DNA of 64,000 bases from a virus, in IMG/VR virus record IMGVR_UViG_3300048580_000994, positions 1 to 64,000 of that record; one strand, given 5' to 3'. Under the pieces are notes generated by a model. That model made no database searches. It was not told where the DNA came from and saw only the letters and a list, made by a program, of their open reading frames with translations. The position numbers and the translations under genes are program-made. Position 1 is the stretch's first letter. Every line of letters starts with the position of its first letter. Shown here one piece after another: positions 1-64,000 of this stretch.

Positions 1-147
1 ATGTTAATAGACCTTATAGAAGGTAAATACCATTTATCAATAGATGGACAACCAATACAAAAATTAACAGATGAAAACAAACATAAATTGGATAAAGTAT
101 TAGATGATATTTTGGAATATGTAAAAAAAATTGAGGATGACAAATGA
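1..147 (+). CDS. small acidic protein, possibly truncated at window edge
   Basis: An ATG at the first base opens a 48-codon frame ending TGA just before the stop of the leftward endonuclease gene. The product is charged and probably helical, with a Lys/Asp-rich second half. No family is recognised. The true start may lie outside the window. Confidence 0.55.
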   Translation: MLIDLIEGKYHLSIDGQPIQKLTDENKHKLDKVLDDILEYVKKIEDDK

Positions 148-150
148 CTA

Positions 151-1239
151 TTAGTTGAAATCGCTTTCCCAAATTGAAATAACATTATATCCAGCATTTT
201 TTAAATGTTGCTGTCTTTGTAAAGTTTTTTCGTATAATTCACCAAATGTTGTTTTAGTGATTGGATTAATATCAAGATGATCAAATTTGGAAGGATTTCC
301 ATGCCAAAAATCTCCATGGAATTCGTAGATGGTGTTGGTTTCATGGTCAAAACCATCTACTTCAAAATTTTTATTATTTATTTTTATTTTGTGTTGTCTT
401 AGTTTTATGTTTAATGAATCCAACCACAATGTTTCAGCTTTTGATATTCTGGATACACAACTTGGGCAACCAGCCCCACTAAGATGGCTTCTTGGTGTTT
501 GTTCGAAATCCCCATGAATTGGACAAGTAATAATTATCTTTTTGTTTGAACCAATATAAACTGTTTTATCATAGTTATAAAAATTATTGTGAATCATTGA
601 TGCTTGTTTGTTAAAATCGTTTGTTGTTTTATATCTGCCAGCACATTTGGGACAACCTTGTTTGCTGTTTATATGATTTGCGGGAGTTTGTCCAAAATCA
701 CCATGAATTGGGCAAACAATAGTTATTTTTGTATTATTACTTACATAATTAGATTTGTCATAATTGTAAAAATTATTATGAATTTTGTTGGCTAGTGTTA
801 TAAAATTTTCAATTGTGTTTGTTTGTCTTATTTTGTTTTTGGTGATACCACATTGTATACAACCTTGTCCTGATAAATGTTTATTTGGGGTTTGTTCAAA
901 ATCACCATGAATTGGGCATGTAATAATTATTTTCTTAGATGATTTTATATAGATTGTTTTAGAATAGTCATAAAAATTATTATGAATTTCTTTCCCTTGT
1001 TTTATGAAATCTTTGTGTGTTTTTGAAATAGCACTACCACTTTTTATATATCTACATTTTGGGCAACCTTGTCCTCGTAAATGATTATCAGGTGATTGTT
1101 CAAAATCACCATGGAGTGGGCATGTTATTGTTATATTAGTTCTTGCGTTTTGGTATATAACTTTATCATAAATGTAGAAATTATTATGTTTTTTATTAGC
1201 ATTGTTTTTAAATTCATATATTGTTAATTTTTTTGACAT
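151..1239 (-). CDS. homing endonuclease: four zinc-ribbon repeats plus Vsr-like (EDxHD-type) nuclease domain
   Basis: The 362-aa protein has four tandem repeats of about 65 aa. Each runs from an IHNNFYNYDK-like block through a CPIHGDFEQTP block to a closing CPxC pair, which looks like a zinc-ribbon DNA-reading module. The last 90 residues hold VDGFD, then YEFHGDFWHG, which fits the very-short-patch-repair-like nuclease fold of EDxHD homing endonucleases such as I-Bth0305I. A close paralogue lies at 27549-28622. It probably cuts DNA to spread its own gene. The RBS AGGAAA lies in the leader and is mirrored by the RNA element at 1271-1332. Family assignment is from motifs only. Confidence 0.8.
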   Translation of the reverse strand: MSKKLTIYEFKNNANKKHNNFYIYDKVIYQNARTNITITCPLHGDFEQSPDNHLRGQGCPKCRYIKSGSAISKTHKDFIKQGKEIHNNFYDYSKTIYIKSSKKIIITCPIHGDFEQTPNKHLSGQGCIQCGITKNKIRQTNTIENFITLANKIHNNFYNYDKSNYVSNNTKITIVCPIHGDFGQTPANHINSKQGCPKCAGRYKTTNDFNKQASMIHNNFYNYDKTVYIGSNKKIIITCPIHGDFEQTPRSHLSGAGCPSCVSRISKAETLWLDSLNIKLRQHKIKINNKNFEVDGFDHETNTIYEFHGDFWHGNPSKFDHLDINPITKTTFGELYEKTLQRQQHLKNAGYNVISIWESDFN

Positions 1240-1270
1240 TTTATTGTTTCCTAATGTATAAATAGTTAAT

Positions 1271-1332
1271 GGAGGGAGTAGTTGTACCTAATGACTACTT
1301 GGAAGAAATTTACAAGATTTCTTCCACCTTCC
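1271..1332 (+). ncRNA. anti-RBS three-way-junction RNA element, copy A
   Basis: On the + strand TATAAATA (1257-1264) is followed six bases later by P1 (1271-1276 with 1327-1332, one G-U). Inside are two perfect hairpins: 1277-1282/1294-1299 and 1300-1309/1317-1326. The loop of the first hairpin contains CCTAATG (1287-1293). This is identical to 1250-1256, the antisense of the endonuclease RBS region. Stem sequences are unrelated to the other eight copies, yet architecture and loop logic are the same. Confidence 0.7.
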
Positions 1333-1457
1333 TGTATTTATTTATCAATTTTTTCAAAAAAATGTATATTGATTTTTAAAAATCAATGATTTATACTAAA
1401 ATAGTTAATTTTTAAAACTATTTTATAAATAAACGTTTATTATAATGGAGTTATAGC

Positions 1458-3332
1458 ATGGTATCAAAGACAAAAAATTTGGAACAACAGTTTAAAAAAT
1501 TAGACGAGATATCACACGTCCTTCTCAGACCTGGGCGTTATATTGGTGCGGTCACACCACACACTGGAGATTATTATATTGTTGATGTAGAAAACCAAAA
1601 AATGGTAAAAGAAACCATTACATTTGTTCCTGCATTGATTAAAATTTTTGATGAAATCATTTCAAATTCTGTTGATTTTTCCAAAACACCAGATGGAAAA
1701 CATGTTACTACCATTAAAGTTAATATTGATAGGGATTCAGGTGAAATATCAATATTTGATGATGGAGGAATTATAGTCCAAAAGCATAAGGAGCACGACC
1801 AATATATACCAGAACTTGTATTTGAGTTGCGGGCTGGTTCCAATTTCAACGACGACGAGGACACAGAACTTACCGGACAAAATGGTGAAGGTGCAGCATT
1901 GACAGCTATTTTTTCAACATCCTTCAACGTTAAAACCTGTGATGGAAAGAATTCATTTGAACAAACCCATTTGGAAAACTCCAGACGCAAAACCACCCCA
2001 AGAGTGAAACCCCATGACAAAAAATTCACCAAAATCACTTTCACCCCTGATTATGAAAAATTTGGTTTGACGAAACTTGACGATGGGAACTATGCTAAAT
2101 TGGTCAAGAGAGTTTATGATGTTGCTGGCTGTAACACCTCATTGAAAGTTTTCTTTAACGACAAACAAATCAAAATCAAATCCTTTGAAGATTATGTTAA
2201 ATTTTATAAGGACGATTATGTTTATGCAGACAACGCTAAATGGAAAATCGCAGTAGCCCATTCAGATGACGGATTTAACCATATTTCATTTGTTAATGGT
2301 ACTGAAACTACAATTGGTGGTAACCATGTTAAATATATCACAGACCAAATTACAGTTAAACTTCGTGAATATTTCAAGAAAAAACACAAAGTTGATGTAA
2401 AACCAAATGAGATTTTGAACCATGTCCAGCTATTCATCGATGCATCAATCGTCAAGCCAAGATATTCATCCCAAACCAAAGAAGATTTGATAACAGAAAT
2501 CAAACAATTCGGGACAACGTTTGACGTTACAGATAGGTTCATCAATAAAATCATCCAAAGCACTATCATCCATTCAGTTCTTGATTGGGTTGAAACAAAA
2601 GCAGAAGCAGTAAACAGGGCTGAGTTGCGAAAATTGAATAAAGACGTTGATAAGACTAATCTTCGGAAAATCATCAAATTCTCAGATGCTGCGACGAAAA
2701 ACCGCAACGACGCCATTCTATTCATAACAGAGGGACAATCAGCCCAAGGAGCTATCAATTCAGCCAAAGACCCAAATACAATGGGTTCATATCCACTTAG
2801 GGGCAAACCAGTTAATGTTATGGCAACTGACAACAAGAAATTACTTGAAAACGAAGAGTTCAAAGAGTTATTATCAATCATTGGATTAAAGATCGGTGAA
2901 CCAGCCAAGAATATTCGTTTTGGAAAAATCGCATTCTGCGCTGACGCTGATCATGATGGGAGTGCAATTAATGGATTGTTGATAAATCTTTTTTATTCAT
3001 TTTGGCCAGATTTGTTTACAGAAGGACGAATGTACGTTTTCCGTACCCCAATCGTCAAAGTTACACAAAAGGGTATAGTAACTGCGTTCTATACAAACGA
3101 AGAATGGCAAGAATGGCAAGCAAGTAATACCAATTCAAAATTCACCTTTAAATATTATAAAGGTCTTGGTAGTTCCCTTGCACCTGAATTCAAAGAATAT
3201 TTTAAAAATATGGACAAACATTTGGTTCAAATAGTAAAAGACGATAAAGATAATACTACCTTGCGATTGATTTATAGTAAGGATGATGGTATGTCAAATA
3301 AACGCAAAGAATGGTTGGAGTTAATAGAATGA
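1458..3332 (+). CDS. 39: DNA topoisomerase II large subunit (T4 gp39-like)
   Basis: The 624-aa protein is the ATPase and TOPRIM subunit of a T4-type type II topoisomerase. The N-terminal GHKL ATPase has the N-box region EIISNSVDFS and the glycine motifs DDGG and GQNGEGA. The TOPRIM domain has EGQSAQGA and the metal motif DADHDG. In T4 this subunit is split into genes 39 and 60; here it is one frame, so there is no translational bypass. It relaxes DNA and supports origin firing with gp52. The ATG of the next gene overlaps its TGA, so the two are translationally coupled. Confidence 0.96.
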   Translation: MVSKTKNLEQQFKKLDEISHVLLRPGRYIGAVTPHTGDYYIVDVENQKMVKETITFVPALIKIFDEIISNSVDFSKTPDGKHVTTIKVNIDRDSGEISIFDDGGIIVQKHKEHDQYIPELVFELRAGSNFNDDEDTELTGQNGEGAALTAIFSTSFNVKTCDGKNSFEQTHLENSRRKTTPRVKPHDKKFTKITFTPDYEKFGLTKLDDGNYAKLVKRVYDVAGCNTSLKVFFNDKQIKIKSFEDYVKFYKDDYVYADNAKWKIAVAHSDDGFNHISFVNGTETTIGGNHVKYITDQITVKLREYFKKKHKVDVKPNEILNHVQLFIDASIVKPRYSSQTKEDLITEIKQFGTTFDVTDRFINKIIQSTIIHSVLDWVETKAEAVNRAELRKLNKDVDKTNLRKIIKFSDAATKNRNDAILFITEGQSAQGAINSAKDPNTMGSYPLRGKPVNVMATDNKKLLENEEFKELLSIIGLKIGEPAKNIRFGKIAFCADADHDGSAINGLLINLFYSFWPDLFTEGRMYVFRTPIVKVTQKGIVTAFYTNEEWQEWQASNTNSKFTFKYYKGLGSSLAPEFKEYFKNMDKHLVQIVKDDKDNTTLRLIYSKDDGMSNKRKEWLELIE

Positions 3333-4663
3333 CAATAATGAAAAAAACAATTACAGAATATTTAAATGACGAAGTGAGGGCATTCTCCACTTATGCCAAT
3401 GTTAGAACCATTCCATCTGTTGTTGACAGTTTCAAGCCGGGACAGCGTAAAGCCATCTATACCCTTCTTCGTCGTGGTGAATCTTCAGGTGAAGTCAAAG
3501 TGTCTTCATTGTCTGGTGAAGTTATTACCCATGCTGCGTATCACCATGGCAACGTATCATTGGAAAATACCATTATCACATTATCACAAAATTTTTCTGG
3601 GTCGAATAACTATAATCTTTTAGAACCAATTGGGCAATTTGGTACACGATTGAATAAAGACGCCTCTGCTGCTCGTTATATTTTCACCAAACTTTCAAAA
3701 TATTTTAGAATGTTTTATAAGAAAGAAGATGAATTGTTGCTTGTTCAAAAAGACGAAGATGGAGATTTGATTGAGCCAGAAAACTACTTCCCTATAGTTC
3801 CAACTGTTCTTTTAAATGGAGTATCAGGTGTGGGGACAGGTTTTGCCACGATGATTATGTCCTATAAAGCATCTGACGTTATTGATAACTGTGTGGCTGT
3901 ATTGAATGGTAAAAAACAAAAGTCATTAATACCATGGGTTAGAGATTTCACTGGTACTATCAATCGTGAACCATCTGGTAGTATTGTGATGACTGGTGTA
4001 CTAACAGTTACTGGTGTTTATAGTTTAAAAATAACAGAAATCCCAACAGATTATGATTTGGAGAGTTATAAAGGGGTTTTGAATAAATTAGAAGATGCAG
4101 GTGTTATTAGGGAATATGATGATTTGTCATCTGGTAATAGATTTGAATTTGTTGTAAAAATTAATAGGGAAGTATCACAGCTTCCAATGGATAAATTACT
4201 TGAAAAATTTAAACTTATTAGTAAATTTAGTGAAAACTACACTTTGTTTAATGAAAATAATAAAATCAAAGTATTCCAAAATCCAAATGAAATTGTTGAA
4301 TATTTTGTAAAATTGCGACTTATTAAATATGCAGAACGTATTGCAGCATTAATCAAATATAAAGAAGAAGACTTGGTTTGGAAAAATGAAAAAATAAAAT
4401 TCATTAAATATTGGTTAAAAAATTCCAATTCACTAACGAAATTGACTAAATCAGAATTGTATGATAATTTAAAAAATGCGGGGTTTATTTCGATTGATGA
4501 CTTGTTGGGTAATAAGATTTATAATTTGACTAAAGAAGAAGTTGATAAATTGGAAAATCAAATAATTGAAGTCACAAATGAGATTGTTGAATTGAAAAAT
4601 ACAAAACCAAATGAATTATATATAAAAGAATTACAAATACTAAAAAAAGAACTAAAAGAATAA
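3329..4663 (+). CDS. 52: DNA topoisomerase II medium subunit (T4 gp52-like)
   Basis: This is the GyrA/ParC-like cleavage subunit, about 444 aa against 442 in T4. The motif GQFGTRLNKDASAARYIF carries the catalytic tyrosine of the AARY signature, and GVSGVGTGFATMI is typical of type IIA enzymes. The C-terminus is a Lys/Glu-rich coiled segment. I place the start at the ATG overlapping the upstream stop codon; a longer frame begins upstream at 3311. Partner: the subunit at 1458-3332. Confidence 0.95.
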   Translation: MTIMKKTITEYLNDEVRAFSTYANVRTIPSVVDSFKPGQRKAIYTLLRRGESSGEVKVSSLSGEVITHAAYHHGNVSLENTIITLSQNFSGSNNYNLLEPIGQFGTRLNKDASAARYIFTKLSKYFRMFYKKEDELLLVQKDEDGDLIEPENYFPIVPTVLLNGVSGVGTGFATMIMSYKASDVIDNCVAVLNGKKQKSLIPWVRDFTGTINREPSGSIVMTGVLTVTGVYSLKITEIPTDYDLESYKGVLNKLEDAGVIREYDDLSSGNRFEFVVKINREVSQLPMDKLLEKFKLISKFSENYTLFNENNKIKVFQNPNEIVEYFVKLRLIKYAERIAALIKYKEEDLVWKNEKIKFIKYWLKNSNSLTKLTKSELYDNLKNAGFISIDDLLGNKIYNLTKEEVDKLENQIIEVTNEIVELKNTKPNELYIKELQILKKELKE

Positions 4664-4701
4664 ATAACTGTGTAGTTAACTCTTTTGAGGTGTTGAACAT
4701 T

Positions 4702-5055
4702 ATGAATATTGTATGGTTTTTTAATCCTGTTGGTTATTTTCTTTTACCTGAAGTTCGTGAACCAATAGATAATTTTATAAAATGGAACTATAGTCGTAAT
4801 ATGGATACTTTTATTGATTTTCTATCGGCATTTGGTGTAGCGAAAGCATCAAAACATGACTTCACCACAAGGGCATTGGACAACGAACACTTCAATGAAA
4901 TGATTAATTGGTTAAAAGAAAGGCATATTAATTATTGTATTGATATGCTTTCTCAGCCTGGGGTTGGTGATTTTCTTTATGGTGAAGAACGCACGAGATT
5001 TATCAAATTATTAGATAAATCTCGTGCTTTAGAATTTAATCTTGTGTGGTGTTGA
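4702..5055 (+). CDS. hypothetical protein
   Basis: A 117-aa frame starts at an ATG nine bases after GAGG; the longer frame opens with GTG at 4690. There is a hydrophobic N-terminal stretch (VWFFNPVGYFLLP), then a soluble helical region. The gene ends inside a strong 14-bp hairpin (4991-5027) and overlaps the convergent gene by about 20 bp. Family unknown. Confidence 0.75.
   Translation: MNIVWFFNPVGYFLLPEVREPIDNFIKWNYSRNMDTFIDFLSAFGVAKASKHDFTTRALDNEHFNEMINWLKERHINYCIDMLSQPGVGDFLYGEERTRFIKLLDKSRALEFNLVWC
4991..5030. terminator. hairpin terminator at convergent gene ends
   Basis: GCACGAGATTTATC (4991-5004) pairs perfectly with 5014-5027 around a 9-base loop and is followed by TTT. It lies in the last codons of the rightward gene, where two convergent genes meet, and probably ends both transcripts. 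Confidence 0.6.
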
Positions 5056-5389
5056 TGCTACAAAGTGTTATTCCAACTTCCAAATCCTTATGGGCTTGAA
5101 TAACTTTTTCTGCCAAAGCTCTAACTGTAGGGTTCGCCAATAATACCGACAAATTATCAACCGATAAAATATTTTCCAATTTTTCCCAATTCGCCATACC
5201 CTCACGATAGACGAGAATGAAGGTATCATTTTCAGGTTTTCCACCGACAGTTCCACTATAATTTGGTCTCATAAAATCAATAGTGATGTTTGACCCATAA
5301 TCACTAACCATCAGTGGCGTCAAAGCCATCAAATCTTTTGGCTCCATCCTCATGCTACCATATTGGTCGACTGTTACAACTTTAACCAT
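5036..5389 (-). CDS. hypothetical protein
   Basis: A 117-aa soluble protein with no membrane segment or recognised motif. Its start codon overlaps the stop of the upstream gene (5389-5712), so the two form one leftward operon. Family unknown. Confidence 0.75.
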   Translation of the reverse strand: MVKVVTVDQYGSMRMEPKDLMALTPLMVSDYGSNITIDFMRPNYSGTVGGKPENDTFILVYREGMANWEKLENILSVDNLSVLLANPTVRALAEKVIQAHKDLEVGITLCSINTTQD

Positions 5390-5712
5390 TAATTATCCTC
5401 CGCTAATTTAAACACCTCTTCCATTGTTGGTAGGATTGTTGGTTCTTTCAATTTTCTAATAACATATTCTTGTTTAAATACAGATAAGAATTCTGGATTA
5501 ACCCAAACAAATTCTTCATATGAATCATCTTCATCGTTATAATCGTCTGTATAATATGTTACTAAATATATTGTTGATGTTTCGGTGTTGAACACAATAT
5601 CAACATCGTTTTGGAAAAGATATGCCCAAGCTGGACCAAAAATATCCCATCCAAATTCATACCCTTCTATTATTTTAAAATCCATTCGTTGTAATATTTC
5701 AATTAAATTCAT
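5389..5712 (-). CDS. hypothetical acidic protein
   Basis: A 107-aa acidic protein with a very acidic middle (YTDDYNDEDDSYEEF). RBS AAGGAGAT precedes the start. It is first in a two-gene leftward operon. No family recognised. Confidence 0.75.
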   Translation of the reverse strand: MNLIEILQRMDFKIIEGYEFGWDIFGPAWAYLFQNDVDIVFNTETSTIYLVTYYTDDYNDEDDSYEEFVWVNPEFLSVFKQEYVIRKLKEPTILPTMEEVFKLAEDN

Positions 5713-5781
5713 TTCATATCTCCTTTCTAATTCTAACCATAATATGAATTTAATTTTAAAAAGTCAATATTTTAAAAATAA

Positions 5782-5789
5782 GATAAATA
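5782..5789 (+). promoter_or_regulatory. T4-type late promoter for the tail fibre
   Basis: GATAAATA lies about 26 nt before the tail-fibre ATG. This octamer, or TATAAATA, recurs before most structural-looking genes here and matches the T4 late promoter core TATAAATA. No -35 box is visible, as expected for the gp55/gp33 system. Confidence 0.7.
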
Positions 5790-5814
5790 CTATTAAACAA
5801 ATTAGGAAATAAAA

Positions 5815-8682
5815 ATGGCTTATTTAGGTTCAACAATACAAACTCGACACATGGTTAGGCGTGAAGCTGACACCGCTCCAACTCTTGATGTAGCATGGAA
5901 ATTAGGTATGCCAACAATGAAGTGGAAAAATTTTTATGCCATATCAATTCATGGTAGTCTTATTGGTAATGCTGATACTTTTACTAAATTCGCAACTCCA
6001 CAAACTTTTAATTTTCAAGGTGATGTTACAGGGACTTCCACATTTGATGGTTCTATACCTGTTTCAATATCGCTTGCTGTGGTCGATGACAGTCACACCC
6101 ATGATATAAGATATTATACCAAAACCAACACAGACACAACATATGCCCCATTATCAGGACCAACATTGACTGGAAATTTGGTATTTTCGTCAGGTGAAAT
6201 TGTCGGGTTAACACCAATACCATCATCTAATACTTCAGCCACATCAAAAGATTATGTTGATGCCCAAATCACCACTGCAATCAATACAGAAAACAATAAA
6301 ATTGATAAAAATGGTTCATTGGCAATGCAATCCAACCTTAGCCTTGGAAACTTTAAAATCACTAACGTTACCACTCCAACAGCATCCACAGATTTATTAA
6401 ACTTGACCACAGGTGATGTTCGTTATTTAAAACTGATTGGTGGTACAATGACAGGACCATTAAATTTGGGTGGTTCTCAATTGTCCACAGCAAAAACCCC
6501 TACTGCTGCCAATCATGTTGGAACGAGATTTTTTTCAGACGCACGTTACCCACAGTTAACAGGTGCCACTTTAACAGGGGCTTTAAATTTGGGTGGGAAT
6601 ATTTTATCAAATTTGGCAACACCAACATCTGGAAACCAAGTCCCAACATTGACTTACAACGATTCCCGTTATGTAGCCCTATCTGGTTCCACGATGACTG
6701 GTGGGTTGACTGTCAACACTGGGTTGACACTATCCAATTCCACACTATCAAGCCCACTTACCCCTACAGCCGGGAATCATGTTGGGGATCGTGATTATAA
6801 CGATGCCCGCTATGCCCAAGCGATTGGTGGGAATTTGAACCTTACAGTCCCAATCAAGTTGAAACAGGTCGTTGAAACCCAAACAACCCTATCTATTAGT
6901 GCTGGTGTGGTATCAATTAATATGGCGTTGGGGAATATTTTTACAGTGGTGATGAATCAAAACATAACCAGTATGACTTTTACCAACATACCATCAACAG
7001 GGACCGTTGGTTATTTTACTTTAATATTAACCCAAGATTCCACCGGTAGTAGGATAGTTTCTTGGCCAGCATCAGTTTTATGGGCAAATGGTGTAACACC
7101 AACCCTTACAGCCGCCCCATCTGACTTTGATACCATTACTTTGATAACCTATAATGGTGGGACAAATTGGTATGGTGTTTTTGCTGCGAAGGCTAACAAG
7201 GTACCAGTTTGGCAAACCAATTCGACTTTGGGTAATTTTAACGAACAATCATCCACTAATATCACCCTAACAGCCACTGACGCAGACGCATCTGACACCT
7301 TGACATATTCGTTAATATCTGGGGCATTACCAAGTGGACTATCTCTTTCAACATCTGGTATAATTTCTGGCACGACCCCACAAGTAACATCGGACACATC
7401 ATATTCATTTGTGGTAAAAGTTTTGGATAATCATGGTGGTGGAGCCTTGAGAACATTCTCCATGACAGTCCTGAATAATATCAACGAAGCCCCAATATGG
7501 ACGACCCCTTCTGGAACATTAGGAACTGCTAATGAACAAACAGCGTTTAGCACCACAGTTTTGGCAACAGACCCAAATGGTGATTCCATCACTTATTCGG
7601 TTACCAGTGGTGGATTACCACCGGGATTGTCGTTGTCTATAGCAGGGGCAATAACAGGGACTATTGGGACCATATATCTCAACACTGTCTATAACTTTAC
7701 CATTACAGCCACAGATTCAAAGGGTGGTGCAACCCCAAGAGCATTCTCTATAAGTACCGTTAATATAACCAATGAGGCTCCTGTTTGGTCTACAGCAGCA
7801 GGTTCATTGGGTTCATATACTTCTGGGACATCTGTTAATGTTTCGGTTGTGGCAACTGATCCAAATAATAACACATTGACTTATAGTATAATATCTGGTT
7901 CACTACCATCTGGACTATCGTTGGGTAGTGGTGGGACTATTTCTGGTACACCATCAACTGCGAATACCTATAATTTTACTATTAGGGTTGACGATGGTTT
8001 GGGTGGTATAGCCGATAGAGCATTTAGTATGACTATTGATGTAGCACTACCTCAATCATTGGTTAGTATTGGTGATAATATGCAAGATTTCGTTATTAGC
8101 AGTGGTTCTGATTTTTCGATGGAATGTTTTATTTCTGGTGCTGCATCTGGTGCATTAGCCAGTTGGGATGATGGTGGCGGTTCAACGAGCAAGTGGATAT
8201 GGTGGAATCAAGGTTCTGAAATACATACCAATAACCAAAGTGGGCAACATGTCAACATATCATTTACTAATTATTATGTTAACGACGGGCAATGGCATCA
8301 TATTCTTATAACAAAAAGCAGTACTACTTGGTATTATTTCGTTGATGGTATTTTGAGGGGTACGACGACAGTCACAGTTGATTTACCGCCAACTCCAGTT
8401 CCAACAGCACCATTACAAATTGGTGGAGCTGAAGGACAATTCAAATTCATTGGGAAGATGCATAATTTTAGATTTACAAGATATCAGTTGATTGCATCTA
8501 ATTTCACACCATCCTTCCCACTAAGCCCCTCATCGCCAGTTAGTTCTGTGTTGTTGTTACCTTTTAACAATAGCACCAATGATATATCTGGAAGGAACCA
8601 TGTTGTTGTTGGAAATATGAATTACACAACGCTTGGTTCGACGTCTTGGGGAACTCAAAATTATTGTGCAATTTTTTCTTGA
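5815..8682 (+). CDS. tail fibre / adhesin with Ig-like repeats and LamG-like tip
   Basis: This is a 955-aa structural protein. Residues 1-60 (MAYLGSTIQTRH start) look like a virion-attachment domain. Residues about 90-340 are phage-fibre repeats of the DARYxxLxGxTLTGxLxLGG type. Residues about 480-750 hold three He_PIG/cadherin-like Ig repeats with TYSLISGxLPSGLSL and ISGT motifs. The last 190 residues resemble a LamG/concanavalin jelly roll (ends of strands NDGQWHHI, YFVDG). It probably binds a host surface glycan or protein. RBS TTAGGAAAT and a late promoter precede it. Confidence 0.88.
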   Translation: MAYLGSTIQTRHMVRREADTAPTLDVAWKLGMPTMKWKNFYAISIHGSLIGNADTFTKFATPQTFNFQGDVTGTSTFDGSIPVSISLAVVDDSHTHDIRYYTKTNTDTTYAPLSGPTLTGNLVFSSGEIVGLTPIPSSNTSATSKDYVDAQITTAINTENNKIDKNGSLAMQSNLSLGNFKITNVTTPTASTDLLNLTTGDVRYLKLIGGTMTGPLNLGGSQLSTAKTPTAANHVGTRFFSDARYPQLTGATLTGALNLGGNILSNLATPTSGNQVPTLTYNDSRYVALSGSTMTGGLTVNTGLTLSNSTLSSPLTPTAGNHVGDRDYNDARYAQAIGGNLNLTVPIKLKQVVETQTTLSISAGVVSINMALGNIFTVVMNQNITSMTFTNIPSTGTVGYFTLILTQDSTGSRIVSWPASVLWANGVTPTLTAAPSDFDTITLITYNGGTNWYGVFAAKANKVPVWQTNSTLGNFNEQSSTNITLTATDADASDTLTYSLISGALPSGLSLSTSGIISGTTPQVTSDTSYSFVVKVLDNHGGGALRTFSMTVLNNINEAPIWTTPSGTLGTANEQTAFSTTVLATDPNGDSITYSVTSGGLPPGLSLSIAGAITGTIGTIYLNTVYNFTITATDSKGGATPRAFSISTVNITNEAPVWSTAAGSLGSYTSGTSVNVSVVATDPNNNTLTYSIISGSLPSGLSLGSGGTISGTPSTANTYNFTIRVDDGLGGIADRAFSMTIDVALPQSLVSIGDNMQDFVISSGSDFSMECFISGAASGALASWDDGGGSTSKWIWWNQGSEIHTNNQSGQHVNISFTNYYVNDGQWHHILITKSSTTWYYFVDGILRGTTTVTVDLPPTPVPTAPLQIGGAEGQFKFIGKMHNFRFTRYQLIASNFTPSFPLSPSSPVSSVLLLPFNNSTNDISGRNHVVVGNMNYTTLGSTSWGTQNYCAIFS

Positions 8683-8707
8683 CAACCTTCATTTTTTCTG
8701 ATACTAT
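8679..8707 (+). promoter_or_regulatory. sigma70-like early promoter
   Basis: TTGACA at 8679-8684 and TACTAT at 8702-8707 are 17 bp apart and directly precede the BtpA-like gene. Confidence 0.65.
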
Positions 8708-8714
8708 AAGCATT

Positions 8715-9428
8715 ATGAAAAAATTATACCCAGTGATCCACTTCTTTGATAAAGACCTATCCATTCACAACGCTGAAAAAGCTTGGGAAGCTGGGTGTGA
8801 TGGCGTTTTTATGATTGACACATTAATGGCAAAGCCCCAATCCTTTGACTTTACCATTAATTCAGAATTTGATGAAACAGTCATCTATCTAAAAACCAAT
8901 TACCCTGATAAACGTATAGGAACGAATCGTTTATTGCCAGATCCAGAAGAAATAATTTATAGGGATATTTTACAACAGGTTGATATGGGATGGGAAGATA
9001 ATCCGGGTGTTCATTCTCAGATACAATTTAATAACCAACCATTCACAAATTATGTCAATCATAACCTTAAAAAAATGTGGGCTATAAACCCTGATTATAA
9101 ATTCTTTGGTTCGGTTGCATTTAAAACCCAAATCCCAGACCCAGACCCTGCATTCGTCGCCCTTGTGGCGAGAGAGTATGGATGGATACCAACCACTTCT
9201 GGTACTAAAACAGGTTCCCCACCTCCACTTGATAAAATCATCACAATGAAGGAAGCATTAGAAGAGTCGCCCTTGGCTGTGGCATCTGGAATGGACCCTG
9301 AAAACATTGACCAATACCTTCCCTATATTGACTATTATCTTGTCGCCACTGGAATAGCCTCAGACTACTATAATCTTGATTTGGGGCTTATAACCAAGAT
9401 GAACGATAAAATAAAAAGTTACAAATAA
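8715..9428 (+). CDS. BtpA/SgcQ-like TIM-barrel protein
   Basis: About 237 aa from the ATG at 8715; the open frame extends upstream to 8646 without an RBS. The N-terminal AEKAWEAGCDGVFMID and the C-terminal TSGTKTGSPPPLDKI and SGMDPENIDQYLP fit the phosphate-binding loops of the BtpA/SgcQ family of TIM barrels. The family's reaction is poorly defined. The neighbouring Prs gene suggests a role around PRPP or nucleotide metabolism, which is inference. Confidence 0.65.
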   Translation: MKKLYPVIHFFDKDLSIHNAEKAWEAGCDGVFMIDTLMAKPQSFDFTINSEFDETVIYLKTNYPDKRIGTNRLLPDPEEIIYRDILQQVDMGWEDNPGVHSQIQFNNQPFTNYVNHNLKKMWAINPDYKFFGSVAFKTQIPDPDPAFVALVAREYGWIPTTSGTKTGSPPPLDKIITMKEALEESPLAVASGMDPENIDQYLPYIDYYLVATGIASDYYNLDLGLITKMNDKIKSYK

Positions 9429-9509
9429 ATTACAAAATTTATTCTTAAAATTTGAAAACCGACATTAAATAGTGGTAGACTTTCTTAAATCGTTAAAGGA
9501 GTAGCCACA

Positions 9510-10454
9510 ATGAAAATCATCGCAGGAACCGCCAGTACCCTATTAGCATCCAATATTGCCAAACATCTTAGAATGGATATAACAAGGACCAACGTTCAAA
9601 AATTCTCTGACGGGGAATTGTTTGTAGAAATAATGGAAAACGTTCGGGGAAAAGACGTTTTCGTTATACAATCCACCTCCAATCCTGCCAATGATAACCT
9701 CATGGAACTTTTAATCACCATTGACGCATTGAAGAGGGGATCAGCTTCCAGAATAACTGCGGTGATGCCATATTATGGGTATGCCAGACAAGATCGCAAG
9801 ACTGGTGCCCGTACCCCAATCACAGCCAAGATGGTTGCCGATATCATTGAGTCCGCTGGTGCCAATAGGGTTTTAACGATGGACCTTCATGCCAGCCAGA
9901 TCCAAGGATTTTTCAACATACCAGTTGACAACCTTTATGCAAGACCAATTTTCGTTCGTGATATAAAGGAACGCTATGGACATAAATTAAATTCCACTGT
10001 TATCGTATCACCTGACGCTGGTGGTGTTGTACGAGCCAGAGGCTTGGCTGCGAAACTTTCGGACGATACCAACCTCGCCATCATTGACAAACGTAGGGAA
10101 AAAGCCAACCATGCTGAAGTGATGCATGTTGTTGGAAATGTTGAAAATCGCCATTGTATCATTGTTGATGATATGATCGATACAGCTGGGACATTATGTG
10201 CTGGTGCCAAAGCATTAAAGGAACATGGTGCTGCAAGTGTTAGTGCCTATATTTCCCACGGTGTTTTGAGTGGACCTGCTTACACAAGAATTGCAGAATC
10301 GGCCATTGACGAATTGGTAGTCACAGATTCGATCTATTCCAATGGAAGAATGTCAGAATGCAGAAAAATTCGTCAGATAACCACTGCTCCTTTACTTGCA
10401 GAGGCAATCAAACGGGTTAGCCTTTCTGAGAGCGTTTCAAGTTTGTTTGAATAA
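9510..10454 (+). CDS. prs: ribose-phosphate pyrophosphokinase (PRPP synthetase)
   Basis: A full-length 314-aa Prs that makes PRPP from ribose 5-phosphate and ATP. Visible signatures are the flexible loop YYGYARQDRKT, the catalytic/regulatory MDLHASQIQGFF, the KRR motif DKRREKAN and the PRPP-binding loop IVDDMIDTAGT. RBS AAAGGAG lies 8 nt before the ATG. GC content is above its neighbours and the sequence looks like bacterial chromosomal Prs, which suggests acquisition from a host. It would supply PRPP for phage nucleotide synthesis. Confidence 0.96.
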   Translation: MKIIAGTASTLLASNIAKHLRMDITRTNVQKFSDGELFVEIMENVRGKDVFVIQSTSNPANDNLMELLITIDALKRGSASRITAVMPYYGYARQDRKTGARTPITAKMVADIIESAGANRVLTMDLHASQIQGFFNIPVDNLYARPIFVRDIKERYGHKLNSTVIVSPDAGGVVRARGLAAKLSDDTNLAIIDKRREKANHAEVMHVVGNVENRHCIIVDDMIDTAGTLCAGAKALKEHGAASVSAYISHGVLSGPAYTRIAESAIDELVVTDSIYSNGRMSECRKIRQITTAPLLAEAIKRVSLSESVSSLFE

Positions 10455-10509
10455 AAAAGTTGATTTATCCAAAATATTATGATACTTTCTTATAAAGGAG
10501 AAAATCATA

Positions 10510-11085
10510 ATGATAAAAAGATTATTGAAAATTTTTAAATTTGAAAAACCAAAACATAATATTAATAAACCCATTAATGGTGTATGTATCGAAATCCCAG
10601 ATTGGGATCAGTTGTTTATGACCATGGCTCATTTAATAGCCAGAAAATCCAAAGACACCTCCACTAAAACAGGAAGTATTATAGTGGATAATATGAATAG
10701 AATTAAAAGTCTTGGGTATAATGGTTTTCCAAGAGGCGTTGATGATAGTGTTGAAGAAAGATATCAACGCCCAACTAAATATTTTTATGTTACCCATTCT
10801 GAAGCCAATAGTATTTTAAATTATCGTGGGGATTTGGAAGGTTGTAAAATTTATGTCACTTGGTCGCCATGCTGTGAATGTTCTAAAATGATAATTCAGT
10901 CAGGCATCAAAGAAGTAATCATTCATGAAGAATTTGACAACATTGACATGGATTCTCGTTGGGATGCCAGCACTGAAGCTGCCACTACAATGTTGGAAGA
11001 AGCTGGTGTTGAAGTTCGCAAATGGTCTGGGAAGGTTTTGGATTTATCCATTGGCTTAAAAAATGGGCATATTGTTGATTTATAA
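10510..11085 (+). CDS. cd: dCMP deaminase-like zinc enzyme
   Basis: A 191-aa cytidine/deoxycytidylate deaminase family protein. The zinc and catalytic signature is THSEAN (H96, E98) and SPCCEC (C121, C124). The position fits T4 Cd, which makes dUMP for dTTP synthesis. An N-terminal extension of about 25 basic residues precedes the domain. RBS AAGGAG. It follows prs in a run of nucleotide genes. Confidence 0.9.
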   Translation: MIKRLLKIFKFEKPKHNINKPINGVCIEIPDWDQLFMTMAHLIARKSKDTSTKTGSIIVDNMNRIKSLGYNGFPRGVDDSVEERYQRPTKYFYVTHSEANSILNYRGDLEGCKIYVTWSPCCECSKMIIQSGIKEVIIHEEFDNIDMDSRWDASTEAATTMLEEAGVEVRKWSGKVLDLSIGLKNGHIVDL

Positions 11086-11106
11086 AATTTAGATAAGGAA
11101 AAATGA

Positions 11107-11343
11107 ATGTCTTGGAACACTTTGAAACGCTTTGACGCTGGATTTTTATTTCAGCATGAGTTTGACGTTGAATACGAGCATCCCAATGCTACCCTTGAAT
11201 TGTGGGCAGAGTCTAACCCAAAGCATGTTAAATTAGACTATTCTAATATTAGTGGGCATCATCGATATAAGGTATACGTCAAGACAGGGAAATTGGCTAC
11301 CTTCTTTAAATTGAAATTTGTGGGAGTTGTGAATGAAGAATAA
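11107..11343 (+). CDS. hypothetical protein with FKLKF-type tail
   Basis: A 78-aa protein ending in TFFKLKFVGV, one of several small proteins here with this kind of C-terminal tail. It overlaps the Nudix gene start by 11 bp. Function unknown. Confidence 0.75.
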   Translation: MSWNTLKRFDAGFLFQHEFDVEYEHPNATLELWAESNPKHVKLDYSNISGHHRYKVYVKTGKLATFFKLKFVGVVNEE

Positions 11344-11728
11344 GAAATCAGGGTTGATACCATATTATAAGGATGGTGATTTTTTTAAATTTTTTTGTAT
11401 GGTACCATCAAACCCATTATATGGTGGTACTGATCCTCAAATAGCCAAGGGTGAAATTGAACTTGATGAAAATCCACAACAAGCTGCTATAAGGGAGGCG
11501 ACAGAAGAACTTGGTTTGGTTGAAGATAATATCCAAAATTTAATATTTTTTGAACAAATGAATGGTATTTTCTTTTATGCAGCTGAAGTTATGAATCCAT
11601 ATAATTGGGGAACCCCGCATTTTGAAACTGGTTCTGTGTTATGGGTATGGGAAAATAACTTGGAAATCATTCGAGAATGGCAGCGTCCAATTATAGAGCA
11701 TTTACTATCAATATTAAGACAATCATAA
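11333..11728 (+). CDS. Nudix hydrolase
   Basis: A 131-aa protein with a complete Nudix box: G40, then E46, then REATEELGL at 54-62. It would hydrolyse a nucleoside diphosphate linked to another group; the substrate cannot be read from sequence. It overlaps the previous gene and sits with prs and the deaminase. Confidence 0.9.
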   Translation: MKNKKSGLIPYYKDGDFFKFFCMVPSNPLYGGTDPQIAKGEIELDENPQQAAIREATEELGLVEDNIQNLIFFEQMNGIFFYAAEVMNPYNWGTPHFETGSVLWVWENNLEIIREWQRPIIEHLLSILRQS

Positions 11729-11743
11729 ATTATAAATAGGTTT

Positions 11744-12169
11744 ATGGATGAAATATTTAATAAACTTATGGACTTAAAAGATGATCTATCACACTATAAA
11801 CAAAAACCAAACAGTTATTATTTGAGTAAATTTTTTATTGAAAAAGGCAACTTAGCCATTTCAATGATCCCATCTATAAATCAAGATATTAATAAAATTG
11901 GTAATAATACATGGATGAAATGTTATTTAAAAGATAATCGTTTGTATTTTGATATTGCATCTGAAACATATATAGGTAATGGTATAGCACATTGTATGTC
12001 GCAAATTTTTTCCAATAGTACCCCAAAACAGCTTACAGATTTTGATATAAATGAATTTTATGATATTTTTGATGATAATGTTTTTTTAATTGGACAAAAA
12101 CCAACGATTGATATTATAATGAACAAAATAGTTGATTATGCTGTTTTATATGGGAGGAATGAAAAATGA
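11744..12169 (+). CDS. hypothetical protein
   Basis: A 141-aa soluble protein. TATAAATA (11730-11737) lies just before the ATG, so late expression with an almost leaderless mRNA is possible. Its TGA overlaps the ATG of the next small gene. No family recognised. Confidence 0.72.
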   Translation: MDEIFNKLMDLKDDLSHYKQKPNSYYLSKFFIEKGNLAISMIPSINQDINKIGNNTWMKCYLKDNRLYFDIASETYIGNGIAHCMSQIFSNSTPKQLTDFDINEFYDIFDDNVFLIGQKPTIDIIMNKIVDYAVLYGRNEK

Positions 12170-12345
12170 GTTTGGAGTGGTTTAGAAACGCAAGAAAAGA
12201 AGATTTTGATGATATTTTAGAAACATTTCCAAATGCAATTTCTGGTATTCCAAAAGAATTTGCAGGAATGACAACCACACAATTGATGCAAATGGATGTT
12301 ATTGGTGTATATTTCCCAAACAAAGAAACTGACAAGAAAGGATAA
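12166..12345 (+). CDS. small hypothetical protein
   Basis: A 59-aa frame starting MSLEWFRNARKEDF. The ATG overlaps the previous stop (AATGA) and RBS GGGAGGAA is upstream, so it is translationally coupled. Function unknown. Confidence 0.7.
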   Translation: MSLEWFRNARKEDFDDILETFPNAISGIPKEFAGMTTTQLMQMDVIGVYFPNKETDKKG

Positions 12346-12349
12346 TTTA

Positions 12350-12718
12350 ATGGACCCATTATCATTGATGCTTAGTGGATTTAATAAAATCAACAGTGTC
12401 TCCCCTGATAGTGTATTTTACCAAACTACTTTATTTGGTGAATTGACTAAACTTTGGAAAGAAGCTGATAAAAAATTTCACGACGAATTGCGAGATGCAA
12501 ACGTTGGGTGTTCATTATCAAATACCATTGAACAGATTTTCAAAACTACTTTTATGTTACGAAAACAAACAGATAGAATTTTCCAACAAGATTTTGTATC
12601 CATTGACGTTGTGGAAATTAACAAAATTTGGGAGGTGTTTTCTGATTATCAACATAAAGAAATCTATGACCCAAAAATCAGAAATGAAATTTTGGTAAGA
12701 GTTTCTAAAATTGTTTGA
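12350..12718 (+). CDS. hypothetical protein
   Basis: A 122-aa helical protein. The ATG at 12350 has RBS AAAGGAT nine bases upstream and is preferred over the longer frame from 12296, which would overlap the previous gene. Function unknown. Confidence 0.7.
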   Translation: MDPLSLMLSGFNKINSVSPDSVFYQTTLFGELTKLWKEADKKFHDELRDANVGCSLSNTIEQIFKTTFMLRKQTDRIFQQDFVSIDVVEINKIWEVFSDYQHKEIYDPKIRNEILVRVSKIV

Positions 12719-13037
12719 TGGCTTGGAAATTATTCAGCGTGATGATTTGAAGAATCAAATTGGTGCATTTGATTATTGCTTTCATATCATAAACCCAGAA
12801 CAAGAAATGGGCACAGATACAATCAAGCCTGTTGCAAAATGGTGTGGTGATAATTTTCAACACAATTTTGTAATTATTCAATTTAGTTCATTGTTGGTAG
12901 CAGGTGGATGTATGGATTTAAAAAATTCTTGGCGTCCTGAATGGGATTATTTTGAAGAAGTATCACCTATGATAAAATATTTTGAATTGCGTTGTCATTC
13001 AGATGACGCAATCTTGTTTAAATTATCCAATGCTTGA
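12711..13037 (+). CDS. hypothetical protein with FKL tail (TTG start)
   Basis: A 108-aa frame with no usable ATG near its start; TTG at 12711 overlaps the previous gene. It contains a WCGDN segment and ends SDDAILFKLSNA. The C-terminus matches the recurrent FKLKF/FKMRW tail family (42536, 42868-43159, 45900). Confidence 0.6.
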   Translation: MFDGLEIIQRDDLKNQIGAFDYCFHIINPEQEMGTDTIKPVAKWCGDNFQHNFVIIQFSSLLVAGGCMDLKNSWRPEWDYFEEVSPMIKYFELRCHSDDAILFKLSNA

Positions 13038-13202
13038 TTTCTCTAAATAATCATCAAATTCATAGTTGATGAAACTGAAATCAATTTTATCAAAATTCAA
13101 ATCGATATTGTTGGTAAAATTGTGTCTTAATCCAAATTTAATAATTTCAAAAATAAATTCTTCTAAAATTTTTTGGGTTGGCTCATATTTGAAAGTGTCC
13201 AT
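13023..13202 (-). CDS. small acidic/aromatic protein
   Basis: A 59-aa leftward frame, Phe/Asp-rich, ending convergent with the previous gene. A purine-rich GGAGAT lies before the start. No family recognised. Confidence 0.55.
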   Translation of the reverse strand: MDTFKYEPTQKILEEFIFEIIKFGLRHNFTNNIDLNFDKIDFSFINYEFDDYLEKSSIG

Positions 13203-13264
13203 AATTTAATCTCCATTTTTATTAATCCATATTAGCATTTTTTGTGAAAAAGTCAATTAAAAAA

Positions 13265-13272
13265 GATAAATA
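13265..13272 (+). promoter_or_regulatory. late promoter for the receiver-domain gene
   Basis: GATAAATA sits about 29 nt before the receiver ATG; RBS GAGGTAGG follows. This suggests late expression of a signalling protein. Confidence 0.6.
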
Positions 13273-13300
13273 AAATTACAAATAAATGAGGTAGGTACCC

Positions 13301-13666
13301 ATGCGAAAAACAATTTTAATAATAGAAGATAATGATATAAACATGACATTATATACCTTGTTTTTGAGTAAAGCAGGTTATTCGGTTATTCAAAGCCCTA
13401 AAGGAAAAAATGGGTTGGATATGATCAAGGAATTTTTACCAGACTTAGTTCTTACAGATATTAATCTTCCTGATATATCTGGTATTGATATAATTAAAAA
13501 TATTAAAAGCGATTCAACGACCAATCATATACCAGTTGTGGCAATTTCTGCATTCAAAGATAAAGATGAAGAAGATGAGGTTAAAAATATCAGTGATGCA
13601 ACACTGAAAAAACCCACCACGAATGATGGGCTTTTAACAGTTGTTCGTGCATTTTTAACAGCATAA
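13301..13666 (+). CDS. stand-alone response-regulator receiver, DivK-like
   Basis: A 121-aa single receiver domain with no output domain. The acidic pair is E9/D10, the phospho-acceptor is D53 (LTDINLP), the switch Ser is S83 and the Lys is K104. D53 is also the phosphorylated residue of Caulobacter DivK. The blocks IIEDNDINM, IPVVAISAF and LKKP resemble DivK more closely than CheY. DivK-type receivers control the alphaproteobacterial cell cycle, so this may be a decoy or activator. Resemblance was judged by eye. Confidence 0.85.
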   Translation: MRKTILIIEDNDINMTLYTLFLSKAGYSVIQSPKGKNGLDMIKEFLPDLVLTDINLPDISGIDIIKNIKSDSTTNHIPVVAISAFKDKDEEDEVKNISDATLKKPTTNDGLLTVVRAFLTA

Positions 13667-13674
13667 GTTGCTGC

Positions 13675-13959
13675 TTAATGCCAAGGGGCGCTTCCACCTA
13701 CAATTTCAGGTGTTAAAAATTTCTTATCCACCAGATACCATTTCTTTGGGCGAGGATCAGGTGTGACAAAACAATCTCGTTCACGAGAATCAAACATTAC
13801 CCCAGCTGCGGTAAACATACCATTATCAACTAAAACAACAGGTAAAGCATAACCTGAAAAATCAGTAAAATTTTTAATATCGGTTACAGTAACGGTAACC
13901 CCATATTGGTTGAGAAATGCCTCTTTAGATTCGTTTCGTGGATTGATATAATATCCCAT
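13675..13959 (-). CDS. hypothetical protein
   Basis: A 94-aa protein starting MGYYINP, a beginning seen in small proteins of other large phages. It is rich in predicted beta strands. RBS AAGGAAA. Function unknown. Confidence 0.75.
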   Translation of the reverse strand: MGYYINPRNESKEAFLNQYGVTVTVTDIKNFTDFSGYALPVVLVDNGMFTAAGVMFDSRERDCFVTPDPRPKKWYLVDKKFLTPEIVGGSAPWH

Positions 13960-14018
13960 TTGATTTTTCCTTTCATGTTATTGTTTAATCATACTAACAT
14001 AAAATCAAAAAATATCAA

Positions 14019-14498
14019 CTATAAAATCATCATCCAGAAAACAACAGACATCCATAATCCGCCATAAGCACCACCTTCAACGTATTCAAAGATTTGATGT
14101 GGATCTGCAATACCATCATGTGATTCTTTTGCCCATTTAGCAGCATACCATACTATTGGCATTAACACCAACCCATACCAAAATTGCATTACAACACAGC
14201 AGAACAAAATTGGACCACAATATCTCCATACTGAATGCCACAACGAACCAAAATATTCTTTCATGGAAATCCAAAAATACCATCCAACAATCAATAACGC
14301 AGCCTTTAATGACCCAACCCACCAAACAGGTGCCAATATTACTGCAGCTGGAACTAAAATTGGCAAATAGATAGCATAGGCAACTATTCTTCTCATTGCC
14401 CCACCTTGCCCATGACGACCTAAAGCCCCAAATCCAACACCAGCTATCATTGAGCCTACTATAAAATATAATATGTTTTGTAAAATAAATGCTTCCAT
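14019..14498 (-). CDS. multi-pass membrane protein
   Basis: A 159-aa protein with about four hydrophobic segments rich in Trp/Phe. RBS TAGGAGGG precedes the ATG. No family recognised. Confidence 0.75.
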   Translation of the reverse strand: MEAFILQNILYFIVGSMIAGVGFGALGRHGQGGAMRRIVAYAIYLPILVPAAVILAPVWWVGSLKAALLIVGWYFWISMKEYFGSLWHSVWRYCGPILFCCVVMQFWYGLVLMPIVWYAAKWAKESHDGIADPHQIFEYVEGGAYGGLWMSVVFWMMIL

Positions 14499-14541
14499 AA
14501 CGAAACCCTCCTAAAATTTAATCTATCTGTTATTTATCAAT

Positions 14542-14571
14542 TTGATTTCCAAAACACCATTATGCTATACT
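14542..14571 (+). promoter_or_regulatory. sigma70-like early promoter
   Basis: TTGATT (14542-14547) and TATACT (14566-14571), 18 bp apart, precede the gene at 14597. Confidence 0.5.
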
Positions 14572-14596
14572 AAATAAAATTAAAAAGGAGAACCCC

Positions 14597-15097
14597 ATGG
14601 GCGTATATATCGTGTATAGCAATATTTTTGATGAAGATGGCGGGCAACTTGCCAAAATTTTGATGCATGTCTGTGCCACCCCAATTGTGGCTGTGAAAAT
14701 CATCGAGATTATGAAAGAGCAAGATAAAGAGTCTGCGATGATTTATGAAAAGTATGAAGAATTTGGGGAAAAATGGATGGAAGAAAATCCAAAGCCTGAT
14801 TTATGGGATGAGGAAACCTATGATGCAATGTTCCCAAAACCTGAAGCCAAAGATGCCATTAAAATTTGGAAAGATGAAAAAAAGGCTATGAAGTCAAGGA
14901 TTTTAAAATCCCATAAAGAATGGACGAAAACGTTCATCAAAGCCATCAACGGATTATTGGAACAATATGGGATTGATTTTGAGGATTTACAATCCTTCCC
15001 AATGTTTAACGATGAAACAGTTGAATATTCTGTTGAGTGTGAGGAGATCGTGTTTGACGTTACCCCTGTTGACGTTGAAAAAATTGATGAAAATTAA
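14597..15097 (+). CDS. hypothetical acidic protein
   Basis: A 166-aa soluble protein with a Lys/Glu-rich helical centre and an acidic C-terminus. RBS AAAGGAG. Function unknown. Confidence 0.8.
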   Translation: MGVYIVYSNIFDEDGGQLAKILMHVCATPIVAVKIIEIMKEQDKESAMIYEKYEEFGEKWMEENPKPDLWDEETYDAMFPKPEAKDAIKIWKDEKKAMKSRILKSHKEWTKTFIKAINGLLEQYGIDFEDLQSFPMFNDETVEYSVECEEIVFDVTPVDVEKIDEN

Positions 15098-15170
15098 AAA
15101 ATTGCATTTTTTTATATATATTATGTCGTTTTTTAAAAAATTATATAAATAAAAATAGTGAAAATTTTTG

Positions 15171-15199
15171 TTGACATGCTAAATAGAATTTGGTAGAGT
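15171..15199 (+). promoter_or_regulatory. tandem promoter 1 upstream of tRNA array
   Basis: TTGACA at 15171-15176 and TAGAGT at 15194-15199, spacing 17. First of three near-identical promoters. Confidence 0.7.
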
Positions 15200-15265
15200 C
15201 ATGAAAGTCGCAGGAACGAATGGATTTGAAGGTTTGAAATTTTTTCAAAAAAATGAAAAAAAGAT

Positions 15266-15294
15266 TTGACAACCCCATAAAGACCTGTTAGAGT
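15266..15294 (+). promoter_or_regulatory. tandem promoter 2 upstream of tRNA array
   Basis: TTGACA at 15266-15271 and TAGAGT at 15289-15294, spacing 17. It is followed by GATTAAA like promoter 3. Confidence 0.75.
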
Positions 15295-15364
15295 GATTAA
15301 ATGATGAAGGGGACGAAAGAAACCTAAGTCGCAAAAAAAAGTTTCAAAATGTTGAAAAAAAGTG

Positions 15365-15393
15365 TTGACATGAGAAACTAAATAGGATAGAGT
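15365..15393 (+). promoter_or_regulatory. tandem promoter 3 upstream of tRNA array
   Basis: TTGACA at 15365-15370 and TAGAGT at 15388-15393, spacing 17, followed by GATTAAA as in promoter 2. Confidence 0.75.
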
Positions 15394-15441
15394 GATTAAA
15401 GATTAGGGGAATAACCCCCATAGAAAACTAGACGAAGGATT

Positions 15442-15651
15442 ATGAATAAAATGTTTAATACCGTTGCACACATTTCTGGATTATATACACAAAGCCATAC
15501 ATGGCAAAGTGTGTCCAGCTGTGACCGCCGCTATCACCTCGATAGCACCGCGATTACAGGTGTCAAAGGTGGGAATGAAGCCATGGGTAAACCCCAATCA
15601 TTTATTCCAGCATTTGAAAATAATACCCGAGGAGGGTTCAGACCAAGCTAA
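15442..15651 (+). CDS. small ORF at head of the tRNA transcript
   Basis: A 69-aa frame with RBS GAAGGATT, in the leader between the tandem promoters and the tRNAs. Codon use is ordinary but no family is visible; the region may instead act as structured leader RNA. A terminator-like hairpin follows at 15681-15714. Confidence 0.4.
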   Translation: MNKMFNTVAHISGLYTQSHTWQSVSSCDRRYHLDSTAITGVKGGNEAMGKPQSFIPAFENNTRGGFRPS

Positions 15652-15680
15652 CGCAAAGTCTGAAATTGGATTAAAAACCC

Positions 15681-15714
15681 AAAACCCTCCAAGAGAAATC
15701 TAGGAGGGTTTTTT
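15681..15714 (+). terminator. rho-independent terminator or attenuator
   Basis: AAACCCTCC pairs with GGAGGGTTT around a short loop and is followed by TTTTATT. Because tRNAs lie downstream, readthrough must occur or promoters lie beyond it. Confidence 0.65.
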
Positions 15715-15786
15715 ATTGGTTAAAGTGAATTAGGCGACCTATCTGCCTTTAACAGCTTAAAATGTTATGAAAATTAGGGGGCCGAG

Positions 15787-15932
15787 GATGAAGTGCCGGA
15801 ATGCACAAGTAAAAGTCGGTGGTGAAGGAAACCAAGGAGCAATACCTTGTAGTAGCTTCATCAGGTTGCCGTCATATGGTAACCTTAAAATCAATTCTTC
15901 ATCAGACGATGGACGAAAGAATATCGTCTGAT
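15787..15932 (+). ncRNA. candidate structured RNA before first tRNA
   Basis: GATGAAG (15787-15793) pairs with CTTCATC (15856-15862). The closed region holds hairpins 15793-15796/15803-15806 and 15833-15837/15845-15849. GGTT-GCC/GGT-AACC follows, then a 10-bp hairpin, 15901-15910/15923-15932. No known RNA family recognised; no tRNA arms. Confidence 0.45.
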
Positions 15933-15939
15933 GAATTAT

Positions 15940-16011
15940 GAGACTATCTTCTAATGGTTAGGAATCTAGACTTTCAATCTGGCAATCGGGGTTCAATTCC
16001 CCGTAGTCTCA
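15940..16011 (+). tRNA. tRNA-Glu(TTC)
   Basis: Full cloverleaf: GAGACTA acceptor, CTTTCAA anticodon loop, TTCAATT T-loop. First gene of the array. Confidence 0.93.
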
Positions 16012-16019
16012 CTAATTAT

Positions 16020-16099
16020 CTCCCCAACGACTAATGGCAGGTCAATAGGCTTTCAACCTATGGTTCAACACCAAGTCGGTTCGATTCCGTCTGGGGGGA
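16020..16099 (+). tRNA. tRNA, anticodon TTC
   Basis: The acceptor CTCCCCA/TGGGGGG pairs with one T-G; the anticodon loop is CTTTCAA; the variable loop is long. Glu by anticodon. Confidence 0.7.
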
Positions 16100-16112
16100 C
16101 TTAACGAATAAT

Positions 16113-16186
16113 GGGGTATGACTGTCACATATGGGAGACAGCAGGAGAGATCCTCTTGGGTAGTGGTTCAACTCCACTATACTCCA
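16113..16186 (+). tRNA. tRNA-like, anticodon probably GAT, lacking U33
   Basis: GGGGTAT/ATACTCC acceptor and AGTGG-TTCAACT-CCACT T-arm are good. The anticodon loop reads GAGATCC, with A in place of the invariant U33, so function and identity (Ile?) are doubtful. Confidence 0.55.
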
Positions 16187-16191
16187 CTAAT

Positions 16192-16263
16192 CAGGAATGA
16201 AGAGGCTGGGTAATCAGTCAGTTTTGGAAGCTGGCGAGGGTGGTTCGATTCCACCATTCCTGA
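16192..16263 (+). tRNA. tRNA-Pro(TGG)
   Basis: CAGGAAT/ATTCCTG acceptor; anticodon loop TTTGGAA; T-arm GGTGG-TTCGATT-CCACC. Confidence 0.88.
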
Positions 16264-16273
16264 CGAAATATTA

Positions 16274-16349
16274 TCTTGGTGAGGGCCATGTGGGAGGCCA
16301 CCAGTTTTGGGAACTGGTCACCGTGCAGGTTCGAATCCTGTCACCAAGA
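16274..16349 (+). tRNA. tRNA-Pro(TGG)
   Basis: TCTTGGT/ACCAAGA acceptor; CCAGT-TTTGGGA-ACTGG anticodon arm; second Pro(TGG). Confidence 0.93.
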
Positions 16350-16355
16350 CGTAAT

Positions 16356-16436
16356 GGAAGGGCTGGGTACGAGTGAACCCAAGAGTCTGTAAAACTCCCC
16401 TTAATTGTGTGATGGTGCAAATTCCGTCCCCTTCCA
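16356..16436 (+). tRNA. tRNA-Tyr(GTA), copy 1
   Basis: Class II tRNA with GAGT-CTGTAAA-ACTC and the variant T-loop TGCAAAT. Nearly identical to 21175-21255. Confidence 0.92.
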
Positions 16437-16454
16437 CAAAAATGAAGAAATTAT

Positions 16455-16527
16455 GGTGGCTATAGTGTAGAAGTAACACACAACACTGTGAATGTTGTAT
16501 CACGATGGCAGAATTCGTTAGTCACCC
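16455..16527 (+). tRNA. tRNA-His(GTG)
   Basis: GGTGGCT/AGTCACC acceptor and CAACA-CTGTGAA-TGTTG anticodon arm; C discriminator as usual for His. Confidence 0.9.
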
Positions 16528-16540
16528 TTATAAAATTTAT

Positions 16541-16612
16541 GGACCGGTAGTTCAGAGGAAGAACAGTAGGCTTTTAACCTGCGTGTCGGGATATCGTAAT
16601 TCCCCCGGTCTA
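16541..16612 (+). tRNA. tRNA-Lys(TTT)
   Basis: GGACCGG/CCGGTCT region acceptor, anticodon loop CTTTTAA, variant T-loop ATCGTAA. Confidence 0.88.
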
Positions 16613-16626
16613 CAAAATGAAATTAT

Positions 16627-16700
16627 GGATTCTTAACTCAGTTGGTTAGAGTGCCGTCCTTTTAAGTCGGAAGTCGTCAGTTCGAGCCTGACAGAATCTA
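16627..16700 (+). tRNA. tRNA-Lys(TTT)
   Basis: GGATTCT/AGAATCT acceptor, anticodon loop CTTTTAA with a T-T mismatch in the anticodon stem, canonical T-loop. Confidence 0.85.
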
Positions 16701-16709
16701 CGAAATAAT

Positions 16710-16783
16710 GCCCGAATAGTGACAAATGGAAAACACGCCGCCCTTGTAACGCGGAAATATCGGATCATACTCGATTTTGGGCA
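16710..16783 (+). tRNA. tRNA-Thr(TGT)
   Basis: GCCCGAA/TTTGGGC acceptor, loop CTTGTAA with one weak stem pair, variant T-loop ATCATAC. Confidence 0.8.
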
Positions 16784-16797
16784 CAAAGAAAACTTAT

Positions 16798-16886
16798 GGA
16801 CTCTAGGGAACTCTTGGTTTGTTCCAACGGGCTTTTAACCCGTCTTGCTTAACGCAATTGGCCAGTTCGATTCTAGGCAGAGTCTA
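16798..16886 (+). tRNA. tRNA, anticodon TTT, long variable arm
   Basis: ACGGG-CTTTTAA-CCCGT anticodon arm, extra arm TTGCTTAACGCAA. A Lys anticodon on a class II body is unusual. The leftward endonuclease gene ends inside its 3' end. Confidence 0.8.
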
Positions 16887-17751
16887 CCACTTTATTAAAA
16901 TACTTATCTTGTGCTTCTTTTACTGTTCTTGTTTTTATACCAAGATATTGTAAAAGAAAAAATGGTCCAGCAGGGTTTGGGTTTTTTAATAGTTCACATA
17001 ATTGTGGGGTACTATATTGGTTGTATAATGATTGGGCATAATTTTTACAAGTATTCCAATCATTGATAAATTCAGGTGTACCCAAATTATCTAATGATAA
17101 ATTAAAATATTTGTTTAGTCCTTTTAATATTTGGGTTGAACGATTGATGCCACAAAGGCAATTTGGTTTTTTTGTTCCACAAAATTTACACAAGGTTTTA
17201 TCTATTATTGGTGGTTTGTGTGATTTAGTGTTTTTATTTTCCCAAGATAACAGAGGGCGATATTTTACTGCTTTTGGTCCATACCACCCTTGTCCAATAT
17301 ATTCTTCCAATAATAATTTGGATATTTTGGTTCGTGTGTTGGTTAAAGGTTGTATAACCCAACAGGTTCCAAATTGCGAGTTTTTATCACCAGATTGTGT
17401 ATTGCTCATTGTTGTGCTCATATTTTTTCTGGCATAATCATATAAGCGTGAATTAAAATATCGTTGTATATTACACCAAGAAGAACTTTTCATCATATTA
17501 AATGCCATAATCATACTATACCAACTGTGTGATTTTTCAGGTAGCATTTTACAAAGAAGATAGTGACATATAAAATGTTCTCTAGCAGTTAAAAAAACTA
17601 AATTATCGTTGGTATCATCACCATCCAACGACCTTGGGATGATGTGGTGTTTTTCATAATATTGGGTTTTAGATTTAACCCTTGGTTGTGATTTAGCGTT
17701 TTGGATAATTCCATAATACCAATTATAGTATTTATTTTTTATAAAAATCAT
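16873..17751 (-). CDS. HNH homing endonuclease
   Basis: A 292-aa protein with an N-terminal HNH core, EKHHIIPRSLDGDDTNDNL followed by REHFICH. Zinc-ribbon-like cysteines (CKFCGTKKPNCLC) come later, and the C-terminal helical region is a likely DNA-binding part. Paralogues are at 31524 and 50275. I start it at the MIFIKN methionine as in the paralogues; the frame open to 17844 only reads through the structured leader. Its last codons run into the 3' end of a tRNA. Confidence 0.88.
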   Translation of the reverse strand: MIFIKNKYYNWYYGIIQNAKSQPRVKSKTQYYEKHHIIPRSLDGDDTNDNLVFLTAREHFICHYLLCKMLPEKSHSWYSMIMAFNMMKSSSWCNIQRYFNSRLYDYARKNMSTTMSNTQSGDKNSQFGTCWVIQPLTNTRTKISKLLLEEYIGQGWYGPKAVKYRPLLSWENKNTKSHKPPIIDKTLCKFCGTKKPNCLCGINRSTQILKGLNKYFNLSLDNLGTPEFINDWNTCKNYAQSLYNQYSTPQLCELLKNPNPAGPFFLLQYLGIKTRTVKEAQDKYFNKVVDSA

Positions 17752-17787
17752 TTGTATTCTCTCCGAATAAAGTGTATAAATAAAAGG

Positions 17788-17845
17788 AGTGGGACAAGCC
17801 CTTCTCCGATGGGTTTCTAATACCGGCAAAGTATTGGATACCACT
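17788..17845 (+). ncRNA. anti-RBS three-way-junction RNA element, copy B
   Basis: TATAAATA 17775-17782; P1 AGTGG/CCACT 17788-17792/17841-17845; hairpin CCC 17799-17801/GGG 17811-17813 whose loop holds TCTCCGA (17803-17809), identical to the antisense of the endonuclease RBS (17760-17766); second hairpin AATAC/GTATT. Confidence 0.8.
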
Positions 17846-17918
17846 AATCTTATTTATCAAATAATTCTTAATATAGCAGAAAATAGTTATAAAAATCAAT
17901 ATTTTAATTAAAAATTTT

Positions 17919-17991
17919 AGTCCCTTAGCTCAGAGGCAGAGCGGCAGGTTCTTACCCTGCGTCAGCGAGATTTCAAAATTCTCAGGGACTA
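17919..17991 (+). tRNA. tRNA-Lys(CTT)
   Basis: AGTCCCT/AGGGACT acceptor; GCAGG-TTCTTAC-CCTGC anticodon arm; T-loop TTCAAAA. Confidence 0.85.
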
Positions 17992-17996
17992 CTAAT

Positions 17997-18069
17997 GGAC
18001 GATTAGCTCAAGTGGTAGAGCAACTGACTCTTAATCAGTAGGTTCCCAGATCATGGCTGGGATCGTTCA
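17997..18069 (+). tRNA. tRNA-Lys(CTT)
   Basis: GGACGAT/ATCGTTC acceptor; CTGA-CTCTTAA-TCAG; variant T-loop ATCATGG. Confidence 0.85.
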
Positions 18070-18074
18070 CTAAT

Positions 18075-18150
18075 TATAGCAGGTTGATAAAATCAAATTA
18101 CAGACTTGCAAGCTGGGTAGTCCAACGCTATCTAAATAATTTGGTGCTAT
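18075..18150 (+). tRNA. degenerate tRNA-like sequence
   Basis: A seven-base acceptor TATAGCA/TGCTATA encloses a CAG-ACTTGCAAG-CTG hairpin with a TGC anticodon but no recognisable T-arm. Probably a decayed tRNA. The next 90 bases hold another hairpin (GACGT/ACGTC) without a clear tRNA. Confidence 0.35.
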
Positions 18151-18242
18151 AATGGATTTCAGCATGGTGATGAACTTGTAAGACTGATTGATTTGATTAG
18201 ACGTAAGATGAACGTCCAATAAGGTGTGAAGCCTTTGATTAT

Positions 18243-18331
18243 TCCTGTCGGCGTGGCTAGGTGAAACGCATGGACTGTTAATCCATTGGCTCGTAGGGAT
18301 ACGGGGCGAGGTTCGAATCCTCGGACAGGAG
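18243..18331 (+). tRNA. tRNA, anticodon GTT, class II
   Basis: TCCTGTC/GACAGGA acceptor, ATGGA-CTGTTAA-TCCAT anticodon arm, long variable arm, T-loop TTCGAAT. Asn by anticodon. Confidence 0.85.
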
Positions 18332-18380
18332 CGGAATATACGGTTGAAAGTGACGATAAGAATGGGAACTTTCAAAAAAT

Positions 18381-18453
18381 GGTACTGAAGAGCAATTGGT
18401 TGAGCCGCTTGACTGTCTATCAGGTGTACGGGGTTCAATTCCCCGCAGTATCG
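18381..18453 (+). tRNA. tRNA-Asp(GTC)
   Basis: GGTACTG/CAGTATC acceptor; CTTGA-CTGTCTA-TCAGG; T-loop TTCAATT. Confidence 0.88.
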
Positions 18454-18522
18454 CATAAAGTAACTGTGGTACCCTGATGGGTTCCTTAATTAACCACCTT
18501 TAGTGTGGTAGCAGTTTTTAAT

Positions 18523-18591
18523 GGGCTTTCCGTATAGGACGGACCCTGCACTTGCAATGCGGGAGGGTCGGGGCAGTACCGACAAGGTCCA
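18523..18591 (+). tRNA. tRNA-Ala(TGC), noncanonical T-loop
   Basis: GGGCTTT/AAGGTCC acceptor, loop CTTGCAA, perfect T-stem GTCGG/CCGAC around GGCAGTA instead of TTCRANN. Confidence 0.8.
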
Positions 18592-18606
18592 CAAAAATAA
18601 AATAAT

Positions 18607-18679
18607 GGGTAGATGGTGAAGCTAGTGCTCACATCGTTCTGAAAAAGCGAAGACCAAGGTGCGATCCCTTGTCTACCCA
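18607..18679 (+). tRNA. tRNA-Phe(GAA)
   Basis: GGGTAGA/TCTACCC acceptor; TCGTT-CTGAAAA-AGCGA anticodon arm; T-loop TGCGATC. Confidence 0.87.
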
Positions 18680-18684
18680 CTTAT

Positions 18685-18755
18685 GGTCTGTTAGTTCAAA
18701 GGAAGAACAAACGCTTGATAAGCGTTAGATGGGATATCGTAATTCTCACGGACCA
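18685..18755 (+). tRNA. tRNA-Ile(GAT)
   Basis: GGTCTGT/ACGGACC acceptor; AACGC-TTGATAA-GCGTT; T-loop ATCGTAA. Confidence 0.87.
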
Positions 18756-18760
18756 CTTAT

Positions 18761-18831
18761 AGGAGCGACTCAGGGCTAGTAAGCACGGCCGATAACCGTG
18801 TGATGTTGGAGTTCAAATCTCCCCGTTCCTA
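18761..18831 (+). tRNA. tRNA-Ile(GAT)
   Basis: AGGAGCG/CGTTCCT acceptor; CACGG-CCGATAA-CCGTG; canonical T-loop. C33 instead of T33 is noted. Confidence 0.8.
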
Positions 18832-18836
18832 CTTAT

Positions 18837-18907
18837 GCCATCTTAGTACAACAGTAGTATTACCGGTTGAAGCCCGGTCGATCTTGGGGCGGGACCAAGG
18901 GGTGGCA
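18837..18907 (+). tRNA. tRNA-Phe(GAA), noncanonical T-loop
   Basis: GCCATCT/GGGTGGC acceptor; ACCGG-TTGAAGC-CCGGT; T-stem CTTGG/CCAAG with loop GGCGGGA. Confidence 0.8.
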
Positions 18908-18912
18908 CTTAT

Positions 18913-18985
18913 GGGCTTATAGGCTAATTGGATAAACCTTTGGACTACGAATCCGAAATTCCAGATTCGAATTCTGGTAAGCCCG
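18913..18985 (+). tRNA. tRNA-Arg(ACG)
   Basis: GGGCTTA/TAAGCCC acceptor; TGGA-CTACGAA-TCCG; T-loop TTCGAAT. Confidence 0.9.
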
Positions 18986-19034
18986 CTACACACTGGACTA
19001 TATTAGCAATAATATAAAATAACAGTGTTTCTAC

Positions 19035-19111
19035 CCATAATATTAGTATAATAGTAATGCAACCAGCCAAAAGGGTTGGGTGATATCAAGGCAGGATTGA
19101 TATATTATGGT
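19035..19111 (+). tRNA. tRNA-like sequence, identity uncertain
   Basis: CCATAAT/ATTATGG acceptor and CAACC/GGTTG anticodon stem with a 9-base loop (AGCCAAAAG); 7-bp T-stem with the noncanonical loop GGCAGGA. Possibly degenerate Trp. Confidence 0.45.
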
Positions 19112-19116
19112 TAAAT

Positions 19117-19190
19117 GCTTCCATAGTGATAATTGGTTAACACGATTCTTTGGTAAGGAATAAATCTCGGATCATTCCCGGGTGGAAGCT
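19117..19190 (+). tRNA. tRNA-Thr(GGT)
   Basis: GCTTCCA/TGGAAGC acceptor; ATTCT-TTGGTAA-GGAAT; T-loop ATCATTC. Confidence 0.85.
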
Positions 19191-19202
19191 CTTAAACGAT
19201 AT

Positions 19203-19285
19203 GGAGAATGCCGGGGTTGGCTCCCCAAACAGTCTTGAAAACTGTGGTGACCGCAAGGTCAATAGTTCGATGCTATCATTCTCCG
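19203..19285 (+). tRNA. tRNA-Ser(TGA)
   Basis: GGAGAAT/ATTCTCC acceptor; ACAGT-CTTGAAA-ACTGT; class II variable arm. Confidence 0.92.
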
Positions 19286-19300
19286 CTTAACTTATTTTAT

Positions 19301-19381
19301 GCCCGAGTGATGTAACAGCAGCCATGCAACGCTAAGAACGTTGTGCCGAAAGGCGTGCAGGTGCAATTCCTGTCTCGGGTA
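19301..19381 (+). tRNA. tRNA-Leu(AAG)
   Basis: GCCCGAG/CTCGGGT acceptor; CAACG-CTAAGAA-CGTTG; class II; T-loop TGCAATT. Confidence 0.9.
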
Positions 19382-19383
19382 CT

Positions 19384-19481
19384 AAAAATTTTCAACGTAG
19401 GGACCAGTACCATGGCGAACACGAACAAAATGGACAATATCAAGATAGTGATCATAGGCTTGATATTCGTTGAAAATTTTT
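19384..19481 (+). ncRNA. candidate structured RNA between tRNAs
   Basis: A 14-bp outer stem (19384-19397/19468-19481) encloses hairpin CCAT/ATGG (19410-19413/19430-19433) and a perfect 8-bp hairpin 19437-19444/19459-19466. It is a three-way junction without tRNA features. No family recognised. Confidence 0.5.
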
Positions 19482-19488
19482 TGATATG

Positions 19489-19560
19489 TCGGGTATGGCA
19501 TGGTGCCTTCGAAGGGATTGGCCGTCTGGAGAAGAATGGGGTTCAAATCCACCGCCCGAT
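19489..19560 (+). tRNA. degenerate tRNA-like sequence
   Basis: Exactly 72 nt with TCGGGT/GCCCGA ends and a GGG-TTCAAAT T-arm, but no normal anticodon arm. Likely a decayed tRNA. Confidence 0.4.
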
Positions 19561-19593
19561 ACGAAAATTTTTTGATATTTTTGAAAAAAGTAT

Positions 19594-19622
19594 TTGACAA
19601 CATGGTTAAAAGTGGATATATT
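19594..19622 (+). promoter_or_regulatory. sigma70-like promoter inside tRNA array
   Basis: TTGACA 19594-19599 and TATATT 19617-19622, spacing 17, just before tRNA-Leu(CAA). Confidence 0.65.
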
Positions 19623-19651
19623 GTATAAATAGAAAGTGATTAACGCACTTA

Positions 19652-19731
19652 TGCCCATGTGGTGGAATGGCAGACACGCCTGACTCAAAATCAGGTTCGA
19701 AAGAGTGGGGGTTCAAGTCCCTCCATGGGCA
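19652..19731 (+). tRNA. tRNA-Leu(CAA)
   Basis: GCCCATG/CATGGGC acceptor; CCTGA-CTCAAAA-TCAGG; class II arm. Confidence 0.93.
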
Positions 19732-19764
19732 CTAAAAGTTTATTGATTCTTTTTAAAAATCAAT

Positions 19765-19935
19765 TGGCGTCCCCGGTGAAAGGTCTGCTCATGGACCTCC
19801 AGTAATGGTGTCCGAATGGACATAAGATGTTGACCTTTGTGGCGATTGGTTAGTAACAAACATCGAAAAGGACAGAAGCCTCTGGTGCCCAACGTAAGTG
19901 TTGGGCTGGGCAGTCAAGAGCCAAGTAATCTTGAT
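19765..19935 (+). other. 170-base untranslated stretch with hairpins
   Basis: Hairpins AGGTC/GGACCT, TGTCC/GGACA and GCCCAAC-gtaag-TGTTGGGC are visible and no ORF or full tRNA fits. It may be a structured RNA or decayed tRNAs. Confidence 0.35.
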
Positions 19936-19937
19936 AT

Positions 19938-20010
19938 GCGGGCATAGCTCAGTTGGTAGAGTACAAGTTTTCCAAACTTGGTGTCGTCGGTTCAAGCCCG
20001 TCTGCCCGCT
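19938..20010 (+). tRNA. tRNA-Gly(TCC)
   Basis: GCGGGCA/TGCCCGC acceptor; CAAGT-TTTCCAA-ACTTG; T-loop TTCAAGC. Confidence 0.93.
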
Positions 20011-20020
20011 CAAAACATTG

Positions 20021-20052
20021 AAATAGCACAATTTTTAAAAATTGTGCTATTT
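20021..20052. terminator. perfect palindrome, bidirectional terminator
   Basis: A 16-bp perfect inverted repeat with no loop bases (AAATAGCACAATTTTT and its complement) between tRNA-Gly and the convergent endonuclease, whose stop codon it includes. Confidence 0.7.
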
Positions 20053-20766
20053 GTTTATATAAATTGGCATTGATGAATTATACCAATTATTATTATATTC
20101 AGAGTATTTGGTATTCCATTCGTCAATTTCTAATAATAATTGTTCTAAAGTAACTGATGAATTTCCACACTTGGAACAATTGTCCTTTTTTAATAAATAT
20201 TCACAGTTGGCAGGATGTGACAATATCATTGGATTTATATTGTTTTTATAACCATTAACGACTGAATAACGATGGTCTTTATCATAGTTGTTTCCTTCAA
20301 TAATATTATTAAAACCTAATAAACAATGCTTAATATTGTCGTGTATTTTTTTAAATCTGGATAATGTTCTGTAGTTTTTAAATGGCTCGACATCTGCAAT
20401 AGTTAGTCCAAATTTTTTGAGTAATGTGTTTCTTTGTTGTTCCCTTGATTTTTCTGAACGATTTTTATTAGAGTTATCTCCAGAACAAGTTTGTGAACAA
20501 AAAGAATTTCGTCTTTGTTCATAAGGAATATTGTTGCCACATACCAAACATTTTTTGACAAATGAAGCTGTTGATATTGCCAATCGTTCTTTATTGGTTA
20601 AAAATCCTGCTTCTTTAATTGCGTTACTCCAACTACCAAATGTTCTTTCAAAGTGTCCATAATGAATGCTTGGTGAAAAAGTAAAATCGTTTCTTGATGG
20701 TATTTTATTATGTTGATTATAAAAATTTTTTAGTTCTGAAATTAAAAAGTCTTTAGTATATTTCAT
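20047..20766 (-). CDS. HNH homing endonuclease with zinc finger
   Basis: A 239-aa protein. An N-terminal helical domain precedes a CLVCG...CSQTC zinc finger. The HNH core is DKDHRYSVVNGYKNN followed by HPANCEYL. A final CSKCG lies before the C-terminal helix. Related cores are at 21861, 29114 and 47216. A short out-of-frame ATG frame of six codons overlaps the start. Its leader carries element copy C. Confidence 0.88.
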   Translation of the reverse strand: MKYTKDFLISELKNFYNQHNKIPSRNDFTFSPSIHYGHFERTFGSWSNAIKEAGFLTNKERLAISTASFVKKCLVCGNNIPYEQRRNSFCSQTCSGDNSNKNRSEKSREQQRNTLLKKFGLTIADVEPFKNYRTLSRFKKIHDNIKHCLLGFNNIIEGNNYDKDHRYSVVNGYKNNINPMILSHPANCEYLLKKDNCSKCGNSSVTLEQLLLEIDEWNTKYSEYNNNWYNSSMPIYINK

Positions 20767-20802
20767 TTGACATAATCTCCGGTTTCGGGTTATAAATAAA
20801 GG

Positions 20803-20861
20803 AGTGGGACAAGCCCTCCTCCGGTTGGGTTTCTATTGCCGCCACAGCAATGGATACCACT
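20803..20861 (+). ncRNA. anti-RBS three-way-junction RNA element, copy C
   Basis: TATAAATA 20791-20798; P1 AGTGG/CCACT 20803-20807/20857-20861; loop of hairpin CCC/GGG (20814-20816/20827-20829) contains CTCCGGTT (20819-20826), identical to the antisense RBS at 20777-20784; second hairpin ATTGC/GCAAT. A leftward GATAAATA late box lies just beyond P1. Confidence 0.82.
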
Positions 20862-20884
20862 AATTCTTTATATTATTTATCATT

Positions 20885-21174
20885 TTAGTTGTAAAAGTCA
20901 ATATTATTTTTATCTTTCTATAGTTTAATTAGAAAATCAAGTATATCATTCCAGTACAACGTAAGAAAATTTCAGGAAATCATCAGCTAACAAATCGCAA
21001 GGCTATAAAAACATTGAGCCAAGGGAAGTGCTTGGACAGGGCGAAATGATGAAATGAAATTAGTAAGACGTTTGAAAAAATGATTGAAAGATGAGTATTA
21101 GGTAAAACACCGGCATAGCATTGCGATTGGAGCCGGAGATTCTGTTCAAGTCAGACATGAAAGGCTAATTTAAT
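20885..21174 (+). other. 290-base stretch without a clear gene
   Basis: Hairpins CCAAG-ggaagtg-CTTGG, CCGGC/GCCGG and ATTTCA/TGAAAT are visible. No ORF over 40 codons and no full tRNA was found. Possibly a structured RNA or remnants of tRNAs. Confidence 0.35.
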
Positions 21175-21255
21175 GGAAGGGCTGGGTACGAGTGAACCCA
21201 AGAGTCTGTAAAACTCCCCTTAACTGTGTGATGGTGCAAATTCCGTCCCCTTCCA
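21175..21255 (+). tRNA. tRNA-Tyr(GTA), copy 2
   Basis: Differs from 16356-16436 by a single base in the variable arm, so this is a recent duplication. Confidence 0.92.
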
Positions 21256-21261
21256 CAAACA

Positions 21262-21345
21262 GAACAACTTGATATGGTGTAATGGCTGCACGGACCACAT
21301 GGAGTGGTCAGGTATTGGTTCAAATCCTTTCTCATTGTTGAAGTT
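21262..21345 (+). tRNA. degenerate tRNA-like, anticodon TGG-like
   Basis: GACCA-CATGGAG-TGGTC hairpin lacks U33 and the acceptor pairs poorly (AACAA/TTGTT). Probably a decayed Pro tRNA. Confidence 0.4.
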
Positions 21346-21463
21346 AAATCAAATCTGCAGGTTTGGTACTTCGTGTTCAGGGACGCTTGAACATTGTTCT
21401 GAAGATTTCCAGAGAGGTTTGTAAGTAGACCCTGTAAGCGTTGACTGGGGAAACTTTCATTAT

Positions 21464-21549
21464 TCCGGGGTCGTCTAATTTGGTAGGACACCTGACTTTG
21501 AATCAGGGAGATTAACATCTCTGTGCAGGTTCGACTCCTGCTCCCGGAT
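21464..21549 (+). tRNA. tRNA, anticodon TTG, class II
   Basis: TCCGGGG/TCCCGGA ends; CCTGA-CTTTGAA-TCAGG; extra arm GAGATTAACATCTC. Gln by anticodon on a class II body. Confidence 0.85.
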
Positions 21550-21610
21550 CAAAAACAATAAGCGGTTGTAGGTGTAGACGTGTTAGATAGGAACCTTCAT
21601 TTTTATTATA

Positions 21611-21681
21611 TCGGTATAGTGTTAACGGTTAGCACGATGGTCTCCAAAACCACAAGTCAGGGTTCGAATCCTTGTACCGAT
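21611..21681 (+). tRNA. tRNA-Trp(CCA)
   Basis: TCGGTAT/GTACCGA acceptor; TGGT-CTCCAAA-ACCA; T-loop TTCGAAT. Confidence 0.9.
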
Positions 21682-21692
21682 GCCAAATTCAT

Positions 21693-21763
21693 ACTTCCGG
21701 ATGGTGTGGGCACCTGTTATCCTTGACTCGGATGATGTTAGAGTTCAATTCTCTACGGAAGTA
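21693..21763 (+). tRNA. tRNA-Val(GAC)
   Basis: ACTTCCG/CGGAAGT acceptor; ATCC-TTGACTC-GGAT; T-loop TTCAATT. Confidence 0.85.
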
Positions 21764-21839
21764 CCAAAATTGCATTCGTTAGGGTACCTTGATTATGTTG
21801 GTAAAAAATCTTGAGTATCTCAAAGCAATACCATCCAAC

Positions 21840-21870
21840 AATGGTTAGTAAGGTTCGAACTTACTTGATA
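21840..21870 (+). tRNA. tRNA 3' fragment
   Basis: A perfect T-arm GTAAG-GTTCGAA-CTTAC adjoins the stop of the leftward endonuclease gene without a matching 5' half. It looks like a tRNA broken by the endonuclease insertion. Confidence 0.4.
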
Positions 21871-22682
21871 TATCTGGGTAATGTGTGGTTGCCAAATTCC
21901 CATAATACTATTCGAAGAAATAGTTCATTCAATGTTATAGTTGATGATATTCTTCTGTTAAAATTTTCTTTATATGGAACCATTTCTGCGTTTGCAGGAT
22001 GTTTTATTAATTCAAATGATATATTATTTTTATATCCTTCTTGTATTTGGTATAAATGGTCCCAAGTAACTCCGGTGGGGTTTGGGTTCATTGCTGAATG
22101 TGGTCTATACCACCCATAGTTTTTGATCATTTCAAAATCAAATAATTCACTATGTTTTTTGGAAGATAATGAAAACCTGCAACTTTTTCTGTAAAATGTT
22201 TTATTTTCATATCTACATTTTGTGCAATAACAAGAACTTCTTGATGCTGGACTGATAAATATAATATTACATTTTTCACATTGTTTGTATTTAATATTTG
22301 TGGTTGGGTATTCTTTTGGTGCTTTATATGTTGGTGATTTTGTTCTTGGATTTTGTTGGAAATATATTTTTAATTTTTTAGAAACAGTTAATCCAATTTG
22401 TTGTTTAGAAACATCTGATAGTGTCCAGCCATTTTCAATTCGTTTTTTATTAGTATAAGTAGCAGAACAAGAATGATTGCAGAAATCTTTTCTTTTATTA
22501 TCATAATCAATAATTATACCGCAGCACAAACATTTTTTAGGGTTTTGGTTGTATAGTTTGATGTTTTCGTTTTTAGTATGGTTGCCCAAACATTGTTTTG
22601 AGCAATAAGTCATTGATCTTTTATCTTTGATTATAAATTCTTTTTTACATTCTTGGCATATAGCAGTTTTTTTAATTTTCAT
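21861..22682 (-). CDS. HNH homing endonuclease with zinc fingers
   Basis: A 273-aa protein starting with a CQECKKEF...CSKQC finger, a second CLCCG...CNHSC finger and a third cysteine group. The HNH core is WDHLYQIQEGYKNN followed by HPANAEMV. The N-terminus is very like 29114-30289. RBS CCGGAG; leader carries element copy D. Confidence 0.88.
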   Translation of the reverse strand: MKIKKTAICQECKKEFIIKDKRSMTYCSKQCLGNHTKNENIKLYNQNPKKCLCCGIIIDYDNKRKDFCNHSCSATYTNKKRIENGWTLSDVSKQQIGLTVSKKLKIYFQQNPRTKSPTYKAPKEYPTTNIKYKQCEKCNIIFISPASRSSCYCTKCRYENKTFYRKSCRFSLSSKKHSELFDFEMIKNYGWYRPHSAMNPNPTGVTWDHLYQIQEGYKNNISFELIKHPANAEMVPYKENFNRRISSTITLNELFLRIVLWEFGNHTLPRYIK

Positions 22683-22718
22683 TTGACATAATCTCCGGTT
22701 TCGGGTTATAAATAAAGG

Positions 22719-22777
22719 AGTGGGACAAGCCCTCCTCCGGTTGGGTTTCCATTATCCGCTAAGTAATGGATACCACT
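22719..22777 (+). ncRNA. anti-RBS three-way-junction RNA element, copy D
   Basis: TATAAATA 22707-22714; P1 22719-22723/22773-22777; loop CTCCGGTT 22735-22742 equals the antisense RBS 22693-22700. Nearly identical to copy C except hairpin 2, here CCATTA/TAATGG, where both strands changed together. Confidence 0.82.
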
Positions 22778-22829
22778 AATTCTTTATATTATTTATCATT
22801 TTGGTTGTAAAAGTCAATATTTAAATTAT

Positions 22830-22901
22830 GCTCGGTAGATCGCTGGGGCGACGATGATCCTTACAAGATTGTTGTGGTGGGTCCAATCCCCACACCGAGT
22901 A
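22830..22901 (+). tRNA. tRNA-Val(TAC)
   Basis: GCTCGGT/ACCGAGT acceptor; TGATC-CTTACAA-GATTG; T-arm GTGGG-TCCAATC-CCCAC. Confidence 0.86.
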
Positions 22902-22993
22902 CCAAATAAAAATTAAACTTCAATGGACAATGGCGTATCCCGACATTGTGGGAAGTTTATACAGTTTTGTGGTATCTGTGTCAAACCACTTTT

Positions 22994-23070
22994 GGCCTGT
23001 GGGACTGCATGGTGTAGTCGCCCGCCTGTCACGCGGGAGGTTCAGAGGGGATCGTTACCCCTACAGGTCG
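22994..23070 (+). tRNA. tRNA-Asp(GTC)
   Basis: GGCCTGT/ACAGGTC acceptor; CCCGC-CTGTCAC-GCGGG; variant T-loop ATCGTTA. Confidence 0.85.
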
Positions 23071-23221
23071 CCAAACCATCGCAGAGCAAGTCCTTTCATT
23101 TGGGACGAAAGAGGGAGTAGGCACTTGAAGTCGAAACCGTGAGTGGTGCTGCAACCAATTTCCGAAAGGACTGGACAATAAAAGTCCAAGACTCGCAGCG
23201 ATTCCCACCTCTGCAACCAAT

Positions 23222-23294
23222 TCAGGGTGTAGCTTAAAAGAAAAGTGCTGGTCTCGGAAACCAGAGACTGGGTTTGCAAGATACCCCATCCTGA
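23222..23294 (+). tRNA. tRNA-Pro(CGG)
   Basis: TCAGGGT/ATCCTGA acceptor; CTGGT-CTCGGAA-ACCAG; T-loop TTGCAAG. The 150 bases before it hold hairpins but no clear gene. Confidence 0.78.
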
Positions 23295-23307
23295 CAAAAT
23301 GTTTTAT

Positions 23308-23381
23308 GGGCTGTGTAATGGGGTTACGGGTGACTTTTGCAAAGTTGCTGATTCAGGAGGGTTCGATTCCCCCACGGTCCA
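23308..23381 (+). tRNA. tRNA-Ala(TGC)
   Basis: GGGCTGT/ACGGTCC acceptor; TGACT-TTTGCAA-AGTTG; T-loop TTCGATT. Confidence 0.9.
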
Positions 23382-23387
23382 CTTAAT

Positions 23388-23459
23388 GGGGAATGGGCGA
23401 GGTACCCGGATAATCATGGCATGATTATAGCCTGATCGGAGCGTTACCGATATTCTCCA
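23388..23459 (+). tRNA. tRNA-Ala(GGC)
   Basis: GGGGAAT/ATTCTCC acceptor; TAATC-ATGGCAT-GATTA; variant T-loop AGCGTTA. Confidence 0.82.
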
Positions 23460-23576
23460 CAAACAATTACCAAGATTGTATCGGTGAAAAAGTCTACGTA
23501 AAGTCGGGACGAATCGAACAAAAAGGTGTTAGAATATTGTTCATTTTGGTTAAAGACTGTGACCAAAAATATTAAT

Positions 23577-23648
23577 GCGGGTATGATGTAAAGGTTGCCT
23601 GAAGCGTTGCCAACGCTTACTTGGGATTTCGATTCCATCTAGGTACTC
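23577..23648 (+). tRNA. tRNA-Gly(GCC)-like with mismatched 3' end
   Basis: AAGCG-TTGCCAA-CGCTT and a TTCGATT T-loop are good, but GCGGGTA has no matching 3' strand. Possibly a chimera or a decayed gene. Confidence 0.5.
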
Positions 23649-23654
23649 CACTCA

Positions 23655-23662
23655 TATAAATA
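23655..23662 (+). promoter_or_regulatory. late promoter TATAAATA
   Basis: Precedes the gene at 23690 by 28 nt, with RBS ACGGAGG between them. Confidence 0.65.
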
Positions 23663-23689
23663 CTAAGTACAATTACGGAGGATAATTTT

Positions 23690-24214
23690 ATGAAAATACA
23701 TGAAATCATATATGAGACACTTGGTGCTACGTCATATCCATGGAAGTTAGTGGATCGATCAGCATCTAGCAATACCTATGAGTTTTTCAACGCACAACAG
23801 ATAAAGTATATTGTAGACTTAATGCACAGTACTCAATTCTCAGAATTAGTTAAAGCTAAAATCGATATTGCTCGTGTTGTTTTTAGAAATCAAGTTTCAA
23901 TTGATTCGAGTAAAGAAAATCTACACATCACCAATACTGGTGATGCTTGGGGAGTATTCTCTACAGTAATAGATATTATAAAACACGCAATAAACGAGTC
24001 AAACTTTGATATTATTGTTTTTGAAGCCGACAAGAAAGAGCCTAGTAGGGTTAGGTTGTATTCTACATTTATGTCACGTGTACAGCAAGTCCTGCCTAAT
24101 TATATTGCAGCACCAGCAGTTGATGCAGACTGGCTAATCAGATACAGGCTTGTGAAAAAAGATTCACCTTTGAATACTCCACTATTCATGTCCCCAAAGA
24201 AGAAAAAGAAGTAA
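23690..24214 (+). CDS. late protein with MKIHEI-type leader
   Basis: A 174-aa protein starting MKIHEIIYE, like the MRLYE/MRLRE leaders at 25352, 41456, 49029 and 49619. The body has no recognised fold. The C-terminus is a run of lysines. A late promoter and strong RBS precede it. The leader suggests head packaging; function unknown. Confidence 0.8.
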   Translation: MKIHEIIYETLGATSYPWKLVDRSASSNTYEFFNAQQIKYIVDLMHSTQFSELVKAKIDIARVVFRNQVSIDSSKENLHITNTGDAWGVFSTVIDIIKHAINESNFDIIVFEADKKEPSRVRLYSTFMSRVQQVLPNYIAAPAVDADWLIRYRLVKKDSPLNTPLFMSPKKKKK

Positions 24215-24218
24215 TTTA

Positions 24219-24256
24219 AGCCGCTGGTGTTGGTTCGATTCCCTTCTGGTCCACGG
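24219..24256 (+). tRNA. tRNA 3' fragment
   Basis: GG-TTCGATT-CC T-loop core and CTGGTCCA end directly after the 23690 gene; no 5' half is visible. Likely a remnant left by gene insertion. Confidence 0.4.
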
Positions 24257-24274
24257 AAAGATAAATAATATAAT

Positions 24275-24359
24275 GCGGGTGTCGCATAGCGGCTATTGCG
24301 CTTGCTTGCCAAGCAAGAGACCCTAAAGGTCATCACGGATTCGAGTTCCGTCACCCGCT
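24275..24359 (+). tRNA. tRNA-Gly(GCC)
   Basis: GCGGGTG/CACCCGC acceptor; CTTGC-TTGCCAA-GCAAG; extended variable loop. Confidence 0.88.
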
Positions 24360-24381
24360 CCTAATAATATTTAAAGTTTGA

Positions 24382-24452
24382 TTGGGTATCGTCTAGTGGT
24401 AAGACAAACGGCTGTTAACCGTTCAACCGAAGTTCGAATCTTCGTACCCGAA
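24382..24452 (+). tRNA. tRNA-Asn(GTT)
   Basis: TTGGGTA/TACCCGA acceptor; AACGG-CTGTTAA-CCGTT; T-loop TTCGAAT. Confidence 0.9.
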
Positions 24453-24474
24453 CTGAAAAGATAAATACAATAAT

Positions 24475-24546
24475 GGATCGTTAGCAAATCAACTAATGCG
24501 GCCGGCTGCAACCCGGCAGGACTCAGGGTAGCACTGAGACGGTCCT
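24475..24546 (+). tRNA. tRNA-Cys(GCA), noncanonical T-loop
   Basis: GGATCGT/ACGGTCC acceptor; GCCGG-CTGCAAC-CCGGC; T-stem CTCAG/CTGAG around GGTAGCA. Confidence 0.82.
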
Positions 24547-24582
24547 CTACAATTTTTAAATAAATAAATTGACATTTGATGA

Positions 24583-25221
24583 ATGAATATGATAAATAAT
24601 AATATGACAAACTGTTATCAATATTATTATTTATATCAAATCACTAATTTATTAGATGGTAAAATTTACATAGGAGTTCATAAAACAAATAATCTTGGTG
24701 ATGGTTATTTGGGGTCTGGTACCCTTTTATTGAGGGCATATAATAAGTATGGTGTTGAAAATTTTGAAAAACAAATTTTAGAATTTTTTGATAATGCTGA
24801 TGATATGTTAATGAGAGAAAGTGTGGTTGTTAATTTGGATTTTATTAATAGGGATGATACTTATAATATTAAAACTGGTGGATTGCAGGGAATACTTGAC
24901 CAACATACATTAAATAAAATAAAAGAAACCTTTAAACTTAAAAAAATAAGTCATGGTGAGACAAATACACAGTTTGGTACAATGTGGATAACCAATGGGG
25001 TTGACAATAAAAAAATTAAAAAAGATGATGAAATACCTTTTGGTTGGAAAAAGGGGAGGGTCATGCCATCTGATTGGGGTAAAAATATTGGGGATAAATT
25101 GAGGGGTAGAACTTTAGAGGATATTCAGGGTTATGAAAAAGCCCAACAAACTAAAAAACGTATTTCAAATTTTCAAAAAAATAAATATGCGTTGATTAAA
25201 AATAAAAATGATCTGGAGTGA
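24583..25221 (+). CDS. GIY-YIG homing endonuclease (Seg-like)
   Basis: A protein of about 205-212 aa. The GIY-YIG core is YLYQITNLLDGKIYIGVHKT with GSGTLL and a catalytic-region Glu in RESVVV. The tail holds modular DNA-binding repeats. Two starts are possible: 24583 or 24604. A GATAAATA box lies between them, so a late leaderless mRNA could begin at 24604. No clear RBS. It is the only rightward endonuclease in the window and lacks the leader element. Confidence 0.85.
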   Translation: MNMINNNMTNCYQYYYLYQITNLLDGKIYIGVHKTNNLGDGYLGSGTLLLRAYNKYGVENFEKQILEFFDNADDMLMRESVVVNLDFINRDDTYNIKTGGLQGILDQHTLNKIKETFKLKKISHGETNTQFGTMWITNGVDNKKIKKDDEIPFGWKKGRVMPSDWGKNIGDKLRGRTLEDIQGYEKAQQTKKRISNFQKNKYALIKNKNDLE

Positions 25222-25351
25222 ATACCAGGGAGGACGATTACAAGATCGTAGATGAATGTCAGGATAATACAGAACCCCGGCTATAGGATGTTAAAAATAT
25301 TTGTAAATACTATATAATCATATTATAATAATGAATGATGGAGAATAAAAA

Positions 25352-26005
25352 ATGCGATTGCGAGAATTTTTACCGGGCAAATCATCTATTCAATTAATCT
25401 CTGAAGCCAGAGCGATGAAGGGTGATTATGCTGCAGATGAACAATTCAAGGAAACGTTTTTATCACCATTGAGTAAAATAGTTTTTGAAAATAATTGGGA
25501 AGATTGTGATAATATTGATATTGATGGGCAAATAATGAAAATTATTGCCAGTAAATCGGATGACACTTATGCTGTTGGATATTGGAGAAATGATGAAAAT
25601 CAGAAAACCATTTTTCAAAGAATTTGTGTTATACAACTTATTGATTGTTTGTATTTGGCGTCTAAGTTAAAAACTTATCCAGAAATGCGCCAAGTGACCA
25701 TGATTTTTGTCACAGAAAGTTTTAGGAGTACTAAAATTGCAAAAAAGATGTATCAATGGTTTGTTCAGCAAGGATTTTCATTAATAGGTGATGTTGAGCA
25801 ATATTTTGGTGCAAGAAAATTGTGGTGTGCATTGTCAAAAATTTCCACTTTGCGTGTTGATGTTGTGAATAGGAACACAGGAACTATTATTCAACAAGGT
25901 AGAATTATAGAGCATGGTGAATTGGACCATGAATTTGATAATGAGATATGGGCTTATGATAGTAGTAAAAATGATATTGGTTTGATATTGATTGATATTA
26001 GGTAA
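25352..26005 (+). CDS. GNAT-like late protein with MRLREF leader
   Basis: A 217-aa protein starting MRLREFLPGK, the shared leader type. Residues about 125-155 (FVTESFRSTKIAKKMYQWF then QQGFSLIGD) look like the acetyl-CoA-binding part of a GNAT N-acetyltransferase. The core is divergent, so activity is uncertain. RBS GGAG. Confidence 0.7.
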   Translation: MRLREFLPGKSSIQLISEARAMKGDYAADEQFKETFLSPLSKIVFENNWEDCDNIDIDGQIMKIIASKSDDTYAVGYWRNDENQKTIFQRICVIQLIDCLYLASKLKTYPEMRQVTMIFVTESFRSTKIAKKMYQWFVQQGFSLIGDVEQYFGARKLWCALSKISTLRVDVVNRNTGTIIQQGRIIEHGELDHEFDNEIWAYDSSKNDIGLILIDIR

Positions 26006-26012
26006 AAATTAT

Positions 26013-26088
26013 GGTGGTCGTGGCGGAATTGGTAAACGCAACGGATTGTGATTCCGTAAACTGGGGGTTCGAGTCCCCTCGATCACCC
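26013..26088 (+). tRNA. tRNA-His(GTG), second
   Basis: GGTGGTC/GATCACC acceptor; ACGGA-TTGTGAT-TCCGT; T-loop TTCGAGT; C discriminator. Confidence 0.88.
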
Positions 26089-26099
26089 GGATAAAAAAT

Positions 26100-26185
26100 G
26101 GTGTAGTCCCATAATGGTATTGGAGCGGATTGCTAATCCGTCGGACGTTAATAGCGTCTTCAGAGTTCGAGTCTCTGCTACACCG
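26100..26185 (+). tRNA. tRNA-Ser(GCT)
   Basis: GGTGTAG/CTACACC acceptor; GCGGA-TTGCTAA-TCCGT; class II arm. Confidence 0.92.
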
Positions 26186-26193
26186 CCAATAAT

Positions 26194-26269
26194 AATGGCT
26201 CGTCTGTTGGTTTTTACAGCACAAGGTCTTCGAAACCATGATGGAAATGTTCGATTCATTTACGGGTCA
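26194..26269 (+). tRNA. tRNA-Arg(TCG)
   Basis: GGCTCGT/ACGGGTC acceptor; loop CTTCGAA with one stem mismatch; T-loop TTCGATT. Confidence 0.8.
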
Positions 26270-26277
26270 CTAAAAAT

Positions 26278-26319
26278 TTTGGGCGATGGAAACGGGATTC
26301 GATTTCCCACAGGTCCACT
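26278..26319 (+). tRNA. tRNA 3' fragment
   Basis: T-arm GGGA-TTCGATT-TCCC and CAGGTCC end without a 5' half; remnant of a deleted tRNA. Confidence 0.45.
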
Positions 26320-26322
26320 TAT

Positions 26323-26409
26323 GGGTAGTAAAGTAGCTGGGAGCTACACAGGTTTGGAAAACCTGTTGGCGTTGAAAAACACGCTGGGGATCGAGACCTC
26401 TGCTACCCG
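26323..26409 (+). tRNA. tRNA-Ser(GGA)
   Basis: GGGTAGT/GCTACCC acceptor; CAGGT-TTGGAAA-ACCTG; class II arm. Confidence 0.9.
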
Positions 26410-26432
26410 CCAACAACAACTGAGGTACTATC

Positions 26433-26630
26433 ATGATAGAAATAATTGGTGGTATATTAATAGTATTATTGATATTATTAAACATTCGTTTTAGAAATTT
26501 ATTGAAAGATGCAAGAGATACCAGTCTTAAACTTTTAGAACAATTGGAAGAAAGTAAAAAACAAGTCATTGAATTACATAAACAAAATTCCCTATTAATG
26601 GGAGAAAACGTAAAGTTAAAATCAAAATAA
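26433..26630 (+). CDS. small single-pass membrane protein with coiled coil
   Basis: 65 aa: residues 3-18 (EIIGGILIVLLILLNI) form one membrane segment and the rest is a charged coiled coil. It lies between two tRNAs. Function unknown. Confidence 0.7.
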   Translation: MIEIIGGILIVLLILLNIRFRNLLKDARDTSLKLLEQLEESKKQVIELHKQNSLLMGENVKLKSK

Positions 26631-26635
26631 ATTAT

Positions 26636-26717
26636 GCCGGTGTGATGTAATGGTAGCCTTGCCTCGCTTAAAACGAGGTGTCCTTGAGACGTGCAGGTTC
26701 AAATCCTGTCGCCGGTA
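26636..26717 (+). tRNA. tRNA-Leu(TAA)
   Basis: GCCGGTG/CGCCGGT ends; CCTCG-CTTAAAA-CGAGG; class II. Confidence 0.92.
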
Positions 26718-26790
26718 CTTAAAAAATATTGACAATACCCAATCTATCATGCAAAGATGATAATCTAATTTAATAAAAGGAACCAATTGA

Positions 26791-27528
26791 ATGGAAGATA
26801 TGATTAATCGTGTATATTTGGGTAGTTGTTTAGATTTAATGGCTAAAATTCCAGATGGTAGTATTGATTTGGTAGTCACCGACCCGCCTTATGGCATTTT
26901 ATTTGTGAACAACCATTCGAAAGAACAATTTGAAGAAATATCAAATGATGATTTCGCAAGCACAAAACCATTGTTAGAAGAATATTTTAAAGAGTGCTAT
27001 CGTATTTTAAAAGAAGATTCTGCTATTTATAGTTTTTGTTCTTGGCATAAGGTTGATTTTTTTAAACAAGAAATTGAAAAATATTTTACAATGAAAAATT
27101 TATTATTATGGTCTAAAAAGGATGGTGATACCCCAACATCGAAGCCAATTCATACTACAGGTGATTTGGCTGGTGCATATGGAGTAAGTACCGAGTTGAT
27201 AGTTTATGCCCATAAAGGTAGGTGTTTGAATCGTGGGAAGCGTTATATTGATTTATTGTCATTTCCAAGGGAAAACACTAAATTAATAGGACACCCGACA
27301 CCAAAACCACCATTGTTGCTAAAATTATTGATTGAAAATTCAAGTGATAAAGATGCAATTATTTTTGATGGATTCGCTGGTTCTGGGTCGACAGGGGTTG
27401 CCTGTGCAATGTCTGGAAGAAGATTTATAGGTGCAGAATTAAATGATGGTTATCATAAAATTGCCACAAAAAGAATTAATGATGAATTTGAAAAAATGAG
27501 TAACCCGTTAATTCAATGGGGGGATTAA
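26791..27528 (+). CDS. DNA N6-adenine methyltransferase, beta class
   Basis: A 245-aa protein. The catalytic DPPYG motif is N-terminal (about residue 31) and the SAM-binding FDGFAGSGSTG is C-terminal. This order defines beta-class amino-methyltransferases, the class of CcrM and many type III/orphan enzymes. It lacks the C-terminal extension of CcrM. It may protect phage DNA from restriction or mimic a host mark. Target site unknown. RBS AAAGGAA. Confidence 0.92.
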   Translation: MEDMINRVYLGSCLDLMAKIPDGSIDLVVTDPPYGILFVNNHSKEQFEEISNDDFASTKPLLEEYFKECYRILKEDSAIYSFCSWHKVDFFKQEIEKYFTMKNLLLWSKKDGDTPTSKPIHTTGDLAGAYGVSTELIVYAHKGRCLNRGKRYIDLLSFPRENTKLIGHPTPKPPLLLKLLIENSSDKDAIIFDGFAGSGSTGVACAMSGRRFIGAELNDGYHKIATKRINDEFEKMSNPLIQWGD

Positions 27529-27548
27529 TCCCCCATTGCTGGTTAATT

Positions 27549-28622
27549 TTATGGTATAAAATCACATTCCCATATGGTAATTAAATTAAATCCATCAGAT
27601 AATAATTTATTTTCTCTTATTAATGTTGATGTATATAGTTCACCGAATGTTTTCTTATTATTTGAATTAATATCTGATGGATTAAATTTAGATGGATTGC
27701 CGTGCCAATAATCACCATAAAATTCATATATAGTATTTGTTTCTGGGTTAAAGCCATCAACTTTTATTATTGATTTATCTGATAAAACTAATTCGATCTG
27801 TCTCATATTTTTTGGGATACCAATTGTGTCAAGCCATAAATTTTCTTTTTTACTTTGCAAACAATTTGGGCAATTCGAACCTGTCAAATGTAAGTCAGCT
27901 CTTTGTTGAAAAACACCATGTTTTTTACAAATTATATTGATTTTTGTTCTGGTGTTTATATATTCAACTAATGTGTAGTCATATTTATCACCATGAATTT
28001 TCTTGGCTTGTTCGATATATTCTGTTGTAGTTTTTCTGTTATTACCATAACATTTACTGCAACCAATACCAAGTAAATGTGTCCCAGGTGGTTGTTCAAA
28101 GTCGCCATGAATTGGGCAAGTTATTATTATTTTTGTGGCTGCATTTATATATATAGTTTTATCATAATTATAAAAATTGTTGTGAATTGTTGATGCCTCT
28201 TTAATAAATTGTTCTTTTGTTTTTGTTTTATTATCTGATGAGCACTTTGGGCATCCATGTCCACTAATATGATTGTCTGGTGTTTGTTCAAAATCACCAT
28301 GAGTTGGGCATGTTATTACAATTTTATTATCTGTTGATGTATAATTTATTTTATCATAATTATAAAAATTGTTGTGAATTGATGATGCTTCTTTAATAAA
28401 TTGTTCTTTTGTTTTTCTACAACGTTGTGAGTTTTTTGCTCCTTTACATTTAGGACAACCATAACCTCTAGAATGGTTATCTGGTGTTTGTAAAAATATA
28501 CCATGAGTTTTACAAATAATTTTTACTTTTTCTCTGGCTTTTTCATAAATGACAGATGTATAATCATATTTATTATTATGAATTTTTGATGATTTTTCTA
28601 TAAATTTTAATAATTTTGACAT
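27549..28622 (-). CDS. homing endonuclease: zinc-ribbon repeats plus Vsr-like nuclease
   Basis: A 357-aa paralogue of 151-1239. Four repeats with IHNNFYNYDK and CPIHGDFEQ/CPxC blocks are followed by VDGFN, YEFYGDYWHGNP and a closing IWECDF. RBS AAAGGAT. Unlike most leftward endonucleases here, its leader has no three-way-junction element; an AT-rich stretch with GATAAATA precedes it. Confidence 0.82.
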   Translation of the reverse strand: MSKLLKFIEKSSKIHNNKYDYTSVIYEKAREKVKIICKTHGIFLQTPDNHSRGYGCPKCKGAKNSQRCRKTKEQFIKEASSIHNNFYNYDKINYTSTDNKIVITCPTHGDFEQTPDNHISGHGCPKCSSDNKTKTKEQFIKEASTIHNNFYNYDKTIYINAATKIIITCPIHGDFEQPPGTHLLGIGCSKCYGNNRKTTTEYIEQAKKIHGDKYDYTLVEYINTRTKINIICKKHGVFQQRADLHLTGSNCPNCLQSKKENLWLDTIGIPKNMRQIELVLSDKSIIKVDGFNPETNTIYEFYGDYWHGNPSKFNPSDINSNNKKTFGELYTSTLIRENKLLSDGFNLITIWECDFIP

Positions 28623-28740
28623 AATTTGTATCCTTTTTGTATTAATTATATATTATATAATAGTATTTATCTTTTTGTCAATTTTAATGGTGGTTATGGT
28701 GCTAAAAACGAACTTTTTTAATCTTTTTGAATTTTAGTCC

Positions 28741-28769
28741 TTGACATCTAAGAAAAATCCAGCTATACT
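28741..28769 (+). promoter_or_regulatory. sigma70-like early promoter
   Basis: TTGACA 28741-28746, TATACT 28764-28769, spacing 17, before the small gene at 28796. Confidence 0.75.
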
Positions 28770-28795
28770 ATGTGGACAATTTAGGAGTAACGACG

Positions 28796-29023
28796 ATGAA
28801 CATTCATGTTATTGCGAAGAGCGCCAAGCAGAACCCCATCACTGAATGGGACGTTAGGATTGTTGGAAGCAATGAAGGAGAGCCTCTTGCCACCATTCGC
28901 AAGACTGATGAGGGGATTTTCATTCTTGAAGGTTTCGCTGAAGTGAAGGTTGGCAATAGTCTCAATGAAGTTAGGGACGAAGCCCAGTTTATTCTTGATA
29001 AGATGAGTGTGTTGATTAATTAA
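28796..29023 (+). CDS. small hypothetical early protein
   Basis: 75 aa from the ATG after RBS TTAGGAG; a 5' open extension to 28772 overlaps the promoter transcript start and is not used. Beta-rich and soluble. Function unknown. Confidence 0.8.
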   Translation: MNIHVIAKSAKQNPITEWDVRIVGSNEGEPLATIRKTDEGIFILEGFAEVKVGNSLNEVRDEAQFILDKMSVLIN

Positions 29024-29031
29024 AAGGTTAT

Positions 29032-29112
29032 GCCGGAGTGATGTAATGGTAGCCTTGACGGTTTTAGAAACCGTTGTCGAAAGACGTGCAGGTTCAAGTC
29101 CTGTCTCCGGTA
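29032..29112 (+). tRNA. tRNA-Leu(TAG)
   Basis: GCCGGAG/CTCCGGT ends; ACGGT-TTTAGAA-ACCGT; class II. The endonuclease gene ends 1 nt downstream. Confidence 0.9.
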
Positions 29113-29113
29113 C

Positions 29114-30289
29114 TTATTTTTTGTGTCTTGTCATTCCTCGCCAGAAACCTTCTGGTATTGTATCGTTATGATTTAATCTTGTATTAATTATTCCATTGGT
29201 TATATAAATTTTTCCAGACATAGATGCACTTATTTTTTCTTTGTGTTCTTGGGTTTTTGATAAATGTTTGGATGTTATTACTATTGGTTGGATATTATTT
29301 TTATCCCAAGTTTGAATTTTTTTTATTAATTCTTCGATGGACATTCCGATTCCAGTACCTTTAGTGATATTATCTAAATTGGATAATAATTGACAATTCG
29401 CTGGGTGTGATATAATTTTTGGGTCAATATTATTTCTCCAGCCATATTCGACTGATATTATATGGTCTCTACAAACACCTTGTTTGTTATTAGTTGAATT
29501 GTAGAACCCATATTTTAATAATAAATCATAGCCTTGTATATTTGGGTATAAGAAAACATCGAATAAAAATTTACATTCTTTTTTATAGATTTTTTTCTTA
29601 TCTGTCATTTTTGTACCAGATTGTATTCTGTAATTTTGGTTTGCTATGGTTAATGTTCTTAAATTAATTCCTATTATTTTTAAAAACATTCCAAAATCAC
29701 TATATTGGATTTTTAGATAGTTTTTAATTTCTTTTGCAGACATTTTTTCATTTGTGTATAGTCTATCTAATTCTTTTATTGAATTATTAATGTTTATTTG
29801 TGTTTGTTGATTGCCTAATTGAAAATTAAATATATTAGCTAATTTTTTTGCAATCGGGAGTTTTGTTGGGTTATCCCACCCTGTGGCTGGTTTTAATTTA
29901 GGATGGTATATATTGCCTGTGATTGGGGAATATTTAATTTTGGTATGTTGGTATTTGTTTTTTATTTTAATTGGGTTTTGTTTATTAATTTTTAATTTTT
30001 CAGATATTTGTTTTTTTGCGGTTTCAGGCATTGCCCACCCGGTTTCTTTTCGTTTTTTATTATTATATTTAGCAGAACAAGAACTACTACAAAAATTGTT
30101 TGATTTATTATCATATTTTATCAAAATTCCACAATATAGACATTTTTTTGGGTTTTGGTTATATGTTTTGATGTTTTCATTTTTGGTATGATCGCCATAA
30201 CATTTTGGTGAACAAAAAGTTGATGTTGTTTTTGCTGGTATAAATTCTTTTTTACATTCTGGGCATATAGCAGTTTTTTTCATTTGCAT
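29114..30289 (-). CDS. HNH homing endonuclease with zinc fingers and NUMOD-like tail
   Basis: A 391-aa protein from ATG at 30289 (or 30283, two codons later). It has two N-terminal CxxC fingers like 21861-22682, a central helical insert, the HNH core CRDHIISVEYGWRNN with HPANCQLL, and a C-terminal NUMOD3-like motif (SKTQEHKEKISASMSGK). The frame open to 30352 just reads through the structured leader. It sits directly 3' of tRNA-Leu. Confidence 0.87.
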   Translation of the reverse strand: MQMKKTAICPECKKEFIPAKTTSTFCSPKCYGDHTKNENIKTYNQNPKKCLYCGILIKYDNKSNNFCSSSCSAKYNNKKRKETGWAMPETAKKQISEKLKINKQNPIKIKNKYQHTKIKYSPITGNIYHPKLKPATGWDNPTKLPIAKKLANIFNFQLGNQQTQININNSIKELDRLYTNEKMSAKEIKNYLKIQYSDFGMFLKIIGINLRTLTIANQNYRIQSGTKMTDKKKIYKKECKFLFDVFLYPNIQGYDLLLKYGFYNSTNNKQGVCRDHIISVEYGWRNNIDPKIISHPANCQLLSNLDNITKGTGIGMSIEELIKKIQTWDKNNIQPIVITSKHLSKTQEHKEKISASMSGKIYITNGIINTRLNHNDTIPEGFWRGMTRHKK

Positions 30290-30319
30290 TTTCTCCGAAT
30301 AAAGTATATAAATAAAAGG

Positions 30320-30378
30320 AGTGGGACAAGCCCTTCTCCGATGGGTTTCCAATACTTCCGACGGTGTTGGATACCACT
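30320..30378 (+). ncRNA. anti-RBS three-way-junction RNA element, copy E
   Basis: TATAAATA 30307-30314; P1 30320-30324/30374-30378; loop TTCTCCGA 30334-30341 equals antisense RBS 30291-30298; hairpin 2 CCAATAC/GTGTTGG (30349-30355/30364-30370). Confidence 0.82.
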
Positions 30379-30431
30379 ACTATTTATATTATTTATCATT
30401 TTAGTTGTAATTGTCAATATTTAATTTTTAT

Positions 30432-30507
30432 GGGTGTGTGAAGGGAATTTGGTATACCTTGTGTTCTTAGAAATCACAGTTTGCAGGTTCGATGCCTGTC
30501 GCACCCA
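30432..30507 (+). tRNA. tRNA-like, anticodon probably TAG
   Basis: GGGTGTG/CGCACCC ends and a good T-arm GCAGG-TTCGATG-CCTGT. The anticodon stem has a T-T mismatch around CTTAGAA. Class I body, so identity is uncertain. Confidence 0.6.
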
Positions 30508-30522
30508 CTAAAATGTTTTTAT

Positions 30523-30596
30523 GGTCTTATAGTGAAATTGGATATAACATCAGTCTACGAAACTGAAGATGGTGGGTTCAAATCCTCCTAAGACCG
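30523..30596 (+). tRNA. tRNA-Arg(ACG), second
   Basis: GGTCTTA/TAAGACC acceptor; CAGT-CTACGAA-ACTG; T-loop TTCAAAT. Confidence 0.9.
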
Positions 30597-30606
30597 CTTA
30601 TATTAT

Positions 30607-30676
30607 GGCTGGGCTGCAAGGTGCAGGGCTGTCTCTCATAAGGACGGATGCGTGGATTCGATTTCCATACCAGCCA
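30607..30676 (+). tRNA. tRNA, anticodon CAT (Met or Ile2)
   Basis: GGCTGG/CCAGCC acceptor; TGTCT-CTCATAA-GGACG; T-loop TTCGATT. CAT may be Met or lysidine-modified Ile. Confidence 0.8.
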
Positions 30677-30689
30677 CTACTAAAAAGTT

Positions 30690-30760
30690 TTTGAGCCGTT
30701 TATAAAACGTTATCTTTTTTTGTCAAAAAGACCTGTCAGTTCGACTCTGGCGATGGGCGG
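30690..30760 (+). other. tRNA 3'-half-like sequence
   Basis: T-arm GTCAG-TTCGACT-CTGGC follows an A/T hairpin and a GTTATC box shared with the permuted pair downstream. No complementary 5' acceptor strand was found nearby. Confidence 0.35.
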
Positions 30761-30801
30761 ATTCCCGGTTTACATGTTTTATTACCATTTGTTCAAAAAA
30801 T

Positions 30802-30887
30802 GCGGGTAGCAGACATCTGGGGGTGTCACCGGTCTTCCAAACCGGCTACTGTAAAAGGTATTTTGGATTCGATTTCCACTACCCGCT
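30802..30887 (+). tRNA. tRNA-Gly(TCC), second
   Basis: GCGGGTA/TACCCGC acceptor; CCGGT-CTTCCAA-ACCGG; long variable loop. Confidence 0.88.
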
Positions 30888-30910
30888 CTAAATTTGTGCC
30901 GAATAAGGAA

Positions 30911-30990
30911 GATTATCTCAAAACTGTGTGTTGTGATTTTCGAATGTCACCATCTTTTCGAAGATGTAGCTCAATGGTAGAGCAATAGTC
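30911..30990 (+). tRNA. apparently permuted tRNA 1 (3' half before 5' half)
   Basis: The order is T-stem GTGAT/GTCAC (30933-30950), CATCTT, the tetraloop TTCG, AAGATG, then a normal D-arm GCTC-AATGGTA-GAGC (30969-30983). The acceptor strands are adjacent instead of terminal. The free ends can pair (ATAGTC 30985-30990 with GATTAT 30911-30916, or ATAGT with ACTGT 30923-30927). This could be a permuted gene or a chance hairpin between fragments. Confidence 0.45.
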
Positions 30991-31048
30991 AAAAACACTT
31001 CTTTAACACCTTGCATAAATTTAAAATTTAAGAGCCGTATGAAAAATG

Positions 31049-31140
31049 TTATCCTGTTAAGATCGAAGTCGTGAGTTCGATTCTCACTTACCCCGCTAAA
31101 AATATATTATGGGGTAATAACTCAGTGGTAGAGTGCGTAA
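31049..31140 (+). tRNA. apparently permuted tRNA 2 (3' half before 5' half)
   Basis: A canonical T-arm GTGAG-TTCGATT-CTCAC (31071-31087) and TTACCCC (31088-31094) come first. Sixteen bases later come GGGGTAA (31111-31117) and a D-arm ACTC-AGTGGTA-GAGT. The two acceptor strands are perfect 7-bp complements in reversed order. Anticodon-stem pairing of the outer ends is weak (TTAT/GTAA). Confidence 0.5.
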
Positions 31141-31168
31141 AGTGTTTTTCAACCATTTGCTCTTATAT

Positions 31169-31241
31169 CACCCTATCGTATAATTGGATAGTACCACACA
31201 CTCTCAATGTGTAAATACGGGATCATAGCCCGTTAGGGTGA
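31169..31241 (+). tRNA. tRNA-Glu(CTC)
   Basis: CACCCTA/TAGGGTG acceptor; ACACA-CTCTCAA-TGTGT; variant T-loop ATCATAG. Confidence 0.85.
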
Positions 31242-31248
31242 CGAAATC

Positions 31249-31380
31249 GTTATAGGGAACAACAACCTTTCGCAAGAATGGGTTGCCCTATGACGTAATA
31301 GGTCAACGACGACCAAGTTCAAGTGTTTATCGTGCTTTGGAAAATCCCACTATACCGGTTGTGTGGGAACGATTATTTTT
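31249..31380 (+). other. untranslated stretch with two hairpins
   Basis: ATAGGG/CCCTAT enclosing CAACC/GGTTG, then TCCCAC/GTGGGA before ATTATTTTT, terminator-like. No gene seen. Confidence 0.4.
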
Positions 31381-31451
31381 GCCCCTTGGCGCAACTGGTA
31401 GCGCAGCGCACTCTGAATGCGAAGGTTCCAATTTCGAATATTGGAGGGGCA
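31381..31451 (+). tRNA. tRNA-Gln(CTG)
   Basis: GCCCCTT/GAGGGGC acceptor; CGCA-CTCTGAA-TGCG; T-loop TTCGAAT. Confidence 0.88.
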
Positions 31452-31523
31452 GCTAAAATAAGCCGAAGGTAAATGGTTATCGCAAACATCAACTTTGAAA
31501 AAACATCATTCACCAACCCTTGC

Positions 31524-32564
31524 TTATTTTATTATTTTTTGTTTTGATAGAATTATATATCCTTTTATAGCTAATTTATCATAGCTTATCTTTGTAAAAA
31601 TATTATGATTTTTTAGGAATTCTCTCATATTATTTGTTGTTATAATTGATTTGTCAGGTAATTGAATTTTATACAGGAATTGTGGGTTAGGTTTTCTGGT
31701 TGTTGGTGATATATAATTTGGATTTTGTTGTTTAAGAAATTCTCTGGATTCTTTGGGTGTTCTTATTGATATATTTAATAATCTTAATAATTTATGCAAA
31801 CCACCAGTGTTTTTATGATTAACTAACCTACTAAGTTCTATAGAACTATATTTATTATATAAATTTTTGGCATAGTTTTTACATAATTCCCAATCAGTAA
31901 TAAAGTTTGGTGTGCCTAAATTTGCCAGATTCAAATTAAAATATTTGTTTAATCCTGGTAATGCTTGTTTACTCATATCTATTTTGCATATTTGGCATAG
32001 TGTTTTTGATTTATGTCTTGTGCCGCAAAATGGACAGATCGTTAATTTTAATTTTTTTTCTTCTAATGATAATTTTGGTTGATAACCGTTTTTTGGCCCA
32101 TACCATCCTTGTCCTATATATTCTTCTATTAATGTTTTTGGGACTTGTTTTTGTAAGTTTATTATCCAAGAATGTGTGACCCAGCACATTCCATATCTTG
32201 GGTTTTTGCTACCTGTAAATTGTTGCATTGTTTTGCTCATGTTTTTTCTGGCATATTCATATAAATGGGAATTAAAATATCTATGATTATTTACAGTTGT
32301 TTTCATCATATTAAAAGCTCTGACCATACTATACCAATTCTCTGTATTAATTGGTAACATTTTACAAAGAAGATAGTGGCATATAAAATGTTCTCTGGCA
32401 GTTAATAGAACTAAATTTTCTTTGGTGTTATCCCCTTTCAATGATTTTGGTAATATATGGTGTTTTTCATAATATTGGGTTTTGGATTTAACCCTTGGTT
32501 GTGATTTGGCATTAGTAATAATATTATAATACCAGTTGTAGTATTTATTTTTTATAAAAATCAT
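31524..32564 (-). CDS. HNH homing endonuclease
   Basis: A 346-aa paralogue of 16873-17751: HNH core EKHHILPKSLKGDNTKENL plus REHFICH, CPFCG...CQICK zinc ribbon, then a longer C-terminal region with probable DNA-binding repeats. RBS CTGGAG lies 9 nt upstream of the ATG. Leader carries element copy F. Confidence 0.88.
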   Translation of the reverse strand: MIFIKNKYYNWYYNIITNAKSQPRVKSKTQYYEKHHILPKSLKGDNTKENLVLLTAREHFICHYLLCKMLPINTENWYSMVRAFNMMKTTVNNHRYFNSHLYEYARKNMSKTMQQFTGSKNPRYGMCWVTHSWIINLQKQVPKTLIEEYIGQGWYGPKNGYQPKLSLEEKKLKLTICPFCGTRHKSKTLCQICKIDMSKQALPGLNKYFNLNLANLGTPNFITDWELCKNYAKNLYNKYSSIELSRLVNHKNTGGLHKLLRLLNISIRTPKESREFLKQQNPNYISPTTRKPNPQFLYKIQLPDKSIITTNNMREFLKNHNIFTKISYDKLAIKGYIILSKQKIIK

Positions 32565-32600
32565 TTTGACTTATCTCCAGTCTAAAGTTATAAATAGATG

Positions 32601-32658
32601 AGCGGGACAAGCCCTACTCCAGTTGGGTTTCAATTATCGTCAAATAATTGATACCGCT
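32601..32658 (+). ncRNA. anti-RBS three-way-junction RNA element, copy F
   Basis: TATAAATA 32589-32596; P1 AGCGG/CCGCT 32601-32605/32654-32658 (U-A replaced by C-G relative to copies B-E); loop CTCCAGT 32617-32623 equals antisense RBS 32575-32581; hairpin 2 CAATTAT/ATAATTG. Confidence 0.82.
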
Positions 32659-32728
32659 CCTAATCTTATTTATCTTTTTGTTTCAGAATTGCGTATTTTA
32701 TTTTTTTACCAATAAAGGAGGGACTATC

Positions 32729-32953
32729 ATGACCAATACACATACACAATGCGAGCTAAGACGTGGAAATTTCACACAAGTTGCTTGGATACCAAGCGAA
32801 TATGCTACAGTCGGGAAGTATCTCAAATTGAAATATAATGGTACTTGGAACGATGGATGGAAAGTGGAACAATTGGGTTCATCCCAAGACAGTGACTTTA
32901 CCAGAGAACGTTCACAAGATTATAAAAATATGAGAAAGATGACCGATATCTAG
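32729..32953 (+). CDS. conserved small phage protein
   Basis: 74 aa starting MTNTHTQCELRRGNFTQVAW, a pattern seen in small proteins of other T4-like phages. RBS AAAGGAGGG is strong. A terminator follows at once. Function unknown. Confidence 0.85.
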   Translation: MTNTHTQCELRRGNFTQVAWIPSEYATVGKYLKLKYNGTWNDGWKVEQLGSSQDSDFTRERSQDYKNMRKMTDI

Positions 32954-32970
32954 GATATCGGTCTTTTTTT
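32941..32970 (+). terminator. rho-independent terminator
   Basis: GACCGATATC/GATATCGGTC with a TTTTTTT tail, overlapping the end of the preceding gene. Confidence 0.85.
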
Positions 32971-33408
32971 ATGACCAAAATTACAATTTTTAATTGTGGT
33001 TTGATAGTGTTGGAAATTCTAAGAATTTCTGTAACCATTAAAAACTATCACAACATTGCACCAATGGTCCAGTTGACGGGCATTGTTAGGAAACGTGCGA
33101 ATCGTTCTTGGTGTACAACATGGAGAAATATCATGGTAGGAAGAATCGAAAACTATATCCATTCGGATTCACAAATCACCCATAAGGGTGGGGTAATAGT
33201 CAAAGTAACAGCCCAAACAGATTTCGCTGCGAGAACGTTAGAGTTTATCCAGTTCGTTCAATTTATTCCAAAATATTGCTATGCTTGTGGGGGCGAAACA
33301 TGGAATGACGTGATCGAAATGTTCCCAGAGTTGGAAGACAAACGTATCGCAGTTGAAAAAATCTTGAAAGAAACCATTCAGGTATCCTTCAAGACACTTC
33401 AAGTATAA
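32971..33408 (+). CDS. hypothetical protein
   Basis: A 145-aa soluble protein. The start at the terminator's T-run has no RBS, so a later start (for example the Met near 33063) is possible. Function unknown. Confidence 0.6.
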   Translation: MTKITIFNCGLIVLEILRISVTIKNYHNIAPMVQLTGIVRKRANRSWCTTWRNIMVGRIENYIHSDSQITHKGGVIVKVTAQTDFAARTLEFIQFVQFIPKYCYACGGETWNDVIEMFPELEDKRIAVEKILKETIQVSFKTLQV

Positions 33409-33413
33409 AATAA

Positions 33414-33460
33414 CCCGACACACAGTTATCGCAACGATAATATCTGTTCAGTGTGTCGGG
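33414..33460. terminator. bidirectional terminator between convergent genes
   Basis: CCCGACACAC pairs with GTGTGTCGGG; the loop also holds TTATCG/CGATAA. A T-run follows on the right. Confidence 0.75.
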
Positions 33461-33966
33461 TCATTTTTAATGAAAAAATTCTTGATCCTTTCTTTCGTTG
33501 AAAGTATCATAATCTTAAAATTATATGCAATTTTTTTAACAATATTCCACACTGAAAGTGATGTGATATAATTGTGAATTCGTTGCTTTATGTTTTTAAT
33601 ATGGGTATATAAAAATAAAAACCATTTGATACTTAAAAGCTTTTCTTTGGTTTGTTGAAATATCCAAACAGTGGGTATAAAACCAAATAATTTTGAACAT
33701 ACCCATATTATAGAGCCATTTATAAAATCACCACCAGCTATTAATAAATATGCCCAACCAGCAACAATCTCACTAATACCAAATGGTATGGCAAATAATG
33801 TTAAAATAACATATGCATGAAATGTTTGTAGAAATAATCCAAACGCTATCATGTATGGATGATTGGATATGAATTTTAAAATCTGTCTTGAAGTATACCA
33901 AACAAATTCATATACCAAAAACAAAATCGCTGAAATGTATTTTATTAATAACGTAATTTTCTTCAT
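33448..33966 (-). CDS. membrane protein
   Basis: A 172-aa protein with about three hydrophobic segments and a basic C-terminus. Function unknown. Confidence 0.72.
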   Translation of the reverse strand: MKKITLLIKYISAILFLVYEFVWYTSRQILKFISNHPYMIAFGLFLQTFHAYVILTLFAIPFGISEIVAGWAYLLIAGGDFINGSIIWVCSKLFGFIPTVWIFQQTKEKLLSIKWFLFLYTHIKNIKQRIHNYITSLSVWNIVKKIAYNFKIMILSTKERIKNFFIKNDPTH

Positions 33967-34067
33967 AATAAATTATTTAGCATTTATTAAATGGTGTTTT
34001 CAAATTAAAAATGATAATATGATAAATGGAAATAAATTGTGTTTCCATAATAAAGGAAACCCATATT

Positions 34068-34235
34068 ATGAAAAAACCATTCGTGTCATGCTTCGCAGAT
34101 ATCGGGACTACCAGAGAACAATCACCAGAAATGAAAGCAGCCAAAGCCCATTATGCTAAAATGGTCAATGATCTAAGAATTAAAAATGAAAAGAAAGACC
34201 TTAAACCATTGGGTGAAGAAACTAAAAAAGAATGA
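34068..34235 (+). CDS. small charged protein
   Basis: 55 aa from the ATG after RBS AAAGGAAA; Lys/Glu-rich C-terminus. Followed by a terminator. Confidence 0.75.
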   Translation: MKKPFVSCFADIGTTREQSPEMKAAKAHYAKMVNDLRIKNEKKDLKPLGEETKKE

Positions 34236-34240
34236 TGGAT

Positions 34241-34269
34241 ATGGGGACTAAAATCCCCCATATTTTTTT
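34241..34269 (+). terminator. rho-independent terminator
   Basis: ATGGGG/CCCCAT hairpin followed by ATTTTTTTT. Confidence 0.75.
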
Positions 34270-34363
34270 TAAAAACGTTGAAAATAATTTGACACAAGTT
34301 GGATTATAGGGTATAAATAAAAGAATGGAAAGCGACGTTGGAAGGATTTTTGGAGATTTTTTA

Positions 34364-34576
34364 ATGATAAATAGTTTGGACCAAAAAATAAAATTACCAG
34401 ATGGTGTATATACTTTAAAATTTTTATTTGATAATGGTAGAGCAGAATATTATCTTTGTCCATCTTTAGGTAGACCTTGGGGGATAACAACCCCAGCACA
34501 CTTTATAGATTTTGATGGGTCAAAATTATGTATCGAAATTAGTGAAAAATTAAAAAATAAATTAAAAATAATTTGA
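34364..34576 (+). CDS. small hypothetical protein
   Basis: 71 aa from the ATG after GGAGA; the longer frame from 34325 starts right behind a TATAAATA box without RBS. Beta-rich. Function unknown. Confidence 0.65.
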   Translation: MINSLDQKIKLPDGVYTLKFLFDNGRAEYYLCPSLGRPWGITTPAHFIDFDGSKLCIEISEKLKNKLKII

Positions 34577-34603
34577 CAAAAACGTTGGAGTAGAGTATAA
34601 ATA
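34573..34603 (+). promoter_or_regulatory. promoter for interrupted tRNA pair
   Basis: TTGACA 34573-34578 with TATAAA 17 bp on; the same bases also make a late TATAAATA box. Confidence 0.5.
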
Positions 34604-34673
34604 AAGAATAGAAAGAAACGTTGAAGAAAAAAGTTAGACAGAAGTGTTAAATGGAATTTTAGAACACTTTATG

Positions 34674-34793
34674 CCGGATTAGCAAAGCGGTCGAATGCAC
34701 CGGTTTTGTTAAGCACAGAGGGCGTGGTAATTCACGATGTGTGCTTTACAAACCGGTATCCCACAACGCAGGTTCGAATCCTGTGTCCGGCAC
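34674..34793 (+). tRNA. tRNA with a 40-base hairpin in the anticodon loop
   Basis: GCCGGAT/GTCCGGC acceptor and T-arm GCAGG-TTCGAAT-CCTGT are intact. CCGGTTTTGT is followed by hairpin AAGCACA/TGTGCTT (34712-34718/34741-34747) with inner CGTG/CACG, then AAACCGG. Removing 34711-34750 would restore CCGGT-TTTGTAA-ACCGG, anticodon TGT (Thr). Confidence 0.65.
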
Positions 34794-34849
34794 TACACCT
34801 TATTGAAAAATAAGGATAATTTTCATTCATCAATGATGAATGAAACCTC

Positions 34850-35022
34850 GGGGCTAAAGTGTTGACGGGGGCACGATAGATTTTTCCGTGGCGGGTAACG
34901 CTTCGGGTGGATTATGAAAAATTATAATCCTACTGATGGACAAGGGTTGAAGCCCCTTTATGTGCAAGTCATATAGTCCAAGTGGCATTCTATAAGGCGG
35001 GTTTCGATTACCCGTAGCTCCA
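34850..35022 (+). tRNA. tRNA interrupted in the anticodon loop by a tRNA-like insert
   Basis: The outer tRNA has acceptor GGGGCTA/TAGCTCC, short D-arm GTG/CAC, anticodon stem ATAGA (34876-34880)/TCTAT (34989-34993) and T-arm CGGGT-TTCGATT-ACCCG. About 108 bases lie between the anticodon stem strands. They include a 72-nt tRNA-like unit, 34909-34980, with GGATTAT/ATAGTCC ends and an AAGGG-TTGAAGC-CCCTT Phe-type arm. Confidence 0.6.
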
Positions 35023-35054
35023 CTAAGTAATTTGTATTAAAGGACTCTATTAAT

Positions 35055-35921
35055 TTAGAGTCCTTTTTCTTTTTTAACATACTCCCAATTTAGATTTTCA
35101 TATTTGTCTATGATAAGAAAATTCTTATTGTATATTTTTAACCATTTATCGATCCTAACCATTTGTTCTGGATTTTTCCAAGCCTTTGGGTCAAGATATA
35201 AATTAAAATCTGGTAAGAAAAAATCTGGTGTGTATGAACTGCCGCCACCAATCCAAAAATGATATGCTCGTTTCCATTTTATTCCTGCTTTATCAAGTTC
35301 ATTTGCCATTTTCCATTCCCAAGTAGAATCTAACTGGCATTCCCTTCCAAAAGAATCTATATATTGAATTTTTTTGGACCAACCACTGGCTGATCTCCAT
35401 TCTGGGTGTAGTGCAATCCCGCTTGGGTTTGCCAAACAGCGTTGTCTGAGTTTTTCTTTTGTTTCGTCTGAGTGTGTGGTTTGTAATCCAGATGTAAATT
35501 GATTACCAAAAGATTCGTGGGTTGAACCTAATTTATATAAATGAGTATCTTGGTGTTGTATACCATTTTCAGTATGAGATAGCCAATAATGTGATAATAA
35601 CGATGTTCTTGAATTAAAATTTTGTTGGCAATTCGGACATACCCATAAATTATTAATTAGACAATCATTTGTTATTATAGATGCAACATTAGTTTTTAAT
35701 TTGTTTGGTCCAGTAAAATAAGTCCCGTCACAGGAGTCATTGTGTTTTTTAAAATTGCTTTTAGATATTTCTCTGTTGCATTTTTCGCAGCATTTTGTTG
35801 CTTTTAATGCAGTTGATAAATTTTCGCTTCTGCATTTATCTGAACAATAATTTTTTCTTCTATTGGTTGTTGTGAATGCTGTTTTGCAGTGCTGGCATAT
35901 TTTAGTTTTTTCTTTGCTCAT
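35055..35921 (-). CDS. homing endonuclease, zinc fingers plus PD-(D/E)XK-like domain
   Basis: A 288-aa protein. CQHCK...CSDKC and CEKCN fingers and a C2H2-like CPNCQQNF...HYWLSH finger come first. A NUMOD-like helix (SDETKEKLRQRC) and a C-terminal nuclease-like domain with YTPDFFLPDFNLYLDPK follow. It sits 33 bp after the interrupted tRNA. Leader carries element copy G. Confidence 0.82.
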   Translation of the reverse strand: MSKEKTKICQHCKTAFTTTNRRKNYCSDKCRSENLSTALKATKCCEKCNREISKSNFKKHNDSCDGTYFTGPNKLKTNVASIITNDCLINNLWVCPNCQQNFNSRTSLLSHYWLSHTENGIQHQDTHLYKLGSTHESFGNQFTSGLQTTHSDETKEKLRQRCLANPSGIALHPEWRSASGWSKKIQYIDSFGRECQLDSTWEWKMANELDKAGIKWKRAYHFWIGGGSSYTPDFFLPDFNLYLDPKAWKNPEQMVRIDKWLKIYNKNFLIIDKYENLNWEYVKKEKGL

Positions 35922-35962
35922 TTTATTGACCTCTCTAAAATTAAATGTTATAAATAAGAATT

Positions 35963-36024
35963 AGCGGGACAAGCCCATTCACTCTTGGTGGGTTTTCCGA
36001 ACCTCAGAAATTTGGAATACCGCT
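35963..36024 (+). ncRNA. anti-RBS three-way-junction RNA element, copy G
   Basis: TATAAATA 35949-35956; P1 AGCGG/CCGCT 35963-35967/36020-36024; hairpin CCCA/TGGG. The loop holds CTCT, matching only four bases of the antisense RBS (35931-35937), the weakest copy. Confidence 0.6.
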
Positions 36025-36091
36025 ACTATTATTATTTATCAATTATGAATTAAAAAGTGTAATAAAGTCAATATAATAAGGAGAAATATAT

Positions 36092-36478
36092 ATGGAATTA
36101 ATATCATTAACGCAGTTATTTAAACCAATTATTGGGTTGTTTGAAACATTTAATAAGCCTTCATTTGATATAAACAAGCCCTCTGTATTAAATGTTAGTA
36201 TTAAGGAAATTGATGTGTATAAAAAATATGAATTGAATATTAAAAATAATGGGAATGGTTTGGCTACTAAAATAAATATCAAAGTTGGTGTCCATAGTCC
36301 ATTTGAACAATTTATTGAAAATATGAATCCACAAGACAATAGAAATTTTGAATTTGTGCTAAAAGAAAGTAGGGATATAAAACAAGAAAAACGCAAACGT
36401 TATTTTGAATTTGAGATGACGTATATTGAACCAAAAGCAGGAAAAAAAGAAATTACAGAAAGAATTTTTATCGAATAA
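36092..36478 (+). CDS. hypothetical beta-rich protein
   Basis: 128 aa; a short helix, then a probable beta sandwich (CARDB-like, weak). RBS AAGGAGAA. Function unknown. Confidence 0.75.
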   Translation: MELISLTQLFKPIIGLFETFNKPSFDINKPSVLNVSIKEIDVYKKYELNIKNNGNGLATKINIKVGVHSPFEQFIENMNPQDNRNFEFVLKESRDIKQEKRKRYFEFEMTYIEPKAGKKEITERIFIE

Positions 36479-36505
36479 AGTCAATATAATAAGGAAAACC
36501 CTCCA

Positions 36506-36745
36506 ATGAAAACTCATATTAGTATCCCTCGTTTAGAACTTTGGGAATTTTTGGAATGGATGACTGATAATAATGTTGTATATAATGTTACAGATGAAGA
36601 TTTTTTAATGAATGTTGTTTCTGCGTCTGATTCAAAATATGGTAGATTTTTTGGTTCAACATCCACTTTTAAGTTTCCCATTGAGATATTATCTAATGAG
36701 GTATTATTTAGATTGCGCTGGGGTGGGTATGAATATTTGGAATAA
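36506..36745 (+). CDS. small protein with FRLRW tail
   Basis: 79 aa; ends VLFRLRWGGYEYLE, similar to the FKLKF/FKMRW tails elsewhere. RBS AAGGAAA. Confidence 0.75.
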   Translation: MKTHISIPRLELWEFLEWMTDNNVVYNVTDEDFLMNVVSASDSKYGRFFGSTSTFKFPIEILSNEVLFRLRWGGYEYLE

Positions 36746-36762
36746 AATTGATAAATACTCTT

Positions 36763-36942
36763 ATGATAATACTTTACCCTCTTGACCCATTTAAAACACA
36801 ATTCATTAAAGATGAATATGAAAGGGGAGTGTCTTGTGTTGAATCTGCGAAAGAATGGGATAGAATATTAAACGAGAGCACTACTGATTATACAGAATTA
36901 ATTAATGATTTAAAAGATATTATTAAAAAAGTTGATCTTTAA
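36763..36942 (+). CDS. small hypothetical protein
   Basis: 59 aa from ATG 36763, just after a GATAAATA box (36750-36757); the TTG-started longer frame is less likely. Function unknown. Confidence 0.6.
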   Translation: MIILYPLDPFKTQFIKDEYERGVSCVESAKEWDRILNESTTDYTELINDLKDIIKKVDL

Positions 36943-36952
36943 CAAAACCTTC

Positions 36953-36980
36953 TTGACAAAAAATTAAAATCTGGTATAGT
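36953..36980 (+). promoter_or_regulatory. sigma70-like early promoter
   Basis: TTGACA 36953-36958, TATAGT 36975-36980, spacing 16. Confidence 0.75.
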
Positions 36981-37012
36981 GGATAAAGTTAAACAATTGA
37001 GGAGTGCTGGTT

Positions 37013-37450
37013 ATGTATGCTATTGAGTCTTTTGATTTTAATGACACTTTTGAAAAATGCAAGAACATTGGTTGGGAGAGCTACGTTACAAAGGTGGAAA
37101 GTATTAAGGCTGCCAATAGTCGTCCTACTCGTGCGTTGACTTTTGGTGATATTACCAAGCGTTTGAAGAGGAATAATGTGGTTATTGTTTATTCTGCATC
37201 TCGTCATTTTCGGTCTGTTACTAAAGAGGTGATTATTGGTACTGGTGTTCATTATTTCAATAATGGCAGCAAGGATGCTTTTCTTAATAAGAAGGTTGTT
37301 TATTCTGGTGGTCTTGTGGACACTCTGCATTTGTTTGTTGGTGATCGGAATCTTCGGGCTGGTATTGTTAATGGATATAATGATTGGTTTTTGTTTGCCA
37401 ATCTGTATGATGCTGAACAGTGGTCCAACAAGGAACATGTTGTTTGTTAA
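37013..37450 (+). CDS. hypothetical early protein
   Basis: 145 aa from ATG after RBS GAGGAG. Soluble, mixed alpha/beta; GC slightly above its neighbours. Function unknown. A perfect hairpin terminator follows. Confidence 0.82.
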   Translation: MYAIESFDFNDTFEKCKNIGWESYVTKVESIKAANSRPTRALTFGDITKRLKRNNVVIVYSASRHFRSVTKEVIIGTGVHYFNNGSKDAFLNKKVVYSGGLVDTLHLFVGDRNLRAGIVNGYNDWFLFANLYDAEQWSNKEHVVC

Positions 37451-37467
37451 ATTGAGACTGATAATGG

Positions 37468-37499
37468 AAAATAGAATTCCTAAAGGAATTCTATTTTCA
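37468..37499. terminator. perfect hairpin terminator
   Basis: GAAAATAGAATTCC pairs with its exact complement around TAAA, between convergent genes. Confidence 0.8.
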
Positions 37500-37519
37500 A
37501 GAAATTATTTTAGATAATC

Positions 37520-38092
37520 TCAATTAATGTTTGAGTACTCATTTTTGACTTGTTCAAATATTGTATTTGGCAATTCTACTTGTAATAAATTTTTTAAATG
37601 TTTGATACATTCTTTTACTACTGCTACTGTTTCTACCAAATGTCCATTATTGCCTCTAACATCTGTTGGTGTGTATTCTCTCCAATATTTAATTAAAGTT
37701 TCTCCGTGTGTTGTTTTCAATTTGTTATTTACTGCGAAACCGAGTATGGATGCTTTATTGTTGGAATTATAAATTTTCCCTGTTACGTAGAATTTAAATT
37801 TTGTTTTTCTTTGACGGTTTGGGTTATTGCGTAATACATCATTATTATCAAAGGTATCATATGAAGCATCATTTCTTACCATTTCCACTTGAAAGTTTGG
37901 TTTTATTAATTTATTAAGTTTGTTTGCGACTATTTTTAATTTATTGATTGTGTATATATATTCTTTACCTTCTTCTTCGAATGGTTCATCGAACAATGTG
38001 TTTTTGGCTGCAATGACTGATTTTTTGATTGCATTGAAATCTTCGTTTATTTTGGTAGCTTCCATTAATTTTCTCATATCTGTGGCTGACAT
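37520..38092 (-). CDS. late protein with DMRKLMEA leader
   Basis: 190 aa; starts MSATDMRKLMEATK, almost the same leader as the Cys-His peptide at 63363-63698. The body is a basic alpha/beta protein. RBS AAGGAG. The leader resembles a capsid-targeting or prohead-protease-cleaved signal (LxxE). Function unknown. Confidence 0.78.
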   Translation of the reverse strand: MSATDMRKLMEATKINEDFNAIKKSVIAAKNTLFDEPFEEEGKEYIYTINKLKIVANKLNKLIKPNFQVEMVRNDASYDTFDNNDVLRNNPNRQRKTKFKFYVTGKIYNSNNKASILGFAVNNKLKTTHGETLIKYWREYTPTDVRGNNGHLVETVAVVKECIKHLKNLLQVELPNTIFEQVKNEYSNIN

Positions 38093-38149
38093 AATAATTT
38101 CTCCTTAAAATTTGTTATATAAATATATTTATTTTTTCCATAAAATCGC

Positions 38150-38177
38150 TTGACTAAAAATTAAAATCTGTTATACT
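38150..38177 (+). promoter_or_regulatory. sigma70-like early promoter
   Basis: TTGACT 38150-38155, TATACT 38172-38177, spacing 16. Confidence 0.7.
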
Positions 38178-38205
38178 GATTTAATCAAATGATGGAGTGA
38201 CTATT

Positions 38206-38502
38206 ATGAACATCGCCCGAGAAATTTTTCGTCAGCTTGGTGGGAATCGTTTTTCTGTTATGACTGGTTCGAAGAATTATACCAGCATTGGGAATGGGCT
38301 GCAGTTTAGCCTCCCCAAGCGATATAATGGTATTAATAAGATTTCCATTACTCTTGAAGGGGATGACACTTACACTGTGCGGGGATATTATTTTAGTGTG
38401 TCCAAGTTGACCTGTGATATGGTTCAAGAAGTTTCTGGGGTATATTGTGAAAATCTGCAGGAGGTATTTACTTCCATGACTGGATTGTATACTAGGCTTT
38501 AA
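38206..38502 (+). CDS. conserved phage protein
   Basis: 98 aa starting MNIAREIFRQLGGNRFSVMTG, a pattern common in small phage proteins of unknown role. RBS TGGAGTG. Terminator follows. Confidence 0.85.
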   Translation: MNIAREIFRQLGGNRFSVMTGSKNYTSIGNGLQFSLPKRYNGINKISITLEGDDTYTVRGYYFSVSKLTCDMVQEVSGVYCENLQEVFTSMTGLYTRL

Positions 38503-38520
38503 AGAAAAATTTAAATATTG

Positions 38521-38547
38521 AAAAGCACCCTTGTGGTGCTTTTTTTG
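38521..38547 (+). terminator. terminator, type AGCACC/GGTGCT
   Basis: AAAGCACC-CTTGT-GGTGCTTT plus T-run; the same terminator recurs at 39306 and 40446. Confidence 0.85.
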
Positions 38548-38684
38548 TGAGTAATTTCTGAGTATAAAAATATATTATCTGAGTGTTGTGGAGATAATAA
38601 ATTTGCATTGGTGTGCTCTGAGTGGTATATTGGTGTTATAGAGTGAAGTTTTGCACTCACAACCATTATGGATAGGAGATTGCT

Positions 38685-39296
38685 ATGGGGAAAAATTTTA
38701 TATTAAAAGTTGCTACTACATTATCTGATGGTGGGGTTGATATTAAGAGTTTTAATTCTGAAGTAAATGAATTGATTTTGCGAGATTCAACTGGTGAAGA
38801 ATACGTACTGATTAAAAAGTCTAATTTGCCTGTAACAATTATTCCAAGGATTCAGGCTCCTGTATTACAGCCAACACAGACCGCTGCACCAATTACTAGG
38901 AATACAAATGGTAGATTTGTTATTAATGGGCAGCTTGTTCGTTATACAAAGAAAAGGGTTATTAATGGTATTAATGTTGAACTTACTGCTAATGGTAGGA
39001 CAACGTATAATTCAAATGGTAAACGTGGTGGGACTAACGGTATTACACTACTTGCGGGTTCGATGATTTTGGTTCATCATAGTAAAAATATGGGGGATAA
39101 TATTATTGAAATAAAGAATGAATTATTAAATGTTGGGTGGTTGAAACTTTGTCAGAATAATAATCTTGTTTATATTCTTGATAATGATGTTTATTTTGAT
39201 AAAATATCATCAGCCACTACTCTTATCAATGGGCAGCGAATGGATGGTTATCGGGCTAAAGTAATGTATAAACCAGATAATTGGCAATGTGTATAA
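38685..39296 (+). CDS. DUF4357-domain protein
   Basis: 203 aa; C-terminal YFDKISSATTLINGQRMDGY matches the DUF4357 pattern of a short Ser-rich segment followed by a Gly/Trp end. First of three adjacent paralogues (39457, 40088). RBS TAGGAG. Confidence 0.78.
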   Translation: MGKNFILKVATTLSDGGVDIKSFNSEVNELILRDSTGEEYVLIKKSNLPVTIIPRIQAPVLQPTQTAAPITRNTNGRFVINGQLVRYTKKRVINGINVELTANGRTTYNSNGKRGGTNGITLLAGSMILVHHSKNMGDNIIEIKNELLNVGWLKLCQNNNLVYILDNDVYFDKISSATTLINGQRMDGYRAKVMYKPDNWQCV

Positions 39297-39305
39297 AATA
39301 TTAAA

Positions 39306-39332
39306 AAAAGCACCCTTGTGGTGCTTTTTTTG
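39306..39332 (+). terminator. terminator, type AGCACC/GGTGCT
   Basis: Same sequence as at 38521. Confidence 0.85.
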
Positions 39333-39456
39333 TGAGCAATTTTTAATCCTGAAAAAAAGTTAAAAAGAGTCGAAAAAGGTCTTGCAATAATTTCTAAACC
39401 TGCTATTATGATAATAACAGATGGATAGTCCAAATGTTCCAAAAGGAGATTATATT

Positions 39457-39990
39457 ATGGGTAACGAAATGATGTTGACTGTTGCGAAGCTTTTCTCCAA
39501 CAGTGGTATTTCTTGGAGCGTTAATGAGGAACGGGATAGGATGACTGTTTTTGGTTCTGATGGTTCTGAGTATGTTTTTCAGAAAATTTCCAGTGACCTT
39601 CGCAATGAACAAGGTCGGTTTGTCGTTAATGGGCAGAATGTTGTGATGAACAGTAAGCGCAAGATTAACGGGAAGATGGTTTCCTTTACTGCGACTGGTA
39701 TTACCATGTATAATGGGTCGAAGAATTCTGATAATGGTGGTGCCAACTCTATTATGCTTGAAGCTGGGACGTTGGTGTGTAATGTTGAGCATCATGCTCG
39801 TGGGCTTCATGGGATTGGTGCTGACGTTGAAGCTCAGAAGATGATGTTTATCAATAATGATATTTTGGGTGAGTTTGATGAATATCGGATGATTCTTCGG
39901 GAAGATATTCATTTTGTGTCGATTTCAGCTGCTACTACTTTCATCCTTGGGAGGTTTGCCAACGGGTATGAGCATTGGGATTTGGTTTGA
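39457..39990 (+). CDS. DUF4357-domain protein
   Basis: 177 aa from ATG after RBS AAAAGGAG. Shares GRFVVNGQ, ITMYN and the C-terminal ISAATTFILGRFANGYEHWD with its neighbours. Function unknown; DUF4357 often ends nucleases or restriction-linked proteins, but none is fused here. Confidence 0.82.
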   Translation: MGNEMMLTVAKLFSNSGISWSVNEERDRMTVFGSDGSEYVFQKISSDLRNEQGRFVVNGQNVVMNSKRKINGKMVSFTATGITMYNGSKNSDNGGANSIMLEAGTLVCNVEHHARGLHGIGADVEAQKMMFINNDILGEFDEYRMILREDIHFVSISAATTFILGRFANGYEHWDLV

Positions 39991-40030
39991 TGGTTTTTGA
40001 GAAAAAAACCAGGGATTTACAGGAATTCAG

Positions 40031-40058
40031 TTGACAAGTGGTTTGAGTGTGATATAGT
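40031..40058 (+). promoter_or_regulatory. sigma70-like early promoter
   Basis: TTGACA 40031-40036, TATAGT 40053-40058, spacing 16. Confidence 0.75.
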
Positions 40059-40087
40059 AAATTATAAATCAACAATAGGAGGTATCA

Positions 40088-40438
40088 ATGACTACAAAAA
40101 TTCAGAATGGTGATTTTGTGAAAACCAGCGCAAATCGCAAAATTGTTGGGGCACCAAATGGTGAAGTACATGTGTCGAGTGGTGGTAGGGCAACTATCAT
40201 TGGTAAAAAATATTTGGTTGAAGTGTTTGAGAGTAGTACTGCGATTCATGAGAATCATCACACCAGTATTGACCCTAAAGAAGCAATTCTAAAGCAACGT
40301 CTTCTTGCTAATGGGGTTATTATCCCAGATGGACCATTTAAATATGTTTTTGTCAAGCGATATGTTTTTGATAGCTTGAGTGCATACTCAAGGTTCATAT
40401 CTGGTATTAGTTCCAATGGACATACCCAAGTAAAGTAA
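40088..40438 (+). CDS. DUF4357-like protein
   Basis: 116 aa, third paralogue: C-terminal YVFDSLSAYSRFISGISSNG. RBS TAGGAGG. Confidence 0.78.
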   Translation: MTTKIQNGDFVKTSANRKIVGAPNGEVHVSSGGRATIIGKKYLVEVFESSTAIHENHHTSIDPKEAILKQRLLANGVIIPDGPFKYVFVKRYVFDSLSAYSRFISGISSNGHTQVK

Positions 40439-40445
40439 ATATTAA

Positions 40446-40473
40446 AAAAGAGCACCCTTGTGGTGCTTTTTTT
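40446..40473 (+). terminator. terminator, type AGCACC/GGTGCT
   Basis: Third copy of the terminator at 38521. Confidence 0.85.
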
Positions 40474-40509
40474 CTTGATTAAAAGTATAAATATGATAGT
40501 ATAAAGAAT

Positions 40510-40581
40510 GCTTTGATAGGTTAAGTGGCAAACCGCATTTCTCGTAAAAATGAGTCCCAGCTTCGACCGCTGGTCAAAGCA
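40510..40581 (+). tRNA. tRNA-Thr(CGT)
   Basis: GCTTTGA/TCAAAGC acceptor; CATTT-CTCGTAA-AAATG; T-arm CCAGC-TTCGACC-GCTGG. Confidence 0.9.
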
Positions 40582-40600
40582 CCACTACAAGAAAGGTTTT

Positions 40601-41263
40601 ATGATGTTTACGTTTAATAACAAGACCAACGAAGTTCCATGGGATGAATATTTTGACATGGCTCATCAGCTTGGTATTACTCCGAATATGTTTGAATTTG
40701 ATTGGCAATTTGACAAAGAAAGTGTCAAGGAGCATTTGGAAAAATACTCCCGAGATTATTGGACTATTAATGGTTGTTATGTTGGGTTAGCATCCAATGC
40801 AGACGCTATGATGTTGGTGTTGAAATATTCTTGTAAGAAGATTGACGCCAAGGTATATTTTGGTGATATTAAGGATAGATTATCTTATAAAACCCATCCA
40901 AGAATTTTGGATAAATGCTCTGAAAAATATTTGAAGGGGTTAATTTCTGCAATGATTCGGAAGAAGACCAAAAGCATTACTCCTAACATTTGTCCCAACT
41001 ATAGCTTTACCCTTGGGGAGATCGAGGCTATTTTGGAAGATAAGATTTACGAACGAAATCGAAAAGAAACCATTGCGAGGAAAGCCCCAGAAGAACTAAA
41101 GCGTATTTCCACTCGAAAGCTTTTGAGAGCATATAGGGATTGGGCTGCTTATGAATATTATGAGGGGATTTATATTGAAGGTGTTCTGTATGGTTCTTTG
41201 GTTGTCAAGGCTGTTTTGGACGTAAGGGAACATTTGAAGAAGAAACCGAAAATTAGGAGATAA
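40601..41263 (+). CDS. hypothetical protein
   Basis: 220 aa; start placed at ATG 40601 (RBS GAAAGG) because the longer frame reads through the tRNA. Helical, basic C-terminus. Function unknown. Confidence 0.78.
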   Translation: MMFTFNNKTNEVPWDEYFDMAHQLGITPNMFEFDWQFDKESVKEHLEKYSRDYWTINGCYVGLASNADAMMLVLKYSCKKIDAKVYFGDIKDRLSYKTHPRILDKCSEKYLKGLISAMIRKKTKSITPNICPNYSFTLGEIEAILEDKIYERNRKETIARKAPEELKRISTRKLLRAYRDWAAYEYYEGIYIEGVLYGSLVVKAVLDVREHLKKKPKIRR

Positions 41264-41328
41264 ATATTGCTATATATGATGGGATTAAGGTAGTATATGG
41301 TGATATTGGGGTGAAAAACCCCAACAAT

Positions 41329-41410
41329 GGAGGGTAGCATCCGAGGTGGATAACTGGCTTCGAACCCCAGGCCAACCGCAAGGTTGAAGTTTCGACTACT
41401 TTACCTTCCG
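41329..41410 (+). tRNA. tRNA-Ser(CGA)
   Basis: GGAGGGT/ACCTTCC acceptor, class II arm CCAACC/GGTTG, anticodon stem with one mismatch around TTCGAAC, T-loop TTCGACT. Confidence 0.78.
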
Positions 41411-41420
41411 CTAAAAATTT

Positions 41421-41428
41421 GATAAATA
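41421..41428 (+). promoter_or_regulatory. late promoter GATAAATA
   Basis: 28 nt before the GNAT-like gene. Confidence 0.55.
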
Positions 41429-41455
41429 CTTTTAACTCTAAAATGGATTCCAATT

Positions 41456-41950
41456 ATGCGTTTAAATGATTTATCGGAAATTAAAATTTATTCCTTACAA
41501 CCTGTTGATTTTTCACCAGAACAATTGGATGAAATTTGTGACCTTATCTGTACTGGTGGTGAAGTGACAAAAGTAGGATTGGAGAAAAGAATTCGCCAAG
41601 CCAAATTAATCGCAGTTGCTGAAAAAGATGGTAGATTTGTTGCTTGTTCATCCATAAAAGTCCCAGACCCAATGTATAGAGCTAAAATTATACAAAGGGC
41701 AGGTATAATATTTAAACCTCAACTTGAATTAGGATGGGGTTTTACCCTACCAGAATATCGCAACCAAAAACTTGGGACAAAACTGAAAGAAGAATTGTTT
41801 AAAAACGTCCCCCCAACAAATGTTTATGCCACTGTTAGATTGAAGAATAAACCAGCCATCAAGGGCATCGAAAAATTTGGGTTTAAGGCTGTTGGAACAC
41901 CATATCAGGGAATGAGTGGGGATTTGATCTCCATATTTTTAGTCAGATAA
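41456..41950 (+). CDS. GNAT N-acetyltransferase-like late protein with MRLNDL leader
   Basis: 164 aa; leader MRLNDLSEIK then a GNAT fold: LIAVAEKDGRFVACSSI strands, FTLPEYRNQKLGTKLKEEL as the acetyl-CoA loop and IEKFGFKAVG near the end. Would acetylate a small molecule or protein; possibly packaged in the head. Confidence 0.78.
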   Translation: MRLNDLSEIKIYSLQPVDFSPEQLDEICDLICTGGEVTKVGLEKRIRQAKLIAVAEKDGRFVACSSIKVPDPMYRAKIIQRAGIIFKPQLELGWGFTLPEYRNQKLGTKLKEELFKNVPPTNVYATVRLKNKPAIKGIEKFGFKAVGTPYQGMSGDLISIFLVR

Positions 41951-42103
41951 AGGGCCGAATAAAATTGATTATCGGATAATAGAATTGTTAATGCAGTTTT
42001 TAGATGGTTCAAGCCCATCAATCAATCGCAAGATTGAAAAATTCAATTTTAAAACCTTGCCCTTTTGATTTTTTGTGATATGATGAATAAAAGGAGAATA
42101 ATA

Positions 42104-42337
42104 ATGGATGCAACATTAGACATACCACTTCAAGTTACAGTTCGTTTGGGTAAAACAAAAATGTCCATCAAACAACTTTTGAAAATGGGTAGGGGTGCTG
42201 TATTGGAATTGGATAATTTAGTCACAGACCCAATTGAACTATTAGTCAATGGAAAGGTTGTTGCATTGGGTGAAGTTGAAATTGTTGGTGATAATTATGG
42301 GATTAAGATAACTGAAGTTTTTGGGAAAACAGCTTGA
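42104..42337 (+). CDS. FliN-like flagellar switch (SpoA-domain) protein
   Basis: 77 aa covering essentially one SpoA domain. DIPLQVTVRLGKTKMSIKQL, then LELDNLVTDPIELLVNG, then GEVEIVGDNYGIKITEV match the conserved core of bacterial FliN throughout. FliN forms the base of the flagellar C-ring and binds CheY-P in many species. The N-terminal extension of host FliN is missing. A phage copy could poison the switch. RBS AAAGGAG. Confidence 0.88.
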   Translation: MDATLDIPLQVTVRLGKTKMSIKQLLKMGRGAVLELDNLVTDPIELLVNGKVVALGEVEIVGDNYGIKITEVFGKTA

Positions 42338-42407
42338 AAACTATAATGTGATATGATATGTTAATTAGACAAGCAGAAATTTCATTTTCGTTGTTTAGGA
42401 GAAGAAA

Positions 42408-42539
42408 ATGTTTGAACAATTTAAAGAAGAATGGGATGAATTAGATTTTTCAGATAAGTGTGGGTTCATACTTGAAATCGCCCCATCATTAGTTTCGATC
42501 AGTGTTGCGTTGATGTTGGTTGGATATCTTGCAATATGA
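42408..42539 (+). CDS. small single-pass membrane protein
   Basis: 43 aa: acidic first half, then a hydrophobic span (IAPSLVSISVALMLVGYLAI). RBS TAGGAG; stop overlaps next start. Confidence 0.65.
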   Translation: MFEQFKEEWDELDFSDKCGFILEIAPSLVSISVALMLVGYLAI

Positions 42540-42868
42540 GTATTCAAGAAGCATATCAGAAAGCAAAACCAATATATGAAAAATCTGAAAAAGTTCGCAA
42601 TATTAAAATTAAAGATCAATTGGATGATTTGGTATTTCTAATCCCAATTTCTGGTACTGCAGTTTCATCATCATATTACAATTGTATTAATCATTGGTGT
42701 AAGAAAAATTGTCAAGATATTTGGACTATTGATTCTGGTACGCCAATAACAAATGTCATATATAGGGAAAACAGAGAACTATATGACAAAGGATATGATA
42801 ATAATCATATTATAATAATCTTTGAAAATCCCAGTGATGCAATGTTATTCAAAATGAGATGGGGATAA
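42536..42868 (+). CDS. small protein with FKMRW tail
   Basis: 110 aa; contains INHWCKKN and ends ENPSDAMLFKMRWG. Overlaps both neighbours by 1-4 bases. Related in pattern to 12711 and 42868-43159. Confidence 0.75.
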   Translation: MSIQEAYQKAKPIYEKSEKVRNIKIKDQLDDLVFLIPISGTAVSSSYYNCINHWCKKNCQDIWTIDSGTPITNVIYRENRELYDKGYDNNHIIIIFENPSDAMLFKMRWG

Positions 42869-43159
42869 TGATGTTATTTGTTCTTCAAAAACCAAGACAA
42901 GAAATAAATGAAATAATATTATGGTTAGGGAAGAATCTTGGGGAAGATTGGAAAATTGCGAACACGTCAAACCTATTTTGGAATGGCGAACTATATCTTG
43001 GGTTCGTTCTTGCCCCCAATACCTGGTAAAGCCATACATGATAAACTTTGTCATTTACGAGAAATTAATCAACCAATATTAAATTCAAATGTTAAAACGC
43101 TTGTCACGTTTGAAATCCCCAACGACAAAGCTTTATTATTTAAATTAAAATTCTGTTGA
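42868..43159 (+). CDS. FKLKF-tail protein, split by +1 frame change
   Basis: Frame 1 (42868-43029) gives 53 aa with ILWLGKN and stops. The overlapping +1 frame to 43159 ends IPNDKALLFKLKFC. Only their fusion matches the family layout of neighbours: a Trp segment, then a C-terminal ExPxDxxLFKLKF. A CCCCC run just before the frame-1 stop is a plausible shift site. Alternatives are a decayed gene or an assembly error. Confidence 0.55.
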
Positions 43160-43183
43160 CAAATTCTTTATATCTGATATGAT
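43156..43183 (+). promoter_or_regulatory. sigma70-like early promoter
   Basis: TTGACA 43156-43161, TATGAT 43178-43183, spacing 16. Confidence 0.65.
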
Positions 43184-43204
43184 GGTTTTTTAGAAGGAGA
43201 AGCT

Positions 43205-43477
43205 ATGTTCTGTTATGATGAAAATCCAATCAGAGGTAAGAATTTTTCGATGCCCGCTTGTGATCCCCATACCCAATGGGAGAAACATTATCGCAACATG
43301 ATGTTTTTGGAATTTCTTGCGAAAAATCCGAAGGCGACTTTTGATGAAAAAAACCAAGCAGAGCGTGAATTGCTCATTGCCCATCGTAAATTGATTTGGT
43401 GGGAACGTTATCATGGGTTTTCGCATGAAATTGCTAGTACCATCGCTGGAAAGGTTAAAAAGGAGTGGGGAAAATGA
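43205..43477 (+). CDS. hypothetical protein
   Basis: 90-aa helical, charged protein with many Trp/His. RBS GAAGGAG. Overlaps next gene by 4 bp. Confidence 0.75.
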   Translation: MFCYDENPIRGKNFSMPACDPHTQWEKHYRNMMFLEFLAKNPKATFDEKNQAERELLIAHRKLIWWERYHGFSHEIASTIAGKVKKEWGK

Positions 43478-43743
43478 CAGATTCATTGTATGACCAAATA
43501 GAAAAACAATTAAATAACAAATACCCGAAACGTCTTTTTGGGATATTTGTCTTGATTTTGTGTGCCATTGGAATTTTCGCAATCGTTCAGCGCAACAACG
43601 TAATTAACATCAAAGAACGTTGTGTCCAAGAAAAATTGAATTATATTGAATGTAATACTGTTGTGAGACTTATGAAGCATGGCAATAGCTGGAACATTGA
43701 TGCTATGTCCTTTGAAGAATCGTTGTTGGTGATTAAAAAATGA
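43474..43743 (+). CDS. single-pass membrane protein
   Basis: 89 aa from ATG 43474; membrane span [18 protein letters not shown]; two cysteines after it. Its TGA overlaps the ATG of the bL36 gene. Confidence 0.75.
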
Positions 43744-43862
43744 AAATTAGAAATTCACTAAAATCAGCCAAGACGAGGGATAAAAATTGCAAAATCGTCA
43801 AACGTCGTGGTAAAGTATATGTCATAAACAAACAAAACCCAAGGTTCAAGGCAAGACAATAG
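43740..43862 (+). CDS. rpmJ: ribosomal protein bL36
   Basis: A 40-aa frame starting [17 protein letters not shown], continuing [20 protein letters not shown]. This follows bacterial bL36 (about 37-41 aa) from end to end and most resembles the alphaproteobacterial C-minus type, with a single cysteine instead of the full zinc set. bL36 sits in the large subunit near the peptidyl-transferase region and is incorporated late. The ATG overlaps the previous stop; RBS is weak, so coupling is likely. It is below common length cut-offs. Identity judged by eye; confidence high because the whole length matches. Confidence 0.9.
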
Positions 43863-43868
43863 GAGTAT

Positions 43869-44249
43869 ATGATGAAAACGCCAAAAGTTAGGGGTACTGA
43901 TTGTAGAAAACAAAAACGCTATGTGAATGGACTTTTTAAAAAACTCAAAGTTGGTGGTTATTATACCAATTGCAACTATCATCCAGTTAGGTTGACTGAA
44001 AAAGTTTGGGAATGGCGTTTTGGTGCTGAAATTTCAGGTATTGATTTGATTACCAATGGACCAACGTCATGTTCAATGGTTCACTGTGGACCAACACCAA
44101 TTTCTGAAAAATATGCCAACGAATTGGTTGAAACTTGGAAAGAAGGTGGTGACAAAGCCCTTGCGATTAAAGTTGGTGGATGGACACCAGAGGCGTATGA
44201 TGAGTTTGAAAAAACTTGGAGAACCCCTGTGGAGGAAGGACGATTTTAA
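43869..44249 (+). CDS. hypothetical protein
   Basis: 126-127 aa; two adjacent ATGs after RBS AGGAG. Basic N-terminus, then alpha/beta with several cysteines. Unknown. Confidence 0.75.
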   Translation: MMKTPKVRGTDCRKQKRYVNGLFKKLKVGGYYTNCNYHPVRLTEKVWEWRFGAEISGIDLITNGPTSCSMVHCGPTPISEKYANELVETWKEGGDKALAIKVGGWTPEAYDEFEKTWRTPVEEGRF

Positions 44250-44569
44250 TGATTCAAGAAGCCTTCAAAATCGTTGAACTGGAAAACGGGGAAATCAAAA
44301 CCCTATTCCATGGCATCAACAACTCCCGAACAATGCCGACGGGGGTTTGGTTAGAAGCAGACGAGAAAATTGTTCGTGACGGTTCTGGGGATCGCTATTA
44401 TATTTCTGGTTGGCACACTTTACCAACGTATGAGGATTGTGTAAAATATATGTCCAGATTTAAAAACAGGACAGACATCCTTACCATCGTCCCATGCGAA
44501 ATTAAAGACATTAGACTAAAGGACCATTCCAAATCACCAGTGAATTTGTCCAAGTATATAAAATTTTAG
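44249..44569 (+). CDS. hypothetical protein
   Basis: 106 aa; ATG overlaps the previous stop. Soluble, beta-rich. Unknown. Confidence 0.75.
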   Translation: MIQEAFKIVELENGEIKTLFHGINNSRTMPTGVWLEADEKIVRDGSGDRYYISGWHTLPTYEDCVKYMSRFKNRTDILTIVPCEIKDIRLKDHSKSPVNLSKYIKF

Positions 44570-44578
44570 GAGATTGAT

Positions 44579-44746
44579 ATGCCAAGAATGTTAGACGAAG
44601 AAACATCAGCGAAAATGATTTGTCCCTACCTTCAAGATAAATGCCACACCCGCACTTGTATGGCTTGGCGTTTTGAAGACAAACCAATTCCAGAAGACGA
44701 GAAGAACCCTAAATTTAGAGGGTATTGTGTTATAATGGAAAAATAA
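44579..44746 (+). CDS. small cysteine-rich phage protein
   Basis: 55 aa with CPYLQDKCHTRTCMAWRF, a CxnCxnCMAWR pattern found in small phage proteins and possibly metal-binding. RBS TAGGAG. Confidence 0.75.
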   Translation: MPRMLDEETSAKMICPYLQDKCHTRTCMAWRFEDKPIPEDEKNPKFRGYCVIMEK

Positions 44747-44763
44747 GAGTTGAATTCATTCTC

Positions 44764-44880
44764 ATGTTGCCCAGCAGTGCAACATAAATGATAAAATCGC
44801 TAATTTAATATGCTCTATTGCGCTTTCAAGTATTAAATGTGCGTAAACCGGAATTCGTAAAATATTAAGGAAATTTTATC
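44764..44880 (+). ncRNA. candidate structured RNA upstream of lpxC
   Basis: Hairpin ATGTTGC/GCAACAT (44764-44770/44779-44785) is followed by an outer stem GATAAAAT/ATTTTATC (44790-44797/44873-44880). The outer stem encloses an 8-bp hairpin ATTTAATA/TATTAAAT (44803-44810/44831-44838). No gene fits. No known family recognised. Confidence 0.45.
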
Positions 44881-44953
44881 AACTGCACCATCTTATCCTT
44901 GACACCAACTAAATATCTTGCTAATATATCCTGATGACGTTAGAAAGGATTGT

Positions 44954-45070
44954 ATGATGATTATCACCAGTGGGGTCATTTTTTTGATTTGGCTTCTTAG
45001 CTTATTTTCCAGTAAAGCACCAAGTGGATTCATTTTCGTCATTTGGTTCTTTAGTCTTTTTTGTCTGTGA
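44954..45070 (+). CDS. small hydrophobic protein
   Basis: 38 aa, almost entirely two hydrophobic spans. RBS AGAAAGGA. Ends 5 nt before the lpxC ATG, so it is probably co-transcribed with lpxC. Confidence 0.6.
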   Translation: MMIITSGVIFLIWLLSLFSSKAPSGFIFVIWFFSLFCL

Positions 45071-45075
45071 ATCAA

Positions 45076-45903
45076 ATGAAACAAAAAACATTAACCAAAA
45101 CAATATCGTTCTCAGGTGTAGGACTTCACAATGGTAAACAGGTTAATGTTTTACTCTTACCAGCCCCACTAAACACCGGAATTATTTTTCAGCGAACAGA
45201 CGTTGGGGGAAATAATATCATCCCAGCCTTGTGGAACCTTGTCCACACAACCAACCTAAACACTTGTTTGAAAAATGACAACGACGTTACCATTTCCACA
45301 ATTGAACACTTGATGGCAGCATTATCAGCCTCTAACGTCACCAATTGTCATATCCAAGTCAACGGACCAGAAATTCCAATTTTGGATGGCTCTGCAGATA
45401 TTTTTTACCAGACAATCAAACCCGATACCACAGAACAAAAACTGAACCAAAAATCCATCAAGATTTTGAAACCAATAACCACCCAAACAGTGTCTTTGAT
45501 TCCGGCTGACGAATTTTCCATTGAACTTTTTATTGATTTCCCAGCCAAAATCATAGGGACACAATCATTCCACTATCGAGACAACTTCCCTGAAATCTCC
45601 CAAGCCAGAACCTTTGGGTTTGGGAACGAGATTGACTACCTTCGGAAAAATAACCTTGCCTTGGGTGGGAGTTTGGATAACGCTATCGTTGTGGCTAACG
45701 ATGGGGAAACGATTTTGAACGATGGTGGGCTGAAATACAATGATGAATTCGTCCGTCATAAAGTCATCGATGCTATCGGGGATTTGTATCTCGCTGGTTA
45801 CCCAATCATTGGTAAATTCATTGGGGTAGGTTCTGGACATTCAATGAATAACGCCCTATTGCGGGAACTTTTCAAAAACCAAGATTGTTGGGAGATGGTA
45901 TGA
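45076..45903 (+). CDS. lpxC: UDP-3-O-acyl-GlcNAc deacetylase
   Basis: A 275-aa LpxC, the committed step of lipid A synthesis: removal of acetate from UDP-3-O-acyl-GlcNAc. The catalytic set is complete: E77/H78 in STIEHL, H228 and D232 zinc ligands in RHKVIDAIGD, D236, and H255 in GSGHSMNN. GVGLHNGK and SLDNAIV motifs are also present. It lacks about 30 C-terminal residues of E. coli LpxC. The start aligns with bacterial LpxC. The stop overlaps the next ATG. Confidence 0.96.
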   Translation: MKQKTLTKTISFSGVGLHNGKQVNVLLLPAPLNTGIIFQRTDVGGNNIIPALWNLVHTTNLNTCLKNDNDVTISTIEHLMAALSASNVTNCHIQVNGPEIPILDGSADIFYQTIKPDTTEQKLNQKSIKILKPITTQTVSLIPADEFSIELFIDFPAKIIGTQSFHYRDNFPEISQARTFGFGNEIDYLRKNNLALGGSLDNAIVVANDGETILNDGGLKYNDEFVRHKVIDAIGDLYLAGYPIIGKFIGVGSGHSMNNALLRELFKNQDCWEMV

Positions 45904-46340
45904 AACCTGAAATAACATATTTTCCCAGTGGTCCAAAACATCAAGAAACTTGGTATTTGGATGATTATGACACTGTGCATCGTATTGGTGGACCTGCAAA
46001 TCAACAATGGTACACAAATGGGTTATTATTTAGCGAGGCATGGATGGAATATGGTTTGCTTCATCGTGTTGATGGACCTGCAATAAGATTTTGGTTTAGA
46101 AATGGGCAGTTGCGTTCGATTAGATGGGCTATCAATGGAAAAACACATCGTATTGGTGGTCCAGCATTTCAAACTTGGGATGAAAATTGGCAAAAACAAA
46201 AAGAACAATGGTGGGTGAATGACATTGAAAAAACCAATGAAATCCTTCAATGGATAGAAAAAGATAATATTGAGTTGGATGAAAATCACAGCATCGTCAA
46301 GAAGAACGATTTAATGATTTTTAAATTGAAATTTGGCTGA
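45900..46340 (+). CDS. repeat protein (HRxGGPA/W..NG type) with FKLKF tail
   Basis: 146 aa; three or four beta repeats with HRIGGPA, HRVDGPA and WYTNG/WFRNG units, then a helix and IFKLKFG. Translationally coupled to lpxC. Function unknown. Confidence 0.78.
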   Translation: MKPEITYFPSGPKHQETWYLDDYDTVHRIGGPANQQWYTNGLLFSEAWMEYGLLHRVDGPAIRFWFRNGQLRSIRWAINGKTHRIGGPAFQTWDENWQKQKEQWWVNDIEKTNEILQWIEKDNIELDENHSIVKKNDLMIFKLKFG

Positions 46341-46500
46341 GTTATGTTATAATGAGAATTATCTATGTGTGTGCTGGGGAAGATTTTTCCCATTCGTATG
46401 TGACCCTGCTTTATTCTCAATCCGAGCAGGAGTGTACCCGAGACCAGCAGCAGTGTTCTTTAGTGAGCATCAGTCCCCAAATTTGAGACACTGGGAACGG
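46341..46500 (+). other. untranslated region with hairpins
   Basis: CCTGCT/AGCAGG and GGGAA/TTCCC hairpins and a CCAGC/GCTGG-like pairing are visible between genes. Possible structured RNA; nothing recognised. Confidence 0.35.
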
Positions 46501-46547
46501 TAGATAATAAACTAAATACCTTTATAACCCCTTTGAGAATTTTAATT

Positions 46548-46781
46548 ATGGATAAAGATTTTGAAGATCATATAAAAAGTGTTAAAGAAAGTTCTGAAAA
46601 ATTTAGAGAAGAACATGAGGAAGAACTGCTTGAACGATGCAGAAATGTATTAACAGATGATTTTGAAACAAGGGCTGCAGAATTGCAAATTCGTTCAAAA
46701 ATTTTTAGAGAAGAAAATAAAGAAAAATTAAAATATATGCTTTTGAAAGCCAACGAAGGTCTTAAAAATATGGGAAAATAA
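46548..46781 (+). CDS. small coiled-coil protein
   Basis: 77 aa, Glu/Lys-rich, nearly all helix. RBS TGAGAA. Unknown. Confidence 0.72.
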   Translation: MDKDFEDHIKSVKESSEKFREEHEEELLERCRNVLTDDFETRAAELQIRSKIFREENKEKLKYMLLKANEGLKNMGK

Positions 46782-46926
46782 TAAAAATAATTATTGACTG
46801 TAATGACATTTTAGGATATATTGGGAAAATAAGAAGTAGGAAATAATTTTTTGAGAATCGTTGAAAAAAATTAAACGGATTTTGAAATGGACGATAAATA
46901 AAAATATGAAGTAAAGGTTACAATTT

Positions 46927-46998
46927 GCGTCGTTAGTTCAGCGGTAGAACTCTGTCTTTACACGGCAGCTGTCGGTGGTTCGATCCCATCACGACGCA
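46927..46998 (+). tRNA. tRNA-Val(TAC), second
   Basis: GCGTCGT/ACGACGC acceptor; CTGTC-TTTACAC-GGCAG; T-loop TTCGATC. Confidence 0.9.
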
Positions 46999-47008
46999 CT
47001 TATAATTT

Positions 47009-47080
47009 TGGGGTATAGTTCAGCGGTAGAACACCGGTCTGTTAAACCGGGAGCCATTGGTTCGAATCCAATTTCCCCAG
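47009..47080 (+). tRNA. tRNA-Asn(GTT)
   Basis: TGGGG/CCCCA acceptor with one mismatch; CCGGT-CTGTTAA-ACCGG; T-loop TTCGAAT. Confidence 0.88.
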
Positions 47081-47102
47081 CTGATATGATAAATAAAGAG
47101 AT

Positions 47103-47177
47103 TCGGAGTGTGGGCCAAAGGCTGGCCGCCAGTTTTGGGAACTGGACATCGAGTGAGTTCGATTCTCACCACTCCGA
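47103..47177 (+). tRNA. tRNA-Pro(TGG), third
   Basis: TCGGAGT/ACTCCGA acceptor; CCAGT-TTTGGGA-ACTGG; related to 16274. Confidence 0.92.
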
Positions 47178-47215
47178 CTTACTAATAAAATCAATAGGTT
47201 AGCAGAAATGTTAGC

Positions 47216-47818
47216 CTATTTTTTATATTTTTCTTCCCACAATCTTACTCTTTCAAATAACTCGTCTATCGTTATGGATGAATTATGGTTCTTGCGTGAA
47301 TTATCAGATTGTGAAATTAATTTACAATTCGCTGGGTGACTTATAAAAAACGGGTCTATTTTATTTTTAAAACCATCAGCCATGCTATACATGTGATCCC
47401 TTGATATTCCCCCTTTATTTGTCAGAGAATTAAACATCCCATGTTGTATTAATAATTTAAAATCAAATTCTTCTGGATAATCTTTGATGTTAAATAAAAA
47501 CTTTGATTGTTCTTTGTATTGTTTTTTATCGTTCATAAAATCAATTGGTTTAACACGTAATTCATTGTTGAATTTTGCAGCACAAGAACTTGAGCAGAAC
47601 TTTCTTTGGTGCCATACTGTTAAATAATTATCACAACAAATACATTTTCGTAGCTTTGATTGGTATTTTATTAATAAATCTGCAGCTATAATTCGTTTGG
47701 TTAAAATACAAGAACATTTTGGTCTTGTGATTGTACCATTTGATAATCCATGCATTCTCATATGCCCAGATAGAGCATTTTGGTTTTTAAATTCTTTTTG
47801 GCATATATCACATTTCAT
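47216..47818 (-). CDS. HNH homing endonuclease with C2H2-like finger
   Basis: 200 aa; starts with CDICQKEFKNQNALSGHMRMH (a C2H2-type finger), then CICCD...CSSSC, and HNH core SRDHMYSMADGFKNK with HPANCKLI. RBS CCGGAG. Leader carries element copy H. Confidence 0.87.
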   Translation of the reverse strand: MKCDICQKEFKNQNALSGHMRMHGLSNGTITRPKCSCILTKRIIAADLLIKYQSKLRKCICCDNYLTVWHQRKFCSSSCAAKFNNELRVKPIDFMNDKKQYKEQSKFLFNIKDYPEEFDFKLLIQHGMFNSLTNKGGISRDHMYSMADGFKNKIDPFFISHPANCKLISQSDNSRKNHNSSITIDELFERVRLWEEKYKK

Positions 47819-47855
47819 CTTGCGTTTTCTCCGGTATAAGTGTATAAATAATGAA

Positions 47856-47914
47856 AGTGGGACACCCCATCCTCCGGTGGACTTCAGTTGTCAACAATAC
47901 TCCTGATCACCACT
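47856..47914 (+). ncRNA. anti-RBS three-way-junction RNA element, copy H
   Basis: TATAAATA 47843-47850; P1 AGTGG/CCACT 47856-47860/47910-47914; loop CTCCGGT 47872-47878 equals antisense RBS 47829-47835. Inner stems are weaker than in other copies. Confidence 0.72.
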
Positions 47915-47958
47915 ATTAGTATTATTTATCATTATGGTTATAAAAGTCAATAATTATG

Positions 47959-47987
47959 TTGACATGATTGCTAAATAAGTGTAGTAT
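47959..47987 (+). promoter_or_regulatory. sigma70-like promoter for tRNA
   Basis: TTGACA 47959-47964, TAGTAT 47982-47987, spacing 17. Confidence 0.65.
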
Positions 47988-48004
47988 CTAAAAGTAAGAT
48001 TAAT

Positions 48005-48079
48005 GGATCGGCCAGCGGTATTTACTGGAGGGTTTTCTTCTAAAAAACTCATATGCGGGTTCAACTCCCCAACGGTCCT
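48005..48079 (+). tRNA. tRNA-Arg(TCT)
   Basis: GGATCG/CGGTCC acceptor; anticodon loop TTCTTCTAA region on an A/T stem; T-loop TTCAACT. Confidence 0.75.
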
Positions 48080-48089
48080 CTGAAAATGT

Positions 48090-48118
48090 TTGACAAAGTA
48101 TGGAGAAAAAGGTATATT
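48090..48118 (+). promoter_or_regulatory. sigma70-like promoter for tRNA
   Basis: TTGACA 48090-48095, TATATT 48113-48118, spacing 17. Confidence 0.65.
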
Positions 48119-48130
48119 AATAAAATCAAC

Positions 48131-48200
48131 TGCCCATAGTAAAAGGGATATTACAGGAGTCTTCTAAACTCTTAGTCCAGGTTCGAATCCTGGTGGGCAG
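48131..48200 (+). tRNA. tRNA-Arg(TCT)
   Basis: TGCCCAT/GTGGGCA acceptor; GGAGT-CTTCTAA-ACTCT; T-loop TTCGAAT. Confidence 0.88.
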
Positions 48201-48247
48201 GCTAAATTCTCCAACAATATCAATGACTTACAACTAAAATCCCCCAT

Positions 48248-48281
48248 AAAATTCCAAGAATTATTTCTTGGAATTTTTTTT
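48248..48281 (+). terminator. rho-independent terminator
   Basis: AATTCCAAGAA/TTCTTGGAATT hairpin with T-run after the tRNAs. Confidence 0.8.
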
Positions 48282-48311
48282 ATTGACAAATCATCAAAAA
48301 TGGGACAAGAT

Positions 48312-48319
48312 GATAAATA
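48312..48319 (+). promoter_or_regulatory. late promoter GATAAATA
   Basis: Precedes the run of late genes 48389-50044. Confidence 0.65.
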
Positions 48320-48388
48320 ATAGTATGGAAAGAAATTCCATTGGGATTTTTAGAAGTTCCATATTAATCCAAGAAGGAGGATACAATT

Positions 48389-48637
48389 ATGGTAAGTGCA
48401 ATATCTGGTGTTAGTCATTCTGCTCAACGGGCATATGCTGTTCAAATGCAGAGTATTTTATCACAAAACCGTCAAGAAGAGCGTCAAGCTGTAGCGGCGA
48501 TTTCTGGTGTTTCGTCTGTATTATCTGGACAAGTTCAAGCTGAACAAAAGCCAAAGGAAGAAAAGAAAACTGAACAACCAACCACACAATATGCTTCGGC
48601 TGAAGGTCGGGGTAAGAGTGTTAATATAGTGGTGTAA
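48389..48637 (+). CDS. small late protein, low-complexity C-terminus
   Basis: 82 aa; Ser/Ala/Gln-rich with AISGVS repeated twice and a charged stretch. RBS AAGGAGG is strong. Possibly structural. Confidence 0.75.
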   Translation: MVSAISGVSHSAQRAYAVQMQSILSQNRQEERQAVAAISGVSSVLSGQVQAEQKPKEEKKTEQPTTQYASAEGRGKSVNIVV

Positions 48638-48640
48638 GAA

Positions 48641-48880
48641 ATGGCAACAGAGAATGATTTTGTAAATTATCCGAGAATGGTTAGTGGATATTGGGTTCAC
48701 AATGCTGCTGCAGATGCTGTAGCATCGAGGGGGCTTGATCCAAAGACTACACCACCAACACAAGATTATAGTTTACCTGTGACTGCATCATTTGCCAATA
48801 CAGGATTAAACAATCGTTTATCTGGTGGGTTGAATAGTTTTATCAATGAACTATCGACTTCATATTCTAAAAAAGAGTAA
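48641..48880 (+). CDS. small late protein
   Basis: 79 aa, three bases after the previous stop. Soluble; unknown. Confidence 0.72.
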   Translation: MATENDFVNYPRMVSGYWVHNAAADAVASRGLDPKTTPPTQDYSLPVTASFANTGLNNRLSGGLNSFINELSTSYSKKE

Positions 48881-48893
48881 TTTATTCTTTTTT

Positions 48894-48901
48894 GATAAAT
48901 A
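48894..48901 (+). promoter_or_regulatory. late promoter GATAAATA
   Basis: Nine bases before the small basic gene at 48910. Confidence 0.5.
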
Positions 48902-48909
48902 GTCATACT

Positions 48910-49032
48910 ATGGATGAATTTGACAAAAGATTAAGACAGAAGATTAAAGAATATATAAGAAAAAACAAGGAGCGTTTGAAGAAGCTTTTCAAGCGCAAGA
49001 AACCTGTGTCTGAATCTGGTGAAAAGAAATGA
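48910..49032 (+). CDS. small very basic protein
   Basis: 40 aa, over a third Lys/Arg; could bind nucleic acid. Stop overlaps the next ATG. Late promoter immediately upstream. Confidence 0.65.
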   Translation: MDEFDKRLRQKIKEYIRKNKERLKKLFKRKKPVSESGEKK

Positions 49033-49616
49033 GATTGTATGAAATAACACGAATAACAAAAAACTCCCAAGCCACCAGAATATTAAAAAGATCTGGGTGG
49101 GAAATTGCTGGTGAAGGCGCGAACGCTACTGTGTATTTTCGTGAGGACAAACCATATGTTTTAAAAATATTTACTCCTTATGATAGTGCGTTTGTTGCTT
49201 ATATAAAATTTTGTCAAAAAAATTCAAACCCGCATTTCCCTAAATTTTATAAGGATATTGTTAAAATAACTAAAAATTTGTGTGCTATTAGAATGGAGAG
49301 GTTGTATCCATTGGATGAAACAGAAGAAATTATAACAGGGTTAGAAATATTGGCTTCGTATATTTCAAAATATTCTATTGATCCATCGTTTCTTTCGCAT
49401 TCACCAGAAAAATTAGAAAATTTTTTGAAAGAAGTGGTTGAAAAACGAAATGATGTTCTTAATTATTTTGATGAATCTGTGGTGGCAGCTGCAGAATTGG
49501 TACCTGATATTGCTAAAAATAGAGGACATTTAGATATGCATCCACGTAATTTTATGCAACGATTGGATGGTACATTAGTTTTTTCTGACCCTATTACTAC
49601 TTTTTTTGGGAGATAG
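49029..49616 (+). CDS. kinase-fold late protein with MRLYEI leader
   Basis: 195 aa. After the leader MRLYEITRITKN come a glycine-loop-like GEGANATVYF (28-37) and VLKIF with the expected lysine. The catalytic-loop-like GHLDMHPRNFM has D169 and N174, and SDPIT (D187) may be the metal site. The order fits a minimal protein/small-molecule kinase fold. Leader and late context suggest injection with the DNA. Substrate unknown. Confidence 0.72.
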   Translation: MRLYEITRITKNSQATRILKRSGWEIAGEGANATVYFREDKPYVLKIFTPYDSAFVAYIKFCQKNSNPHFPKFYKDIVKITKNLCAIRMERLYPLDETEEIITGLEILASYISKYSIDPSFLSHSPEKLENFLKEVVEKRNDVLNYFDESVVAAAELVPDIAKNRGHLDMHPRNFMQRLDGTLVFSDPITTFFGR

Positions 49617-49618
49617 AA

Positions 49619-50044
49619 ATGAGATTGTATGAACTATCATTAGTTTCCAAAAAATGGTTAAATTCACCCACTGAAGGATTTTTGGAACCAACTGTGGAAA
49701 ACATTTCGAAGGCGAAAGAGTTTGTATTTCGTAAATGGAAGGAGCGTGCTATTGAGCGAATGGAACGTGAACCATTAGATTTATCCACTGCTTGTAAATT
49801 CAGTTCATTATTTGTGAAGATGGTATTTGGCGGGACGATAAAGGGGACATGGGAGCATCAATACAATGACATTAATGGGGTAGTGGTTGACCTAAACAGC
49901 GATGCTGGGGACGTTTTAAGGCTACTGGAGCCACATAAGCATGATAGAAGGTTCATTGGTAACAGGGAGCATAATGAGTCGTTAGAGTCTTGCATTCCAA
50001 GGGTGAAACGTTGGGTAGAAGAATTTCATAATAGTGTCAGTTAA
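49619..50044 (+). CDS. late protein with MRLYEL leader, possible papain-like fold
   Basis: 141 aa. Leader MRLYELSLVSKK, then an order of Cys (STACKFSS), His (WEHQYND) and Asp (VVVDLNSD) that resembles a transglutaminase-like catalytic triad. That is a tentative reading. Two bases after the kinase-like gene. Confidence 0.62.
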   Translation: MRLYELSLVSKKWLNSPTEGFLEPTVENISKAKEFVFRKWKERAIERMEREPLDLSTACKFSSLFVKMVFGGTIKGTWEHQYNDINGVVVDLNSDAGDVLRLLEPHKHDRRFIGNREHNESLESCIPRVKRWVEEFHNSVS

Positions 50045-50059
50045 TGGTCTGATTGTGGT

Positions 50060-50067
50060 GATAAATA
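50060..50067 (+). promoter_or_regulatory. late promoter GATAAATA
   Basis: Precedes the small gene at 50123. Confidence 0.55.
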
Positions 50068-50122
50068 CTTTTGTGGAATAATCTTTCCACAAAAATCCCA
50101 ACAATTTAGGAGTGATTTAATT

Positions 50123-50266
50123 ATGGTCACCACAATAGCCAAGAACTACATTAATGAAATATTAAAAGGCGAGCGTCAACTTCAAAAGATTGAGAAGACT
50201 GAGCAGAAGGTTGAGCAGGAAAAATTCCGCAAAGACGAGTCAAAAAATATTGATATTTTGGTGTGA
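50123..50266 (+). CDS. small charged helical protein
   Basis: 47 aa, Lys/Glu-rich. RBS TTAGGAG. Convergent with the next endonuclease. Confidence 0.65.
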   Translation: MVTTIAKNYINEILKGERQLQKIEKTEQKVEQEKFRKDESKNIDILV

Positions 50267-50274
50267 TTTAAGTT

Positions 50275-51075
50275 TTATTTTTTGATAGCACTAAACCCCA
50301 ACCTATTTAATAGGGAGTATACAGTCCCTATGTTATCGTGTTTTATGATTTTAGTTATTTCTGAAACAGTATAATTATCACAAAGATTTTTTATATGTTG
50401 TTTCATGGAGTTCCAATCATTAATAAATTCTTTTGTTTTTAGGTTATCCAAACGTAATCCAAAATATTTATTACAACCTTTCATTATTTGGATTGAATAG
50501 TTTATATTACAAGAACAATCCTTTTTATGTTCTCCGCAGCAGTGACAAATTTTTATTTTCTCCCAAGATAATTTTGGGGTCCATGGTCCTTTTGGTCCTA
50601 TCCACCCTTGACCAATATATTCTTCGATTAAATGTTTTGGGATTTTGATTCGTAAATTATCTATCCAAGAATGAACCATCCAAGTGGTTCCGAATTGGGA
50701 ATTTAATTTTCCGCCTTGTGAGTTATTCATTGTGACAGGCATATTTTTTCTGGCATATTCATAAAGATGAGAATTAAAATATCTATTTTGGTTGTGAGAT
50801 ATAGATGAACTTTTCATCATATTAAGTGCTTTAACCATACTATACCATTCTATGGATTTTTCAGGTAACATTTTACAGAGTAGATAGTGACAAATAAAAT
50901 GTTCTCTGGCTGTTAATAAGATTAAATTATTTGTATTATCCAATCCACCTAATGACCTTGGTAGTATATGGTGTTTTTCATAATAAGTTTCTTTGGATTT
51001 AATTCTTTGTTGTGATTTGGCGTTTTGGATAATTCCATAATACCAGTTATAATATTTGTTTTTTATAAAAATCAT
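50275..51075 (-). CDS. HNH homing endonuclease
   Basis: 266 aa; same family as 16873 and 31524: EKHHILPRSLGGLDNTNNL with REHFICH and a CHCCG...CSC zinc site. Shorter C-terminus. RBS CTGGAG. Leader carries element copy I, nearly identical to copy F outside hairpin 2. Confidence 0.88.
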   Translation of the reverse strand: MIFIKNKYYNWYYGIIQNAKSQQRIKSKETYYEKHHILPRSLGGLDNTNNLILLTAREHFICHYLLCKMLPEKSIEWYSMVKALNMMKSSSISHNQNRYFNSHLYEYARKNMPVTMNNSQGGKLNSQFGTTWMVHSWIDNLRIKIPKHLIEEYIGQGWIGPKGPWTPKLSWEKIKICHCCGEHKKDCSCNINYSIQIMKGCNKYFGLRLDNLKTKEFINDWNSMKQHIKNLCDNYTVSEITKIIKHDNIGTVYSLLNRLGFSAIKK

Positions 51076-51111
51076 TTTGACTTATCTCCAGTCTAAAGTT
51101 ATAAATAGATG

Positions 51112-51171
51112 AGCGGGACAAGCCCTACTCCAGTTGGGTTTTTCAGATGGTCGAATCTCTGAAATACCGCT
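51112..51171 (+). ncRNA. anti-RBS three-way-junction RNA element, copy I
   Basis: TATAAATA 51100-51107; P1 AGCGG/CCGCT 51112-51116/51167-51171; loop CTCCAGT 51128-51134 equals antisense RBS 51086-51092; hairpin 2 TTTCAGA/TCTGAAA, changed on both strands relative to copy F. Confidence 0.82.
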
Positions 51172-51253
51172 ACTATTATTTATCTTTTTCTTTCATTTTT
51201 GTGTAAAAATAATTTGACAAAATGATAAATAAAGTTTACTATATAATTAATAT

Positions 51254-51427
51254 TCGGGGATCATCTAACGGTAGGATCGCAGACTTTGAGTGTGAATTTT
51301 TAATAAAATTCCAATATCCATTTATAAATAAATGGATAATTGTGGGAGGAGGATTTAAGTCCTAAAGAGTGCAAATCTCAGCCCTCCACATTATCTGCTT
51401 GTCGGGGTTCGAATCCCTGTCCCCGAT
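51254..51427 (+). tRNA. tRNA-Gln(TTG) with about 103-base insertion in the anticodon loop
   Basis: TCGGGGA/TCCCCGA acceptor, GCAGA-CTTTGAG (51279-51290) and, after the insertion, TCTGC (51394-51398) plus T-arm CGGGG-TTCGAAT-CCCTG. The insert (51291-51393) has a palindrome around TATAAATA and a TGTGG/CCACA stem. That stem encloses AGGA-TTTAAG-TCCT and a T-arm-like GAG-TGCAAAT-CTC. Too small for a normal group I intron. Confidence 0.65.
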
Positions 51428-51445
51428 CTTATTTTTATCTAACCA

Positions 51446-51520
51446 TGGTCCTATGGTGAAATTGGATATCACGATAGCCTCCTAAGCTTTAATCCCAAGG
51501 TTCGAATCCTGGTAGGACCA
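51446..51520 (+). tRNA. tRNA-Arg(CCT)
   Basis: TGGTCCTA/TAGGACCA ends; TAGC-CTCCTAA-GCTT; T-loop TTCGAAT. Confidence 0.85.
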
Positions 51521-51551
51521 CTCACAATCCCCATAAAATCATAAATACAAT

Positions 51552-51624
51552 TGATCTATAGGCTAATTGGACAAACCCTCTGAATCCGATTCAGATATTC
51601 CAGATTCGAGTTCTGGTAGGTCCG
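51552..51624 (+). tRNA. tRNA-Arg(CCG)
   Basis: GATCTA/TAGGTC acceptor; TCTGA-ATCCGAT-TCAGA; T-arm CCAGA-TTCGAGT-TCTGG. Confidence 0.8.
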
Positions 51625-51686
51625 CTTTATTTTTGTTGTAATTATTATTCATTTATGTTACAATGAATAATGAAGAGAGGTGTATT

Positions 51687-52145
51687 ATGTTACCTGTAAT
51701 AAAATGGGACGACCAATATAGTGTTGGTATTGATGCCATCGACAATGATCATCGAATGTTTTTTGAGATCACTGAAATGTTGAGTTGTATGGAAACATAT
51801 GAAGAGGTATTGGTGATTCGTTGTTTGTCTATGTTCAACGAATGTCTTCATGGACATTTTTTACGGGAAGAATTGGCGATGGAGAAAGCCAACCATGATA
51901 ATTATGCTGAACATAAGAGACAACATGACGCTTTTAAAGAAAAGATTGCAGATATAATGGATTCATATTATAGTGGAAATTTAAATGCTATTGTTGGTTT
52001 TCCACAATTGATTTGTGATTGGGCATTAACCCACATACCAAATAATGATTTATTATTCAAGGGTGCCATTTTACCAGAGCATGTTGACAATCGTTCCATT
52101 GCCGCATTAGCGATGGAAAGTTTTAAAAAATCGATAAAGGGATAG
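51687..52145 (+). CDS. bacteriohemerythrin
   Basis: A 152-aa hemerythrin four-helix bundle binding a di-iron site and O2. All ligands are present: H22 (NDHRMFFE), H57 and E61 (HGHFLREE), H76 and H80 (HKRQH), H116 and D121 (HIPNND). Start is the ATG after RBS GAGAGG, giving MLPVIKWDDQYSVGI as in bacterial homologues. Could buffer oxygen/iron or feed host chemotaxis signalling. Confidence 0.94.
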   Translation: MLPVIKWDDQYSVGIDAIDNDHRMFFEITEMLSCMETYEEVLVIRCLSMFNECLHGHFLREELAMEKANHDNYAEHKRQHDAFKEKIADIMDSYYSGNLNAIVGFPQLICDWALTHIPNNDLLFKGAILPEHVDNRSIAALAMESFKKSIKG

Positions 52146-52159
52146 TTTCTATAAATTGT

Positions 52160-52187
52160 TTGACAATGCCACAAAATCTGCTATACT
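52160..52187 (+). promoter_or_regulatory. sigma70-like early promoter
   Basis: TTGACA 52160-52165, TATACT 52182-52187, spacing 16; drives the small operon 52215-53095. Confidence 0.78.
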
Positions 52188-52214
52188 CTATATATGAATT
52201 TGTGAGGAGAGAAA

Positions 52215-52283
52215 GTGGAAATTTTTATGATCATTGTCATATTTTTTGTTGCTGATACCATTTCCAAGGTTCGCAACAAGTAA
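52215..52283 (+). CDS. tiny membrane peptide (GTG start)
   Basis: 22 aa, one hydrophobic span (IFMIIVIFFVADTI). RBS GGAGAG before GTG. Plausible but short. Confidence 0.45.
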   Translation: MEIFMIIVIFFVADTISKVRNK

Positions 52284-52297
52284 TCAGGAGAGATGCC

Positions 52298-52465
52298 ATG
52301 GGAAAATTTGTAGTGTCGGTTGAATGGTCACAGACTGATTCCACCAATTATTTAGTTTGTGCTGATAATAGGAAACAAGCTGAGATGAAGGTTAGGGAGC
52401 ATCTTGTTGGGAAACGTTTTAGATATATTTGTGTTCGGGAAAAAATTGATATTGAACTTTTATAG
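52298..52465 (+). CDS. small hypothetical protein
   Basis: 55 aa; RBS CAGGAGAG. Alternating strand/helix. Unknown. Confidence 0.7.
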   Translation: MGKFVVSVEWSQTDSTNYLVCADNRKQAEMKVREHLVGKRFRYICVREKIDIELL

Positions 52466-52474
52466 GAGAATGAA

Positions 52475-52672
52475 ATGGGTGCAGTAATGTTTATAGTATC
52501 TACTAAAATTGGGTTAATGATTGATTATATTTTGGGGATGTTCATTGCAGGATTTGTTGCTGCAGATACTATTTCAAATGACACTCCGAATTACAAAATG
52601 AAGCGTCTTGGTATGATATTATTTTGGCCATTTTATGTTGTTCGTTGGTTTTTTAGGACTGTGCTAAGATAA
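52475..52672 (+). CDS. small membrane protein
   Basis: 65 aa with two hydrophobic segments and a basic end. RBS AGGAGA. Confidence 0.72.
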   Translation: MGAVMFIVSTKIGLMIDYILGMFIAGFVAADTISNDTPNYKMKRLGMILFWPFYVVRWFFRTVLR

Positions 52673-52718
52673 CCATTTGATAAAATCTGTTATTATGATG
52701 GAAATTGGAGAGTTTGAA

Positions 52719-52916
52719 ATGAATAATGATGCACGAAAACAATGTGAAAAATTGGCGAATATTTTACTTGAACTTTTCGCAAATGCAGACCCTGATCCTG
52801 AAAGTGGTATGACATTCAAACAAGAATATGAGCGTTGTGCTGGGGATGGCGAATTTGAAAAAATGGTTAGAAAGAATGTTGAGGGATATTTTGGGATTGA
52901 AGGAGAAAAAGAATGA
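52719..52916 (+). CDS. small acidic protein
   Basis: 65 aa from ATG after RBS TGGAGAG. Overlaps next gene by 4 bp. Unknown. Confidence 0.72.
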   Translation: MNNDARKQCEKLANILLELFANADPDPESGMTFKQEYERCAGDGEFEKMVRKNVEGYFGIEGEKE

Positions 52917-53095
52917 CTTGTAGGCATTGTGAAGCGAACAATGGGGTTAGGATTGTGGCATTGATTACCAATGGTGAATCTGTTGTTGCGCCTGTGGCTG
53001 TGACTTGTTCTCATATGTCTGATAAGGATTGGCATAAGACGAGGCGAAAGCCCAAACCCAGACCAGTATTTACCCTTATTAAAAACCCAGATTAA
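52913..53095 (+). CDS. small CxxC protein
   Basis: 60 aa; N-terminal CRHC and a lone later Cys/His (CSH), basic Pro-rich C-terminus. Coupled to the previous gene. Confidence 0.7.
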   Translation: MTCRHCEANNGVRIVALITNGESVVAPVAVTCSHMSDKDWHKTRRKPKPRPVFTLIKNPD

Positions 53096-53105
53096 TCTGG
53101 GTTTT
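53082..53105. terminator. perfect palindrome terminator
   Basis: AAAACCCAGATT directly followed by its complement, shared by convergent gene ends. Confidence 0.75.
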
Positions 53106-54405
53106 ACTGTGAAATAGACCATCCTTTATTTTTGCCACGAGTTGTGGGGGTGGTATTTTTTGTGTCTAACCTATCTAATAAACCACATGGAGTTAAATTA
53201 TGGTCTATGCTAAATTGTTTTAATTGTTTTCTGGATAGTTCAAATTTATTATTGAATGGATCTGTAATAATAATTGGGGTCATTTTTCCATTGTTTCCTC
53301 TACCAATTTCCCATCCGTTATTTAAATATTGGTCTAATTCTGTTGATTGAATCATTTTTGATTTTTGTGATGGGTGTTTGACCCATATAGTGTTCAATGC
53401 GTTGATGTTTGGTTTTCCTTTTGTTGGTGTTATTATTTCTCCTGTAATCCAACGAGGATCGTTTGTATTAATCCTTCCTAATTTTTCTCCTGTTTTAGTG
53501 TTAATTGCTGGACAGGTGTTTTTTAATTTTTTATTGGATGTCCCCTTGGATGAGTGAACTAATTCCCCACTTATATATCTTGGGTCTGTCGTATCAACCA
53601 TCATATGTTTTCCTTCTTTGTCTTTCACTACTACTTTTCCTGTAGTAGAGCCAATCAAGTTTGTGTTAGTCTCAAATTCTTCTTTTGATACAATTAAATG
53701 TTCACCTGTTGAATTTTTGGCTACAACCTTACCTTTGTTTGCCTTGCTTAAATTTTCACAATGTGTTTTTGATTTTCTTTTTCCTTTGGATGATGTAGAT
53801 ATTTTTTCTTTTATTTCAGGGCGAGATTGGTGGTGTTCAACATTATATAATGATAAACATTCAGTTTTTAGGTTTTCTTTGAAATCCTCTGATTTAAAAT
53901 AATTATCAACTCCATAAATGGCTAAACAACCTTTTTTATTGGCTTCTTTTCCTTCATCTGATTGTATGAAATAATCTGTTCCGTATAATTCTCTGTTGTT
54001 TTGTTTTATTTTTGGGTGTTCAAATCCTGTCGCAGATCCTTTAAAATTATTTGATATATTTATATAGGATAAATCGTTGACGCAATTATTTTCCATTATA
54101 TATTTTGTTTCATAAACATATGCTAATGGTTGATTTTTGAACAAAGGATTTTCGTTGATGAAATTTTGTAAATCTCCAAAATCAGTTATTATTGATATTA
54201 TTTCGAATGCAGAAATTCCTTTTTTCTGTATAATTGATTTAATATATTTTGATGAAGTAAAATAACCATATTTGTGGTGTGAATTAAAAAATAAATCTGG
54301 GTGGGCATGGTTCCCCCATTTTGCTCCAACATATAATCGTGAAGTGCTTTTTTCTTTTATTATATAAAAATATGGTGTATGTTGATAAATAATGTTGCTG
54401 GACAT
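53104..54405 (-). CDS. GIY-YIG homing endonuclease
   Basis: 433 aa. The N-terminal GIY-YIG-like core is FYIIKEKSTSRLYVGAKWG with GYFTSS and a later Glu in YETKYIMENN. A NUMOD3-like SRPEIKEKISTSSKGKRKS segment and a series of about 25-aa repeats (DTTDPRYISGELV, NTNDPRWITGEII) follow. The leader has a hairpin, 54426-54455, but no TATAAATA box. Confidence 0.82.
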   Translation of the reverse strand: MSSNIIYQHTPYFYIIKEKSTSRLYVGAKWGNHAHPDLFFNSHHKYGYFTSSKYIKSIIQKKGISAFEIISIITDFGDLQNFINENPLFKNQPLAYVYETKYIMENNCVNDLSYINISNNFKGSATGFEHPKIKQNNRELYGTDYFIQSDEGKEANKKGCLAIYGVDNYFKSEDFKENLKTECLSLYNVEHHQSRPEIKEKISTSSKGKRKSKTHCENLSKANKGKVVAKNSTGEHLIVSKEEFETNTNLIGSTTGKVVVKDKEGKHMMVDTTDPRYISGELVHSSKGTSNKKLKNTCPAINTKTGEKLGRINTNDPRWITGEIITPTKGKPNINALNTIWVKHPSQKSKMIQSTELDQYLNNGWEIGRGNNGKMTPIIITDPFNNKFELSRKQLKQFSIDHNLTPCGLLDRLDTKNTTPTTRGKNKGWSISQ

Positions 54406-54425
54406 TTTGCGTTTTCCTTTGTCTA

Positions 54426-54455
54426 GAGCAAGTGGAAATTGGCGTTTCGCGACTT
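54426..54455. other. hairpin in endonuclease leader with RBS-like loop
   Basis: GCAAGT/ACTTGC stem; on the + strand the loop contains GCGTTT, also found in the antisense of the start region just upstream (54411-54416). Possibly a degenerate relative of the nine elements. Confidence 0.35.
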
Positions 54456-54535
54456 GCGTTATTTTGTGCTTGACTTTTTTTAGTCATCTGCTATAATCTA
54501 TTTATCATTTAAATTAAAAAAGAAGGATTTTAATT

Positions 54536-55552
54536 ATGGGCGGAAATATCTGGAAGAATCCACCGACTGTTAGATTGGAAAAAGTAGGATATGAGGTATT
54601 AACTAATAAGATTCTTTCTGTGTTGGGGAAGAAATTTGGGGAGGAAAAATTTTTTCTGTTACCTTCTTTTCGTTCCAAGGAAGACTTTGGCGATGCTGAT
54701 ATCCTTGTGAAGAACGAGGGATATGTTAATTTCAGTCAATTTGTTGAATTTGTGAAGGAGTCCTTTGGATTAACCAAAGATGATGTGTCTCGCAATGGAC
54801 ATTTCATTTCTGTTCGTATTGAAAATTTTCAGGTGGATTTCATTTTTCATCTGCCTGAAAACTGGGAAACTGCGAAGAACTATTATCGTTATTCTGACTT
54901 GGGTAATTTTATTGGGAGAATTTCGCATAAATGTTCGTTCAAGTTTGGGCATGACGGATTGAGCTTTATCTTCCGTGATGGCAACTACCAGTATGGCGAA
55001 GTGAATGTTTCCAAGGACACCAGTAAAATCTTGCGTTTTCTTGGTTTCAATCCTGTAACTTTTTTTGAAGGATTTGAGACTTTGGAAGATATTTATCGTT
55101 ATGCAGCGAGTTCCAAATATTTCAACAAGAGCATCTTTGCATATGAGAATCGTAATCATATCGCTCGTGTTCGTGATGAGAAGCGGGCTGCATATCGTGG
55201 ATTTTTGGAATGGCTTGAGACTGAACAGAACTTGACTGCTTATCCATGGGAGGATACTTCTGAACTTGGTGGGCGGGTTGAGAAGCCTGAATTCGTCCAG
55301 AAGGCTTTTGAATTTTTCCCAGAATTTGTGGAAAAGTACAATGCCATGAAGGCAGAGCACGCAGTTTGGAAACGTTCCAAAGAAGTTTTCAATGGTGAGC
55401 TTGTGTCCAAGTTGACAGGTTTTGTTGGAACTGAGCTTGGTGGTTTTATGCAGCACCTAAAGAGGAACGCTCCAGAAAATTTTGCAGCTTGGGTTGTTGA
55501 AAAACCTGATGTTGCAGAATGGGTATTAAGTGAATTGTCCACATTTAAATAA
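54536..55552 (+). CDS. nucleotidyltransferase-fold protein
   Basis: 338 aa; SFRSKEDFGDADILV (G52, D53, D55) and QVDFIF fit a Pol-beta-type nucleotidyltransferase active site. Similar proteins occur in T4-like phages. RBS AAGGAT. Substrate unknown. Confidence 0.75.
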   Translation: MGGNIWKNPPTVRLEKVGYEVLTNKILSVLGKKFGEEKFFLLPSFRSKEDFGDADILVKNEGYVNFSQFVEFVKESFGLTKDDVSRNGHFISVRIENFQVDFIFHLPENWETAKNYYRYSDLGNFIGRISHKCSFKFGHDGLSFIFRDGNYQYGEVNVSKDTSKILRFLGFNPVTFFEGFETLEDIYRYAASSKYFNKSIFAYENRNHIARVRDEKRAAYRGFLEWLETEQNLTAYPWEDTSELGGRVEKPEFVQKAFEFFPEFVEKYNAMKAEHAVWKRSKEVFNGELVSKLTGFVGTELGGFMQHLKRNAPENFAAWVVEKPDVAEWVLSELSTFK

Positions 55553-55577
55553 GAGGTGTAATATACCTCTTATTTAA
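55548..55577. terminator. hairpin terminator
   Basis: AAATAAGAGGT/ACCTCTTATTT around a short loop after the nucleotidyltransferase gene. Confidence 0.7.
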
Positions 55578-55584
55578 ATAAAAA

Positions 55585-55592
55585 GATAAATA
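55585..55592 (+). promoter_or_regulatory. late promoter GATAAATA
   Basis: Eight bases before the GGDEF gene ATG, so the mRNA would be leaderless or nearly so. Confidence 0.55.
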
Positions 55593-55599
55593 TTCTATT

Positions 55600-57015
55600 A
55601 TGGATATTATTTTAAAAAAAGCCAGATTTATATCATTTTTTATTATTGCCAGTATAACGTTGGTAATAGTTATTAGTTTTTATTTCATGACCATGAATAA
55701 TATTGACCAAGATCGTTTGGTTAAGATGACTAATATTTATGGTCGAGGGGAAAGTGTTATAAAAGTATTAGATAGACATGTTCATAACTCAATCGAAGAT
55801 GTTTATTGGGCATTGCGAGTATATGAAAATAAATGGGTTGACACACCAGATGATGAATTTGTTGTTTGGGTTAGTAAGAATACTGTGAACACTTTTTATG
55901 CATCTAAGATAATAATCAATAGTGTTAGTGGTGTCTCTTATAGATATGAAGACAATAAAATAACCAAACAAAAAAGTGATAATAATTTTAATCAAAGTAG
56001 TATTATTGTTGGAACTAATTTGGTTATGGAAAATTCAAATGATGGGTTGGAAATAATTTTTAAATATACTATTAAGGGGAAGGGTGTTATTAATATTCAT
56101 GTACCACAAAATTATTTGGTTGATATTTTTTCAAATCTTAGGCATCATTGGGAAATTTTGATAATAGATGTTACAAATAATATATATTCTGATTTAGTTA
56201 ATGAAATTGATAAATCAATTTCTTCGTTTGATAAAAATAAAATATTAAATGATTATAAATGTAATACCAAACTGCTAATAAAAAATGAAAATGATGATTT
56301 TTCGTTTCTTGGTAATTGTTATAAATCTGTTTATTATAATTTATATTATGTGGTATTATATGATTATACTTATGAAATGTCTGGCTTTGTTGATAGAAGT
56401 AAGAAAACATTATCATCATTTTCATTGTTTGTTTTTATGATATTATTAATTGGTATAGCGTTATTAATAGTTTCTGATAAACAAATTAGAGTATATGTTG
56501 AGTTAAAACAAATGAAAGACGAGTTTGAGGAATTGTCGAGTATTGATGAATTAACTTCTGTTACCAATCGCAGGGCTGTTATGAAAAGGTTGGTTCAAGA
56601 AATGACCAGAATGTCTCGTCATGGTCGCCCACTATCCATTATGTCATTTGATATAGATTTTTTCAAAAAAATCAATGATACTTATGGGCATAATGTTGGA
56701 GATATAGTTTTGAAGAATTTGGTGATTGAGGTACAAAAATGCCTTCGTCAAACAGATTTGCTTGGTAGAATGGGTGGTGAAGAATTTTTGATATTGTTGG
56801 GCGATACCAAATTAGATGGTGCTACTATATTGGCTGAACGTATTCGTGAAACTATACAAAACATACAGATAGTTAAAGACATTAACATCACCATTAGTGT
56901 TGGTGTTGGTGAATTTAAAAAGGGAGAGATTACCAGTCAATTATTAGCACGTGTTGATTTGGCATTATATAGAGCTAAAAATGAGGGAAGAAATAAGGTT
57001 TGTATATCCATTTAA
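55600..57015 (+). CDS. membrane diguanylate cyclase (GGDEF)
   Basis: 471 aa. One membrane span at about 10-32, a periplasmic sensor-like region, a second span at about 277-297, then a GGDEF domain. The active site is GGEEF (392-396). The inhibitory I-site RQTD lies exactly five residues before it (383-386). Metal/substrate motif FDIDFFKKINDTYGH is intact. It should make c-di-GMP at the inner membrane and be product-inhibited. A truncated duplicate of its C-terminus lies at 57220-57342. Confidence 0.94.
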   Translation: MDIILKKARFISFFIIASITLVIVISFYFMTMNNIDQDRLVKMTNIYGRGESVIKVLDRHVHNSIEDVYWALRVYENKWVDTPDDEFVVWVSKNTVNTFYASKIIINSVSGVSYRYEDNKITKQKSDNNFNQSSIIVGTNLVMENSNDGLEIIFKYTIKGKGVINIHVPQNYLVDIFSNLRHHWEILIIDVTNNIYSDLVNEIDKSISSFDKNKILNDYKCNTKLLIKNENDDFSFLGNCYKSVYYNLYYVVLYDYTYEMSGFVDRSKKTLSSFSLFVFMILLIGIALLIVSDKQIRVYVELKQMKDEFEELSSIDELTSVTNRRAVMKRLVQEMTRMSRHGRPLSIMSFDIDFFKKINDTYGHNVGDIVLKNLVIEVQKCLRQTDLLGRMGGEEFLILLGDTKLDGATILAERIRETIQNIQIVKDINITISVGVGEFKKGEITSQLLARVDLALYRAKNEGRNKVCISI

Positions 57016-57067
57016 ATGTATGGTATTATCATTTGATAATAAATAATGATTGCAAAGGAGAATTGGA

Positions 57068-57193
57068 ATGACACACAAAAATTTGTTACATAAAATAATA
57101 TCATGGGTTGCTGAAAAATTTATGTCAAGGGACCATATTTTTTATCTTATTGAAGAACTTCAAATAATATCCTTGTCCAAAAGAATTTCTTGA
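57068..57193 (+). CDS. small hypothetical protein
   Basis: 41 aa; RBS AAAGGAGA is strong. Helical. Unknown. Confidence 0.6.
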   Translation: MTHKNLLHKIISWVAEKFMSRDHIFYLIEELQIISLSKRIS

Positions 57194-57219
57194 TTGCAAC
57201 GCACAATAAATATGTTACA

Positions 57220-57342
57220 ATGTGGCTTATTTTTGGGGAATTTAAAAAGGGAGAGTCTACCAGTCAATTATTAGAACGTATTGATTTGGTATTATATAAA
57301 GCAAAGAATGATGGGCGTAATAGGGTGTGTAAATCTGTTTGA
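57220..57342 (+). pseudogene. truncated duplicate of GGDEF C-terminus
   Basis: 40 codons reading GEFKKGESTSQLLERIDL then YKAKNDGRNRVCKSV, almost the same as the last 36 residues of the cyclase at 55600. The GGEEF site is absent. Remnant of a tandem duplication. Confidence 0.8.
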
Positions 57343-57407
57343 CAATTTTACTTGACTTTTGATTTGATGATGTTATTATACCTCTGTAACATTTAATGGA
57401 GGTTTTC

Positions 57408-58511
57408 GTGGGGTATTTTTGGGTAATCGTATTGTTTCCGTTGGTTTGGCCATGGATTGCAAGGGCAATTTTTAATACAGAATTGACCTATGCAGAAATG
57501 TCGTTGAACATCGTGATCGCATTTTTGCTATCTGCAGGTATTTATTATGGTGGGCGATATTCTTCCATGGCAGATTATGAGGTATTGAATGGTGAGGTGA
57601 TTGGGAAGTCCAGGGAAATCACTTCTTGTGAACATTCCTATTCTTGTAACTGTAGGACTGTTCAGAGTTGTAGTGGTTCTGGCAAAAACCGTTCATGTTC
57701 AACTTCCACAGTTTGCGATACCTGTTATGAGCATTCCAATGATTATGACTATAGGGTTAAAAGTAATGTTGGAGATTTTTTGATTAATAGGGTTGATCGT
57801 CAGGGTGTTAGTTATCCAAAACGTTGGGTTAGCGTTAAAAATGGTGATACAGTTGCCATGCTTCATGAATATGTCAATTATGTGAAGGCAGCATCTGACA
57901 GTCTTTTTCATAATGAACTGTCGATTTTGTCCACCTTCAATGGGAAGCTACCTGCATATCCCTTGGATATCAAGGACTATCAGTATATTGACAGGGTTTT
58001 GGTTGATGGTATCACCATTCCAAATATTTCTGAATGGAACGCCAAGTTGGCTAATATTTTGAAAACATTGGGACCACAACGTCAAATGAACGTTGTTCTT
58101 GTGATTACCACTAACACCAACCCTGAGTATGCTCAAGCATTGAAGGCATATTGGCAAGGTGGTAAGAAGAACGACGCCATTATTGTGGTAGGGGTATCTG
58201 ACTATCCAACGATTGGTTGGGTTCGGGTTCTTAGTTGGTCATCTGATGATATGTTCAACGTATCCTTGCGTGACAAGATTTGGGATTTGAAGACCCTTGC
58301 TGTTGACGAAGTTATGCGGGTCATCGAGAATGAGTCTATGACGTATTTCAAACGTCGTCCAATGGCAGAGTTTGAATACTTGAAAGACGCCATTGAGCCA
58401 TCAACTTGGGTGATTGTTCTTGCTGGTGTGCTTGGTGTGGTTGTGAGTTTGGGATTAACTGTTTTATTTTGTAGGCGTGATATTGATATCAAATTTCCTT
58501 GGCAGAGATAA
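57408..58511 (+). CDS. membrane protein with TPM-like domain
   Basis: About 367 aa. GTG at 57408 has GGAGG at the right distance; the ATG at 57396 lies on top of that RBS. Two N-terminal spans, a Cys-rich loop (CEHSYSCNC, CDTC), a region like the TPM domain (MNVVLVITTNTNP then DAIIVVGVSDYP) and a C-terminal span. Next to a LemA-like gene, as bacterial TPM/YgcG genes often are. Confidence 0.75.
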   Translation: MGYFWVIVLFPLVWPWIARAIFNTELTYAEMSLNIVIAFLLSAGIYYGGRYSSMADYEVLNGEVIGKSREITSCEHSYSCNCRTVQSCSGSGKNRSCSTSTVCDTCYEHSNDYDYRVKSNVGDFLINRVDRQGVSYPKRWVSVKNGDTVAMLHEYVNYVKAASDSLFHNELSILSTFNGKLPAYPLDIKDYQYIDRVLVDGITIPNISEWNAKLANILKTLGPQRQMNVVLVITTNTNPEYAQALKAYWQGGKKNDAIIVVGVSDYPTIGWVRVLSWSSDDMFNVSLRDKIWDLKTLAVDEVMRVIENESMTYFKRRPMAEFEYLKDAIEPSTWVIVLAGVLGVVVSLGLTVLFCRRDIDIKFPWQR

Positions 58512-58661
58512 TTTTGCCCTTGACAATTTGTAAAATATGTGCTATGGTTTGGTATAATAGTTTAGGGGATTTTATGGCTACGATTTTTGAGTTTGCTGCA
58601 TAAAATTTCACCTAATGATGGGTGTGATTGATATTTTTGACATACAGAAAAGGAGAACTAA
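58512..58661 (+). other. short intergenic with promoter
   Basis: TTGACA (about 58521) and TATAAT (about 58554) motifs and a 9-codon ORF. No real gene seen. Confidence 0.4.
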
Positions 58662-59219
58662 ATGAGTAAAGGTTTGATTGTTGCATTGAGTATTTTGGCT
58701 GTGGTATTACTTGGTGTTGGTGTTGTTGCGACGAGCTATATTGGTGCTTACAACGCTGGTAATCGTTATGAGAACCTTCTTGAAGGTTTCAATCGGAACA
58801 ATGAGAATATTTTGGCTCAGTATGGGCAGAAAATTGCTGAAGCTGCTCAGGTTCCAAAGATGCAGTCTCAAGATTTGAAGGATTTGTTTTCTGGTGCAAA
58901 TGCTGCAAGGTATGGGGCTGATGGTTCCAAGGCTGCGATGCAATGGTTAAAGGAGCAGAATCCAAATCTTGACCAGAGCACCTACGTTCAACTTCAGCGT
59001 ATGATTGAGGCTGGGAGAAACGAGTTCACTGTTTCCCAAACGAAGCTGGTGGATGTTCGTCGCCAATATGAGACAGAGTTGGGGAGTTTTTATCGAGGGT
59101 TTTGGCTTGGTGTTGCTGGATACCCGAAGAAAGACCTTTCAAAGTTTGATATTGTGTCGACCGACCGTGCATCTGAAGCTTTTAGGACGAAGAAAGAAGC
59201 ACCATTGCAATTGCGATAG
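58662..59219 (+). CDS. LemA-like membrane-anchored protein
   Basis: 185 aa; one N-terminal span (LIVALSILAVVLLGVGVVA), then long helices with NRYENLLEGFNRNNENIL and VDVRRQYETELGSF followed by a Gly-Tyr turn, the layout of LemA. RBS AAAGGAGA. Paired with the TPM-like gene. Confidence 0.75.
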   Translation: MSKGLIVALSILAVVLLGVGVVATSYIGAYNAGNRYENLLEGFNRNNENILAQYGQKIAEAAQVPKMQSQDLKDLFSGANAARYGADGSKAAMQWLKEQNPNLDQSTYVQLQRMIEAGRNEFTVSQTKLVDVRRQYETELGSFYRGFWLGVAGYPKKDLSKFDIVSTDRASEAFRTKKEAPLQLR

Positions 59220-59230
59220 TGAATATTAAA

Positions 59231-59260
59231 AGAAAAGCCCCCAATGGGGGCTTTTTCGTA
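59231..59260 (+). terminator. rho-independent terminator
   Basis: AAAGCCCCC/GGGGGCTTT with T-run. Confidence 0.85.
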
Positions 59261-59302
59261 TTATATGATAAATAAAATTGTGACTTATTTTTGGGGAATG
59301 AA

Positions 59303-59614
59303 ATGCCGTATCGTTTTATTCTATTGGATTCATTGGAATCATTATCGAAGGGTAATCTATTAGTTAGATTCTCCACCATATCTTGCACACAACATTTAGA
59401 AGGTGTCCCGTTAGTTAGTTTGGTATCGGATAGGTTGGTTCGTGATGGATTAGTTGAGCCTTATCAACTGCCAATATATGATTTAATAAATCACAGCAGT
59501 ACAATTTATTATAAATTATCCCACGATGGCGAACGAGTATATCGTGAAGGGATGTGGCGATATAGTAAAATGACGATGCGTGATAAAATATTGGGGAGAC
59601 TTGGGATAATTTAA
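59303..59614 (+). CDS. small protein, winged-helix-like
   Basis: 103 aa; VSDRLVRDGLVEPY and YYKLSHDGERVYREG suggest a winged-helix DNA-binding fold. A GATAAATA box lies about 35 nt upstream. Tentative. Confidence 0.65.
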   Translation: MPYRFILLDSLESLSKGNLLVRFSTISCTQHLEGVPLVSLVSDRLVRDGLVEPYQLPIYDLINHSSTIYYKLSHDGERVYREGMWRYSKMTMRDKILGRLGII

Positions 59615-59670
59615 AAACTGCGATTTTTTAGTCATATCAGCCATGATTTTGGGAAAATGACTAAATATTA

Positions 59671-59820
59671 GTAACAATGAATGAATTCTTTGTTGGGGTC
59701 GTGCCCAACCATTGTTGCGTAGAAAATGTTGGTACATGTCCTGCCTATCCTGGCGACAAGAATTTTGCTACACAATCTCCTTGACCAACATTTAAGATTG
59801 TTTTCGGAACAATTCAAAAC
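59671..59820 (+). ncRNA. candidate structured RNA
   Basis: AACAATG/CATTGTT encloses GTTGGG-gtcgtg-CCCAAC. Next comes an AATGTTGG/CCAACATT outer stem and then ATTGTT/AACAAT. A 35-codon ORF overlaps but has no RBS. A terminator follows. No known family recognised. Confidence 0.5.
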
Positions 59821-59832
59821 CGAGTAGCTGAA

Positions 59833-59867
59833 AAGCCCCTTCTTTATTCTTAGAAGGGGCTTTTTTA
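59833..59867. terminator. bidirectional terminator
   Basis: AAAAGCCCCTTCT/AGAAGGGGCTTTT with T-run, between the RNA and the convergent gene. Confidence 0.85.
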
Positions 59868-59871
59868 ATTT

Positions 59872-60204
59872 TCAACCAAAGTCGTGACGATCTCGTTCTT
59901 CATCGTCCATCAGCCCATATTCTCCATCATCCCGAATAAAGGCGTCTGAACCATACATGGGCTGGATTGCAGCCCAATCCTTGGTATTGGGGGAATATTC
60001 TGATAGGGTGTGTAGGAACCGTCCAGCTTCATCGTTAGTCTTGAATGATGGTTCTGACAAAACCTTACGTTCACCTCGATCATTTGTGGCACGAATATAG
60101 AATAGCGAGCCATAAATTTCCCCACGAGGATTATCATAATCTGCGAATTCAGGATCGGTCCTGACGCAAACAATATCCTCCATGACTTCAAAATTCCACT
60201 TCAT
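59872..60204 (-). CDS. hypothetical acidic protein
   Basis: 110 aa, soluble. Two bases from the gene upstream; same operon. Unknown. Confidence 0.78.
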   Translation of the reverse strand: MKWNFEVMEDIVCVRTDPEFADYDNPRGEIYGSLFYIRATNDRGERKVLSEPSFKTNDEAGRFLHTLSEYSPNTKDWAAIQPMYGSDAFIRDDGEYGLMDDEERDRHDFG

Positions 60205-60206
60205 GA

Positions 60207-60524
60207 TTAGTCCTCCATTTCGTCATTAATGCGGTCATAATATCTCTGCTCATCAAGCCAATTCTCAAAATGCTCGTTCTCGGTCAACCCTTCACGATCA
60301 ACCCCCTGCCCGATACCAATATAATCACCATTTGCATTATAGGCAGAGTAACCATAACTATCAAAACCATCAGAGTCATAGTTGCCGAACATAGTCTCAG
60401 TATCATACTCGATACCAGCAGCCTTCATTTCTGGGTTCCACTCAGTGGGAATCTCACCCTTGGCGTTATAGATAAACTCACGCTCATGGCGGGGAAGGGT
60501 GGGGCTATATTTCCCATAAGACAT
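60207..60524 (-). CDS. hypothetical acidic protein
   Basis: 105 aa, rich in Asp/Glu/Tyr (YDSDGFDSYGYSAYNANGD). RBS AGGGAG. Unknown. Confidence 0.78.
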   Translation of the reverse strand: MSYGKYSPTLPRHEREFIYNAKGEIPTEWNPEMKAAGIEYDTETMFGNYDSDGFDSYGYSAYNANGDYIGIGQGVDREGLTENEHFENWLDEQRYYDRINDEMED

Positions 60525-60688
60525 TTTGGTTACTCCCTAAATTGTCCTTACAGTATAACAGGATTTTTCATAAAGTCAACAGGTATTTTGTCTGCATACC
60601 ATCTATCCATTTTTGATGATAGATTTCTCTTGCACTGCAACATAAATAGATATATAATAACCAAAGTTAAATAGAGAGGTTTTTTAAA

Positions 60689-61261
60689 ATGACAACTATT
60701 GTGTTTTTACATGGCGCGAATTCCAGTGATAAATCGTTTAATTATATCAGGGCAAGATTGCCTAAACATACATCTGTACCATTAGAGTATGATACTAAGA
60801 CTCCATTGGTGGAAAATATTGAACGAATAAAAGAGTCCATACTGGCTGTATCAAAGGATGATATTTCGATTGTTTCCCATAGCCTTGGGGGTGTTATAGC
60901 TGTGTCTGTGGCGAAAGAAATACCTGCCATTAAAAAAATAGTTACAATGTCTACCCCATTTGGTGGGAGTCAATCTGCAGACATTTTAAAGTGGATGTTC
61001 CACAATAGCCAGTTATTAAAGGATATCTCTACCACAAATCCAGTCATATCCAATTTATCTAAGCGTGAAGATTTGGAAGTGTTGTCGTTTGTGTCTACCC
61101 TTGGTGCCAGTGATTTTATCAAGGGTGAGAACGATGGTGTGGTGACTTTGGAAAGTATGAAGTCATTATCTGGACCAACATATAAAGAAGTACCAACCAA
61201 TCACTTTGAGATATTGTTAGACGATAGTGTTGTTGACGATATTAAAAAATTCTTATTTTGA
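60689..61261 (+). CDS. alpha/beta hydrolase (lipase/esterase-like)
   Basis: 190 aa; nucleophile elbow SHSLGG (S65), acid D149 in ENDGVV, H172 in TNHFEI, oxyanion-type FLHGANSS. Small single-domain lipase or esterase; substrate unknown. A CATAAATA late-like box precedes it. RBS AGAGAGG. Confidence 0.88.
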   Translation: MTTIVFLHGANSSDKSFNYIRARLPKHTSVPLEYDTKTPLVENIERIKESILAVSKDDISIVSHSLGGVIAVSVAKEIPAIKKIVTMSTPFGGSQSADILKWMFHNSQLLKDISTTNPVISNLSKREDLEVLSFVSTLGASDFIKGENDGVVTLESMKSLSGPTYKEVPTNHFEILLDDSVVDDIKKFLF

Positions 61262-61274
61262 AAAGGAGACTATT

Positions 61275-61424
61275 ATGAAAGAGAATAATACAGAAAGTTC
61301 ATTTGACCTTGAGGTTAAGACTTTGTTTGACAACATGTTAAAATATGCCCAATTGACATTGGATGAAAAGTATGACAAGATTCTTTATGAATTTGACAAG
61401 GAACAACCAACCTTGGAAAAATAA
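61275..61424 (+). CDS. small acidic protein
   Basis: 49 aa; RBS AAAGGAG. Unknown. Confidence 0.7.
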   Translation: MKENNTESSFDLEVKTLFDNMLKYAQLTLDEKYDKILYEFDKEQPTLEK

Positions 61425-61487
61425 CATTTGACATTTCCCCATTAACTTGGTATGTTGGGTTAGTATAACGAACGTGGAGTATCTGAC

Positions 61488-61670
61488 ATGAATATGTGGT
61501 CTGAACGAGAAGATGCAGAGAGAGAAGCCCTTTGGAAGAAAGTGGCTGAATTAGCTTCAATGCTTGGTGTGAAAATTCATCCAAATCTTGGGCTGAATGT
61601 TGAACCAAAATCCACTGATGAATTTGGGCATTCAATGTCTGGGCGATATGACAATGGTGGTTGGCGATAA
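61488..61670 (+). CDS. small hypothetical protein
   Basis: 60 aa; helix-rich, Glu/Trp. Stop overlaps the next ATG. A TTGACA...TATGTT promoter lies at about 61433. Confidence 0.7.
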   Translation: MNMWSEREDAEREALWKKVAELASMLGVKIHPNLGLNVEPKSTDEFGHSMSGRYDNGGWR

Positions 61671-61975
61671 TGGCAATGAAATATGGCTGGTATTCCCCAG
61701 CAGCATTCAAAAAATTTTCGTCAAAAAGGCAGCATGACTTGGATAAAGTTTTATATGACCTCATGGTAACGTTGACTTCTGATATGTCAGAAGTAGAACA
61801 CACCATTATAGGACATGGGCATTATATCCAAATTGGACCAAACAACGAGCGAGTAACTTGTTGGACTGATGATGAAGAAGGTGCTGACTATAAATGGGAA
61901 GACAAGATTTTGGTTGGATATTTTGAACCAAATTCTTTCAAATCTGTAAAAATCCCTATTGACAAACGCAGCTAA
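61670..61975 (+). CDS. hypothetical protein
   Basis: 101 aa; ATG overlaps previous TAA. Beta-rich. Its end overlaps the next promoter. Confidence 0.75.
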   Translation: MAMKYGWYSPAAFKKFSSKRQHDLDKVLYDLMVTLTSDMSEVEHTIIGHGHYIQIGPNNERVTCWTDDEEGADYKWEDKILVGYFEPNSFKSVKIPIDKRS

Positions 61976-61987
61976 ACCAACTATAAT
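61959..61987 (+). promoter_or_regulatory. consensus sigma70 promoter
   Basis: TTGACA 61959-61964, TATAAT 61982-61987, spacing 17: a perfect consensus pair. Confidence 0.85.
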
Positions 61988-62017
61988 CTTTTCATAAACA
62001 TTGGAAGGGAAATCAAA

Positions 62018-62236
62018 ATGTCTAACACAGTTTCTGTTCTTTGCCCAGATGGCAAGACCCGCCAAGCCACAATCACTTCTGTCGATTGTCTCCACACCAA
62101 TATCTCGTTGCGTTTGGGGCACAACCAAAAGTCTTATAAGGGCATCCTTGTTGATGGCAAGTTCATGCCTCGTGCTGGTGGGACCAATGGTATGTTTTTC
62201 AAAAACATTCCTGTCGAGTTCAGGCACTGGATTTAG
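62018..62236 (+). CDS. small hypothetical early protein
   Basis: 72 aa; RBS GGAAGGG; beta-rich, basic. Unknown. Confidence 0.8.
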   Translation: MSNTVSVLCPDGKTRQATITSVDCLHTNISLRLGHNQKSYKGILVDGKFMPRAGGTNGMFFKNIPVEFRHWI

Positions 62237-62281
62237 TTTTAAAATTGGTACAAACGATTTAGTAAAAATGGGATGGGGGTA

Positions 62282-62488
62282 ATGGATTTTTCACCTGATT
62301 ATGCAAGAAAATATTCATCGAGATATCTAACTGAAAAACAATTTAATCAAAAATATGTTAGGGAAACCATCCCTATTAAAAAAGAAGATTTGGTTGTTTT
62401 GAAACCTGTCAATAAGATAGATATTCCGACGAAAGATGAAATGGACCCAACTGCTTTACCGGGGACGTATGTGAACGTTCAGATTTGA
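62282..62488 (+). CDS. small hypothetical protein
   Basis: 68 aa from ATG 62282 behind GGGGGT; an in-frame ATG at 62273 is possible. Unknown. Confidence 0.7.
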   Translation: MDFSPDYARKYSSRYLTEKQFNQKYVRETIPIKKEDLVVLKPVNKIDIPTKDEMDPTALPGTYVNVQI

Positions 62489-62496
62489 TATCTTGA

Positions 62497-63372
62497 TTAT
62501 TTGTTAATCCACCCATCTGATAAGGTTCCATCTTCGTACATGACTTTCTGTGGGGTAGCTTTGAAATATTTTTTAAAAACATGTCTAAATAATACTTTAC
62601 AAAAATCAAAAAATCCAGCTTCACGTTGACCTTCTGGTTGAACATTAAAACAAGAACGTTTTAATAACACTTTTGACTTTACATTCCAATGGTGGGAAAT
62701 ATCTGTTTGACAACCAAATGCGAAAGGTGATTTCATTTTTATTCCCATTATTTTTTCATATGGTATAAATTCATCGCCGGGAACATTTTGGAGTTCGTTT
62801 AATTTAATTTCCCCTACACCAAAAGATGACAATAACTCTATAGCTTTTCTCAATTCTTCTTTAGTGTCGAGTTCCCCTTTAACGATGTTGAGATTGATTC
62901 GTATTTTATGCCCATATTTTTCAGAAATTTCTTTTAATTGTTGGATTCGATTATGTTTGGACGATGCTTTTAGGATTTCGTTATTTCGTCCCCAATCATA
63001 ATGTTGGATTGAAACGTTTATACCATCAATCAATTCCAACACCCCTTGAACATCTGGATTCCAAATCATGGCTGCTTTTGGTAGGGAAGTTGTCATGAAA
63101 ATTTCTTTCAAACGTGGACGAACACCTTGGACATAATGGAGTAATTTTTTTGGGTTGAGAAAAGGTTCACCACCAAGGATCAAAATGGTTTCACAGCCAC
63201 TTTTCAAAGTGTTGTTGATCATATTTTCAACATCTTGTCCTTGATTATCAATTCCATCTCGTTCAATACAAAATGAACAATCGTTATCACAAGATTTGAT
63301 AAATCTTATGTCTAATGAATTATAGAATTTACCATCACAAGAATTAATCTTGAGGGGGTTTTTTAGTGGCAT
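62497..63372 (-). CDS. radical SAM enzyme
   Basis: 291 aa. Cluster motif CDNDCSFC (C28, C32, C35), GGEP SAM motif at 67-70 and C-terminal cysteines (FGCQTD, RSCFNV) that could hold an auxiliary site. Not QueE by motif. Its start overlaps the end of the Cys-His peptide gene by 10 bp, with the RBS inside that gene's last codons. The pair is therefore co-translated and may be enzyme and substrate. Confidence 0.87.
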   Translation of the reverse strand: MPLKNPLKINSCDGKFYNSLDIRFIKSCDNDCSFCIERDGIDNQGQDVENMINNTLKSGCETILILGGEPFLNPKKLLHYVQGVRPRLKEIFMTTSLPKAAMIWNPDVQGVLELIDGINVSIQHYDWGRNNEILKASSKHNRIQQLKEISEKYGHKIRINLNIVKGELDTKEELRKAIELLSSFGVGEIKLNELQNVPGDEFIPYEKIMGIKMKSPFAFGCQTDISHHWNVKSKVLLKRSCFNVQPEGQREAGFFDFCKVLFRHVFKKYFKATPQKVMYEDGTLSDGWINK

Positions 63373-63698
63373 CCACCACTCCAGCCCATTCTGCTACTTT
63401 TGGTTTGATGACAAGCTACAGCTTTTTTCTTTTTATCTATGGCTGGTTTTTTTGGTTTTGGACTATTTTCAAGTTCTTCATCATCTTCTTCGATTAGTTC
63501 GTCTTTGTCTAATCTACCATGACAACCACCACCATGACAACCTGCAGATTCATTAATAAGGTCAATTAAATTGATCCACAATTTTTTATCTTTCTTGGTA
63601 TAAGCTTCTGTTAAAGCATTGATGATTTTGTCTTTTAAAGATGGTTGTGTTTCAACGTCAACACTTTCCATTAATTTTCTCATATCTTGTGAACCCAT
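63363..63698 (-). CDS. Cys-His-rich peptide with DMRKLMES leader (possible radical SAM substrate)
   Basis: 111 aa from ATG 63698 (RBS AGGAG). Leader MGSQDMRKLMESVD; helix; then SAGCHGGGCHG (C54-H55, C59-H60); acidic linker; basic linker; VACHQ (C96-H97) and a final SGGCH (C110-H111). Four Cys-His pairs at the ends of Gly-rich segments look like modification or metal sites. A leftward late promoter (63728-63735) precedes it. Confidence 0.75.
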   Translation of the reverse strand: MGSQDMRKLMESVDVETQPSLKDKIINALTEAYTKKDKKLWINLIDLINESAGCHGGGCHGRLDKDELIEEDDEELENSPKPKKPAIDKKKKAVACHQTKSSRMGWSGGCH

Positions 63699-63727
63699 AA
63701 TTAATCTCCTAAATAGTTGGTATAATT

Positions 63728-63735
63728 TATTTATC
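63728..63735 (-). promoter_or_regulatory. leftward late promoter GATAAATA
   Basis: Reads GATAAATA on the minus strand, 30 nt before the Cys-His peptide gene. Confidence 0.65.
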
Positions 63736-63800
63736 ATTTTGTTGACATATTGTGATTCTTATTATAGGATAATATATTATAGATGATGGAGGCAATATTT

Positions 63801-64000
63801 ATGTGTATGCAATGTATAGTGAACCCGTTATATTGGTATGATGTTTTGCCAGGTTGGACGTTGATTCGTGCCAGACGTAAAGATGATGGTGAAATGAATG
63901 TTGGTGATTGGGGATTAGTGACAATCAACGACCCTGATTTTATTTGGAAATCAACACCAAAAATGGACCCGAAATTCGAAATGACTGAAGAGGAAGAAGA
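63801..64000 (+). CDS. conserved phage protein (5' part)
   Basis: Starts MCMQCIVNPLYWYDVLPGWT, continuing LIRARRKDDGEMN and GDWGLVTINDPDF, a pattern of small phage proteins. RBS GGAGG. Runs off the window. Confidence 0.8.
   Translation, partial: MCMQCIVNPLYWYDVLPGWTLIRARRKDDGEMNVGDWGLVTINDPDFIWKSTPKMDPKFEMTEEEE

What the first reader, a model, noticed from the sequence alone, without database searches (positions are those of the whole stretch)
45076..45903. Complete LpxC carried by a phage
All zinc and catalytic residues of the lipid A committing enzyme are present. LpxC level is tightly controlled in bacteria because excess or deficit is lethal. A phage copy lacking the C-terminal tail, which in E. 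coli carries the FtsH degradation signal (established), could be a stable, unregulated form that alters LPS during infection or supports envelope integrity.
Basis: partly seen in the sequence, partly recalled or inferred. Interest (0 to 1): 0.75.

Follow-up and report, generated by a model that had tools for sequence, protein, structure and literature searches.

The report
Lipid A enzyme carried by phages
A large bacterial virus carries a complete, apparently working copy of LpxC, the enzyme that commits a bacterium to making its outer-membrane lipopolysaccharide; at least ten other phage lineages carry one too, usually without the tail nearly all bacterial versions have, so the outer membrane's supply line may be a recurrent phage target.

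Summary
45076-45903 (+) encodes a full-length LpxC (275 aa): Pfam 298 bits, NCBIfam equivalog, AlphaFold2 pLDDT 96.7, TM 0.96 to solved LpxC. The contig is phage (T4-type topoisomerase pair, tail fibre, dCMP deaminase, about 40 tRNAs, many homing endonucleases). Every zinc and catalytic residue is present.

The protein stops where the C-terminal tail of bacterial LpxCs begins. But the FtsH degron is an enterobacterial feature, and this protein groups loosely with alphaproteobacterial LpxCs, which lack it; tail loss is therefore not evidence of escape from FtsH.

Beyond the finding: LpxC occurs in about a dozen further phage lineages (fragments of 15-453 kb, and Vibrio phages K566/K567), acquired at least three times. 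Catalytic residues persist, and one marine phage clade shows purifying selection (dN/dS about 0.1). Ten of 13 lineages are tailless or nearly so, against 6 of 148 bacteria. Five of 13, including the window, lost both auxiliary phosphate-binding lysines (K143, K262), a combination absent from 148 bacteria.

Best reading: an active deacetylase that supplements or deregulates lipid A synthesis during infection; an altered substrate remains open. PHROGs, BFVD and the literature held contain no phage LpxC.

The parts
45076..45903 (+). lpxC, 275-aa UDP-3-O-acyl-N-acetylglucosamine deacetylase without C-terminal tail
   Evidence: PF03331 298 bits; TIGR00325 equivalog; AF2 pLDDT 96.7, pTM 0.93; TM-score 0.96 to PDB LpxC 4fw3
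45304..45309 (+). codons E77-H78 (general base and zinc ligand; E. coli E78, H79)
   Evidence: alignment
45610..45612 (+). codon T179 (E. coli T191)
   Evidence: alignment
45757..45783 (+). codons H228-K229...D232...D236 (zinc ligands H238 and D242, K239, D246 of E. coli)
   Evidence: alignment
45838..45840 (+). codon H255 (general acid; E. coli H265)
   Evidence: alignment
45829..45831 (+). codon G252, in place of the phosphate-site lysine K262 of E. coli (K/R in 115 of 118 proteobacterial and 30 of 30 acidobacterial LpxCs)
44954..45070 (+). candidate 38-aa hydrophobic (two-segment) ORF with an AAAGGA ribosome site at 44944-44949; its stop lies 5 bases before the lpxC ATG. lpxC has no ribosome site of its own, so translational coupling is likely (inference)
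   Evidence: sequence, translation, upstream sequences of all ORFs
45900..46340 (+). 146-aa GPA/W-repeat protein whose start overlaps the lpxC stop (ATGA); no Pfam match; paralogue at contig 79096-79794 (-)

Best explanation
It is a phage-encoded LpxC: a zinc-dependent deacetylase that removes the N-acetyl group of UDP-3-O-acyl-GlcNAc, the committed step of lipid A synthesis. During infection the phage makes its own copy, probably translated by coupling to a small upstream membrane-peptide gene. Because it lacks the C-terminal tail that nearly all bacterial LpxCs have, it is expected not to depend on host signals that act through that tail. It would keep lipid A flux going, or raise it, while host gene expression is shut down, so that the envelope of a slowly killed, perhaps enlarging, cell stays intact until lysis. 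Shown: gene, fold, conserved catalytic residues, phage setting, repeated acquisition by phages, purifying selection in one phage clade, absence of the tail. Inferred: activity of this particular protein, its substrate, the effect on LPS and the benefit to the phage.
For: Family and equivalog matches. High-confidence model matching solved LpxC at TM 0.96, including the product-bound 4mdt at 0.95. All eight catalytic or zinc residues are kept here and in every other full-length phage LpxC found, apart from T191 (aligned to W) in Vibrio phage K566. dN/dS 0.10-0.13 between diverged members of the marine phage clade. At least 3 separate changes forced by well-supported branches, 4-6 in bootstrap trees, and one viral clade in none of 200. 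Tail at most 8 aa in 10 of 13 phage lineages against 6 of 148 bacteria (Fisher p 7e-8 on an earlier 9-lineage subset at a 5-aa cut-off, which ignores relatedness). Acyl-tunnel positions mostly bacterial-like in the window protein.
Against: Two conserved phosphate-site lysines (K143, K262) are lost in the window, a combination seen in none of 148 bacterial LpxCs, so affinity for the UDP-sugar may be reduced or altered. lpxC lacks its own Shine-Dalgarno site, so expression rests on the proposed coupling. The four phage contigs nearest by topoisomerase (mostly fragments) show no LpxC. No other lipid A gene was recognised in the window. The host is unknown.
Confidence: 0.55

Rival explanations
1. 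Same chemistry, different substrate: the phage enzymes deacetylate another nucleotide-sugar or acylated amino sugar (for example for a phage glycan or a modified LPS), having lost part of the UDP-diphosphate site.
For: Loss of both K143 and K262 in window, L021, L022, L201 and L204, and of one in seven more lineages, against 0 of 148 bacteria losing both. Phosphate-site roles of Lys143, Lys239, Lys262 and His265 are from PMC10254716. The lpxC phage of L019 also carries a PIG-L-type deacetylase and a nucleotide-sugar epimerase close by.
Against: K239 and H265 are invariant, K239 being the direct pyrophosphate contact; K143 contacts the pyrophosphate only through water (PMC13342928). Fold and acyl tunnel are conserved. 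The marine clade (L012) keeps both lysines.
Confidence: 0.2
2. The enzyme changes LPS amount or composition mainly to block adsorption of competing phages or reuse of the receptor (superinfection exclusion).
For: LPS is a common phage receptor (general knowledge). Vibrio phage K566 has next to its LpxC a gene annotated as PagP.
Against: LpxC acts upstream of all LPS structure and does not by itself change its chemistry. The PagP annotation has no Pfam match here.
Confidence: 0.1
3. A decoy: tailless LpxC binds host regulators (LapB/FtsH, or MurA in Pseudomonas) or substrate and thereby frees or starves the host pathway, with catalysis secondary.
For: LapB binds LpxC directly (PDB 8v24).
Against: Strict conservation of catalytic residues across diverged phage copies implies catalysis is selected.
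Confidence: 0.07
4. A passenger or assembly artefact: recently captured host DNA, or a chimeric contig.
For: Higher GC3 (0.43 against a mean of 0.30) and unusual GC skew for this phage; no ribosome site of its own.
Against: No bacterial lpxC neighbours (ftsZ, secA). The downstream gene overlaps the lpxC stop and has a paralogue elsewhere on the contig. Codon usage is within the range of the phage's own genes, 7th lowest of 45. Best bacterial identity is only about 51-52%. LpxC recurs in other phages.
Confidence: 0.05

Closest known systems
Bacterial LpxC (UDP-3-O-acyl-N-acetylglucosamine deacetylase, EC 3.5.1.108; PF03331 / TIGR00325)
   Same: Full domain, fold, zinc ligands and catalytic residues; 42-43% identity and TM 0.96 to solved LpxC
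   Different: In a phage; no C-terminal tail; K143 and K262 not kept; long branch, best bacterial identity about 51-52%
LpxC-like protein of Vibrio phages K566/K567 (255 kb; OZ196521, OZ196593)
   Same: Phage-borne, PF03331 140 bits, tail nearly absent, zinc ligands kept
   Different: 28% identity; annotated only as hypothetical; T191 not conserved; central region reduced
Other IMG/VR phage LpxCs (L012 marine clade, L017, L019, L020, L021, L022, L026, L192, L204, L208)
   Same: Complete LpxC with catalytic residues, mostly tailless
   Different: About 32-42% identity; several separate origins; the marine clade keeps its tail and both lysines
Host-derived auxiliary metabolic genes of large T4-like phages
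   Same: Host enzyme carried by a lytic-type phage, at a rate-controlling step
   Different: No phage gene for the committed step of lipid A synthesis was found in PHROGs, BFVD or the papers held

Membership tests
LpxC (PF03331 / TIGR00325) | Full-length profile match above curated cut-off | tested here: met
   298 bits against 27 and 278 against 187
LpxC (PF03331 / TIGR00325) | Zinc ligands HHD and catalytic E78, T191, K239, D246, H265 | tested here: met
   All present
LpxC (PF03331 / TIGR00325) | Two-domain LpxC fold | tested here: met
   AF2 pLDDT 96.7; TM 0.96 to 4fw3
LpxC (PF03331 / TIGR00325) | Phosphate-site lysines K143, K239, K262 | tested here: inconclusive
   K239 kept; K143 and K262 lost, a pair of losses seen in none of 148 bacterial LpxCs
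LpxC (PF03331 / TIGR00325) | Deacetylase activity on UDP-3-O-acyl-GlcNAc | not testable with these tools
   Needs an enzyme assay or complementation
FtsH-regulated enterobacterial LpxC | C-terminal degron LAXXXXXAVLA | tested here: not met
   Protein ends at the position of E. coli V285, 0 tail residues; degron described in PMC12444477
Phage auxiliary metabolic gene | Lies in a genuine phage genome | tested here: met
   Topoisomerase II pair, tail fibre, dCMP deaminase, Prs, tRNA array; virus record. No terminase on this fragment
Phage auxiliary metabolic gene | Under selection for function in phages | tested here: met
   dN/dS 0.10-0.13 in the marine phage clade and conserved catalytic residues; not measurable for the window copy, which has no close relative

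The most novel reading that the evidence does not exclude
Phages have repeatedly captured LpxC and remodelled it the same way, removing the C-terminal tail and weakening the nucleotide-phosphate site. The result would be a class of viral deacetylases, free of host control or with a changed substrate, that takes over the committed step of outer-membrane synthesis during infection.
Probability: 0.25. Interest if true: 0.8.

Novelty: new variant of a known kind. Interest (0 to 1): 0.6.

Why it matters
LpxC is the control point of lipid A synthesis, and in E. coli too much or too little is lethal. A phage version would show that some large phages steer the host's outer membrane from the inside, and would offer natural LpxC variants without the tail for separating catalysis from regulation. 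LpxC is also an antibiotic target. A cultured system (Vibrio phages K566/K567) could make the question testable.

Tried and rejected
Single-sequence search of viral contigs found nothing; profile searches then found the phage LpxCs. Five of seven INPHARED records with LpxC (Salmonella AFYI01000001 and two Acinetobacter 'phage' records, one of which was opened, with ftsA-ftsZ-lpxC; Bacteroidota-like MT837229 and MT836264 with LpxC-FabZ fusions) look like bacterial DNA by gene order; only K566/K567 are accepted as phage. L191 groups within gammaproteobacterial LpxC and lies near an integrase gene: left out of the counts. L201 lies by curli genes: counted, but its phage nature is less sure. Recent direct donation from a sampled host: rejected, best identity about 51-52% in some 500 proteobacterial genomes. 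Treating tail loss as many independent events: rejected, only 2-4 independent pairs. PagP beside K566 LpxC: not confirmed by Pfam. A structural match in BFVD: none.

Full report
OBSERVATION. The ORF at 45076-45903 (+) encodes 275 aa from ATG to TGA. It is LpxC by curated family models (PF03331, 298 bits, profile 1-267 of 268; TIGR00325 equivalog, 278 bits against a cut-off of 187) and by end-to-end alignment with LpxC chains in the PDB. A 40-sequence AlphaFold2 model has mean pLDDT 96.7 and pTM 0.93 and superposes on solved LpxC with TM 0.96 (4fw3) and 0.95 (product-bound 4mdt).

SETTING. The window is part of an 82,429-base IMG/VR virus record. It carries T4-type topoisomerase II subunits (575 and 456 bits), a tail-fibre protein, dCMP deaminase, ribose-phosphate pyrophosphokinase and NUDIX genes, 40 tRNA genes in the window by ARAGORN (Rfam adds more) and many ORFs that look like HNH/GIY homing endonucleases (my reading of the translations). 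The nearest isolates by topoisomerase are large phages of Xanthomonas, Pseudomonas and Stenotrophomonas, with two uncultured phages over 630 kb among the best matches. No terminase was found on this fragment. The host is unknown.

GENE NEIGHBOURHOOD. The lpxC start has no Shine-Dalgarno site, whereas most plus-strand genes of this phage have one. A 38-codon hydrophobic ORF (44954-45070) with an AAAGGA site ends 5 bases before the lpxC ATG, and the next gene (45900-46340) overlaps the lpxC stop by ATGA. It is a repeat protein with a paralogue on the same contig (39% identity). This looks like a small translationally coupled unit; that is inference. lpxC has higher GC3 (0.43 against a mean of 0.30), and its codon usage is on the unusual side but within range (7th lowest of 45 genes).

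ACTIVE SITE. In E. coli numbering, E78, H79, T191, H238, K239, D242, D246 and H265 are all present. They are invariant in 118 proteobacterial-set and 30 acidobacterial LpxCs and in every other full-length phage LpxC, except T191 in Vibrio phage K566. Acyl-tunnel residues are largely bacterial-like. Two phosphate-site lysines are not: K143 falls in a short deletion and K262 is glycine. None of the 118 lacks both, and all 30 acidobacterial ones have K/R at both. Reviews place Lys143, Lys239, Lys262 and His265 around the phosphates (PMC10254716), with K239 direct and K143 water-mediated (PMC13342928). A weaker or altered nucleotide site is therefore possible but not shown.

TAIL. The protein ends at the position of E. 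coli V285. Of the 118 bacterial LpxCs (nearly all Proteobacteria), 4 have 8 or fewer residues beyond that point (median 20), and of 30 acidobacterial ones 2. Ten of 13 phage lineages have 7 or fewer: window, L017, L019, L020, L021, L022, L192, L204, L208 and K566 (the L019 and L208 values shift by a few residues with the alignment). The marine clade and L201 keep a tail; L026 is intermediate. The Fisher p of 7e-8 was computed on an earlier 9-lineage subset at a 5-residue cut-off and ignores relatedness. On trees only 2-4 independent contrasts exist, too few for significance. The E. coli FtsH degron is a feature of enterobacteria; alphaproteobacterial LpxCs lack it and were Lon substrates when expressed in E. 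coli (PMC12444477).

OTHER PHAGE LpxCs. Profile scans of IMG/VR gave LpxC in many contigs. Phage nature is supported by terminase in L019 (194 kb), L022, L026 (453 kb) and K566, gp32 and cell-wall hydrolases in L012, endonuclease VII and ribonucleotide reductase in L021, RNA ligase in L020, a DNA helicase of phage type in L017 and rIIB in L026. L192, L204 and L208 were judged from gene content and the record class only. Vibrio phages K566/K567 have a diverged LpxC (28% identity; PF03331 140 bits) annotated as hypothetical. PHROGs has no LpxC family and BFVD no structural match, and the literature searches on this point found no report of a phage LpxC (PMC3877843 lists lpxC among virome genes in a study of cellular contamination). 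The library holds open-licence papers only.

EVOLUTION AND SELECTION. In a 72-sequence careful tree the viral LpxCs (14 rows, L191 included) need 5 changes, at least 3 forced by well-supported branches, and never form one clade in 200 bootstrap trees. The window copy lies among bacterial, mostly alphaproteobacterial LpxCs without strong support, on a long branch, best identity about 51-52%; no recent donor is evident. In the marine clade dN/dS is 0.10-0.13 between diverged members, so the gene is maintained for function there. For the window copy selection cannot be measured.

MECHANISM. Most likely the protein is an active LpxC that supplements lipid A synthesis in the infected cell, less dependent on tail-mediated host control. 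Shown: identity, fold, active site, phage context, recurrence, selection in one clade. Inferred: activity, substrate, stability and benefit. The main rival is an altered substrate, because of the lysine losses.

VERDICT. Real, functional-looking and apparently undescribed as a phage gene. The enzyme family itself is well known, so it is a new variant (phage-borne, tailless, altered phosphate site) rather than a new kind.

Noticed in passing
window 42080-42337 (+): Stand-alone FliN C-terminal (flagellar switch) domain, PF01052 83 bits, 3 kb upstream of lpxC. The only hits in the phage collection are short or unannotated records and one record whose gene order (pomA, fliM) looks bacterial; none of eight other lpxC phage records searched has it. 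A phage FliN could act on the host motor.
   Followed up: partly
window 55600-57015 (+), 13301-13666 (+), 51663-52145 (+); contig 74488-74922: Signalling and sensing genes in the same phage: membrane GGDEF protein (147 bits), CheY-like receiver, hemerythrin-like protein and BLUF blue-light domain. With FliN this suggests interference with c-di-GMP and motility.
   Followed up: no
window 15940-51625: About 40 tRNA genes interspersed with likely homing endonucleases; Rfam also calls a tRNA-Sec at 30802-30886 just over threshold.
   Followed up: no
L215 76-1593: N-terminal half of LpxC in frame with a DNA-methyltransferase-like protein, lacking the second half of the LpxC active site: a decayed or fused phage LpxC.
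   Followed up: no
L019 3790-5336, 8868-9272, 12186-13529: The 194-kb lpxC phage also carries a PIG-L-type deacetylase, a nucleotide-sugar epimerase, a response regulator directly after lpxC, and a TctA transporter.
   Followed up: partly
L026 5330-6631 and L204 2778-3941: In L026 rIIB lies about 1.4 kb before lpxC; in L204 a similar protein lies immediately before lpxC, suggesting a shared neighbourhood.
   Followed up: partly
L201 222-4924: lpxC next to CsgG, curlin-repeat and FecR genes in a contig classed as viral; phage nature unclear.
   Followed up: partly
L002 9535-9984 (Vibrio phage K566): Gene annotated PagP beside the phage LpxC has no Pfam match even at E 10, so the annotation is doubtful.
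   Followed up: partly
INPHARED records AFYI01000001, CAKLQH020000013, MT837229, MT836264, MW495066: Records in the phage collection that by gene content look like bacterial DNA.
   Followed up: partly

What the first reader, a model, noticed from the sequence alone, without database searches (positions are those of the whole stretch)
49029..50044. Shared N-terminal leaders on unrelated late proteins: likely head-packaging signals
MKIHEI (23690), MRLREF (25352), MRLNDL (41456), MRLYEI (49029), MRLYEL (49619) and DMRKLME (37520, 63363) begin proteins with different folds (two GNAT-like, a kinase-like, a papain-like, a Cys-His peptide). Most have late promoters. T4 internal proteins use a similar short N-terminal capsid-targeting sequence cleaved by the prohead protease after LxxE or IxxE (established). 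These may therefore be an injected effector set.
Basis: partly seen in the sequence, partly recalled or inferred. Interest (0 to 1): 0.72.

Follow-up and report, generated by a model that had tools for sequence, protein, structure and literature searches.

The report
Head-targeting leaders on phage effectors
Several otherwise unrelated proteins of this large bacteria-infecting virus begin with the same six-residue tag, which most likely sorts them into the virus head so that they are delivered into the next host cell together with the DNA, as phage T4 does with its internal proteins.

Summary
In this 82-kb fragment of a T4-related large phage, six proteins start with M[KR][LI]x[ED][LIF] against 0.16 expected (20,000 column shuffles never gave more than 3; 0 of 416 internal Met), and a blind pattern search ranks this motif first. 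A seventh is looser, and two of the seven lie outside the window. With the leaders removed the proteins are unrelated. The interpretation, a T4-like capsid-targeting leader, is well supported by inference. In Pseudomonas phage PA5oct the same motif is independently the top N-terminal pattern, and 8 of 10 bearers were found in virions by mass spectrometry (baseline 93/445). Homologues of three window proteins carry leaders of their own phages' type. Other phages with a T4-type prohead protease show their own leader dialects on unrelated proteins, including SAM-lyase and zeta-toxin domains. T4 Alt, an injected head protein, starts MELITELFDE, the closest known match. Corrections: T4 protease cuts after L/I-x-E, not LxxE; DMRKLME is a separate second leader; only the kinase and one GNAT fold are confirmed; late promoters precede 5 of 9 genes. 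Packaging, cleavage and injection are not shown for this phage. New variant of a known kind.

The parts
23690..24214 (+). leader MKIHEIIYE + DUF6934-like domain (174 aa)
   Evidence: PF22028 E 2.3e-6, just over cut-off; phrog_6387/16075; homologue PA5oct EST35_0349 MHLFELFDQ is annotated structural protein, ESI-MS/MS
23655..23662 (+). TATAAATA late-promoter-like site 27 nt upstream of 23690
25352..26005 (+). leader MRLREFLPGKSSIQLISE|ARA + phrog_15502 domain (217 aa)
   Evidence: phrog_15502 E 9.5e-15; tandem homologues in Campylobacter phages start MKFSDFLEE|QAIAKSGDY
41456..41950 (+). leader MRLNDLSE + GNAT acetyltransferase domain (164 aa)
   Evidence: PF00583 E 1.3e-7 over cut-off; GATAAATA 27 nt upstream
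41421..41428 (+). GATAAATA late-promoter-like site upstream of 41456
49029..49616 (+). leader MRLYEI + protein kinase-like protein (195 aa) with GEGANATVYF, VLKIF, HLDMHPRNFM, FSDP motifs
   Evidence: phrog_15752 E 1.1e-12; homologue in Rhizobium phage RHph_I1_18, leader LKSFSEHIAES
49619..50044 (+). leader MRLYEL + 141-aa protein; YunG-like only below cut-off
   Evidence: PF24585 E 0.0027, 18.3 vs cut-off 27; no phage homologue; model unusable
48894..48901 (+). GATAAATA late-promoter-like site 127 nt upstream of 49029 (possible promoter of 49029-49619)
   Evidence: assignment is inference
37520..38092 (-). second leader class MSATDMRKLME|A + 190-aa protein of unknown fold
   Evidence: AATAAATA 33 nt upstream
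63363..63698 (-). second leader class MGSQDMRKLME|S + Cys-His rich 111-aa protein
   Evidence: GATAAATA 29 nt upstream; same leader starts other ORFs in IMG/VR contigs and RaK2 'virion structural protein' MFDYRKLMEA

Best explanation
The leaders are short N-terminal head-targeting sequences of the T4 capsid-targeting type, closest to the N-terminus of T4 Alt. During late infection they bring unrelated cargo proteins (kinase, GNAT, DUF6934 and others) into the prohead core, where a T4 gp21-like (Peptidase_S77) protease may trim them after an L/I-x-E (MRLYE| or a later site such as MKIHEIIYE| or ..LISE|A). The cargo stays in the head and enters the next host with the DNA to act early. Shown here: the shared leader, its non-random status, unrelated cargo, virion association of the same motif in PA5oct, leaders on homologues in other phages. 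Inferred: packaging in this phage, the protease (not in this fragment), cleavage, injection, effector roles.
For: Enrichment and blind discovery in this genome; unrelated once leaders are removed. Blind search in PA5oct gives the same pattern (9 vs 0.58, 0 of 100 shuffles); 8 of 10 PA5oct bearers carry ESI-MS/MS notes against 93 of 445 CDS (Fisher p 2.4e-4; hypergeometric 9e-5; 1.4e-3 with the loosest motif); one of them sits between portal and protease genes. Homologues of 23690, 25352 and 49029 in other phages carry leaders. All ten phages compared have Peptidase_S77, and most show their own leader dialect on unrelated proteins: LR745206 MKYLKxF, 31 vs 1.7; SCTP-2 21 vs 2.7; Atu_ph07 M[KR]WxQLxE 14 vs 1.0; CP220 6 vs 0.3. 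L/I-x-E at residues 7-14 is enriched in leaders of PA5oct, LR745206, SCTP-2, CP220, RHph and T4. The Atu_ph07 tandem leader genes are CDS 53-63, inside CDS 31-76, where the authors found 29 virion proteins by MS (PMC6102473). T4 Alt, packaged and injected, starts MELITELFDE. T4 CTS: first 10 residues suffice to package foreign proteins (PMC9026906).
Against: The fragment has no prohead protease or capsid genes. Only 2 of 7 leaders have L/I-x-E at residues 7-14, not above the other proteins (p 0.28); MRLND has no L/I-x-E at residues 3-5. PA5oct MS does not separate head from tail and its cleavage sites were not mapped. XacN1 shows no dialect above chance, and RaK2's top pattern is a different one without the K/R start.
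Confidence: 0.72

Rival explanations
1. The leaders direct the proteins to the virion, but to the tail or baseplate or as permanent structural parts, not as injected head cargo.
For: PA5oct ESI-MS/MS notes say only 'structural protein'; some leader genes lie among tail-like clusters. Several leaders lack a downstream cleavage site.
Against: Leader bearer next to portal/protease in PA5oct and Atu_ph07; similarity to T4 Alt and IP leaders, which are head-internal; enzyme-like cargo is unusual for tail parts.
Confidence: 0.13
2. The shared start is a translation or mRNA feature (a conserved 5' coding segment of late messages), not a protein signal.
For: 49029 and 49619 share 18 identical bases over the start codon; late-promoter-like sites precede several.
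Against: Codons differ between the other genes; other phages keep the role with different residues; the permuted-codon control is not start-associated.
Confidence: 0.04
3. The leader is a short interaction or sorting tag for something else in the infected cell (degradation, membrane, host-protein binding), with virion presence a by-product.
For: No direct localisation data for this phage.
Against: Association with virion proteomes in PA5oct and leader cluster inside an MS-defined virion cluster in Atu_ph07.
Confidence: 0.08
4. Chance or shared ancestry of recently duplicated genes.
For: 49029/49619 are adjacent and nearly identical at the start.
Against: Shuffle tests, no similarity beyond the leader, IMG/VR start association.
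Confidence: 0.03

Closest known systems
T4 Alt (injected RNA polymerase ADP-ribosyltransferase) N-terminus, MELITELFDE
   Same: Short N-terminal [LI]-x-E-[LF] leader on an enzyme packaged in the head; the record notes that Alt is in the capsid and enters with the DNA; its N-terminal propeptide is given as 7 residues (PMC9026906)
   Different: Here K/R at position 2, motif one residue earlier, different cargo; processing unproven
T4 internal protein capsid-targeting sequences (IPI/IPII/IPIII, MKTYQEFIAE|A)
   Same: One short leader shared by unrelated late proteins; basic residue 2, acidic and aromatic/aliphatic residues at 5-7
   Different: Sequence differs; the E10 cleavage site has a counterpart in only some leaders here
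PA5oct (Arenbergviridae) MKILEF/MRLNEI/MHLFELF leaders
   Same: Same top motif found blindly; one shared protein family (DUF6934/phrog_6387); detected in virions
   Different: Mostly other cargo families; not described as a targeting signal in the papers found
SPN3US/phiKZ prohead propeptides
   Same: Giant phage head proteins cleaved at N-terminal propeptides after A-x-E (PMC10052503)
   Different: Mostly long propeptides (111-254 residues), no common short leader reported

Membership tests
T4-type capsid-targeting sequence (CTS) | same short N-terminal sequence on proteins with unrelated mature parts | tested here: met
T4-type capsid-targeting sequence (CTS) | bearers are present in virions | tested here: inconclusive
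   met for the same motif in PA5oct (8/10 by MS annotation); no proteome exists for this phage
T4-type capsid-targeting sequence (CTS) | L/I-x-E gp21-type cleavage site at the end of the leader | tested here: inconclusive
   2 of 7 at residues 7-14 (p 0.28); 5 of 6 strict leaders have it at residues 3-5, as Alt has at 4-6; enriched in six comparison phages including T4
T4-type capsid-targeting sequence (CTS) | phage encodes a gp21-like (Peptidase_S77) prohead protease | tested here: inconclusive
   none in this 82-kb fragment; present in all ten comparison phages
T4-type capsid-targeting sequence (CTS) | leader alone packages a reporter; cargo is ejected into the host | not testable with these tools
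   needs experiment
protein kinase, phrog_15752 (49029) | profile match and catalytic motifs | tested here: met
   E 1.1e-12; GxGxxxxV, K, HxDxxxxN, D by eye
GNAT (41456) | profile match over curated cut-off | tested here: met
   PF00583 32.3 vs 20.7 bits
GNAT (25352) | profile match | tested here: not met
   no GNAT model; phrog_15502 of unknown function
papain-like peptidase (49619) | profile match | tested here: inconclusive
   YunG E 0.0027 below cut-off; predicted model unusable
ADP-ribosyltransferase (80685, outside the window) | profile match; R, S-T-[ST], E-x-E residues | tested here: inconclusive
   by eye SVYRGV, STTLDWQVAYG, EREII; no Pfam hit, profile comparison negative

The most novel reading that the evidence does not exclude
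T4-related large phages each use a private dialect of head-targeting leader as a cargo address, so that a genome-wide read of N-termini lists the injected effector set of any such phage, dozens of proteins in the largest, with the same cargo families re-tagged when they move between phages.
Probability: 0.4. Interest if true: 0.8.

Novelty: new variant of a known kind. Interest (0 to 1): 0.6.

Why it matters
If right, the injected proteins of large phages, which act before any phage gene is expressed and include predicted kinases, acetyltransferases, SAM-lyase and zeta-toxin domains, could be listed from sequence alone by reading N-termini, and the leaders give ready tags for loading foreign proteins into large capsids. 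It extends a T4 principle (PMC9026906 suggests CTS may be how T4-like phages add head cargo) to jumbo phages with different leader sequences.

Tried and rejected
Close relatives of 49029, 25352, 80685 and the topoisomerase in IMG/VR: none. Relatives of 49619, 41456 and 80685 in phage records: none. DMRKLME protein in phage records: none. Structure prediction of 49619 and 80685: mean pLDDT 44 and 40, not used, no fold search run. PDB sequence searches: nothing useful. Profile comparison of 80685 with Atu_ph07 tandem proteins: negative. RaK2 'virion structural' labels not used as proteomics evidence because they carry no MS note. A strong late-promoter link in IMG/VR MRLYE genes was looked for and not found (0 of 36).

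Full report
What was checked. The window is the first 64 kb of an 82,429-base virus record; the remaining 18.4 kb was fetched as L001. The record carries 40 tRNA genes in the window, a T4-type topoisomerase whose nearest relatives are 630-740 kb uncultured phages, XacN1, SCTP-2 and other T4-related phages, and TATAAATA-like sites. It is a fragment of a large T4-related phage.

The observation. The five strict leaders in the window and one more at record 80685 fit M[KR][LI]x[ED][LIF]; a seventh, MRYNEF at 64957, is looser. Expected number 0.16; 20,000 column shuffles never exceeded 3; no internal Met of 416 is followed by the motif. That last figure is the fair one for a motif chosen after looking. 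Once the leaders are removed the proteins show no similarity. DMRKLME at 37520 and 63363 is a second, different leader that also covers only the start of two otherwise unlike proteins; it begins further distinct ORFs in IMG/VR contigs and a RaK2 protein labelled virion structural.

Is the tag a real start signal elsewhere? MRLYE[LIF], written with this phage's codons, was found in 114 IMG/VR stretches; of 76 distinct sequences 36 begin an open reading frame of 60 or more codons, against 2 of 60 for a permuted control of the same composition (p 1.5e-9). Two of the 36 look like an ordinary family of other phages. One has ART-like LYHGT just after the leader (L175).

Virion evidence. PA5oct came in because it holds a homologue of 23690. 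Its GenBank record marks 93 of 445 proteins with ESI-MS/MS. The blind search gave the same motif as best in PA5oct, and of ten bearers eight are marked (p about 1e-4); with the loosest motif it is 8 of 13 (p 1.4e-3). The two unmarked ones are 99 and 64 residues long; small size may explain a miss. Three bearers lie side by side at 260.7-262.3 kb, as 49029 and 49619 do here. The homologue of 23690 itself, MHLFELFDQ.., is marked.

Dialects. Ten phages were compared, all with a Peptidase_S77 prohead protease. Blind search gave private leaders: LR745206 MKYLKxF (31 vs 1.7 in the 390 kb read), SCTP-2 MK[IV]xxLfE (21 vs 2.7), Atu_ph07 M[KR]WxQLxE (14 vs 1.0), Campylobacter CP220 M[KT]FxDFL (6 vs 0.3); RHph_I1_18 [MI][ST]FKxH was not above shuffles (3 of 60) and XacN1 gave none; RaK2 gave a different pattern that belongs to related proteins. 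An alignment of 46 LR745206 bearers conserves only MKYLKxF. Cargo in these sets includes SAM lyase in CP220 (PF23780 E 5e-18), zeta toxin in an Atu_ph07 protein (E 1.5e-14), NUDIX and M15 peptidase in LR745206, and the same families as in the window: phrog_6387/16075, 15502 and 15752. In Atu_ph07 the tandem leader genes are CDS 53-63, inside the CDS 31-76 block where 29 proteins were found in virions (PMC6102473); which ones could not be read here.

Cleavage. T4 gp21 cuts after L/I-x-E (PMC9026906). An L/I-x-E ending at residues 7-14 is enriched among leader proteins of PA5oct, LR745206, SCTP-2, CP220, RHph_I1_18 and T4 but not here (2 of 7). Two readings remain: the site is the L/I-x-E at residues 3-5 (MRLYE|L, as T4 Alt MELITE|L, whose propeptide is given as 7 residues), or some leaders target without being cut, which T4 tolerates (D10 blocks processing but not targeting, PMC9026906). 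Neither was tested.

Mechanism and limits. The most likely mechanism is targeting of cargo into the prohead core, retention with the DNA, and delivery into the next cell. For this phage every step beyond the shared leader is inference. Gene starts and gene sets come from a simple ORF caller of my own, not a curated annotation; for PA5oct the listed starts agree with the record except one. The PA5oct comparison treats annotated MS notes as given.

Noticed in passing
L001:16685-17332 (record 80685-81332): MRLYEL protein with SVYRGV, STTLDWQVAYG and EREII, resembling the R-S-ExE residues of ADP-ribosyltransferases such as T4 Alt; no profile match.
   Followed up: partly
window 17775, 20791, 22707, 30307, 32589, 35949, 47843, 51100: Recurrent + strand element TATAAATA..GGAGTGGGACAAGCCC..CTCC..GGTTGGGTTTC near the 5' ends of minus-strand homing-endonuclease-like genes, among the tRNA genes.
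   Followed up: no
L083:488-2821 (Atu_ph07): 778-aa leader protein with an ART-like part, a zeta-toxin/P-loop domain and two DUF6934-like domains each preceded by NLTELFD/NLNELFD, which resembles a leader or a protease site: a possible polyprotein of head cargo.
   Followed up: partly
L140:18758-19384 (Campylobacter phage CP220): S-adenosylmethionine lyase domain (PF23780, E 4.8e-18) behind a CP220-type leader: possible pre-packaged anti-restriction enzyme.
   Followed up: partly
window 45076-45903: ORF that looks like LpxC (lipid A deacetylase) by eye: MKQKTLTKTISFSGVGLHNGKQVNVLLLPA.
   Followed up: no
window 51687-52145: ORF that looks like bacteriohemerythrin by eye (DNDHRMFFEI).
   Followed up: no
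window 15940-51625: 40 tRNA genes, several in near-duplicate pairs (Glu, Pro, Lys, Phe).
   Followed up: no
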